Shown: in pieces, positions 1 to 35,465 of the stretch
How the letters are laid out: every line of letters starts with the position of its first letter
How positions within the stretch are numbered: position 1 is the first letter of the stretch
From: an uncultured Clostridia bacterium
Lineage (GTDB): Bacteria > Bacillota > Clostridia > Peptostreptococcales > Anaerovoracaceae
NCBI GenBank assembly: GCA_944386095.1
Contig: CALWZU010000099.1
Span: 1-35,465 of the forward strand
DNA: 35,465 nt
Reading direction: 5' to 3'
The notes under the pieces: model-generated
Seen by the model: the letters and a program-made list of their open reading frames with translations, nothing else
What the model was told of the DNA's origin: nothing
The model's database searches: none
Position numbers and translations under genes: made by a program

Positions 1-2
1 GG

Positions 3-302
3 ACCGCTTTTTTCATAACGCCGCTTTTGCTTTTATGCGGATTTTTGCATTATTATACGAAGGGACTTGGGATCCATGAGGATAAGATCAGCATAGCCCA
101 GGGGCTTTTTCAAAAAACCACGATCACCATCGATTATCATAAGCTGCAAAATCTCAGGCGGAAAAGCGGGCCGGTTTCCAAGGCCCTGGGCCTGGAAAAG
201 GGACAGGTGATCATTTTATCCGATCGGAATCACAGAAAGAATTTTATCGGCTATTATCCCAGGGAACGGTTTTGGAGGATCTGGGAGAAAATGCTGGGGT
301 AA
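3..302 (+). CDS. PH-domain membrane protein (YdbS/YdbT-like), 3' part only
   Basis: The reading frame is open from the left edge, so the gene starts outside the window and only about 99 C-terminal residues are visible. The first residues are hydrophobic and look like the end of a membrane segment. Then comes a pattern typical of bacterial PH (bPH2, formerly DUF304) domains: a short strand, 'GLGIHEDKISIAQGLF', a 'TTITIDYHKLQNLRR' strand, and a later 'KALGLEKGQVIIL' strand. Proteins of this type are small membrane proteins of unclear function. The family call rests on pattern only. The stop codon lies just before a hairpin that serves the opposite strand. Confidence 0.5.
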   Translation, partial: TAFFITPLLLLCGFLHYYTKGLGIHEDKISIAQGLFQKTTITIDYHKLQNLRRKSGPVSKALGLEKGQVIILSDRNHRKNFIGYYPRERFWRIWEKMLG

Positions 303-308
303 AAAAAT

Positions 309-331
309 CCCCGAAGCAAACTGCTTCGGGG
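309..331 (-). terminator. Rho-independent terminator of the cold-shock gene
   Basis: A perfect 10-bp inverted repeat (309-318 with 322-331, loop of 3) is followed on the minus strand by a T-rich run (308-300). On the plus strand no T tract follows, so it serves the minus-strand cold-shock gene that ends about 85 bases away. Confidence 0.75.
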
Positions 332-414
332 CAAAAACCTGCGAGAGGGGCTTTAGGCGACGCCTGAGGGAGCCGGACCCGTATGTTTTAAAATACGCCT
401 TGGGAAAGGGGCGC

Positions 415-627
415 TTACAGGGCGCAGACGTTAACGGCTCTGAATTTTCCGCTGTTTCTGGGGTCGGGCTCTGTTTCGAAGCTGACCTTTTGCCCTTCGT
501 TGAGGGTTTTGTAGCCGTCTGCTACGATGGAGGAGAAATGAACGAAAACATCGTCTCCGCCGTTGTCGTTGGAAATGAATCCAAATCCTTTTTCCGCGTT
601 AAACCATTTTACTGTACCTGTGTTCAT
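415..627 (-). CDS. cspA: Cold-shock protein, CspA/CspB family
   Basis: A 70-residue single cold-shock domain, the usual length of the family. It has both RNA-binding motifs: RNP1 as KGFGFI and RNP2 as VFVHF. Such proteins bind single-stranded RNA or DNA, melt RNA structure at low temperature and can act as transcription antiterminators. The start at 627 is chosen because an AGGAGGT ribosome binding site (634-640) lies at ideal distance; the frame stays open further upstream but without a start signal. The gene stands alone, with its own terminator and a long structured leader (688-744). Family assignment is firm; the symbol is the generic one. Confidence 0.95.
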
Positions 628-682
628 CTGGGTACCTCCTACTAAAATTTGTATCTTCAGAACAGACCGTTTCCCCCTTAAG

Positions 683-744
683 AAAAAACTCACATGTTTT
701 TGTAAACCATCTTAAAGGACAATGACTTACAAAAACATGTGAGT
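683..744 (-). promoter_or_regulatory. Terminator-like hairpin in the cold-shock gene leader
   Basis: An 18-bp perfect inverted repeat (688-705 with 727-744, spacer of 21) lies between the cold-shock start codon and its probable promoter. On the minus strand the stem is followed at once by six T residues (688-683), the form of an intrinsic terminator. No minus-strand gene lies upstream, so it appears to act on the leader of the cold-shock gene itself. A possible -10 box TATACT (minus, 766-761) would start the transcript about ten bases before the stem; no good -35 box was found. Confidence 0.6.
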
Positions 745-817
745 ACAAATCCGCTCATGTAGTATACAAGGGCATTGTAACATGGAATGCTGAAAAAGTA
801 AAGATTTTCCGGCTCTT

Positions 818-853
818 TTTTTGTCGACCGTCAAAATTCTTTTTCGACAAAAA
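818..853. repeat. 10-bp inverted repeat in the intergenic region
   Basis: TTTTTGTCGA (818-827) and TCGACAAAAA (844-853) form a perfect inverted repeat with a 16-base spacer, between the divergent cold-shock gene and the three-gene operon. It may be an operator; no T tract suggests termination. Confidence 0.35.
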
Positions 854-928
854 TCCTCAGGCAGGCCTGTTAAAAAGGGAGCAAAAAACGATCCTCCATG
901 AAAAAGGGTTTTGTCTTAGGGGTCAGGA

Positions 929-957
929 TTGGCAAGGACATTTGGGAATGATAAAAT
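929..957 (+). promoter_or_regulatory. Sigma-A-type promoter of the three-gene operon
   Basis: TTGGCA (929-934), a 17-base spacer, and TAAAAT (952-957) with an extended -10 TG at 949-950. The expected start of transcription is near 964, leaving a leader of about 80 bases. Confidence 0.7.
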
Positions 958-1043
958 AAAAGAAAATCATGAGAGGCTGAAACGGCTTTTCGCATGGGTG
1001 GCGGAACGGGAAAAGGCTCCGGCGTCAGGGAAAAGAGGTGGCT

Positions 1044-4000
1044 ATGAACAGAAAACCAGAAAAAAAACGATACGCCCAGTTTATGCAGGCTTTAGGGAAA
1101 AGACAGATCCTGCATCAGCTGCAGATGAGTAAAAAAGCCCTGGCTTTGATGATCCGGGAGGATGACTGGCAGGGCAGGTCGGAAGGCCTGTTGGGAGAAA
1201 ATGGCCGGTATTCCTGCCGTAAGGTGATCCAGGCCTTCCAGGATTCGGCGGAGCGCCTGTGTCCCCGGCCTCCGGAGGGATGGGCGGAATTTTGTTACCG
1301 GTATGGAGAGGATCTTTTATTCCCGGATCCGGAATTTTCCAAAAGCCGCAAAACCTACGGCCCCGGCGCTCTTTTGCTTTTGGCTGTTTTGCAAACCCTT
1401 CTGAGGGAAGAAAGGGAAGAGGCGGCCTTTGACTGGCGGCTGGATTTTTCCTTTTGCAGTGAAGAGGAAGCGGCTCAGGGAGAATGCGCCCGGGAATACG
1501 CTCTTTTGATGGAGCGCTTTCAGGAGGAATTTGTGTATGAAATCCTCCGGCTGGGCGGGGAAGTTACACCCTATCAAACCCTCAGCCATATCGGCGGGGT
1601 CCATTACGTGGCGATGCACATGGCAAGAGCGCTTTTGCGCAAAGGTGTAAAGGTGGACCTGGCTCTGATTTCCGGAGCGGCCCTGATTCACGATATCGGA
1701 AAGCTGGGCTGCAAGCCGGGGGAAAGGGTTCCCTATCTGCATTATTACTATACGGATCATTGGTGCAAAAACAGGGAGCTGAAAAGCATCGGCCACATCG
1801 CCGCCAACCATTCCACCTGGGATTTGGAGGTAGAAAACCTGCAGGTGGAATCCCTTCTTTTAATATACGCGGATTTTCGGGTCAAGCAGAGCTTTGATGA
1901 AAATAGAAAGGAAATATCGCAGATTTTTACCCTTTCAGAATCCTTCGATGTGATCCTGAAAAAGCTTGACAATGTAGACCAGGCAAAGCGGCAGCGTTAT
2001 GAATTTGTGTATACCAAGCTCCATGATTTCCAGGATTACATGGAAAGCCTGGGAGTGGATATTTCTTTGTCCGGAAAGCCGGTAAAGGCCCGGGAAAAAC
2101 GGGATATAGCCCTGCAAAGCCCTTCTCAGGCGGTAGAAACTCTGAAGCTTTTGGGAGTGGAGCATAACATCGAGGTGATGCACAGGCTCAGCAGTGAAAA
2201 AACCTTCGCCAATATTCTGGAGGCGGCAAGAAGCGAAAAAAAATGGAAAAACATCCGGGCCTATATCAACGTTTTTGAGGAATATTTTACTTATCTGAAC
2301 TCCCGGCAGAAAATCCAGACCCTGGATTTCCTTTATGAGCTTTTGATGCATCATCAGGGGGACATCCGGCGTCAGGCGGCGGGACTGATGGGAAACATCA
2401 TCGCGCATTTCAACGAGGGCTATAAAAAGGAGCTCCCGGCGGACGCCCTTCCGGAATCCGATGATGATACCGCTTTGCATATGTGGCAGACCTATCTTGA
2501 CATGATGATTTTTCCCGACCATAAGCTGACCGGCCAGCACAAAAGCTGGATCGGCTATACTCTGAAGGTCGTGATTTCCTCGGTGATGGAGCATTGCGCT
2601 TTCGATGACAGGAAGCTGTATCTGGATGTGTTGTTTTCTTATTATCAGCATCCGGAAAAAATGAAGGAGGCTACCGCCTTTGTTCTTTTGGACGCCGCAG
2701 CGGATCTGCCCCTTGTCCTTTGCGACAGCTCGCAGCTGGGGCTTCTGAGGGGACTGTGCCTGCAAAGCGCCCTTTCAGAGCGGATCGACCTGAAGGCGGC
2801 TTCTCTCAGAGCCATGACCCATATGGCAAAATCTCTGGAGGGCGGGCAAACCGAAGACCTCAGAGCGTTTGTCCGGCAATTTGACCCGGGAAAGCAGCCC
2901 TGTCTGATTTTTTTGAAAGCCGGACTGTGGGAGGCCCTTTTCCCGGAGACGGAGGAAATCCGCCAGATGAGACGAAGCCTGGACAGGGGCGACATCGTTT
3001 CGGAGATTTTTCTGGACAATTTGAAAACGGCCACTCCATGGATCGTCAAATCCGTAAATATCCAGATCCTTTTAGACCAGATACAGCGGGGTCAGAAGGA
3101 GCATCTGCTGCACATCGCCACTCATTTTTCCAATCTGATCAAGGTCAGCGAACGGGTGGTGGTCCGTCATGACGCCGGCGCCGGCCTTTTGCAGATCGGG
3201 CCTTATCTGACCTTGGATCAGCGAAATGAAATCGCCGTAGAGCTGACCAAGGGCCTGGAGGTGGGAGAATATGAGTTTTCAAAATATATACCCCAGTATT
3301 TGGGGGTTTTCGCCTTATGGCTGCATCCCAAGGAACTGGATGAGCTGATCGGACGCCTGGAGGAGCTTCTGTCGAGCTCCAGCGATCAGATCGTTTCGGT
3401 GAGCCTGGGAACGGTAGGATATTTGCTGCAAAATTACGCGTCCTATGGGAAGCGGTTTTCTCTTGACAGGGAAAGCTGTGAAAAAAGGCAGGACAGGCTT
3501 TTAGGCATGCTTTTAAAGGGACTTGCCAGCTACCGGGAAACCGTTCGTCAGGAGGCTCTTTTGGTGTTCGGCCAGGGCTTGTTTGCTTCCCCTGTACTCA
3601 CTCCCGAGGAAAAGGCGGATATTTTTAAGCGGTGTTTTAAAAAAGCCCTGTTTTTGATCTGCGAGCATCAGAAGGGAGGGCTGTCCTTTTTCTACCGGGC
3701 GGCGGCTCTGAATCATATTTACCGTTTTCTGACCGATCAGATGATCCGGCGGGGCGGGTTTCGCTTTTCTCATCGAAGCCGGATCGCGTTTTTCCCCGGA
3801 ACCTTTGATCCTTTTACCCTTTCTCACAAGGGAATCGCCCAGGCGATCCGAGATATGGGCTTTGAGGTGATGCTGGCGGTAGATGAGTTTTCCTGGTCGA
3901 AAAAGACCCAGCCCAAGCTGATCCGCCGTCAGATCGTCAGCATGTCTGTGGCCGATGAGTTTCACATCCATTTGTTTCCCGACGCCGTTTCCATCAATCT

Positions 4001-5897
4001 GGCCAATCCGGAGGATCTGAAAAAGCTTCGGGCCATGTTCCCGGAGGATGAGGTTTATGTGGTGGTGGGAAGCGATGTGGTGGCCAATGCTTCTGCTTAC
4101 CGGGCGCCGGATACGCCCTATTCCATTCACCACTTCAACCATATCGTGTTCTGGCGGGCGGGGAGCCTGGAGGAGGAAGTGGAGCTTTCAGAGGAGGCCC
4201 TTTCCCGGATCGACGGCAAGGTCATCGAGCTGTCTCTGCCTGTGCATCTGGAGGATATCAGCTCTACCAGGATCCGGGAAAATATCGATCTGAACCGGGA
4301 CATTTCCAATCTGATCGATCCTTCCGCCCAGGAATTCATCTATCAAAACAGCCTTTATCTTCGGGAACCTCAATATAAGCAGGTGCTTTTGTCAAAGGAC
4401 ATCGTGTTTGAATGGATCGAAAAACCCAATGCGGTGATGCTGGACCGGCTTTTCGGGGCAGTTCTTTCCCGGGATCAGGACGATTACCGGCTCAGCCGGA
4501 GCGTACTGGAGCAGGGCGACAGTCTGGTGGTGATGAAAACAGAAACGGGGGGAGATAAAACCGCAGGCTTTGCCACTTTCCGAAAAACCGGCTACAGCGA
4601 TCTTCTGGGGCAGCTGAAGGACTATGAGCTGGTGGAAAAAATACGGGGACAGGTATCGGGAAGACTGCTTTTGATCAGCGGGATCTATGTGGCCGGCTGC
4701 AAGCAGATCGAAGACGGAGCCCAGCTGCTTTTGACAGAAGCTCTGGCAGAGGGCCTGACATCTGACTGTACCTATGGGCTGTTTTATTCCCAGGATTATC
4801 AGGCCCTTGGAGAGGAAACGGAGGATGCGCTGCTGCGGCAGGGCTTTGTCCGGATCCAGTCCCGGGAGCATACTCTGTACCTTGTGAATTTGCAGGCGCC
4901 GGTGGTGCTGATACAGAATCTGGAAACCACCTTCAAGGAACCTTTCGCTTCGGATCCGCAGATCCTGGAGGTGATCGGAAAGGCGCACAGAAGGCTGCAA
5001 AGGGTCATGACAAAGCTGTATCCCGGCAATCTTGTGCTGTCTCTTTCCGCCGGGATCATCCACAGAAGGCTGATCGAAAAGATCACCGATTTAAACGGTG
5101 TACCTCTTACCCCTCTTTTCCCCCGAAAGCTGGGGCCTTACATGTGCGTACCCTTTGGAAAGATCCTGCGTAACAAGGCGGTGCCCAATACCGTCACCAA
5201 GACCCTGCATACCGATAAGGTTTTCCAGCCGGATATCCGCAGTTTTTCCATTGAGGCGTATCCCTACTATTCCCCCCTTGCCAACCAGATCCGCACCATT
5301 CATTCCTTTATGCGGCCGGTGATCCTGGTGGATGATCTGCTTCATGCGGGGGCCCGGATACAGGCTCTTAAGCCTCTTTTGGAAAAGGAGGCGATACAGG
5401 TGGAAAGGATTCTGGTGGGCCTGCTTTCCGGAAAGGGCAGGGATCTGATGAGGCTGCAGCAGCTGCCGGTGGACTGCATTTATTATATTCCCAATATGAA
5501 AAAATGGTTTGTGGAGTCCAGCCTGTATCCGTTTATCGGAGGGGATACGGTCCGCAGGGAAAAGGCGCCGGTGGCGGGGCTGATGCCCTCGGTCAATCTG
5601 ATTTTGCCCTACGCTTCTCCGGAATTTCTCCGGCCCTGTTCTCAGGAAGGGATTTTCGACCTGTCCCTTGTGTGCATCGAAAACGCCAGAGATATTTTTC
5701 TTGCGCTGGAAGCCCGGTACCGGACGATTTTCGGCAGAAACCTGACCCTTGGCCGTCTGTCGGAGGCGGTGATTCTGCCTCAGTGCCCGGACAAGGGAAG
5801 CTGTATGAACTACGACGCCGGCGTCGCCGCTTCGGTATATCTGGAAAATGACATAGAAATGCTGCTGCGGGTGCGGCGGCGTTCAGAGGAGGAATAA
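1044..5897 (+). CDS. Giant fusion: HD domain, helical repeats, NadD-like nucleotidyltransferase, PRTase-like domain
   Basis: A 1617-residue cytoplasmic protein of unknown function. Residues 187-256 form an HD phosphohydrolase domain: His187, the HDIGKLG motif with His216-Asp217, His251 and His256. Residues about 300-900 are helix-rich and look like HEAT-type repeats. At 919-930, GTFDPFTLSHKG matches the nucleotide-binding (H/T)xGH signature of the NadD/cytidylyltransferase superfamily with the Gly as Ser; ISSTRIR at 1072-1078 matches the second motif. Residues about 1110-1250 could be acetyltransferase-like (weak). Residues about 1290-1520 resemble a phosphoribosyltransferase, with the PRPP-loop-like VILVDDLLHAGA at 1426-1437. 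The start at 1044 has GAGGTGG just upstream; GTG at 1038 overlaps that site. HD and NadD also pair in the nadD-yqeK arrangement, so a role in dinucleotide metabolism is inferred, not shown. Confidence 0.85.
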   Translation: MNRKPEKKRYAQFMQALGKRQILHQLQMSKKALALMIREDDWQGRSEGLLGENGRYSCRKVIQAFQDSAERLCPRPPEGWAEFCYRYGEDLLFPDPEFSKSRKTYGPGALLLLAVLQTLLREEREEAAFDWRLDFSFCSEEEAAQGECAREYALLMERFQEEFVYEILRLGGEVTPYQTLSHIGGVHYVAMHMARALLRKGVKVDLALISGAALIHDIGKLGCKPGERVPYLHYYYTDHWCKNRELKSIGHIAANHSTWDLEVENLQVESLLLIYADFRVKQSFDENRKEISQIFTLSESFDVILKKLDNVDQAKRQRYEFVYTKLHDFQDYMESLGVDISLSGKPVKAREKRDIALQSPSQAVETLKLLGVEHNIEVMHRLSSEKTFANILEAARSEKKWKNIRAYINVFEEYFTYLNSRQKIQTLDFLYELLMHHQGDIRRQAAGLMGNIIAHFNEGYKKELPADALPESDDDTALHMWQTYLDMMIFPDHKLTGQHKSWIGYTLKVVISSVMEHCAFDDRKLYLDVLFSYYQHPEKMKEATAFVLLDAAADLPLVLCDSSQLGLLRGLCLQSALSERIDLKAASLRAMTHMAKSLEGGQTEDLRAFVRQFDPGKQPCLIFLKAGLWEALFPETEEIRQMRRSLDRGDIVSEIFLDNLKTATPWIVKSVNIQILLDQIQRGQKEHLLHIATHFSNLIKVSERVVVRHDAGAGLLQIGPYLTLDQRNEIAVELTKGLEVGEYEFSKYIPQYLGVFALWLHPKELDELIGRLEELLSSSSDQIVSVSLGTVGYLLQNYASYGKRFSLDRESCEKRQDRLLGMLLKGLASYRETVRQEALLVFGQGLFASPVLTPEEKADIFKRCFKKALFLICEHQKGGLSFFYRAAALNHIYRFLTDQMIRRGGFRFSHRSRIAFFPGTFDPFTLSHKGIAQAIRDMGFEVMLAVDEFSWSKKTQPKLIRRQIVSMSVADEFHIHLFPDAVSINLANPEDLKKLRAMFPEDEVYVVVGSDVVANASAYRAPDTPYSIHHFNHIVFWRAGSLEEEVELSEEALSRIDGKVIELSLPVHLEDISSTRIRENIDLNRDISNLIDPSAQEFIYQNSLYLREPQYKQVLLSKDIVFEWIEKPNAVMLDRLFGAVLSRDQDDYRLSRSVLEQGDSLVVMKTETGGDKTAGFATFRKTGYSDLLGQLKDYELVEKIRGQVSGRLLLISGIYVAGCKQIEDGAQLLLTEALAEGLTSDCTYGLFYSQDYQALGEETEDALLRQGFVRIQSREHTLYLVNLQAPVVLIQNLETTFKEPFASDPQILEVIGKAHRRLQRVMTKLYPGNLVLSLSAGIIHRRLIEKITDLNGVPLTPLFPRKLGPYMCVPFGKILRNKAVPNTVTKTLHTDKVFQPDIRSFSIEAYPYYSPLANQIRTIHSFMRPVILVDDLLHAGARIQALKPLLEKEAIQVERILVGLLSGKGRDLMRLQQLPVDCIYYIPNMKKWFVESSLYPFIGGDTVRREKAPVAGLMPSVNLILPYASPEFLRPCSQEGIFDLSLVCIENARDIFLALEARYRTIFGRNLTLGRLSEAVILPQCPDKGSCMNYDAGVAASVYLENDIEMLLRVRRRSEEE

Positions 5898-5901
5898 AAG
5901 C

Positions 5902-7188
5902 ATGTACTGGGAAATCGTGCAAAAAGGACCGGGGGGCAAACCGGCCTTTTGCTGGCTGTATGAGGCGGATCCTCAAAAAACAAGGAGCATGTTTCCCCTG
6001 AGCCGGAACCTTTCCGTTGCCCTCCGGCAAATGGCCCAGCAGGAGGAGGGGGCGTTTTTACTTAGCGAAACGGAGATGGAAAAAAGAGAAAAGGATCTTT
6101 CAGGGAGAGAAGGGAGAGACCTCCTTGAGGGGCTCAGCCGGGAAGGGGTGGAGTTGATCAAAAAAGGCCGGAGCTTTGGGGTGAATATCCGCAGCCGGGA
6201 TAATCAGACCCTTTTGGAAAAGGGCTTTCCTCTTATGCAAAAAAAGAAAAAGACCGTCCATATTATGGCGCTGGGAGATGTGGGCGCCACCTTGCTTATG
6301 GGGCTGAGGCTTTTGGGCGGCGGCGTGATCGATGAAATCGGCATATGGGATATGAGAGAGCCTGTCTGCGGGTACTGGGAAAGGGAAATGAACCAGATAT
6401 CGCCGCCCTTTTCCTATGACGCTTTGCCTCCGGTCAGAGCCGTTTCTTTCCAGGCGCTTTTTGACTGCGATGTATTCTTGTTTTGCGCCTCCAAGGGGGT
6501 GCCTGCTTTGGGAAGCCGGGCGGAGGATGTGCGGATGGTCCAGCTTTCGGCCAACGCAAAGCTTGTGGGCCGTTATGCCCGGATGGCCAGAGAGACGGGC
6601 TTTGAGGGGCTTTTCGGCGTGGTAAGCGATCCGGTGGATCCTTTATGCCGGGTAGCGCTGGAAAGAAGCAACCAGGACCAACAGGGCCGGTGGGACGGAA
6701 AGGGGCTTTATCCCCATCAGATCCAGGGCTTTGGCCTTGGGGTCATGAATGCCAGGGCGGCTTATTATGCGAAAAAGGATCCGCGCTTTTCTTCGTTTTT
6801 AACCCAGGGAAGAGCCTTTGGCCCCCATGGGGAAGATCTGGTGATCGCCAATTCCATTGAAGCATACGACGATGCCCTTTCCCGGGAGCTTACGCAGCTG
6901 GCGAAACGGGCCAATCAGGAGATACGGGCCATGGGCTTTAAGCCTTATGTGGCGCCGGCTCTGTCTTCCGGAGCCTTGTCCGTTATTTCGGCCCTTTCGG
7001 GACAATGGCATTATGGTTCGGTATTTCTGGGAGGCGTGTTTATAGGCGTCAATCACCGGCTGACCTGGGCCGGCCCGGAGCCGGAGGCGCTGCCCTTGCC
7101 CCAGGCGCTGCTGGAAAGGATACTCACGGCGGAAAAAGGCCTTCACAGGCTGATTGGAAGAGAGGAGGCAGAAGATGGAAGCATCTGA
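5902..7188 (+). CDS. Diverged lactate/malate-dehydrogenase-fold protein
   Basis: A 428-residue protein starting 4 bases after the fusion gene, with GAGGAGG overlapping that gene's end. Residues 1-115 are unrecognised. From 118 there is a Rossmann fold: GDVGA at 125-129 and an acidic strand end at Asp150. Later landmarks follow the order of L-lactate/malate dehydrogenases: a mobile-loop-like GSR (204-206), VVSDPVD (240-246) in place of the usual NPVD, GLGVMNAR (278-285), and GRAFGPHG (303-310). His309 lies 24 residues after Arg285, the same spacing as His195 and Arg171 in lactate dehydrogenase. The Asp of the relay (three residues before the Arg) is Met282. The fold call is by motif reading; the substrate is unknown and normal dehydrogenase chemistry is doubtful. 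Confidence 0.75.
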   Translation: MYWEIVQKGPGGKPAFCWLYEADPQKTRSMFPLSRNLSVALRQMAQQEEGAFLLSETEMEKREKDLSGREGRDLLEGLSREGVELIKKGRSFGVNIRSRDNQTLLEKGFPLMQKKKKTVHIMALGDVGATLLMGLRLLGGGVIDEIGIWDMREPVCGYWEREMNQISPPFSYDALPPVRAVSFQALFDCDVFLFCASKGVPALGSRAEDVRMVQLSANAKLVGRYARMARETGFEGLFGVVSDPVDPLCRVALERSNQDQQGRWDGKGLYPHQIQGFGLGVMNARAAYYAKKDPRFSSFLTQGRAFGPHGEDLVIANSIEAYDDALSRELTQLAKRANQEIRAMGFKPYVAPALSSGALSVISALSGQWHYGSVFLGGVFIGVNHRLTWAGPEPEALPLPQALLERILTAEKGLHRLIGREEAEDGSI

Positions 7189-8242
7189 GCTTGTGCTGAT
7201 TATGCCCCGGTGTCAGGAAAGAGAAAAAACCCAGCGGATGAGCCGGGTTTTGGCATATGCCTTGCAGGATGCGAGGGTAAGCCGGAAAATCGAGACCGCC
7301 CGGGAGCTTGCGGATCTGAAAGGGAAAAAGCTGCTTTTTGCGGTCATGCTGGGGGAATCGGGCATCAATCTGGAATACTGCTCCATGCTTAAAAGGATCC
7401 GGCTGGAAAAGGATCTGTTTGAAGGCTGTCAGGGAGCCGTTATTGTGGATGGGCTCAGCGAGCTTTTTACAAAATCCGTTTCCAGAAGCCTGGTTCTTGC
7501 GGCTAACCGGGCGGGCTGCGCTTTTATCGGAAGGCCTCTTGTGGAGGGAACCAGATCTCTTGCGAATTTTCATGTTCTGGCGAAGCAGGGAGATACGGAT
7601 CCGCTTCAGGCCTATTTTCATCAGGCCCGGGAACTGGTAGGGCGTCTTTTGGAGCAGCAGCCTCCCTTTTATGAGGATCCGCGTCTTTTGGTGCTGCATG
7701 CCTCCAGCCGGAAAACCTCCAATACCATGGCCCTGTGGGATCTGGTCAAAAAGGAGCTTTCCGGATGGCGGATCCGGGAAATCCCCTTGCGAAACGGCGC
7801 GCTGGTGGATTGCGCCGGCTGCTCCTACACCACCTGTATGTACTTCGGGCAGCAGGGCGGCTGCTTTTACGGCGGCGTCATGGTGGAGGAGGTTTATCCT
7901 GCGGTAATGGAGTGCGATGCCCTTTTGCTTTTATGTCCCAATTACAACGACGCTCTGTCGGCCAATCTCACTGCGTTTATCAACCGGCTGACCGCCTTGT
8001 ACCGGCAAAGGCGCTTTTATGACAAGCGGCTTTACGGCATCGTGGTATCCGGCTATTCCGGCAGCGATCTGATCGCGGAGCAGCTGATCGCGGCTCTTTG
8101 CATGAATAAATCCTTTTATTTGCCCCCGGGCTTTTGTATGATGGAAACCGCCAACGACCCGGGGAGTATTTTAAAGCTACCGGGCATACAGGAAAGGGCC
8201 GGGGCTTTTTCAGAGGCCCTGAAACGGATGAAAAAGGGATAA
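7175..8242 (+). CDS. Flavodoxin-fold (NADPH-dependent FMN reductase-like) protein with Cys cluster
   Basis: A 355-residue protein whose start at 7175 overlaps the end of the previous gene by 14 bases, with GAGGAGG before it; this implies translational coupling. Residues 1-165 are unassigned alpha/beta sequence. From 171 a flavodoxin-like domain begins with the phosphate loop 'LHASSRKTSNT' (174-184), typical of FMN reductases. Cysteines at 213, 216, 221 and 230 sit where iron-sulfur flavoproteins and related flavodoxin-family proteins carry their Cys motif; whether they bind a cluster is not known. A later 'LLLCPNYNDALSANLTAFINR' stretch fits the second flavin-binding segment of this family. 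As the last gene of the operon it may supply reducing power to the other two proteins (inference). Confidence 0.8.
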   Translation: MEASELVLIMPRCQEREKTQRMSRVLAYALQDARVSRKIETARELADLKGKKLLFAVMLGESGINLEYCSMLKRIRLEKDLFEGCQGAVIVDGLSELFTKSVSRSLVLAANRAGCAFIGRPLVEGTRSLANFHVLAKQGDTDPLQAYFHQARELVGRLLEQQPPFYEDPRLLVLHASSRKTSNTMALWDLVKKELSGWRIREIPLRNGALVDCAGCSYTTCMYFGQQGGCFYGGVMVEEVYPAVMECDALLLLCPNYNDALSANLTAFINRLTALYRQRRFYDKRLYGIVVSGYSGSDLIAEQLIAALCMNKSFYLPPGFCMMETANDPGSILKLPGIQERAGAFSEALKRMKKG

Positions 8243-8263
8243 GCGGCTTTTTATGGAAGCCGC
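8243..8263. terminator. Possible terminator between convergent genes
   Basis: A 7-bp stem (8243-8249 with 8257-8263) spans the 8-base gap between the convergent stops of the flavoprotein gene and the helicase gene. The T-rich stretch that follows on the plus strand is weak. Confidence 0.35.
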
Positions 8264-9792
8264 AGCTTTTGTTTCAGCCTTTCTCTGGCGGCGGTTTTCC
8301 CAAGGCCCCGGGCAGGGGCCGATTTTTTTTCATTTCTCTGAGAACGGCCTGTTTCTTCTTCTTCTCTGCTTTTGCGTTTCTGTTTGGTTTTTGTCTGTTC
8401 CTTGTTTTTTCCCTGCTGGCGGACTTTGTTTTCGGCCTTTTTCCGGGTTTTTCCCTGGGGCTGTATTTTCACCTGGGGGATCTTTGTTTCAACCGGATCC
8501 CCTAAATACAGCTGCAGGCTTGCCGCGGCGATCTCAAGGGGGGTGTAGCCTTTTTCCATAAGGGAAAGAATGGTGGATTTATAGGAAAATTTACCTTCCT
8601 GTATGGCTTCTTCGATGGTTTGCAGGTTGGCTTTGTTTTTTCGGCTGATGATCTCTTCTGCCTTTGGCAGCTCCAGACGCTGGATTTTGGCTTTGACGGC
8701 CCGGCTGGTCCTTTGAAGCTGCTGGGCCTGAAAGGGGCCGCCGCATAAGCTGATGGCCTTTCCTTCTTTGCCTGCCCGGCCGGTCCGGCCGATCCGGTGG
8801 ATGTAGGCTTCATCATTTTGGGGAATGTCGAAATTGATCACATAATCCACATCCTGCACATCGATGCCCCGGGCCGCCACGTCTGTGGCCACAAGAATGC
8901 TGCGATGGCCTTCCTTGAAGGTGTTCATGACCTTGGTGCGCTGGGCCTGCTTCATATCCCCGTGAAGGCCGTCGGCCTGATATCCCTTCCGGTTGAGAAA
9001 TTCGGTAATGTCATCCACCCGCTGCTTGGTGTTGGCAAAAATGATCGCAAGACGGGGATCATGGTATTGCAGGATCAGATATAAGGCCTCCAGCTTTTGT
9101 CTTGGCGGAACCTGGTAATAAAACTGCTCGATGCTTCTGACGGTCGGCTGTTTGGGATTGACCATGATCAGCTGGGGATCCTTTTGATAAAGCTCCGTAA
9201 GCTGAAGGATTTCAGGGGGCATAGTGGCGGAAAATAAAAGGGTTTGCCTTTCCAGGGGAGATTCATCCAGAATCGCCTGGATGTCCTCCCTAAAGCCCAT
9301 GCTGAGCATTTCGTCCGCCTCATCCAGAACGGCGATCTGCAGCCGGTCCAGCTTCAAAGATCCCCGGCGCATATGATCCATGATCCTGCCGGGGGTGCCG
9401 ATCACGATGTTGGCTTTTTTCAGATCAGAAAACTGTCTGTCCATGGAAGCGCCGCCGTAAATGGCGGCGGGACGGATCTGCGGGCTGTAGCGGCAGAGCT
9501 TTTGCAGCTGCTGGCAGCATTGCATGGCAAGCTCTCTGGTGGGACAGAGGATCAGGGCCTTCACCCCGGATTTTCGCCTTTGGGAAAGGATGCTTTCGCA
9601 GATGGGGATCCCAAAGGCAAGGGTCTTTCCGGTCCCCGTCTGAGAACGTCCGATAACGTCCAGCCCCTGGCGGATCAGGGGAATCGCCTGGGACTGGATC
9701 TGAGTGGCAGCGGTAAAGCCCATTTCGTCTATGGCCCTTTGGAGGGGATGGGCAAGCTGCAGCTGATAAAAGGTGGTTTGTGTATCCTGCAT
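8251..9792 (-). CDS. DEAD-box ATP-dependent RNA helicase
   Basis: A 513-residue helicase of the DeaD/CshA type, which unwinds RNA in ribosome assembly and mRNA decay, often at low temperature. The motifs are all in order: SQTGTGKT (50-57), PTRELA, TPGR, DEAD (157-160), SAT, then ATDVAARGID and HRIGRTGRAG in the second RecA-like domain. The last 70 or so residues are rich in Lys, Arg, Gln and Glu, the usual low-complexity RNA-binding tail. The start at 9792 is chosen for the GAGAGGA site just upstream; the frame is open to 9921 but those codons show no family match and include the leader repeat. It is a single-gene unit with its own promoter. Confidence 0.93.
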   Translation of the reverse strand: MQDTQTTFYQLQLAHPLQRAIDEMGFTAATQIQSQAIPLIRQGLDVIGRSQTGTGKTLAFGIPICESILSQRRKSGVKALILCPTRELAMQCCQQLQKLCRYSPQIRPAAIYGGASMDRQFSDLKKANIVIGTPGRIMDHMRRGSLKLDRLQIAVLDEADEMLSMGFREDIQAILDESPLERQTLLFSATMPPEILQLTELYQKDPQLIMVNPKQPTVRSIEQFYYQVPPRQKLEALYLILQYHDPRLAIIFANTKQRVDDITEFLNRKGYQADGLHGDMKQAQRTKVMNTFKEGHRSILVATDVAARGIDVQDVDYVINFDIPQNDEAYIHRIGRTGRAGKEGKAISLCGGPFQAQQLQRTSRAVKAKIQRLELPKAEEIISRKNKANLQTIEEAIQEGKFSYKSTILSLMEKGYTPLEIAAASLQLYLGDPVETKIPQVKIQPQGKTRKKAENKVRQQGKNKEQTKTKQKRKSREEEETGRSQRNEKKSAPARGLGKTAARERLKQKLRLP

Positions 9793-9863
9793 AGTTCCTC
9801 TCTGCGCATGGCGCACTGTATACAGCCGGTTTGGGGCTGCTGCTGTAAAGGGATTGATGTAAG

Positions 9864-9911
9864 AAGCGTTCATGAGGCGCTTGCCGGAGCAGGGCTGTTT
9901 CATGAACGCTT
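9864..9911 (-). promoter_or_regulatory. Inverted repeat in the helicase leader
   Basis: A perfect 12-bp inverted repeat (9864-9875 with 9900-9911, spacer of 24) lies in the untranslated leader of the DEAD-box helicase gene, between the predicted transcription start near 9934 and the start codon. It could form an RNA hairpin about 70 bases before the start codon. No T tract follows, so it is not a plain terminator. Confidence 0.5.
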
Positions 9912-9940
9912 TGAGTGTCATTTCATTTCATCAGAAACAT

Positions 9941-9949
9941 ATTATAGCA
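9941..9949 (-). promoter_or_regulatory. Extended -10 promoter of the helicase gene
   Basis: On the minus strand TGCTATAAT gives a perfect -10 box with an extended TG. No convincing -35 box is seen at 16-18 bases. The leader would be about 140 bases. Confidence 0.55.
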
Positions 9950-10034
9950 CAGAAAAGAGGGAAAGAACATAGCCGGCAAAGGACTTTTTCTTTAGAAAAA
10001 GCTTTTGCTGAGGCGCGTTTTGAGAAAAGGCAGG

Positions 10035-10385
10035 TCAAAAGGGCCGGCAGGCGGCGCTGTTCCCGCTGAGGGCGCAGGAGCCGGGCTTTTTTTGCTTGTC
10101 CATAGGCAGCAGGCTGTCCGCAGCGATGGTATAAAAGGGGAAGCTCTCTCCCACGGCTTTTGTGCAAAGGAAAAGCTGGGCGGAACTGAAGGGAGGCGCT
10201 AAAATGATCAGATCGGGCTGCTGTCTGTGAAGATATTTTTTCAGCTCCTTTTCTCCTGAAAAAAGGGAAAGGGACGCCAGCAGGATTTCCGCATCCGGCT
10301 CCTGGCAGGCAAGCTGCTGCGTCAGAAACAGGGCTTTGTCGTTTGGCACTGTGGGACCTGCCTGGGTCAGCATGATGATTTTCAT
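10035..10385 (-). CDS. Short glycosyltransferase-like (MGDG synthase N-domain-like) protein, possibly truncated
   Basis: A 116-residue protein with a strong AAGGAGGT site (10393-10400) before its ATG. The start 'MKIIMLTQAG', the middle 'QQPDLIILAPPFSSAQL' and 'FPFYTIAADSL' follow, loosely, the N-terminal domain of MGDG-synthase/diacylglycerol glucosyltransferase-type enzymes. Those run to about 370 residues with a C-terminal nucleotide-sugar domain that is absent here; the following DNA leads straight to the helicase promoter. The Gly-Asn-Gly-His motif of the family is not present. It may be a remnant or a separate small protein. The gene call rests on the ribosome binding site; the family call is weak. 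Confidence 0.5.
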   Translation of the reverse strand: MKIIMLTQAGPTVPNDKALFLTQQLACQEPDAEILLASLSLFSGEKELKKYLHRQQPDLIILAPPFSSAQLFLCTKAVGESFPFYTIAADSLLPMDKQKKPGSCALSGNSAACRPF

Positions 10386-10584
10386 TTGAAAGACCTCCTT
10401 CTTCTTTAAATTTTATGAAAACAGCATACACCTGAAATCTTACAGGACTGTGGCAAAGATCATGACAGAACCTTAATGTATTCTGAAGAAAAGCTTAAGC
10501 TGAGGGGCTTATGGAAAGGCCAGGGGGCTTTTATGGAATTTTGGCATTCCTTTAAAAGTGTCTTGTCATCAAAAGAAAGAATCA

Positions 10585-10593
10585 TGATATAAT
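10585..10593 (+). promoter_or_regulatory. Extended -10 promoter of the SLH-NHL gene
   Basis: TGATATAAT gives a perfect TATAAT (10588-10593) with an extended TG. A TTGTCA at 10563-10568 lies 19 bases upstream, slightly too far for a standard spacer. Confidence 0.6.
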
Positions 10594-10663
10594 GTAAAAA
10601 AATTGACAAGCTGACAAGAAGGCAAAATGCCGGGATCAGTGGTTCAAATGGGGGGGAAATGAT

Positions 10664-12238
10664 TTGAAAAAAAGCACGAAGCGCGTATTTTCAGTTGCCT
10701 TGGCTCTGGGCGTTGCGGCTTTTGGGGGAGGGCTTATGCCCGTTTCCGCAAGTCAGGACAAGGGGGAAGCGCCGGATTCAGCCATAGGAGAACTGTTCGG
10801 GGAGCAGATGCAGGACTCCGATGAGTCCATTTCCCGGCAGGCTTTTTTCGCAGCGGTGGCAAAAACCTGTTATCTGGGAGAGGATGTGTCCTCTTTGGAG
10901 CTGCCTTTTGCCGATGCGAAGCAGGCTGACCCGGAGCTTGTTTCTTATCTGAAGCAGGCCTATGTTATGGGGATTCTGGCTGGTTCCCGTCAGGATGAGG
11001 GGCTGTATCTTCTGCCTGAGCAGGATATTTCAAGACAGGAGGCCTCGGCGATTTTGGGAAGGGCTCTTGCGGTGGCTTCCAATGCGCCTCTTGCGTATAC
11101 GGATGAGGCGGATATCGCTCCTTATGCCTATGCCTATATTGCCGCTCTTGAAGAAAAGGATATTATTTCCGGTTATCCGGACGGAAGCTTCCGTCCCCAG
11201 GATCCCATTTCCTTTTATGAAGCGGGGGTTTTATGCGGAAGAACGCTGACGCAGCAAAAACAGCTGCAAGCCGTGGCGGGAGACGGAACGGCGGGCTATG
11301 AGGACGGGGCCAGTCTTGACGCTAAGCTGATGTATCCAAAGGGCCTGGCGTTTTTTGCGGACGGCTCCCTGGCGGTGGCGGATACCCACAACAGCCTTCT
11401 GCGGAAGGTGAACCTGGGAAATGTAACCACCATCAGCGGCCATGTGCTGGAACGGGATGAAAACGGCTTTGCCAAAATGTACTGCCTGGATGGGGCCCTT
11501 GAAGATTCCCTTCTGGGCAGACCCTATGATCTGATCTTCGATCCGGGCGGATCCATGGTATTTACGGATATGGGAAATCACACCATCAAGATCGTCCTGC
11601 AGGACAGACTGTATACCTTAAGCGGCGGGCAGGGGACCAACACAGCGGGATATCTGGAGGGGAGCGCTTCAGAGGCCCTCTATAACAGCCCTACGGGACT
11701 TGCGGCGGACAGGGACAGTAATGTGTATGTTGCCGATACCATGAACCAGTGTATCCGAAAGATCGATTTCAACGGTAATTCCAGCCTGCTTGCGGGCATA
11801 CCGGGCCAGGCGGGTTTCCAGGACGGAGCGGGTCAGCAGGCTATGTTCAATGAACCTATGGGGCTGGATATAGACCAGGAAGGGAATCTGTATGTAGCGG
11901 ATTCAGGCAATAACTGCATTCGGAAAATCACGCCCCAGGGGGAGGTTTCCACATTAGTGGGAACGCCCCTTAAAGGAGAAGGGGAAGAGGAGCCGGATGA
12001 TGAGCAAGGGGAAGGGACGCTTTCCCGCCCCACCGGGATCTGTGTAACCAAGGAAGCTCTATTTATCGCCGATACAGACAATAACGCGGTAAAAATGTTT
12101 TCTCAGGGAAAGCTGACAACGGTGGCGGATGAAGAGGATGGCCTGTCCCGGCCCTACGACGTGGGTTACCAGGATGGGAAGCTGTATATCGCTGATACCC
12201 ATAATCACAGGATCCTGGGGATCCGGCTGGCCGATTGA
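10664..12238 (+). CDS. Secreted SLH-domain protein with six-repeat NHL propeller
   Basis: A 524-residue exported protein. It starts with TTG after GGGGGGA; a basic start (KKSTKR), a hydrophobic core and 'PVSAS' form a signal peptide cut near residue 30. Residues about 55-205 hold SLH (S-layer homology) modules, the last ending 'IISGYPDGSFRPQDPIS'; these anchor proteins to cell-wall polymers. From about 222 to the end there are six NHL repeats, each with a 'P.G' start and 'VADT.N..IRKI'-like end (for example 'GLAADRDSNVYVADTMNQCI' and 'GNLYVADSGNNCIRKI'), enough for a closed six-bladed beta-propeller. Such propellers bind ligands or peptides; the ligand is unknown. A strong promoter lies about 70 bases upstream and the gene appears to be on its own. 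Confidence 0.88.
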   Translation: MKKSTKRVFSVALALGVAAFGGGLMPVSASQDKGEAPDSAIGELFGEQMQDSDESISRQAFFAAVAKTCYLGEDVSSLELPFADAKQADPELVSYLKQAYVMGILAGSRQDEGLYLLPEQDISRQEASAILGRALAVASNAPLAYTDEADIAPYAYAYIAALEEKDIISGYPDGSFRPQDPISFYEAGVLCGRTLTQQKQLQAVAGDGTAGYEDGASLDAKLMYPKGLAFFADGSLAVADTHNSLLRKVNLGNVTTISGHVLERDENGFAKMYCLDGALEDSLLGRPYDLIFDPGGSMVFTDMGNHTIKIVLQDRLYTLSGGQGTNTAGYLEGSASEALYNSPTGLAADRDSNVYVADTMNQCIRKIDFNGNSSLLAGIPGQAGFQDGAGQQAMFNEPMGLDIDQEGNLYVADSGNNCIRKITPQGEVSTLVGTPLKGEGEEEPDDEQGEGTLSRPTGICVTKEALFIADTDNNAVKMFSQGKLTTVADEEDGLSRPYDVGYQDGKLYIADTHNHRILGIRLAD

Positions 12239-12317
12239 AAAAGGCGATGAAAAATAAAAAGCAGGAATAAGAAAGCCATAGGTGAAGGTGAAAAAACAGG
12301 CTGCTAAAAATACGGGA

Positions 12318-12351
12318 TTTACGTAAAACGTGTCGCAGGCAATACGTAAAA
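12318..12351. promoter_or_regulatory. Operator-like repeats upstream of the XRE regulator
   Basis: TACGTAAAA occurs twice (12320-12328 and 12343-12351), 23 bases apart, the first inside the palindrome TTTACGTAAA (12318-12327). They lie just upstream of the predicted promoter of the regulator gene, as expected for autoregulation. Confidence 0.45.
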
Positions 12352-12378
12352 ATCAAGATTTTAGGCGTAAGGAGGGAA

Positions 12379-12387
12379 TGATATACT
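12379..12387 (+). promoter_or_regulatory. Extended -10 promoter of the XRE regulator
   Basis: TGATATACT gives TATACT (12382-12387) with an extended TG. The -35 region (around 12359) is poor, which fits a regulated promoter. Confidence 0.45.
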
Positions 12388-12442
12388 TCTGCTAGAGATG
12401 AGAGTATAGCTGGTAGAAGACAGGAAAGAGGCGACATTTTAC

Positions 12443-12928
12443 ATGCAGCAGCCGAATTCGCACACAGGGCCTGAGGGACGGGAACAGCCGGATAATTTCC
12501 ACGTCAAGGATCTGGAATATCGCCGCAGATGCAGCCAGATCGGTTCCAAAATCAGAAAAGAACGGGAAGCCCAGGGCCTGAGCCAGGTAAAGCTGGCTGG
12601 CCTTTCCGGCTTTTCTTCCAGTTACCTGTGCGATATTGAAAATCACAGAAGCCAGCCTTCTTTGGTGAGCCTGATGGCTTTTGCGGAAGTGCTGGGCAGG
12701 CCTGTTTCCTATTTTATCGGAGAGGGAGAAGAGCCGGAGGGCGTAAAAGAAGAGAAAAAGCCGTTCGGCGCTTTGGAGGAAAGCGACCGGGCGCTTTTGG
12801 CGGAGCTGGTCAGAGAACCGGGATTTTTGGAAATCGTTCGGGCCATGAGGGGTTTTCAGCGCTGGGAAAAACATGAAAAGTTAGAATTGATCAGTTTTTT
12901 AGAAACCAAAAGGAAAAGCCGTCTCTAA
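12443..12928 (+). CDS. XRE-family helix-turn-helix transcriptional regulator
   Basis: A 161-residue DNA-binding protein. Residues about 27-85 are a classic Cro/C1-type helix-turn-helix: 'IGSKIRKEREAQGLSQVKLA', then 'GFSSSYLCDIENHRSQPSL' and 'LMAFAEVLGRPVSYFIGE'. The remaining 75 residues are charged and helical with no second recognised domain, so oligomerisation is a likely role for them. A GAGG site lies about 10 bases before the ATG. Two TACGTAAAA repeats upstream suggest self-control. Neighbouring genes are surface proteins and lipoproteins, but no target is evident. Confidence 0.88.
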   Translation: MQQPNSHTGPEGREQPDNFHVKDLEYRRRCSQIGSKIRKEREAQGLSQVKLAGLSGFSSSYLCDIENHRSQPSLVSLMAFAEVLGRPVSYFIGEGEEPEGVKEEKKPFGALEESDRALLAELVREPGFLEIVRAMRGFQRWEKHEKLELISFLETKRKSRL

Positions 12929-12942
12929 TGCGGGGGCGGCTT
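12916..12942 (+). terminator. Probable terminator of the XRE regulator
   Basis: A stem of 6 Watson-Crick pairs (12916-12921 with 12937-12942), extendable with G-U pairs, overlaps the stop codon. The following sequence is T-rich but broken, so the call is moderate. Confidence 0.4.
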
Positions 12943-13001
12943 GTTAATTTATGTGTTTTTTCTTACGAATCGGGCAGAGGGCTTTTTCTGGGGAAAAAAC
13001 A

Positions 13002-13010
13002 TGGTATACT
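13002..13010 (+). promoter_or_regulatory. Extended -10 promoter of the lipoprotein gene
   Basis: TGGTATACT gives TATACT (13005-13010) with an extended TG, about 50 bases before the start codon. No clear -35 box. Confidence 0.5.
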
Positions 13011-13058
13011 GAAGCAAAGAAAAGCATATGACCATGAAAAAAGAAAGGGAGCAGAAAT

Positions 13059-13931
13059 ATGAAATTATCAAAAGCATTGATGACGCTTGCCCTTCTGGCG
13101 CTGATGCTTCCGGGACTTATCGCCTGCGGAGCCAAGCAGGAGCAGACGCAAGAGGAGGACCTTCTGGAAGCATCCATGGCGGCCATGGATGAGATTGAAA
13201 GCTACCGGATGCAGATGTCCATGATCATGGATATGTCCATTGCCGGAGAGTCTTTGAATACCACCACCCATGCCCAGGGTGCGGTGATCAACGAGCCTCT
13301 TGCCATGGAAATGCAGATGAACATGGATATGGGCGATATGGGCGGAGCGGATGTTCTGATGTATCTGGAAAAGGCGGAAGACGGCACGGATCTGGTATAC
13401 ATGAGCATAGACGGGGGCGCCAGCTGGACCCGGCAGGAAGGCGTGTCCGCAGAAAGCGCCGAAACGTATAATGTAAAGGATAATATGGACCTGTATCTGA
13501 AGAGCGCGGAAAACTTCCAGAAGGCGGGAGAGGAAACCGTCAACGATATCCAGACCGTTCGCTACGACGGCTTTATTTCCCAGGAGGCTATGAATCAGGT
13601 GATGGAAACCTCCGGCCTTCAGGAGCAGCTGGGTATTTTGGAGCTTCCCGAAGAAACGATGGAGGCGATTTACACCGACATCGGCCAGGTACCCATCTCC
13701 GTGTGGATCGATCCGGAAAAAAAATTGCCTGTTCAGTATGAAATGGACATGACCCAGGTCATGCAGAATCTGATGGATAACATGCTGGAGATGGTAAGCC
13801 AGGAGGTGGAAGAGGTGGGAGATGTTCTTCTTGAGATCCAGAAGGTGACCATTTCCATGAACATGTCCGACTTTAACCAGGTAGAATCGATTACCATTCC
13901 CCAGGAGGCCAGAGAGGCGGCAAGCGTTTAA
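13059..13931 (+). CDS. Lipoprotein, DUF6612/LppX-like
   Basis: A 290-residue exported lipoprotein. The signal peptide ends in the lipobox LIAC with the lipidated Cys at 23. The mature part has the layout of the DUF6612 and LolA/LppX-like proteins: a Met-rich amphipathic strand region ('MQMSMIMDMSIAGE', 'AMEMQMNMDMG'), a 'VYMSIDGGASWTR' segment, a central helix, and a 'PISVWIDPEKKLPVQYEMDM' strand pair near the end. Such folds are curved sheets that may hold lipid or hydrophobic ligands. The Met content is unusually high. It appears to be a single gene with its own promoter and terminator. The family is assigned from memory of the pattern and could be a neighbour family. Confidence 0.75.
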   Translation: MKLSKALMTLALLALMLPGLIACGAKQEQTQEEDLLEASMAAMDEIESYRMQMSMIMDMSIAGESLNTTTHAQGAVINEPLAMEMQMNMDMGDMGGADVLMYLEKAEDGTDLVYMSIDGGASWTRQEGVSAESAETYNVKDNMDLYLKSAENFQKAGEETVNDIQTVRYDGFISQEAMNQVMETSGLQEQLGILELPEETMEAIYTDIGQVPISVWIDPEKKLPVQYEMDMTQVMQNLMDNMLEMVSQEVEEVGDVLLEIQKVTISMNMSDFNQVESITIPQEAREAASV

Positions 13932-13954
13932 GGATTTTGAAAAAGCTTTGGCAG

Positions 13955-14006
13955 CAAAAGGAGTCTTTTGAGAAGGCAAAGGCCGGAAAGGCTCCTTTTG
14001 TATTTT
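13955..14006 (+). terminator. Terminator of the lipoprotein gene
   Basis: A 9-bp stem (13955-13963 with 13992-14000) with an internal region that can pair further is followed by TATTTT. Confidence 0.6.
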
Positions 14007-14098
14007 GAAAATTTTTATAGGCGAAGGATGATATGGAAGAAAAATTATACAATTAATAATCCTTTAAGGCAGGAAAGGAAGGCCTCCCTGAAATTTTG

Positions 14099-14126
14099 TT
14101 GAAAAAACGCGTATTTATGATAAAAT
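14099..14126 (+). promoter_or_regulatory. Promoter of the aminotransferase gene
   Basis: TTGAAA (14099-14104), a 16-base spacer, and TAAAAT (14121-14126) with an extended TG at 14118-14119. The leader would be about 85 bases, with no recognised riboswitch. Confidence 0.65.
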
Positions 14127-14219
14127 AGAAAAAATAGGCCTGAAGAAACAGGCATAACAGATGAAAACAGGAGCCCCGGCAAACAGAAGGGGCAGAGAGA
14201 AGTGTATTAGGAGGCATGC

Positions 14220-15392
14220 ATGAAAGAGCTTAACAGAAGAACTGCGAATTTTACCGATTCCGTTATCAGAAGAATGACAAGAATCGCCAATCAGCATGGA
14301 GCGATCAATCTATCCCAGGGATTTCCGGATTTTGATCCTCCCAAGGAAATCCTGGAAGAGCTTGCCCGGGTGGCCCACAAAGGCCCTCATCAGTACGCCC
14401 TGACCTGGGGAGCGCAGAATTTCAGAGAAGCCCTTGCGGAAAAACAGTCTTCTCTGATGGGGATCGATATCGATCCTCAAACCCAGATCGTCGCTACCTG
14501 CGGCAGCACGGAAGCTATGATGGCCGCTATGCTGACCCTGATCAATCCCGGGGACAAGGTCATCGTTTTTTCTCCCTTTTATGAGAATTATACGGCGGAT
14601 ACCATTCTTTCCGGGGCGGATCCGATCTTTGTATCCTTAAAACCGCCTCAGTATAATTTTGATGTAACAGAGCTGGAAGAGGCCTTCAAGCAGAATCCCA
14701 AGGCGCTGATCCTGTGCAACCCGGCCAATCCCTCAGGCAAGGTCTTTTCCTATGAGGAGTTGAAAATCATCGCGGATTTTGCGGAAGAATACGACACCTA
14801 TGTGATCACGGACGAGGTTTATGAGCACCTGGTATATGCGCCCAAAAAGCACGTTTATTTTGCTTCCCTGCCCGGTATGGCAAAAAGGACCCTTTCCTGC
14901 AGCTCTCTTTCTAAAACCTATCATATCACGGGCTGGCGGATCGGCTATATCATCGGCCCACCCGAAATCATCGACGTGGCCCGGCAGGTTCATGATTTCC
15001 TGACCGTAGGCGCCGCCGCACCCCTTCAGGAAGCCATTGTCCCTGCGCTGCGTTTTGGCCAGGACTATTATGATGAATTCCTGCGCTCTTATACGGTAAA
15101 GCGGGAGATTTTCACAAAGGGTCTTGATGAGATCGGCCTGAAGTATACAAATCCCGAAGGAGCCTATTACATCATGGTGGATGTAAAGGAATTCGGAGTC
15201 AAGGACGATCTGGAATTTTGCGAATGGGTCACCAAAGAGGTGGGGGTGGCGGCCGTTCCCGGCTCCAGCTTTTTCAGGGAGCCGATTAATGATTATATCC
15301 GTTTCCATTTTGCGAAAAAGGAAGATACCCTTCATGAAGCCATAAAGCGGCTTTCTGCCATTTACGACAAATTTGAAAAAACAAGAGGCTAG
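14220..15392 (+). CDS. Class I/II PLP-dependent aminotransferase
   Basis: A 390-residue fold-type I aminotransferase close to the methionine/kynurenine/aspartate aminotransferase group. 'INLSQGFPDFDPP' marks the N-terminal substrate loop, 'NPANPSGKVFS' the conserved Asn segment, 'ITDEVYEHLVY' the PLP-binding Asp and Tyr, and 'SLSKTYHITGWRIGY' carries the Schiff-base Lys232. The C-terminal Arg in 'YIRFHFA' binds the substrate carboxylate. The start follows an AGGAGG site; a second ATG four bases earlier is out of frame. A methylthioadenosine-type phosphorylase gene lies about 3 kb on, so the methionine-salvage transamination is one possible role, but the true substrate cannot be read from the sequence. 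Confidence 0.9.
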   Translation: MKELNRRTANFTDSVIRRMTRIANQHGAINLSQGFPDFDPPKEILEELARVAHKGPHQYALTWGAQNFREALAEKQSSLMGIDIDPQTQIVATCGSTEAMMAAMLTLINPGDKVIVFSPFYENYTADTILSGADPIFVSLKPPQYNFDVTELEEAFKQNPKALILCNPANPSGKVFSYEELKIIADFAEEYDTYVITDEVYEHLVYAPKKHVYFASLPGMAKRTLSCSSLSKTYHITGWRIGYIIGPPEIIDVARQVHDFLTVGAAAPLQEAIVPALRFGQDYYDEFLRSYTVKREIFTKGLDEIGLKYTNPEGAYYIMVDVKEFGVKDDLEFCEWVTKEVGVAAVPGSSFFREPINDYIRFHFAKKEDTLHEAIKRLSAIYDKFEKTRG

Positions 15393-15466
15393 GCTTTTTC
15401 CTGAAAAGGACAAAGAAGGAACAAGCGTAAGCCGGGAAGGAATCCAAAGCAGACAAAGCTTCTCGA

Positions 15467-15511
15467 AAAAGACGCCGGATTTGGCCCTATGGACCGGATC
15501 CGGCGTCTTTT
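15467..15511. terminator. Bidirectional terminator between convergent genes
   Basis: A perfect 14-bp stem (15467-15480 with 15498-15511) ends in a T run on the plus strand and, read from the minus strand, in TTTTT. It separates the aminotransferase from the ferredoxin-type gene. Confidence 0.85.
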
Positions 15512-15567
15512 GTGCTCCGGACTCTTTATGGCTGCGTCCGGGTAGGGTTTTGTCTTTTTTCGGAAAA

Positions 15568-16261
15568 TCAATCCAGTATTTCTCCGTGGGCGGAGATGGT
15601 TTTCACATTCAGGGGGATGGATTTTCCGCTTGCCTGCAGCGCCTGTTTTACGGCGTATTCTATGCCGCCGCAGCAGGGCACCTCCATGCGGACGACTGAT
15701 GCTGCGGATGGGGTTGTTTGCGATAATGGCCGCAAGCTTATGGGCATAATCCACATCGTCGAGCTTGGGGCAGCCGATCAGGGTGGTGCGGTTTCGGATA
15801 AAGGTATTGTGAAAATCACCGTAGGCATAAGCAGTGCAATCCGCTGCGATCAGAAGATCGGTATCCTTAAAGCAGGGGGCGTTTGGAGGGAGAAGCTTGA
15901 TCTGCACCGGCCACTGGGAAAGCTGGCTGTTTATGGCCTGGGAGAAAGAGTCCCTTTCATCGAGGTTCTCTTTGTGAATGGTTTTAAGCTGGCTGCCGGG
16001 GCAGCTGCAGGCGGAAATCTCTTTTTCTTCCTTTGCCGCCAAGACGGCGGCCTGGTTATAGGCGGGAGCTTCACGCTTTTCAAAAGAAATGGCGCCTGTG
16101 GGACAGGCGGGAAGACAATCCCCAAGACCGTCGCAATAATCCTCACGGACAAGCCTTGCCTTTCCCTGTATCATTTCAATGGCGCCTTCGTGGCAGGCCG
16201 CAGCGCAGGCGCCGCAGCCGTTACATTTTTCCTGATCGATTTTGATGATATTTCGAATCAT
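15568..16261 (-). pseudogene. Ferredoxin-type (2x 4Fe-4S) ATP-binding-annotated protein, frameshifted
   Basis: The first 188 or so residues are intact: two 4Fe-4S motifs with Cys13, 16, 19 and 23, and Cys43, 49 and 53 (the second motif is 'CDGLGDCLPACP', with wide spacing), then a conserved middle ending 'LIGCPKLDDVDYAHKLAAII'. Near 15695-15700 the frame breaks. The next frame carries the expected end of the family, 'VVRMEVPCCGGIEYAVKQA' to 'ISAHGEILD' with a stop at 15568. Restoring the frame gives about 231 residues, the usual size. One extra or two missing bases explain it. The cause may be a real mutation, a programmed shift or a base-call error. The start at 16261 has an AAAGGAG site. 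It is the second gene after the TIGR04076 gene. Confidence 0.8.
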
Positions 16262-16284
16262 ATGCCGGCTCCTTTCTCTTTTGC

Positions 16285-16548
16285 CTATTTATCCGATTGT
16301 TTCTCGATTTTGAAAATATTAATTACATCGCTGTCAGGGCAGCAGAAACGGATTTCTCCGCATTCCGCCCTGGGCGGCTCTCCGCCATAACGGAGAATGT
16401 CGATATACGGAAAGGCCACGTGCATGGCCATGGGACACAGCCTTCCTCTTTCGGTGTCATAATCGAAGGAATCGCCGAGTTTGTGCCCTCTGTGACAGGG
16501 ATGGGAGCCTTTTCGATCCACCAGGGTGATGTTGATAGCAGGCTTCAT
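16285..16548 (-). CDS. TIGR04076 family protein
   Basis: An 87-residue protein of a small family of unknown function. Family marks are 'CHRGHKLGDSF' near the start, 'LCPMAMHVAFPYIDILRYGG' in the middle, and a Cys-rich end 'ECGEIRFCCPD'. The Cys and His pattern suggests metal binding (inference). The start at 16548 is preceded by GGAGGTG (minus, complement of 16555-16561); an earlier in-frame Met at 16602 lacks a site and falls in the promoter. It is followed after 23 bases by the ferredoxin-type gene, so they form one operon, read divergently from the Crp/Fnr gene. The shared intergenic palindrome suggests that regulator controls it. Confidence 0.85.
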   Translation of the reverse strand: MKPAINITLVDRKGSHPCHRGHKLGDSFDYDTERGRLCPMAMHVAFPYIDILRYGGEPPRAECGEIRFCCPDSDVINIFKIEKQSDK

Positions 16549-16562
16549 TTTTATCACCTCCA

Positions 16563-16591
16563 TTGACTTTGTGTTTTTATGATAGCATAAT
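16563..16591 (+). promoter_or_regulatory. Promoter of the Crp/Fnr regulator gene
   Basis: TTGACT (16563-16568), a 17-base spacer and CATAAT (16586-16591), with transcription starting near 16598. The palindrome at 16607-16620 would lie just downstream of the start. Confidence 0.6.
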
Positions 16592-16606
16592 AAATAAAAC
16601 AATACG

Positions 16607-16620
16607 GTTGCATTTGCAAC
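16607..16620. promoter_or_regulatory. Crp/Fnr-type palindromic operator
   Basis: GTTGCATTTGCAAC is a perfect palindrome with the 5-4-5 geometry of FNR-type sites. Its centre is 41.5 bases upstream of a start near 16572 predicted from a minus-strand -10 box TATCAT (16584-16579), the classical class II activator position for the TIGR04076 operon. For the regulator's own promoter it would act as a downstream block. Confidence 0.6.
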
Positions 16621-16634
16621 AGAAAGAGGGATTT

Positions 16635-17294
16635 ATGAACAAATATCTTTCTGTCCTGAAGAGAACCAGGATGTTTGCCGGCGTGAGGGATGAAGAAATC
16701 GCTTCTATGCTTGCCTGTCTTGGGGCAAGGCTTTATACCTGCAAAAAAGGCGAGTATGTGCTGCGCCAGGGTGAAGGACTGGGGGATATCCTGATTTTAG
16801 TGGAAGGCAAGCTGCATATTCAAAGGGAGGATTATTGGGGGAATCGAAGCATCCTTGGACAGATCGCCGAGGGCGAAATGTTCGGCGAGGCTTATGTGGC
16901 CCCGGAAAGCGGCGTTCTTTTAAATGATGTGATCGCCGTTGAGGACAGCGCCGTTATGTTTTTTGATGTAAAAAAAATCATGACGGCCTGCTCCTGTGCC
17001 TGCCGGTTTCACGCCCTGGTGGTACAGAATCTGTTTTTCGCCATTTCCGAAAAAAACAGACAGCTGGTGCGAAAGCTGGGGCACATGTCCAGGCGTTCCA
17101 CCAGGGAAAAACTTCTTTCTTATTTATCCGAAGAAGCCGGAAAGCATAACAGCGCAAGCTTTACCATCCCCTTTAACCGTCAGCAGCTGGCGGATTTCTT
17201 GTCTGTGGATCGCAGCGCCATGTCAAAAGAGCTTTGCAAAATGCGGGATGAAGGCTTGCTATGCTTTGAAAAGAACCGGTTTAAGCTGCTGTAA
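16635..17294 (+). CDS. Crp/Fnr family transcriptional regulator
   Basis: A 219-residue regulator. Residues about 10-125 form the cyclic-nucleotide-binding-type beta-roll ('GEYVLRQGEGLGDILILVEG', then 'GEMFGEAYV'), followed by a long dimer helix and a winged helix-turn-helix at about 180-209 ('FNRQQLADFLSVDRSAMSKE'). The ligand is unknown; a CSCAC stretch around the end of the beta-roll could be redox or metal sensitive (inference). The start at 16635 has AAAGAGGG before it, while the frame extends to 16563 without a site. A palindrome with FNR-like geometry lies between it and the divergent iron-sulfur operon, which is its likely target. Confidence 0.9.
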   Translation: MNKYLSVLKRTRMFAGVRDEEIASMLACLGARLYTCKKGEYVLRQGEGLGDILILVEGKLHIQREDYWGNRSILGQIAEGEMFGEAYVAPESGVLLNDVIAVEDSAVMFFDVKKIMTACSCACRFHALVVQNLFFAISEKNRQLVRKLGHMSRRSTREKLLSYLSEEAGKHNSASFTIPFNRQQLADFLSVDRSAMSKELCKMRDEGLLCFEKNRFKLL

Positions 17295-17440
17295 GAAGCA
17301 AAAAGGAAAGCGGTTAAAGATTCTAAAAGCCCGTGGGGCGGCATGAAGCCCGGTGAAAAACCGCTCCGGGGACGGCGGCGTATGCCCGGGGGCGTTTCTT
17401 TGACCCTTTTTGCTTTCCTTCTGTTTATCTGAGAAAGGAA
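17295..17440. other. GC-rich structured intergenic region, unassigned
   Basis: This gap holds several nested or adjacent stems: AAGGAAAGC (17303-17311) with GCTTTCCTT (17412-17420), or alternatively GCAAAAAGG (17298-17306) with CCTTTTTGC (17405-17413). Inside are short hairpins such as GGGC/GCCC, CGGT/ACCG and GGC/GCC with tetraloop-size loops. It ends in CCCTTTTT. It could be a complex terminator of the Crp/Fnr gene or a structured RNA. No known riboswitch consensus was matched. Confidence 0.4.
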
Positions 17441-17443
17441 AAA

Positions 17444-17452
17444 TGATAAAAT
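17444..17452 (+). promoter_or_regulatory. Extended -10 promoter of nadE
   Basis: TGATAAAAT gives TAAAAT (17447-17452) with an extended TG, about 45 bases before the nadE start. The -35 region is poor. The structured region lies upstream of it, not in the nadE leader. Confidence 0.5.
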
Positions 17453-17496
17453 AAAGAAAAACGAATCGAAAATCAAAAATGAAGCAGGAGGCTTTT

Positions 17497-18234
17497 ATGA
17501 GAGATTATCAGCAGGAATTTGACAATCGTGTGGCCTTTATCAGGGATTGCCTGGAAAAGGCTCACTGCGGCGGCCTGGTTTACGGAAACAGCGGGGGAAA
17601 GGACAGCGCTCTTGTGGGTATTTTGTGCAAGGCGGCCTGTGAAAATACCCTGGGGGTGATGATGCCCTGTCAGTCCAAACGAAATTTCGGGGAAGATATG
17701 GAAGATGGACTGGCGGTTGCCAAACAGTTTCATATCGATACCATTACGGTGGATTTGACCGGGGCTAAGGAAGCCATGCTGGGAGAGATAAAAGAAGCGG
17801 TGGAGGTGACAGAGGGCGCCGATAAAAATATCGCTCCCCGTCTGAGGATGACCACACTTTACGCTATCGGTCAGTCAAGAGGCGCTCTTGTGGTTGGAAC
17901 GGGAAACCGCAGCGAAAGGTATACAGGCTATTTTACAAAATGGGGGGACGGGGCCTTTGACCTCAATCCCATTTCAGACCTGACGGTTACGGAAATCTAT
18001 GAATTTCTCACATTTTTGAAGGCGCCGGAAAACATCATCCAAAAAGCTCCCTCTGCGGGCCTGTTTGAAGGGCAGACCGATGAAAAGGAAATGGGCGTCA
18101 CCTACAAAGAAATCGATCAGTATATTACCGAAAAAACGGGAAGCCCTCAGGCGGTGGAAAAGATCGTTTCCATGCATAACCGAAGCGCCCATAAGCTTCA
18201 GCCGGCAAAGCTGTATCATCCCATTGAAGAATAA
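17497..18234 (+). CDS. nadE: NH3-dependent NAD(+) synthetase
   Basis: A 245-residue enzyme that amidates nicotinate adenine dinucleotide to NAD with ATP. The PP-loop SGGKDS is at residues 32-37, and 'GTGNRSERYTGYFTKWGDGA' is the typical substrate segment with the flexible loop. The later 'PSAGLFEGQTDEKEMGVTY' is also diagnostic. There is no glutaminase domain, so ammonia is the nitrogen source. The start at 17497 follows GCAGGAGG; the frame opens 18 bases earlier at an ATG that would put the ribosome binding site inside the gene. It is followed after 39 bases by a nucleoside phosphorylase gene, so the two are probably co-transcribed. Confidence 0.95.
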   Translation: MRDYQQEFDNRVAFIRDCLEKAHCGGLVYGNSGGKDSALVGILCKAACENTLGVMMPCQSKRNFGEDMEDGLAVAKQFHIDTITVDLTGAKEAMLGEIKEAVEVTEGADKNIAPRLRMTTLYAIGQSRGALVVGTGNRSERYTGYFTKWGDGAFDLNPISDLTVTEIYEFLTFLKAPENIIQKAPSAGLFEGQTDEKEMGVTYKEIDQYITEKTGSPQAVEKIVSMHNRSAHKLQPAKLYHPIEE

Positions 18235-18273
18235 AAAACAGAAAAACCAATTTGGGGGAAAGGAGTGTGTCCT

Positions 18274-19080
18274 ATGAAAAGAAAGGGTATTATCGGAGGA
18301 ACCGGCGTTTACGATCTTGGCTATCATGACGGCGTCACGGACGGAGAGATGAGAAAAGACGTGGTGGATACCCCTTATGGAAGCGTGGAGGTGGAAATCC
18401 TCAGCCTGAAGGACAAGAAGGGGGAGGATCTGGAAATTGTGTTTCTGCCCCGTCATGGAAAGGATCATTCCGCCATGCCCCATATGATCAATTACCGGGC
18501 CAATGTGATGGCCATGGCTATGATGGGGGTGGACGAAATTTACGCCACTTGTATGGTAGGCTCCATGCGCAGCCAGTTTGGAGTAGGAGAAATCGTGACC
18601 ATCAAGGATTTCCTGGATTTTACCAAAACAAGGCCTTCTACGTTTTTTGAGGAGGATGAGGAGGTAAAGCATGTGGATGTATCCCATCCGTATTGCCAGC
18701 GGCTCCGGACGGCCTTTTACCAGTCGGCGGATGCGAACCATCTGCGGGTCAAGGGGGGCGCGGTATATGTGTGCACCGAAGGGCCCCGCTTTGAATCGGT
18801 GGCGGAAATCCGGTTTTTCCAGATGATCGGAGGGGATGTGGTAGGCATGACCAACGTCCCTGAATGCATCTTGGCAAAGGAACTGGGAATCTGCTACGGG
18901 GCGGTGGGCATCGTATCCAACTGGGCGGCGGGAATCGGCACCAGCGTCCAGTTTAAAGCGCTGGGGGAAAAGCTGGAAGAAAGCCGCCGTAAGGTGATCC
19001 AGGTCTTTGTAGATGTGTTCCGTTCCGAAACGGATGAGGAAAAGGACTGCGACTGCGCCGATTCGGTGATGGTGTTGTAG
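18274..19080 (+). CDS. S-methyl-5'-thioadenosine/inosine phosphorylase family
   Basis: A 268-residue purine nucleoside phosphorylase-fold enzyme of the MTAP/MTIP type, which splits methylthioadenosine or a related nucleoside with phosphate. The signature is the N-terminal 'GIIGGTGVYDLG' phosphate loop, 'FLPRHGKDHSAMPHMINYRA', and the active-site 'TEGPRFESVAEIRFF' with 'VGMTNVPECILAKELGICY'. MTAP and MTIP differ by one or two residues near the base, which cannot be judged safely here. ATG at 18274 has AAAGGAG 8 bases before; a GTG at 18265 overlaps that site. It follows nadE in an apparent operon. The C-terminus has a CDCAD tail of unknown meaning. Confidence 0.88.
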   Translation: MKRKGIIGGTGVYDLGYHDGVTDGEMRKDVVDTPYGSVEVEILSLKDKKGEDLEIVFLPRHGKDHSAMPHMINYRANVMAMAMMGVDEIYATCMVGSMRSQFGVGEIVTIKDFLDFTKTRPSTFFEEDEEVKHVDVSHPYCQRLRTAFYQSADANHLRVKGGAVYVCTEGPRFESVAEIRFFQMIGGDVVGMTNVPECILAKELGICYGAVGIVSNWAAGIGTSVQFKALGEKLEESRRKVIQVFVDVFRSETDEEKDCDCADSVMVL

Positions 19081-19106
19081 GCCGGGGCTGTTTGGGGTCC
19101 GTTATT

Positions 19107-19136
19107 TTGCGTTAATTCAAAAAATCTTGATAAAAG
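19107..19136 (+). promoter_or_regulatory. Promoter of the second SLH protein gene
   Basis: TTGCGT (19107-19112), an 18-base spacer, and TAAAAG (19131-19136) with an extended TG at 19128-19129. Confidence 0.45.
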
Positions 19137-19158
19137 GGGAAAAAGGGGGTAACGGATT

Positions 19159-20640
19159 TTGAAAAGAAAAGGGATTTCCATGATCCTGGCAGGGCTTCTC
19201 GCTTTGACCGGCACCACTGCCGCCTTTGGACAGACGGCTGTCTTTTCCGATGTTTCAGGAACGCCTTATGAAAAAGCGGCGGAGCGCCTTTTTCAGGAAG
19301 AAATCCTTTCCGGCTACGGAGACGGCACCTTCCGGCCGGAAAACACCATTACCAGGGCGGAAGCCTGCGTCATGGTGACAAAGGCTATGGATCCGGCTCA
19401 GAGAGAGCTTGAAGGGGCTGCTTCCGGAGGCTTTGAGGATGTGAAAGAGGATTACTGGGGCGCGCCTTATATCGATTATGCCGCCTCAGAAGGCGTGATC
19501 AGCGGTTATCCCGACGGAAGCTTCAGGCCGGAGGGGGAAGTGACCTACTATGAAATGGCGGCGATGCTGGTAAACGCCGCGGGAATCCCCCCGGCGGAGC
19601 TGGAAGGCCAGTGGCCTGAGAATTATGACAGAAAGGCTCAGGAAACGGGACTGTACGCGGACATGGTTTTAGAAGGGGCTTTTGATGGCAACGCTCCCGC
19701 CATAAGGGGAAATGTGGCGATCATGACGGAAAAGGCTCTTTCAGAAATCTCCCGGGCCAGCGGTGAAAGCAGCGGGCAGGAAGATTCAGAAGGCGGCTAT
19801 GAGGAGATTTTAGCGGAGCTTGAAAAGGAATACGGCGTTTTTAACGCAAGCCAGACGGGAACCATGCACAGCTGGGAGGACGCCTGGTTCGACCCTTATG
19901 GGGTAATGGGCTCTGCTCAGGGGGATTTTGACGCAGACGGGCAGGCAGAACTGTTTGTGGCCGTAGCGCAGCCCTGCGGTCATATAAGCGCCGAAGGGGC
20001 TCATATTATGCTTTATATGTATGACAGGGAAAGCGGAAAAACGGTCCTGGCGGATTCCATGCCCATGGGTGAATACATCCAGGATGAAAAGGGAGAGAGG
20101 ATCCAGGCAGAGCTGCTGCTTCAGCCCAACTACATGGTGCGGCAGATCCTTCAGGCAGACGTGGTAAAAGCCCAGGGCCATACCTATATCATGTGTGAAA
20201 ATCATCTGATTTCCGGCGTTTTTGCCGACGGCTCTACCCAGTCCTACTGGCTTTTGGAATATACCGGCGGCAAGCTTCAGTTCGCAGGCTCCTTTACCCA
20301 GATGGGAATGGGAAGCGCGGAGTTTTCCTTTACCGGCTATGATTTCGAAAAGGGAAGCTGCAAAGAGGCTGTTTTGTATTACAGCGAATGGCAGGAAGAG
20401 GATCCCCTGTATCATCATTATGGAGAGGCGCTGAAAGCGTTCTTTGGAAACTACGGAATTGCCATTGACAGCGAGGCGGCAGCCCTTGCTTCCGTACCGG
20501 ACAGCTATGATTTTGTTAAGCCCATCCTTTCCGCCCAAAGCGACAGTCGGCTTGTTTTCCGGCTTCTGAATACGCTGACGGAAACGGACTGGATGAACGG
20601 TCAATTTTCCTTTTCCGCCAGCCTGAAGGCGGGAAAATAA
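19159..20640 (+). CDS. Secreted SLH-domain protein of unknown function
   Basis: A 493-residue exported protein. TTG at 19159 is chosen because it gives the signal peptide a basic start (KRK) and has GGGGGT upstream; ATG at 19180 would leave only an uncharged start. The hydrophobic core ends at 'AAFGQ' near residue 25. Two SLH modules follow, with 'ILSGYGDGTFRPENTITRAE' and 'GVISGYPDGSFRPEGEVTYY'. After a linker rich in Glu, Gly and Ser (about 195-225) there is a 250-residue domain of unrecognised type, with 'FDADGQAELFVAVAQPCGH' like an FG-GAP/EF-hand-type loop and several Tyr/Trp-rich strands. It is likely held at the cell wall. It resembles the first SLH protein in its TTG start and SLH motif. 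Confidence 0.85.
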   Translation: MKRKGISMILAGLLALTGTTAAFGQTAVFSDVSGTPYEKAAERLFQEEILSGYGDGTFRPENTITRAEACVMVTKAMDPAQRELEGAASGGFEDVKEDYWGAPYIDYAASEGVISGYPDGSFRPEGEVTYYEMAAMLVNAAGIPPAELEGQWPENYDRKAQETGLYADMVLEGAFDGNAPAIRGNVAIMTEKALSEISRASGESSGQEDSEGGYEEILAELEKEYGVFNASQTGTMHSWEDAWFDPYGVMGSAQGDFDADGQAELFVAVAQPCGHISAEGAHIMLYMYDRESGKTVLADSMPMGEYIQDEKGERIQAELLLQPNYMVRQILQADVVKAQGHTYIMCENHLISGVFADGSTQSYWLLEYTGGKLQFAGSFTQMGMGSAEFSFTGYDFEKGSCKEAVLYYSEWQEEDPLYHHYGEALKAFFGNYGIAIDSEAAALASVPDSYDFVKPILSAQSDSRLVFRLLNTLTETDWMNGQFSFSASLKAGK

Positions 20641-20669
20641 AGTGAGCCGAAGGATCCGGTTAAAAAAAG

Positions 20670-20713
20670 GAGGGTATCCCCTCAAGTCATTTCATGACTT
20701 TTGGGACACCCTC
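20670..20713. terminator. Bidirectional terminator, strongest for the minus-strand operon
   Basis: A long interrupted hairpin: GAGGGT/ACCCTC (20670-20675 with 20708-20713), then TCCC/GGGA, then AAGTCAT/ATGACTT with a 3-base loop. On the minus strand it is followed by CTTTTTTT; on the plus strand by CTTAATTGTTT. Confidence 0.8.
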
Positions 20714-20728
20714 TTAATTGTTTAAGGC

Positions 20729-20923
20729 TTATTCTTCCGATAATACGGTCAGATCATGAGCTTCTTCAATATGGACACTGCCTGTGATTTCTCCCAGCCT
20801 TCCATAGGCCTGCACTCTGGTTCCTTCTCCGATGGCGGAAAAGTCCAGATCCTCATAATGGCTGTCTCCCATAACGATGCTGAATTCTACGCTTGCGTAT
20901 TCCCCAAGCTCAAAGACGGCCAC
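20729..20923 (-). CDS. Small OB-like protein, hypothetical
   Basis: A 64-residue acidic protein beginning with GTG. The strands 'FELGEYASVEFSIVMGD', 'EGTRVQAYGRLGEITGSVHI' and a closing strand look like an OB-fold nucleic-acid-binding domain of the tRNA_anti type, but this is a pattern reading only. The ribosome binding site is weak (CTGAGG adjoining the GTG). It lies 35 bases after the GGGtGRT gene and 15 bases before a terminator, so it would be the last gene of that operon. A stop codon lies 7 codons upstream in frame, near a run of seven A residues, so a shortened or frameshifted longer gene cannot be excluded. Confidence 0.45.
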   Translation of the reverse strand: MAVFELGEYASVEFSIVMGDSHYEDLDFSAIGEGTRVQAYGRLGEITGSVHIEEAHDLTVLSEE

Positions 20924-20958
20924 CTCAGAAGGATAGGATTTTTTTCACAGGCCGCACC

Positions 20959-21969
20959 TTAGAACTTCCCAGCCTTAGCCGCTTCTTCCACGGCTACGGC
21001 CACAGCGACTGTGGCGCCTACCATGGGATTGTTGCCCATACCGATCAGTCCCATCATTTCCACATGGGCGGGTACGGAGGAGGAACCGGCAAACTGAGCG
21101 TCTCCGTGCATTCTGCCCATAGAGTCGGTAAGACCATAGGAAGCGGGGCCCGCCGCCATGTTGTCAGGATGCAGGGTGCGTCCCGTTCCGCCGCCGGAAG
21201 CGACGGAAAAATATTTTCTGCCGTTTTCCCAGGCCCATTTTTTATAGGTGCCGGCCACCAGATGCTGGAATCGGGTGGGATTGGTGGAATTACCGGTGAT
21301 GGATACGTCAACCCCCTCGGAGATCATAATGGCGACGCCTTCCTGCACATCGTTGGCGCCATAGACCTTTACCTGAGCCCGGCTGCCATCAGAGAAGGGC
21401 TTTTCCTCCAGGACGGTAAGCCGGCCTGTGGAAAAATCATAGGCGGTTTTCACATAGGTAAAGCCGTTGATGCGGGAAATGATATAGGCGGCGTCTTTGC
21501 CAAGACCGTTTAAGATGACCCGCAGGGGCTTTTTTCTGACCTTGTTTGCCGTATTGGCGATGCCGATAGCGCCTTCGGCGGCGGCAAAGGATTCGTGCCC
21601 TGCCAGGAAACAGAAGCACTGCGTCTCTTCCCGAAGGAGCATGGCGCCCAGATTGCCGTGGCCAAGGCCTACCTTTCTGTTTTCCGCTACGGAGCCGGGA
21701 ATGCAGAAGGCCTGCAGGCCGATACCGATTTTTTCCGCCGCCTGTGCCGCTGTAGAAGCTTTTTCCTTCAGGGCGATAGCGCAGCCAAGGGTATAGGCCC
21801 ATACGGCGTTTTCAAAAGCAATGGACTGTACGCCCTTTACGATGGCCCCTACATCGATGTTGTTTTCGGCGCAAAGGGCCTGAGCGTCCTCAAGAGAGGA
21901 AAAGCCGAAGGCGGACAGTTCTTTGTTGATTTTATCGATTCTACGTTCGTAACCTTCAAATGTAACCAT
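20959..21969 (-). CDS. GGGtGRT family protein
   Basis: A 336-residue protein of a conserved family in anaerobes named for its motif, which is present exactly as GGGTGRT at 259-265. Other family features are 'GYERRIDKINKELS' at the start, 'FCIPGSVAENRKVGLGHGNLG' and 'FAGSSSVPAHVEMMGLIGMG' near the end. The function is unknown. It is nearly always found next to a NifU-like scaffold gene, as here, so a role in iron-sulfur cluster building or a related reaction has been suggested from context. The start at 21969 has AAGGAGG before it; the frame opens upstream only into the neighbouring gene's end. Confidence 0.9.
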   Translation of the reverse strand: MVTFEGYERRIDKINKELSAFGFSSLEDAQALCAENNIDVGAIVKGVQSIAFENAVWAYTLGCAIALKEKASTAAQAAEKIGIGLQAFCIPGSVAENRKVGLGHGNLGAMLLREETQCFCFLAGHESFAAAEGAIGIANTANKVRKKPLRVILNGLGKDAAYIISRINGFTYVKTAYDFSTGRLTVLEEKPFSDGSRAQVKVYGANDVQEGVAIMISEGVDVSITGNSTNPTRFQHLVAGTYKKWAWENGRKYFSVASGGGTGRTLHPDNMAAGPASYGLTDSMGRMHGDAQFAGSSSVPAHVEMMGLIGMGNNPMVGATVAVAVAVEEAAKAGKF

Positions 21970-21982
21970 TTTCGCCGCCTCC

Positions 21983-22675
21983 TTATTCTTTCCTGGGATC
22001 CAGATAGGTTTTGGCGTCTGCGAATCTGCCGTAAACGCCGATGTTGTTTTCATAGGCTTCCTTGGGGTCTACGCCTTTGCGGATCTGTTCCATCATCTTT
22101 CCAAGATGAACGAACTGATAGCCGATAACCTCTTCGTTTTCGTCAAGCCCCACCTTTAAAATATAGCCCTCCGCCATTTCCAGATAGCGAACGCCCTTGG
22201 CCTTGGTGCCGAACATGGTGCCAACCTGAGAACGCAGGCCCTTGCCCAGGTCCTCAAGAGAAGCGCCTATCGGAAGGCCGCTCTCGGAAAAGGCTGTCTG
22301 ACTTCTGCCGTAGGCCAGCTGCTTGAAGATCTCCCGCATGGCCACGTTGATGGCGTCGCATACAAGATCGGTATTCAGAGCCTCCAGAAGGGTTTTGCCC
22401 TGAAGGATCTCCGCCGCCATAGCCGCGGAATGGGTCATACCGCTGCAGCCGATGGTTTCCACCAGAGCCTCCTGGATGATGCCCTCCTTTACGTTCAGGG
22501 TCAGCTTGCAGGCTCCCTGCTGCGGCGCGCACCAGCCGATGCCGTGGGAAAGACCGGAAATATCTTTGATTTCCTTTGCCTGCACCCACCGGCCTTCCTC
22601 CGGGATCGGAGCGGGCCCATGATCGCAGCCCTTTGCCACACAGTGCATCGTGGTGACTTCATGTGAATAATTCAT
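21983..22675 (-). CDS. Iron-sulfur cluster assembly scaffold-like (NifU/IscU-like) protein
   Basis: A 230-residue relative of the NifU N-terminal/IscU scaffold. The IscU-like segment has 'GACKLTLNVKEGIIQEALVE' and 'TIGCSGMTHSAAMAAEILQG' with Cys77 in the position of the second conserved cluster ligand, then Cys106. Extra Cys residues at 12, 17, 49 and 56 are unlike the standard scaffold and may form a further metal site. The C-terminal 90 residues are not found in IscU. The start has AAGGGGGAG before it. It lies 13 bases before the GGGtGRT gene, its usual partner, and 17 bases after the thioesterase gene, so all belong to one transcript. Confidence 0.88.
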   Translation of the reverse strand: MNYSHEVTTMHCVAKGCDHGPAPIPEEGRWVQAKEIKDISGLSHGIGWCAPQQGACKLTLNVKEGIIQEALVETIGCSGMTHSAAMAAEILQGKTLLEALNTDLVCDAINVAMREIFKQLAYGRSQTAFSESGLPIGASLEDLGKGLRSQVGTMFGTKAKGVRYLEMAEGYILKVGLDENEEVIGYQFVHLGKMMEQIRKGVDPKEAYENNIGVYGRFADAKTYLDPRKE

Positions 22676-22692
22676 ACTGACTCCCCCTTGCT

Positions 22693-23220
22693 TTATTTTT
22701 TTGTTTTCGGTGGTTCTACAAAATCAGGTATTTCGATTTCCGTCAGGATGGTCCGGGAAGGGATGGCCTCATGATAGGTTGAGGACTCATGGACCTTTTC
22801 CGGCGGGATGATGAAATAAACACCCTCGCAGGTGGCCGCCTTCTGCCCCGTAGGAAGAAAGATTTCCCCCACCGCTTTATAGACTTTTTCGCCTACCTCG
22901 GAAACCCTTCCCATGGCTACGCATTCTACCCGGGAGGGGATGGTTTTCAGAAAATTGACCTTCAATTCGATGGTATAGGCGGAGGTGCCGGGCTGAACCA
23001 GATGCATCGCCCTTCCCACGGTTTCGTCCAGGATGGCGCAGATCACGCCCCCGTGAAGAATGCCGGGGTGGCCCTCATGGACTTTTTTGGCGGTGAAAAT
23101 GCAGGCGCATTCATTGTTTTCCAAAGCATAAAAATCCGCGTTCAGGCCGCCCTCATTGTCTGTTCCGCAGACAAAGCAGCCCGTTGAATTGCTCATACGA
23201 TTACGTATTTTATATTTCAT
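22693..23220 (-). CDS. PaaI-like hotdog-fold thioesterase
   Basis: A 175-residue hotdog protein. 'GILHGGVICAILDETVGRAM' holds the HGG turn (56-58) with Asp65-Glu66 typical of PaaI/YbgC acyl-CoA thioesterases, and 'TIELKVNFLKTIPS' is the second core strand. The N-terminal 'CFVCG' pair (Cys15, Cys18) occurs in a subgroup of these enzymes and could bind zinc. The substrate is unknown. No good ribosome binding site is seen at 23220; the next in-frame Met at 23196 has none either. It heads the thioesterase, scaffold, GGGtGRT and OB-like gene run. Confidence 0.85.
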   Translation of the reverse strand: MKYKIRNRMSNSTGCFVCGTDNEGGLNADFYALENNECACIFTAKKVHEGHPGILHGGVICAILDETVGRAMHLVQPGTSAYTIELKVNFLKTIPSRVECVAMGRVSEVGEKVYKAVGEIFLPTGQKAATCEGVYFIIPPEKVHESSTYHEAIPSRTILTEIEIPDFVEPPKTKK

Positions 23221-23255
23221 GGTGATCGGTTGTCCTTTGCTGTAGTATCTGTAAT

Positions 23256-23287
23256 GGACTTTTTCCCCGGGTAAGGGGAAAAAGTCC
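23256..23287 (+). terminator. Strong hairpin with plus-strand T tract
   Basis: A perfect 13-bp stem (23256-23268 with 23275-23287, loop of 6) followed on the plus strand by GTTTTGTTTT. No plus-strand gene ends nearby; flanking genes are both on the minus strand. Confidence 0.5.
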
Positions 23288-23314
23288 GTTTTGTTTTGGT
23301 TTCCTATCGCTTAA

Positions 23315-23341
23315 GAATCGGCGCAAAGCCTGCGCCGATTC
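23315..23341 (-). terminator. Probable terminator of the pyruvate carboxylase gene
   Basis: A perfect 10-bp GC-rich stem (23315-23324 with 23332-23341, loop of 7) about 90 bases after the gene's stop. The T tract on the minus strand is short, so the 13-bp hairpin beyond may assist. Confidence 0.5.
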
Positions 23342-23427
23342 CGGGTCTTTCCCTTTATACGCTTTATATGCCCGGCAGGGGCCGTCATGTTTTGAAAAGC
23401 ATCCTTTGGGAAGCTGTGCCGTCTTTT

Positions 23428-26400
23428 TTATTCGATCACGGCGATCAGCTCGCCTGCTTCCACCTGCTGGCCTTCTTTGACGCAGATGTTGCTTACGGCG
23501 CCTTCCACAGGGGAAAGGATGTTGGTTTCCATTTTCATGGCCTCGATCACGGCGATGGGCTGATTGGCGGTTACCTTATCCCCTTCCTTGACCAGTATCT
23601 TGACGATGTTGCCGGGGATGTTGGCGCCGATCTCATTGGGATTTTCCTTGTCGGCGAAAACCTTCTGAGAAGCGGCCACAGCGGTATTGGCGGACTTATC
23701 GTGAATCACGGCCACACGTCTGTTGCCGTTGACCTCAAAGACCACTTCCCGCATACCTTCTTCGTCGGGTTTTCTTACCTCAACCAGCTTGATGACCAGA
23801 ACCTTGCCCTCTTCGATGGCAACCTCGCAGGTTTCTCCCTCCACAAGGCCGTGGAAGAAGATGTCGCTTCCCATCAGGCGCAGATTGCCTTCTTCCTCTT
23901 TGTCTTTAAGGAAGGTTTCGTAGACCTTGGGATAAAGGGCGTAGCTGAGGGCCATTTTCATATTGGGCTCTTTGATGCCGCAGTTTTCCCTCAGATAATC
24001 CATATCCTTCTGGAAATCCTCCGGCTCCAGAAGCTCGCCGGGACGGCAGGTGATATAGGGCTTGCCCTTGAGCACCAGATCCCTAAGCTTTTCGGGGAAG
24101 CCGCCCTCAGGCTGGCCCATCATGCCTTCAAAATAAGAAACGATGGAGTCGGGGAAGTCGATGTCCGCCGCTTTTTCGTAGATGTTTTCGGGGGTCAGAT
24201 CGTTTTGCACCATGAAGATGGCCATGTCTCCCACTGCTTTGGAGGAGGGGGTGACCTTTACGATGTCGCCCAGCATGGCGTTGACCTGCTTATACATTTC
24301 TTTGACCTCGTCGAATTTATGGCCGAGACCGAAGCTTTCCACCTGGGGCTTCAGGTTGGAATACTGACCGCCGGGGATTTCATATTTATAAATTTCGGCG
24401 GTTCCCGCTTTCAGATCGGATTCAAACTGAGCGTAAACCGGTCTGACCGCATCCCAGTAATCGGAGATCTTCTGCAGCTCATCGATGGGAAGGCGGGTGT
24501 CTCTTCTGGTGTTTTCCAGGGCGGAGACCACGGAATTCAGCGCAGGCTGGCTGGTAAGGCCGGACATGCTGTTGAAGGCGGTGTCGGCGATGTCAACTCC
24601 CGCCGCAGCGGCCATCAGCACGGTGGCGACGCCGTTTCCGCTGGTATCGTGGGTGTGCAGATGAATCGGGATGGAGATTTCGTTTTTCAAAGCCCGGATC
24701 AGCTTGTCAGCCGCCATGGGCTTAAGCAGGGCGGACATATCCTTGATGCCCAGGATGTGAGCGCCTCTTCTTTCCAGTTCCTTGGCCATTCTGACGTAAT
24801 AGTTCAGGGAATATTTGTCTCTGGTTTCATCCATAATGTCGCCGGTATAGCACAGGCAGGCTTCGCAGACCTTGCCCTGGTTGAGGGTTTCGTCGATGCT
24901 GACCTCCATGCCCTGGATCCAGTTCAGGGAATCGAAGATCCGGAATACATCGATGCCGGATTCGGCGGACTGCTTGATGAAGGCCCGGATCACGTTATCG
25001 GGATAGTTTTTATAGCCTACGCCGTTGGCGCCCCGGATCAGCATCTGGAACAGAATGTTGGGAATCTTTTCCCGGAGGGTTTCCAGTCTTTCCCAGGGGG
25101 ATTCCTTCAGGAAGCGGTAGGCTACATCGAAGGTGGCGCCGCCCCACATTTCAAGAGAAAACAGGTCTTTCCCGAAAACGGAAAGGGCGGGAGCGATCTT
25201 TTCCATATCGATGGTTCTCAGCCGGGTGGCCATCAGGGACTGGTGAGCGTCCCGCATGGTGGTGTCGGTGAGAAGGAGCTTTTCCTGATCCAGCACCCAT
25301 TTGGACAGCGCCTGGGGGCCGTTTTTGTCCAGGTACTGTTTTGTGCCGTCTATATTTGCAGGCTTTTCAAAAACAGGAACTCTGGGAACGTCAAACTGGG
25401 GTTTGCTGCCCCGGCTTTCGTTTACCACCTTGTTGCCGATATATTTGAGAACCTTTAATTCCTTGTCGCCTTTGGAGGTGATATTCAAAAGCTCCGGATA
25501 GTCGGCGATAAAGCCGGTATCGCAAAGGCCCTTTCGGAATTTTTCGTGATTGAGCACGTTCAGAAGGAAACCGATGTTGGTTTTAACGCCCTGGATTTTG
25601 GTGTCTCTCAGGGCTCGTTTGGATTTATTGATGGCATCCTCAAAGCTTCTGGAAAAAGAAGTTACCTTTACCAGAAGACTGTCGTAGTAAGGGGTGATGG
25701 TGGAGCCGGTAAAGCCGTTGCCGCCGTCAAGACGGATGCCAAAGCCGGAACTGGTCCTGTATACGTCCAGCTTGCCCGTGTCGGGGGCGAAGTTGTTGGA
25801 GGGGTCTTCTGTGGTGACCCGGCACTGGATGGCATAGCCGGTCTGAGAAACAGAGGCCTGGTCCTTGATGCCGATCTCGCTGGAGTCCAGGCTGTAGCCT
25901 TCTGCGATACGGATCTGAGCCTGAACGATGTCCACGCCGGTGGTCATTTCCGTAACGGTGTGTTCTACCTGAATCCTGGGATTCATTTCTATGAAATAGT
26001 GATTGCCGTGAACGTCTACCAGAAATTCTACGGTTCCCGCACTTCTGTAGTGGACGGAGCCGGCGATTTTGAGAGCGTCATTGCAGATGTTTTGCCTTTG
26101 CTCGTCGGAAAGGCACAGGGCGGGAGCGAATTCGATGACCTTTTGGTGCCTTCTCTGGATGGAGCAGTCTCTTTCAAACAGATGCACCAGATTTCCCTGG
26201 GTATCTCCCAGAACCTGCACTTCAATGTGCTTTGGCTTTTCCAGATATTTTTCGATAAAGACCTGATCGTTTCCGAAAGCCTTTCTGGCTTCGCTTCTGG
26301 CGCTGTGAAGCTCCTGGAGAAGGGATTCTTCGTCCTGCACAACTCTCATGCCTCTTCCGCCGCCTCCCGCAGAAGCCTTCAGCATGATAGGGTAGCCGCA

Positions 26401-26859
26401 CTCCCGGGCAAGGGCGATGGCTTCCTCGTCGCTTTCCACCGCCTTATCCCCCCCGGGGATGGTGGGAACGCCCACGCTCTGGGCAACTTTTTTTGACTGG
26501 ATTTTGTCTCCAAGGGCATTCATCATGTCGTGGGTGGGGCCGATGAAGGCGATGCCTTCTTCTTCGCATTTTCTGGCAAATTCTGCGTTTTCCGCCAGAA
26601 AACCATAGCCGGGATGAATGGCGTCTACATCCTTGGCCTTGGCAAGGCCGATGATTTCGGCGATACCCAGATAAGCCTCCACCGGAGTGCGGTTTTTGCC
26701 TACCTGATAGGATTCGTCCGCGACTGTACGGAACAGGGAATTTTTATCCTCCTCGGAATAAATGGCAACGGACCGAATGCCCAGCTCCTTGCAGGCCCGG
26801 AACACCCGGATCGCGATTTCGCCCCGGTTGGCGACCAGTACTCTTTTAAATTTCTTCAT
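23428..26859 (-). CDS. pyc: Pyruvate carboxylase
   Basis: A 1143-residue single-chain biotin enzyme that carboxylates pyruvate to oxaloacetate. The N-terminal biotin carboxylase (1-450) starts with 'VLVANRGEIAIRVFRACKEL', has the Gly-rich 'KASAGGGGRGMRVV' ATP loop, and 'FIEMNPRIQVEHTVTE'. The carboxyltransferase domain begins at 'TDTTMRDAHQSLMATRLR' and includes 'KDMSALLKP', where the metal and biotin sites lie. The C-terminal biotinyl domain has EAMKME with the biotinylated Lys1109. The length is standard for the full enzyme and no frame break is seen. The start at 26859 is preceded by GGAGAGGT. It is a one-gene unit with a strong promoter and a leader of about 180 bases; no tight neighbours. 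Confidence 0.97.
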   Translation of the reverse strand: MKKFKRVLVANRGEIAIRVFRACKELGIRSVAIYSEEDKNSLFRTVADESYQVGKNRTPVEAYLGIAEIIGLAKAKDVDAIHPGYGFLAENAEFARKCEEEGIAFIGPTHDMMNALGDKIQSKKVAQSVGVPTIPGGDKAVESDEEAIALARECGYPIMLKASAGGGGRGMRVVQDEESLLQELHSARSEARKAFGNDQVFIEKYLEKPKHIEVQVLGDTQGNLVHLFERDCSIQRRHQKVIEFAPALCLSDEQRQNICNDALKIAGSVHYRSAGTVEFLVDVHGNHYFIEMNPRIQVEHTVTEMTTGVDIVQAQIRIAEGYSLDSSEIGIKDQASVSQTGYAIQCRVTTEDPSNNFAPDTGKLDVYRTSSGFGIRLDGGNGFTGSTITPYYDSLLVKVTSFSRSFEDAINKSKRALRDTKIQGVKTNIGFLLNVLNHEKFRKGLCDTGFIADYPELLNITSKGDKELKVLKYIGNKVVNESRGSKPQFDVPRVPVFEKPANIDGTKQYLDKNGPQALSKWVLDQEKLLLTDTTMRDAHQSLMATRLRTIDMEKIAPALSVFGKDLFSLEMWGGATFDVAYRFLKESPWERLETLREKIPNILFQMLIRGANGVGYKNYPDNVIRAFIKQSAESGIDVFRIFDSLNWIQGMEVSIDETLNQGKVCEACLCYTGDIMDETRDKYSLNYYVRMAKELERRGAHILGIKDMSALLKPMAADKLIRALKNEISIPIHLHTHDTSGNGVATVLMAAAAGVDIADTAFNSMSGLTSQPALNSVVSALENTRRDTRLPIDELQKISDYWDAVRPVYAQFESDLKAGTAEIYKYEIPGGQYSNLKPQVESFGLGHKFDEVKEMYKQVNAMLGDIVKVTPSSKAVGDMAIFMVQNDLTPENIYEKAADIDFPDSIVSYFEGMMGQPEGGFPEKLRDLVLKGKPYITCRPGELLEPEDFQKDMDYLRENCGIKEPNMKMALSYALYPKVYETFLKDKEEEGNLRLMGSDIFFHGLVEGETCEVAIEEGKVLVIKLVEVRKPDEEGMREVVFEVNGNRRVAVIHDKSANTAVAASQKVFADKENPNEIGANIPGNIVKILVKEGDKVTANQPIAVIEAMKMETNILSPVEGAVSNICVKEGQQVEAGELIAVIE

Positions 26860-27045
26860 ACTACCTCTCCTTAATTCTTTCTGCGATGCCTTTTGCCTTT
26901 GTCGTATTGAAAATGATGGTATCAGCGGTGAATGGCTTATTTCCTGGTGTCAGGTGGCTTGCCCGGCAAATTTTCTTTTATCCGGGAACAAAGCAAAAGA
27001 TTTTTACTGATTTTCTGAATCAAGACAAAGCTTTTTTAATAATTT

Positions 27046-27074
27046 ATTATATTCTAAAAATCATATAAAAGCAA
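27046..27074 (-). promoter_or_regulatory. Strong sigma-A-type promoter of pyc
   Basis: On the minus strand TTGCTT (27074-27069), a 17-base spacer, and TATAAT (27051-27046). Transcription would start near 27039. Confidence 0.8.
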
Positions 27075-27146
27075 TGTTTTTGTTTCTCAAGGCCCTTATA
27101 AAGACGATATTTTAAAGCCGGGGCCGGTCTATGGAAAAACCCGCAC

Positions 27147-27175
27147 TTGAATCTTGGAAAAGGCCGCGTTATAAT
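27147..27175 (+). promoter_or_regulatory. Promoter of the YerC-like operon
   Basis: TTGAAT (27147-27152), a 17-base spacer, and a perfect TATAAT (27170-27175); start near 27182. Confidence 0.8.
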
Positions 27176-27252
27176 CCATATAAAGAGAGCTTTCATACTT
27201 TAATGGGTGAAAATCTCAAAAGGAAAGGAAAACATAAAACGAGGGAACAAAA

Positions 27253-27555
27253 GTGAGTTACCATTCAAAAATGAAAAATCCGGCTACGGACCAGCTTTTT
27301 GAGGCGATCCTGCGGCTGGAAAGCATTGAGGAATGCTACCGGTTTTTCGATGATATCTGCACCATCAAAGAGATCCGCTCCCTTGCCCAGCGGCTCCAGG
27401 TGGCGAAGCTTCTTGAAACAAGCAAAACCTACAGTGAGATCGAAGAGTTGACCGGCGCCAGCACCGCTACCATCTGCCGGATCAACAAATGCCTGAATTA
27501 CGGAGCGGACGGCTATAAGCTGATACTGGAAAGAATCAAGGAAGGGGATGCCTGA
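27253..27555 (+). CDS. YerC/YecD-type TrpR-like regulator
   Basis: A 100-residue protein of the YerC/YecD family, which shares the TrpR-type helix-turn-helix. 'LFEAILRLESIEECYRFFDD' and 'CTIKEIRSLAQRLQVAKLL' form the N-terminal helices; 'YSEIEELTGASTATICRINKCL' is the DNA-binding helix-turn-helix. The cellular role of this family is not well settled. It starts with GTG after GAGGGA. Its end overlaps the phosphopantetheinyl transferase start by 8 bases, so they are co-translated. It is probably the first gene of a four-gene transcript. Confidence 0.9.
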   Translation: MSYHSKMKNPATDQLFEAILRLESIEECYRFFDDICTIKEIRSLAQRLQVAKLLETSKTYSEIEELTGASTATICRINKCLNYGADGYKLILERIKEGDA

Positions 27556-28147
27556 GCATCCCGTTTATTGCATTTTGCCTATGTCGGAGATTCAATTATT
27601 CGTTTATGATATACCGCCGGGGACAAAGACGGAAAGCCTTCCTTACCTGCAAAAGGCCCTGGCGGCTTATTGCGCCTGCAAAGGATGGGATCAGGAAGCC
27701 TTCCGGCAGATCCGAAAGGACGAAAAGGGAAGGCCCTTTGTGGAAGGGGAGCCTCTGTTTGTGTCCGCTACCCACAGCGGGGGCCGGGTGATTTGCGCCG
27801 TCTGCCGGGAACGGGTGGGAATCGATGCGGAGTTTCCCTGTCTAAGAGGAAGAACGGCGGATTACCAGGGGATCGCGGCCCGTTTTTTTTCGCCCCTGGA
27901 ACAGGCCTATGTAAAAGAACGGGGAGAGGAAGGCTTTTTTGAAATCTGGGTGCGTAAGGAAGCCTATATGAAATACACCGGAAAGGGAATGGCCTACGGC
28001 TTTCGAAGGATCCCCACAAGAGATGAAAAAGGCTTTGTAAAGCAGATCCGCGGATGCCGGATGCGATTTGAAAGATGCGGGGAAATGTTTTTTGCCTGCG
28101 CGGGAGGAACGGGGGCTTTGCGATGGAACAACAAGAGTCAAAGGTAA
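27548..28147 (+). CDS. Sfp-type 4'-phosphopantetheinyl transferase
   Basis: A 199-residue enzyme that moves the phosphopantetheine arm of CoA to a carrier protein Ser. All core motifs are present: SATHSGG (73-79), VGIDAE with metal-binding Asp93 and Glu95, and WVRKEAYMKYTG (134-145) with Glu138 and Lys142. At 199 residues it is slightly shorter than typical Sfp (about 224). The ATG at 27548 overlaps the preceding gene's stop and has AAGGAAGGGG directly upstream. No polyketide or peptide synthetase gene lies in the window, so its carrier protein is unknown; fatty-acid ACP is possible. Confidence 0.9.
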   Translation: MPEHPVYCILPMSEIQLFVYDIPPGTKTESLPYLQKALAAYCACKGWDQEAFRQIRKDEKGRPFVEGEPLFVSATHSGGRVICAVCRERVGIDAEFPCLRGRTADYQGIAARFFSPLEQAYVKERGEEGFFEIWVRKEAYMKYTGKGMAYGFRRIPTRDEKGFVKQIRGCRMRFERCGEMFFACAGGTGALRWNNKSQR

Positions 28148-29073
28148 AAATTTATTCCGTAGCCTGCGCCTGCGCGGTGACAACCGGCTTTTCCTTTATG
28201 GCGGCGAAAACCTCCCTGGTCTATGCAACTCCTCTGGAAGCCCTTTTTTCCCGTTTTTTTCTGGCGGTGATTTTCGCCGGGGTGCTAGGCGCTTTAGGCG
28301 TTGTAAAATTCCGATACAAGGGAAAGCCGGTCAAAAAGCTGTTTTGGCCGGCGGTGCTTTATTCCGTGGGCTTTTTCGGACTGCAATTTGTGGGGCTGAT
28401 GTATGCCACCAGCGTAGAGGCGGGGATCCTTTATGCGGTGATGCCGGCCTTTACCATGATCATCGCCGAGGTGTTTTTAAAGGAACGCTCCAACTGGATC
28501 CAGCGCTTTTGCATGATCATTTCCCTTGTTAGTGTGGTGGTCCTGTTTTTGTATTGCAATGGAAGCCTGGATCAGATGAATCCTGTTGGATTCTTTCTGC
28601 TGCTTTTTTCCAGCCTGAGCATGGCGGCCAATAACGTCCTTCTCAGATGGATCAGGGGCGTTTTTTCTCCTGCGGAGGTAAGCCTTGCTTCCTGCGCCAT
28701 GGGGCTTGGGGTGTATACGATCCTGCTTTTTGCAAGCGGCCTTGTCCAGGGCAGCTTGTCCCGGACGGCGGCCCTGTTTATAAATCCCTCCTTCCTTTTG
28801 GCGGCGCTGTATCTGGGGATCGGCTGCACCATGCTGACGACCCTGATGAACGCTTATATGATGGCCCATCTTGAGGCGATCAAAACCAGCGCTTTTTCCA
28901 ATCTGGGAACGCTGATTACCATATGCGCCGGATCTCTTCTGCTCCAGGAGCCTCTGACCTGGGTGCATATCCTGTGCGCCGGGGTTATTATCGCAGGTGT
29001 GCTGGGGACGAATTTCTTTCAGAAGCCGCAGACGGGACCGGTTTTGCCGGGAGAAGGGGAGAAGGCAAAATAG
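28123..29073 (+). CDS. DMT-superfamily (EamA) transporter
   Basis: A 316-residue membrane protein with about ten hydrophobic segments in two repeats, each with the EamA pattern ('FFGLQFVGLMYATSVEAGILY', 'LEAIKTSAFSNLGTLITICA', 'LQEPLTWVHILCAGVIIAGV'). The family exports metabolites such as amino acids or nucleotides, or imports them; the substrate cannot be told. The start at 28123 follows GGGAGGAAC and overlaps the transferase gene by 25 bases; the frame opens 48 bases earlier without a site. It belongs to the overlapping operon. Confidence 0.9.
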   Translation: MEQQESKVKIYSVACACAVTTGFSFMAAKTSLVYATPLEALFSRFFLAVIFAGVLGALGVVKFRYKGKPVKKLFWPAVLYSVGFFGLQFVGLMYATSVEAGILYAVMPAFTMIIAEVFLKERSNWIQRFCMIISLVSVVVLFLYCNGSLDQMNPVGFFLLLFSSLSMAANNVLLRWIRGVFSPAEVSLASCAMGLGVYTILLFASGLVQGSLSRTAALFINPSFLLAALYLGIGCTMLTTLMNAYMMAHLEAIKTSAFSNLGTLITICAGSLLLQEPLTWVHILCAGVIIAGVLGTNFFQKPQTGPVLPGEGEKAK

Positions 29074-29083
29074 CCCGGAGGGC

Positions 29084-29111
29084 AAAAACAGATATGGAAA
29101 AACAGATATGG
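29084..29111 (+). repeat. Tandem 14-bp direct repeat
   Basis: AAAAACAGATATGG occurs twice in tandem (29084-29097 and 29098-29111) in the short gap between the transporter and hydrolase genes, followed by a partial third copy. Confidence 0.6.
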
Positions 29112-29136
29112 AAAAATAGAAAAGGAAGATAAACGG

Positions 29137-29841
29137 ATGCTTAACGTCACCTATATTTATCACAGCTCGTTTCTTGTGGAAACAGACGAGCATTTGCTGC
29201 TTTTTGATTATTATAAAGGAAAACTTCCTGTCATGGCAAAGGATAAGCCTTTGTATATTTTTGCCAGCCATCGTCATGAGGATCATTTTTCTCCGGAAAT
29301 CTTTTCCATTGCAGAAAAAAACGAAAAGGCCCGGCTGGTTTTGTCTTCGGACATCAGTGCAAAAAAAATCCCTGAGAAGCTGAGGGAAAGATGCCGGAGG
29401 ATAAAGCCGGGAGAACATTTTGCCCAGGGGAGCCTTTTCGTCCGCAGCCTGCGCTCCACGGATGAGGGGGTGGCCTTTGTGGTGGAAAGCGCCGGAAAAG
29501 GGATTTATCACGCGGGAGACCTGAACGACTGGCGCTGGGAAGGAGAACCGGAGGCCTGGAACCGGCGGATGAGGGAGGACTATCAGCGCCAGATCGATCT
29601 TCTGGCAGAGATGGGGCTTTATATCCATTGCGCTTTCGTGGTTTTGGATGGAAGGCAAAAGCAGGACGCAGGACTGGGGATGGATTATTTTTTGCGGAAA
29701 ATCCCGGGAGAGGCGGTATTTCCCATGCATTTCTGGGAACGCTATCAGGTGATCGACCGTTATATAAAGTCCGCTTCCAGGGGCCTGCCTGTGGATAGAG
29801 TCGTAAGGCTTTCTTTTCCCGGTCAAAGCTTTGCTTTTTAA
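29137..29841 (+). CDS. Metallo-beta-lactamase-fold hydrolase (UlaG-like)
   Basis: A 234-residue metallohydrolase. The metal motif HRHEDH is at 45-50 with Asp49, and 'HAGDLNDW' is the second ligand segment; a later 'FPMHFWERY' gives the last His. The general layout is that of UlaG-like MBL-fold enzymes, which cut phosphodiesters or lactones; the substrate is unknown. AAGGAAG lies before the ATG. The gene follows the transporter after 63 bases containing a tandem repeat, and is probably the last of that transcript, as a new promoter starts at its end. Confidence 0.88.
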   Translation: MLNVTYIYHSSFLVETDEHLLLFDYYKGKLPVMAKDKPLYIFASHRHEDHFSPEIFSIAEKNEKARLVLSSDISAKKIPEKLRERCRRIKPGEHFAQGSLFVRSLRSTDEGVAFVVESAGKGIYHAGDLNDWRWEGEPEAWNRRMREDYQRQIDLLAEMGLYIHCAFVVLDGRQKQDAGLGMDYFLRKIPGEAVFPMHFWERYQVIDRYIKSASRGLPVDRVVRLSFPGQSFAF

Positions 29842-29859
29842 AAGGATTCATGTTAGAAT
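29831..29859 (+). promoter_or_regulatory. Promoter of the lipoprotein-recX operon
   Basis: TTGCTT (29831-29836), a 17-base spacer, and TAGAAT (29854-29859) with an extended TG at 29851-29852. It overlaps the end of the hydrolase gene. A short TCGGT/ACCGA stem follows. Confidence 0.65.
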
Positions 29860-29935
29860 ATGTCGGTAACGACCGAAAATGGCATGCCGGCGGGGCTGGA
29901 AACGGATCCCAGCGCCGAAAAGGAGCAGCGGGGAA

Positions 29936-30481
29936 ATGATCGATATGAGGAATAAAAAGAAACGAAACTGGGCGGTGCTGGCGGCAATGATGGCGCTTTT
30001 GCTTTTTTTGCCGGGCTGCGGGCAGCAGGCAGGGAGTTCTCTGTCAAAGGAAGGCAGGATACAGCAGGACGATCAGGAAAATCTGTATGATTTCAGAAAC
30101 GATCTGAAGCGGTGCGACCGGATCGAAATATACGCTGCGAATTCTTCCCAGCCTCTGTGCATGATGAACACCAGCGAGCAGATCGAAGCCTTTATGGAGG
30201 ACAAGCTGCTGCTTTCTGACTGGAAGCCGGCTGCTATTCCCCAGAGCATCGTTTTGAACTATCAATACAAATGCAGCCTGTTTCAGCGGGAGGATCTGTA
30301 TTTTGCCCAGGGCTCCGGGGAAAACAAGGGACAGCGGGGCCGATTGAAAAACATGGCGGATTTTTTTATATATGACCAGGATCATTACATTCGAATTTCC
30401 ATTCAGGGCTTTATCATGGATTTTAAAATGCCCTCGGCGGTGGATATTGAAACATATGCGGGAGAATTGACAAATGGATGA
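29936..30481 (+). CDS. Small lipoprotein of unknown function
   Basis: A roughly 180-residue lipoprotein. A basic start (RNKKKR), a hydrophobic core and the lipobox LPGC mark the signal. The mature part has no recognised domain: 'RCDRIEIYAANSSQPLCMMN' and 'FFIYDQDHYIRISIQGFIMD' look like strands of a compact beta-rich fold. The start could be 29936 (AGGAG 10 bases before) or 29945 (GGGGAAA 8 bases before); I favour either over the longer frame beginning at 29879. It overlaps recX by 8 bases. Its link with RecX is likely positional. Confidence 0.75.
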   Translation: MIDMRNKKKRNWAVLAAMMALLLFLPGCGQQAGSSLSKEGRIQQDDQENLYDFRNDLKRCDRIEIYAANSSQPLCMMNTSEQIEAFMEDKLLLSDWKPAAIPQSIVLNYQYKCSLFQREDLYFAQGSGENKGQRGRLKNMADFFIYDQDHYIRISIQGFIMDFKMPSAVDIETYAGELTNG

Positions 30482-31040
30482 AGGGCAACGGCTCCGGGAC
30501 CTTGAAAAGGAAAAACCAAAGGGAGAAGGCAGCCCGGGGAAAAAGAAGCCCCGGGGAGAAAAGGATCCCGGCAAAAGGGCGCTGGAGGCGGCGGGCCGGT
30601 ATCTTTCGGAAAGGGACAGGTCTTGCCGGGAGGTGCGGGAATTTCTTGAGAAAAAGGGCTTTTCTAGCCTGGTTCGGGAACAGGTGATGGAGGCGCTGAC
30701 CGGGCAGGGGCTTGTCAACGACCTTCGGTACGCCAGGCTCCGGATGACGGAAGAGGCGGAAAAAGGCCGTTCTCTCAGCGGTATACGCAGGCTGCTGGAA
30801 GAAAAGGGGATTTCCCGGGAGGATATCGATCTGGCCTTTGAACTGACCTGGGATCTGCCCTCTGAAGAGCAAAGGGCCATGACGGAAGCGGAAAAGCTTA
30901 TCAGTCAGGAAGGCCCCGGCGTCAAGACCCTCAGAAAGATCGCCTCCAGGCTTTCTTATCGGGGCTACCAGCAGGAGCTTATCTACGAGATACTGGAAAA
31001 ACTGGCGGATACCTACGGTATTTACGATTTTTCCTCTTGA
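30474..31040 (+). CDS. recX: Regulatory protein RecX
   Basis: A 188-residue RecA regulator made of helical repeats. The family pattern is clear: 'YLSERDRSCREVREFLEKKG', 'LVNDLRYARLRMTEEAEKGR', 'GISREDIDLAFE', and a C-terminal 'SYRGYQQELIYEIL'. RecX binds RecA filaments and limits recombination. An extra N-terminal stretch of about 35 residues rich in Lys, Glu, Gly and Pro precedes the core and is not typical. The start has GGGAGA before it and overlaps the lipoprotein gene. The stop codon overlaps the -35 box of the next promoter. Confidence 0.9.
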   Translation: MDEGQRLRDLEKEKPKGEGSPGKKKPRGEKDPGKRALEAAGRYLSERDRSCREVREFLEKKGFSSLVREQVMEALTGQGLVNDLRYARLRMTEEAEKGRSLSGIRRLLEEKGISREDIDLAFELTWDLPSEEQRAMTEAEKLISQEGPGVKTLRKIASRLSYRGYQQELIYEILEKLADTYGIYDFSS

Positions 31041-31065
31041 CAGGATAAACGGCGGGACATAGAAT
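31037..31065 (+). promoter_or_regulatory. Strong promoter of the ileS leader
   Basis: A perfect TTGACA (31037-31042), 17-base spacer and TAGAAT (31060-31065). Transcription would start near 31072. The -35 box overlaps the recX stop codon. Confidence 0.85.
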
Positions 31066-31071
31066 AAAACC

Positions 31072-31391
31072 AGCCTGAGGGGAAGACTCCCGGGCTAAAA
31101 TTTCATACAAAAAGGCGAAGAAAAAGACAGCTTTGCGCATGTTCCTTTCCCACAGAGAGACGGTTTGCGGCTGAGAGACCGTTGGAAAGCCGGCGTTTAA
31201 GATCCCTTTGGAGCCTGTCCGCCCAAGTTTCAGTAAGCGGACACGTATTACGCGTTAAGTAATCAAGAGCGACACCATAAAAGGCCCTTGGCGGCAGGAA
31301 AAGGCCCTGAAGAAAAGGGCCGGTGTAAGACGGGTGGTACCGCGGTAATGTAGTTTATCGTCCCTGGATCAGCGTGATCCGGGGATTTTTT
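31072..31391 (+). promoter_or_regulatory. T-box riboswitch, isoleucine (specifier ATC)
   Basis: The T-box GGGTGGTACCGCGG is at 31332-31345. Stem I closes with GACAG (31126-31130) and CTGTC (31215-31219), contains the AGAGA/GAGAG-type motifs, and presents ATC at 31202-31204 in the specifier position, an Ile codon that matches the ileS gene downstream. Uncharged tRNA-Ile is expected to favour the antiterminator. An additional hairpin at 31072-31096 precedes stem I at the very 5' end. Confidence 0.92.
31361..31391 (+). terminator. T-box-controlled terminator
   Basis: An 11-bp stem with one G-U pair (31361-31371 with 31375-31385) and TTTTTT at 31386-31391. It lies right after the T-box sequence. 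Confidence 0.9.
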
Positions 31392-31455
31392 CGTTTTCCT
31401 GAAAACGAAAATCTGCAGCTGCAACGCAAAAAAGAAATATAAAGGAGAGCTGGAA

Positions 31456-34400
31456 ATGTTTGAAAAATTATCGGAAAAGCCAATCGCCCAGGTGCAAAAC
31501 CAGCAGGCTGACCAGTGGGACAGAGAAGACCTGCTGAAGCAGTGCATCGACAAAAGAGAGGGAAGCCCTTCCTTTCTGTTTTATGAAGGACCCCCTACGG
31601 CAAACGGAAGGCCGGGCATTCATCATGTGATGGCCAGGACCCTGAAGGATTCCGTGTGCCGCTATAAAACCATGAAAGGCTATCAGGTCAGACGGAAGGC
31701 GGGCTGGGACACCCATGGCCTTCCGGTGGAAATCGAAGTGGAAAAGCAGCTTCAGCTTTCCTGTAAGGCGGATATCGAGGAGTACGGAATCGACCGGTTT
31801 AACCGGAAATGCCGGGAATCGGTATTTACCTATGAAAAGCAATGGAGGGAAATGACCCGGCGGATGGGATATCTGATCGATCTGGAGCATCCCTACATTA
31901 CCCTGGACAACGACTATATCGAGTCTGTCTGGTGGATTTTGAACAGGTTCTTCCAGGAAGGCTTTATTTACGAAGGCTACAAGATCCTGCCCTACTGCCC
32001 CAGATGCGGAACCGGACTTGCTTCTCATGAGGTGGCTCTGGGCTATAAGGAAATCAAATCCAACACGGCGACAGTCAAGTTTAAAAGAAAGGACGCCCAG
32101 GAATACTTCCTTGCATGGACCACCACTCCCTGGACCCTGGTTTCCAACGCGGCCCTTACGGTAGGCCCGGATGTGGATTATATAAAGGCCCGCTTTGAGG
32201 GAGAGGTCTATTATGTGGCCAAGGCTCTGGCAGACAGGGTATTCAAGGGAGAATACGAGGTTCTGGAGCAGATGAAGGGAAAGGATCTGGAGTATCTGGA
32301 ATATGAGCAGCTGATGCCCTTCCTCAGGCCGGAGCCGGGCAAAAAGGCTTTCATCGTGACCACGGCGGATTATGTAACCATTGAAGACGGTACGGGCATC
32401 GTCCATACCGCTCCCGCCTTTGGCGAGGACGACTATAATACCGGCAGACGCTATGGGCTTACGGTCTTCAATCCTGTGGGCGAGGACGGGAAATACACCG
32501 ATTCTCCCTGGAAGGGCCGTTTTGTGATGGACTGCGATGTGGACATTATCAAATGGCTGGCGGCGGAGGGAAAGCTTTTCGCCAAGGAAAAGATGGCCCA
32601 CAATTATCCCCATTGCTGGAGATGCTCCACGCCTCTTCTGTATTACGCCAAGCCCAGCTGGTATATCGAAATGACAAAAATCAAGGAACGTTTGATAGAG
32701 CAGAACAACGCCGTCAACTGGTTCCCGGATTTTGTGGGAGAAAAGCGCTTTGGAAACTGGCTTGAAAACTTAAACGACTGGGCGATTTCCAGAAGCCGCT
32801 ATTGGGGTACGCCCCTGAATATCTGGCGCTGCGAATGCGGTCATCTGGAATCCGTGGGCTCCCGTAAGGAGCTGGTGGAAAAAGCCATCGAGGATATCGA
32901 CCAGAATATCGAGCTGCACCGTCCTTACGTAGACGATATTCATTTCACATGCCCGGTTTGCGGGAAAACCATGACCCGGGTGCCCGATGTGATCGACTGC
33001 TGGTTTGACAGCGGCTCCATGCCCTTCGCCCAGCAGCATTATCCCTTTGAAAACAGCGAGAGCTTTGATCGGGAAATGTTCCCGGCGGATTTTATCTGCG
33101 AGGGTATCGACCAGACCAGAGGCTGGTTTTATTCCCTTCTTGCCATTTCCTGTTTCGTAAAAGGCGTGGCGCCCTATAAAAACGTCCTGGTCAACGACCT
33201 GATTTTGGACAAGGAAGGAAAGAAAATGTCCAAATCAAAGGGAAACACCGTGGATCCCTTCGATCTGTTTGACAAATACGGCGCAGACGCCACCCGGTGG
33301 TACCTGCTGCAGGTTTCCCCTGCCTGGAGTCCCACCAAGTTTGACGAGGACGGTCTGATCGAGGTGCAGGGAAAGTTCTTCGGCACCTTGAAAAACGTCT
33401 ATAACTTCTTCGTGCTGTATGCCAATACGGATCAGCTGGATGTCAGAAGCCTTTTTGACACCTGGCAAAAGGAAGGAAGACCGGCTCTTGCCGAGCTGGA
33501 TCAGTGGATCCTGTCCAAGTTCAACCGCCTTGTGGCAGAGGTTACCCAGGAAATGGATCAGTACGATCATATGAGGGCCACAAGAAAAATTCAGCAGTTT
33601 GTGATCGAGGATCTGTCCAACTGGTATATCAGAAGGGCCAGAAGAAGATTCTATCAGGAGGGCATGAATCCCGACAAAACGGCGGTCTACTGCACCACCT
33701 ACGAGGTGCTTGTGGGCGTGACAAAGCTGATCGCCCCCTTCGCCCCCTTCCTTTCCGACGAGATGTATCTTAAGCTGGCGGGAGGAGATTCGGTGCACGT
33801 GCAGTATTATCCTCAGTGCCAGGAGGGGCTGATCAACGAAAAAACCGAAGAGAGAATGGATCTGGTGCGGGATCTTGTGGGACTTGGCCGGGGCGCCAGG
33901 GAAAAGGAAAAGCTCAAGGTCAGACAGCCCTTGAGAGAGATCCTGGTGGATGGAAAATATGAGAAGGTGATCGGAGATCTGACGGATCTGATCAAGGAAG
34001 AGCTGAATGTAAAAAAGGTGGTCTTTGAAAAGGATCTGGAAAAATACATGAATTTCAGCCTCAAGCCCAATTTCAAGACAGCCGGGCCGGTTCTGGGCAA
34101 GAAGGTGAAGGCGCTGGGCGCCGCTTTGGCATCCTGCGATCCGAAGGAGGCTGTCGCCTGTATGGAAGAGCAGGGGGCCATGAGTCTTTCTCTTGAGGGG
34201 GAAATGACGCAAATTCCGAAGGATCTGGTGGATGTGAGCATTTCCGCCAAGGAAGGCTTTGTGGTGGCTATGGAAAACAACCTGTTTACCATTTTGGATA
34301 CCACCCTGGATCAGGAGCTGATCCACGAGGGCCTTGCCAGGGAATTTGTTTCCAAGGTGCAGCAGATGAGAAAGGCAAAGGGCTTTGAAATGATGGATCA

Positions 34401-34566
34401 TATCGCCATAGCCTATCAGGCGGAGGAAGAGGTTTGCCAGGCTGTGGAAAAGTACAGAAAATACATTATGGAAGAAACCCTGGCGGAACGTCTGGAGCAG
34501 GGGGGCCAGGGAGAGGCCTACAAGCTCAACGGCCATGAAAGCCGGATCCAGGTAAGCAGGCTGTAA
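31456..34566 (+). CDS. ileS: Isoleucyl-tRNA synthetase, long IleS2 type
   Basis: A 1036-residue class I synthetase that charges tRNA-Ile. 'PPTANGRPGIHHVMART' holds the HIGH-like motif (54-57), 'KKMSKSKGN' the KMSKS loop (590-594), and the 'AWTTTPWTL' segment belongs to the editing domain. 'DWAISRSRYWGTPL' and 'DVIDCWFDSGSMPFA' are class-I core blocks. The length and N-terminus ('FEKLSEKPIAQVQNQQ') fit the eukaryote-like IleS2 group, known for low sensitivity to mupirocin. The ATG has AAAGGAGAG before it. Expression is controlled by the T-box. There is no terminator after it, so rlmN is probably co-transcribed. Confidence 0.97.
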   Translation: MFEKLSEKPIAQVQNQQADQWDREDLLKQCIDKREGSPSFLFYEGPPTANGRPGIHHVMARTLKDSVCRYKTMKGYQVRRKAGWDTHGLPVEIEVEKQLQLSCKADIEEYGIDRFNRKCRESVFTYEKQWREMTRRMGYLIDLEHPYITLDNDYIESVWWILNRFFQEGFIYEGYKILPYCPRCGTGLASHEVALGYKEIKSNTATVKFKRKDAQEYFLAWTTTPWTLVSNAALTVGPDVDYIKARFEGEVYYVAKALADRVFKGEYEVLEQMKGKDLEYLEYEQLMPFLRPEPGKKAFIVTTADYVTIEDGTGIVHTAPAFGEDDYNTGRRYGLTVFNPVGEDGKYTDSPWKGRFVMDCDVDIIKWLAAEGKLFAKEKMAHNYPHCWRCSTPLLYYAKPSWYIEMTKIKERLIEQNNAVNWFPDFVGEKRFGNWLENLNDWAISRSRYWGTPLNIWRCECGHLESVGSRKELVEKAIEDIDQNIELHRPYVDDIHFTCPVCGKTMTRVPDVIDCWFDSGSMPFAQQHYPFENSESFDREMFPADFICEGIDQTRGWFYSLLAISCFVKGVAPYKNVLVNDLILDKEGKKMSKSKGNTVDPFDLFDKYGADATRWYLLQVSPAWSPTKFDEDGLIEVQGKFFGTLKNVYNFFVLYANTDQLDVRSLFDTWQKEGRPALAELDQWILSKFNRLVAEVTQEMDQYDHMRATRKIQQFVIEDLSNWYIRRARRRFYQEGMNPDKTAVYCTTYEVLVGVTKLIAPFAPFLSDEMYLKLAGGDSVHVQYYPQCQEGLINEKTEERMDLVRDLVGLGRGAREKEKLKVRQPLREILVDGKYEKVIGDLTDLIKEELNVKKVVFEKDLEKYMNFSLKPNFKTAGPVLGKKVKALGAALASCDPKEAVACMEEQGAMSLSLEGEMTQIPKDLVDVSISAKEGFVVAMENNLFTILDTTLDQELIHEGLAREFVSKVQQMRKAKGFEMMDHIAIAYQAEEEVCQAVEKYRKYIMEETLAERLEQGGQGEAYKLNGHESRIQVSRL

Positions 34567-34615
34567 AAGGAAAGAAAAAAGCGCAGCTAGGCGCCGGGCA
34601 GGAGGTAGATGGCAG

Positions 34616-35465
34616 GTGGTAAGGCTCAAAAGCATGGATTTGGAGGCGTTGAAGGAATATTTGGCCGGACTGGGGCTGCCCCCTTACCGGGGAGAGCAGA
34701 TTTTCCGCTGGATGCACAGGGGCGTCAGTTCCTTTGAGGAAATGTCCGATCTGCCCCTTTCCCTGCGGGAAAAGCTGAAAGGGCAATGCACCCTGGAGGT
34801 GCTGCAAACGGAAACGGTGCAGATCTCCCGGCGGGACGGAACAAGAAAATATCTTTTTTCCCTGGAGGACGGCCAGAAGATCGAAAGCGTCCTGATGCGC
34901 TACCGCTACGGCAATACGGCCTGTATCTCTTCTCAGGCGGGATGCAGGATGGGCTGCGCCTTTTGCGCTTCAAAGGAAGGCGGGCTGATCCGTCAGCTGA
35001 CGGAGGGAGAAATGCTGGAACAGGTTTTGCGGATGAAAAGGGAATCGGGATTGGAGATCCAGCATGTGGTGGTGATGGGTACGGGAGAGCCCTTTGATAA
35101 TTACCGGAATTTAGTGGGATTTCTAAGGCTTTTGCACAACCCTTTAGGGCTGGGGATGAGCTATCGCAGTATGACGGTTTCCACCTGCGGCCTGATTCCC
35201 GGCATCGATGCTTTCGCCGGGGATATGCCCCAGGCGACTCTGGCCGTTTCTCTTCATGCCCCCCAGGAGACGCTGCGAAGCCGTCTGATGCCCATTAATC
35301 GGAAATATCCCCTGAAGGAGCTGATGGAGGCCTGCCGGCGTTATACGCAGCGTACCAATAAGCGGATCACCTTCGAATATGTGCTGATAGAGGGCGTGAA
35401 CGATTCCGGGCGGATGGCCGAAAGCCTGGCCCTTCTTTTGAAGGGAATGCTGTGCCATGTGAACC
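34616..35465 (+). CDS. rlmN: 23S rRNA/tRNA adenine-C2 methyltransferase, 5' part
   Basis: A radical-SAM enzyme that methylates A2503 of 23S rRNA (and A37 of some tRNAs). The gene continues past the right edge; about 283 residues are visible. The N-terminal 'VRLKSMDLEALKEYLAGLGL' and 'YRGEQIFRWMHRGVSSFEEM' match RlmN, the radical-SAM cluster is CRMGCAFC, and 'VVVMGTGEPFDNYRNL', 'VSTCGLIPGI' and 'AVSLHAPQETLRS' follow. I chose GTG at 34616 because family homology ('LKSM') extends before the ATG at 34634; GGAGG lies 10 bases upstream. An out-of-frame ATG at 34609 is even better placed. It is 49 bases after ileS. Confidence 0.93.
   Translation, partial: MVRLKSMDLEALKEYLAGLGLPPYRGEQIFRWMHRGVSSFEEMSDLPLSLREKLKGQCTLEVLQTETVQISRRDGTRKYLFSLEDGQKIESVLMRYRYGNTACISSQAGCRMGCAFCASKEGGLIRQLTEGEMLEQVLRMKRESGLEIQHVVVMGTGEPFDNYRNLVGFLRLLHNPLGLGMSYRSMTVSTCGLIPGIDAFAGDMPQATLAVSLHAPQETLRSRLMPINRKYPLKELMEACRRYTQRTNKRITFEYVLIEGVNDSGRMAESLALLLKGMLCHVN

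Follow-up and report, generated by a model that had tools for sequence, protein, structure and literature searches.

The main finding of this analysis is a three-gene operon, here called A-B-C, that is conserved as a unit and encodes a large multidomain protein (A) together with two redox-type proteins (B and C). It lies in a stretch of 35,465 nucleotides from an uncultured Clostridia bacterium, which is referred to as the window. In protein searches of related genomes, full-length-type matches to A and matches to B were found in the identical 23 of 61 genomes, and C was present in 22 of these, the missing case being a contig end. When genomes are treated as independent and phylogeny is ignored, the coincidence of two 23-genome sets among 61 has a probability of 1/C(61,23) = 3e-17, and the co-occurrence of A and B is not due to chance. 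An earlier note on this DNA, made from the sequence alone, had claimed a co-conserved three-gene operon and had proposed counting co-occurrence across genomes as a check; the claim survived this count, as it did structure prediction and family searches.

Gene A (1044-5897, forward strand; 1617 amino acids) starts at an ATG at 1044 preceded by a GAGGTGG ribosome site, with a GTG at 1038 as an alternative start that would add two residues. Gene B (5902-7188, forward strand; 428 amino acids) follows after a 4-base gap, and gene C (7175-8242, forward strand; 355 amino acids from the ATG at 7175) overlaps B by 14 bases; the coordinates thus confirm the spacing read earlier. A TTG at 7154 is an alternative start of C, adding seven residues and giving a 362-residue frame. 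Upstream of A, B and C, a consensus scan gave a single plausible promoter, a sigma-70-like site on the forward strand (929-957, TTGGCA-17-TAAAAT, 10/12). The scan of both strands gave 2 sites against 0.5 expected, and a consensus match is not by itself evidence of function; the single right-strand site nevertheless makes plausible the earlier suggestion that the genes share one promoter. Altogether, A, B and C look like one transcription unit. A gene for a cold-shock protein lies divergently upstream of A on the opposite strand (415-693), and a convergent reading frame starts downstream of C.

By gene clustering, B and C are each present in 37 of 43 loci, window included. Where the set is incomplete, the locus lies at a contig end, the B frame is interrupted (one case), A stands alone beside a kinase gene (three cases) or the copy of A is a specialised one (one case). 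No other gene family near A is common to more than seven of the 43 loci, and A-B-C is therefore the whole unit. The gene order is kept in nearly all loci, also in other families, orders and classes; it is found in two genomes outside the class (G432 and G480) and in the cultured Acetoanaerobium noterae. The module comes and goes both inside one family and between families, and high-scoring matches to B and C occur only in the A-B-C setting.

Several loci differ in detail. A and B lie ~5.5-6 kb apart in L080 and L081, and in L081 the intervening DNA codes for three glutamate-synthase-like proteins and one that resembles an ammonium transporter. In three loci of one family (L094, L095 and L096), A overlaps 16-34 bases of the end of the upstream gene, which looks like that of an L-serine dehydratase alpha subunit. 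At L066 (8007-13108, G008:C17) A consists of two reading frames, broken at the border between its GNAT-fold and PRTase-like domains, which may be a natural split or a frameshift, and B in the same locus is interrupted by a stop. The A. noterae locus (L119, NZ_CP154629.1) belongs to a record of 2.63 Mb that is labelled a plasmid; the record contains many housekeeping genes and resembles a chromosome.

Protein A consists, in order, of an HD domain, HEAT-like repeats, a NadD-like adenylyltransferase domain, a GNAT fold and a PRTase-like domain. The HD, NadD-like and PRTase-like domains are its best-conserved parts (mean pairwise identity 0.58, 0.55 and 0.52), among the folded C-terminal domains the GNAT fold has the lowest value (0.30), and the N-terminus stands at 0.23. 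The HD phosphohydrolase domain (1497-2087, forward strand; about residues 152-348) was delimited by invariant columns and profile matches. Its metal ligands H182, H216, D217, H233, H256 and D277 are invariant in 39 homologues and complete the H..HD..H..H..D set, the signature of dinuclear HD enzymes, YqeK among them (PMC8177086). Matches to PF01966 in 33 of the 39 family members (best 1.4e-7) support the HD domain that had been read in A. By sequence, this domain is not a YqeK: no YqeK model was among its NCBIfam matches, and hhalign of A against the YqeK of its own genome gave no HD match. Part of the HD region does match the DVU_1551-type NTP transferase with HD domain (NF045665, E 4e-6), in which an HD-like region is likewise joined to a nucleotidyltransferase, but the score is 26 bits against a cut-off of 315 and no further domains are common to the two. 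The helical repeats that follow (2091-3758, forward strand; residues 350-905) had also been recognised, and are supported as HEAT/ARM-like by HEAT matches in 29 of the 39 members (best 2.3e-7).

The NadD-like domain (3750-4403, forward strand; about residues 903-1120) is documented by profiles, motifs and fold. The Pfam model CTP_transf_like matches it above cut-off (E 5e-5, and 37 of the 39 members), and its fold compares with that of Mycobacterium tuberculosis NadD at VIA Z 17.2 (rmsd 2.8, 187 residues aligned), which bears out the reading of a NadD-type nucleotidyltransferase in A. The domain keeps the ATP-site motifs FPGTFDPFxLxH, DEFSWSK and ISSTxIR (in the more general form SSxxIR). In the HxGH motif the second His is kept and the first is Ser/Thr, as in TxGH enzymes, so that it reads [ST]LxH. 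The NCBIfam NadD match (E 2e-12) is under cut-off, with whole-protein scores of 46.7 bits against 150 for NF000840 and 35.4 against 112.45 for TIGR00482; the domain thus shares fold and ATP-site motifs with NadD but falls far below the scores that define it.

The two remaining domains of A are less clear-cut. A structure model shows a GNAT fold (4395-4895, forward strand; about residues 1118-1284) at VIA Z 13 (rmsd 3.0-3.3 over 144-155 residues), a domain that the earlier note overlooked while reading the other folds of A correctly. Its consensus (QIxLTETL) does not contain the acetyl-CoA loop [RQ]-x-x-G-x-[GA]. The C-terminal type I PRTase-like domain (4899-5888, forward strand; residues 1286-1615) was assigned from weak profile matches and from the order of strands and helices in a predicted structure (mean pLDDT 84). 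Pribosyltran was matched by 12 of the 39 members (best 2.6e-4) and an APRT model weakly by 25 (best 0.0016); hhalign of the domain against single PRTases gave 8% or less, and in the fold search NadD and GNAT matches filled the list, so that the search did not confirm a PRTase fold. PNTVTK and WxxExxxYP motifs are conserved, and the PRPP loop is altered (LVDDLLHAGARI): in place of DD-x-x-x-[ST]-G-x-[ST] it reads D-D-L-L-H-[AK]-G-[AY]-R, with the first Asp, the Gly and the Arg invariant. Since the loop lacks the usual Thr/Ser (GxR versus GxT), the domain may only bind a nucleotide. The phosphoribosyltransferase-like domain read earlier is thus likely but weak. Neither the PRTase nor the HD profile had more than marginal matches to PDB sequences.

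Protein B has an N-terminal part of ~110 residues followed by a dehydrogenase of the LDH/MDH fold (113-421; pLDDT 92). It superposes on the LDH fold at VIA Z 30.1 (rmsd 2.7, 279 residues aligned, ~20% identity), as expected of the lactate/malate-dehydrogenase relative that had been proposed, and its Rossmann part is of the NAD type, with GDVG and an acidic end of strand 2. The LDH catalytic residues are not kept as a set. B retains the equivalents of the substrate Arg171 (R285) and of the catalytic His195 (H309, invariant). At the position of Asp168, however, all members have Met (M282), and at that of Asn140 all have Asp (D243), and from the His195-Asp168 pair and Asn140 only the His remains. 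Because of these two replacements B is probably no LDH but an oxidoreductase of the NAD type, with a different substrate or mechanism. The extra N-terminal part and scores far under cut-off further separate B from the L-lactate/malate dehydrogenases (TIGR01771, PF00056).

Protein C has an N-terminal part of ~165 residues and an FMN_red flavoprotein domain (PF03358; E 2e-20, 73.2 bits against a cut-off of 24), matched by all 37 members of the family. Four Cys in the spacing C-x2-C-x4-C-x8-C (C220, C223, C228 and C237 of the 362-residue frame) are invariant in 37/37, and the flavodoxin-fold protein with four Cys recognised earlier is thereby upheld. The pattern suggests an Fe-S cluster. The iron-sulfur flavoproteins (Isf) have their cluster motif at about the same place; C shares the FMN_red domain with them and differs in its Cys spacing and added N-terminal part. 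A duplicated flavodoxin fold in C was considered and rejected, as hhalign between its halves gave a probability of 14%, and the profile of C had no or only marginal matches to PDB sequences.

The genome of the window also carries a canonical nadD followed directly by yqeK-rsfS (L002, 1450-2103 and 2100-2960), identified by motif reading; there (G000:C29) yqeK seems to form a fusion with a domain of the ribosomal silencing factor RsfS. With housekeeping nadD and yqeK as separate genes, A is a second NadD/HD set. One genome, G059, has A duplicated and divided over two loci. In L077 the HD domain is intact, and the NadD-like domain is decayed (SANFDPM, RETNWQF) and lacks SSTxIR. In L078, which lies beside B-C, the NadD-like and PRTase-like domains are intact (FPGSFDPFSLGH, DEFSWSK, ISSSLIR, PNTVTKSLHTEK), and HD and GNAT are lost. 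In this division the NadD-like and PRTase-like domains thus stay with B-C and HD can act in trans, and the loss of GNAT argues that this domain is dispensable. This supports two separable activities in A, with the NadD-like and PRTase-like domains as the core tied to B-C.

Another, rarer form of A is found with a kinase. Three extra A genes without B-C (L064, L086 and L089) adjoin a gene of one APH-type kinase family, which was present in 5 of 291 sampled genomes, all of them with A (p 3e-6, phylogeny ignored). The kinase is likely an accessory partner of A, perhaps with a nucleotide-type role. The G081 member of this kinase family (L124 6847-7776, G081:C18) lies inside a pyrimidine operon, between pyrD and pyrE.

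Three associations were looked for and rejected. Spo0A was found in 12 of the 23 genomes that carry the operon and in 22 of the 38 that lack it (p 0.79), giving no link to sporulation, and NadA in 10 of 23 and 15 of 38 (p 0.79), giving none to de novo NAD synthesis. Riboswitch control was not indicated either: a search of 37 loci and of the window showed no riboswitch at the operon, except for an FMN riboswitch in G081. In that genome (L080, G081:C54) the riboswitch (1867-1986) and a RibU-type riboflavin transporter gene (2102-2707) lie just upstream of A, with a terminator-like hairpin between the transporter gene and A; the arrangement was seen in one genome only. No pathway gene is linked to the operon in most loci.

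The closest functional precedent for A is the mycoplasma NadD-YqeK fusion (JCVISYN3A_0380 of JCVI-Syn3A), which likewise unites an adenylyltransferase of the NadD type with an HD phosphohydrolase in a single chain, and in which YqeK hydrolyses wrong dinucleotides made by NadD, a form of proofreading (PMC9426524). By analogy, a common make-and-proofread logic is likely. A differs from this fusion in adding HEAT-like repeats, a GNAT fold, a PRTase-like domain and two near-obligate redox partners, in staying under the NadD cut-offs and in an HD domain that is not YqeK by sequence. With this precedent, we tentatively read the operon, at somewhat less than even confidence but as the best supported of the models considered, as a self-contained module in which an NAD-like dinucleotide is made and proofread separately from bulk NAD. 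According to this model, the PRTase-like domain of A would attach X, a base or ring acid, to ribose-5-phosphate taken from PRPP and so form an X-mononucleotide. The NadD-like domain, judging by its fold and kept motifs, would then transfer AMP from ATP to form an X-adenine dinucleotide, and the dinuclear-type HD domain, judging by its metal ligands and the mycoplasma case, would hydrolyse wrong or surplus dinucleotide. The HEAT-like repeats would hold the domains together, and the GNAT fold would probably be structural or accessory. B, with its NAD-type Rossmann part and LDH fold, and C, with FMN and a probable Fe-S cluster, may carry out a redox step on X or on the dinucleotide, or the dinucleotide may be their cofactor. 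The bolder form of this proposal, that the product is a dinucleotide coenzyme new to science, which A would both assemble from a base X, PRPP and ATP and proofread, and which the two redox partners would use in many anaerobic Clostridia, is rather doubtful.

The co-occurrence of A and B, the gene order kept even outside the class, the conserved active-site-like domains, the presence of a second NadD/HD set, the NadD-YqeK precedent and the division in G059 support the NAD-like dinucleotide model. It is weakened by the weak PRTase assignment, by an HD domain that is not YqeK by sequence, by the lack of correlation with NadA and by the absence of a linked riboswitch or pathway gene in most loci; the PRTase step is its weakest link. 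The earlier and more general proposal, namely that a nicotinamide-type nucleotide may be built, cut or recycled in a process with a redox step, is compatible with all of these findings. It is strengthened by the NadD-YqeK precedent, by active-site residues that are intact and by the existence of separate housekeeping genes for NadD and YqeK.

The main rival is an ordinary repair or recycling of pyridine nucleotides, in which HD would cut damaged or analogue NAD(P), the NadD-like and PRTase-like domains would rebuild it, and B and C would reduce the damaged ring or oxidise it again. In its favour, YqeK domains accept NaAD analogues as well as 8-oxo-GTP, and fusions of NadD with YqeK act as proofreaders of NAD synthesis (PMC9426524); the NAD-type Rossmann fold of B, the FMN domain of C and the patchy presence of the module, as expected of damage control, fit as well. 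We nevertheless regard this rival as unlikely, for canonical nadD and yqeK are already in the genome, the NadD-like domain is far under the NadD cut-off, and presence of the operon shows no link to that of NadA. A back-up synthesis of NAD from a salvaged pyridine base, by an ordinary NadD in an unusual domain arrangement, would account for the kept ATP-binding motifs and for a fold closest to NadD. It would again duplicate the canonical nadD. The known nicotinate and nicotinamide PRTases have a type II fold, against the type I-like domain in A, and we know of no role for B- and C-type proteins in NAD salvage; this makes a back-up pathway very improbable.

The HEAT-like repeats could also be taken to bind a macromolecule. 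A would then be an RNA- or protein-directed modifier, or a nucleotide-based stress regulator, whose nucleotidyltransferase, GNAT and HD domains add or remove a nucleotide or acyl mark. The resemblance of the repeats to eukaryotic scaffold repeats, the GNAT fold and the pairing of variant A with an APH-type kinase are in its favour, but the explanation is improbable: GNAT shows little conservation and is missing from L078, the fold of the NadD-like domain is that of small-molecule adenylyltransferases, and A has two redox enzymes as near-obligate partners. Least credible of all, to the point of being nearly dismissible, is an anti-phage defence or other mobile conflict system. Some horizontal transfer is suggested by the patchy distribution and by a single genome, G480, which belongs to another class and yet shows a higher identity (54%). 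The neighbours, however, are the same inside one family, which fits stable inheritance; PADLOC gave only a marginal match to A (E 0.006, over 55 residues within the repeats), PHROG gave no meaningful match to the operon proteins, and searches of phage records and viral contigs yielded no phage record and no full-length copy.

The NAD-like dinucleotide module proposed here is put together from known folds, and NadD-HD fusions have precedents, but the assembly of these parts with two redox partners was found nowhere described in the open-licence literature, in agreement with the earlier statement that no characterised pathway has this set of genes. The A-B-C unit persists unbroken through families, orders and classes, and A conserves three sets of active-site-like residues; such a unit must do something useful. 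It is spread across many gut and anaerobic bacteria, and the hypothesis is directly testable, given the small number of genes and a cultured carrier, A. noterae. If it is true, the metabolism of common anaerobes would include one more nucleotide coenzyme or, at the very least, a second pathway of the NadD type that has its proofreading built in.
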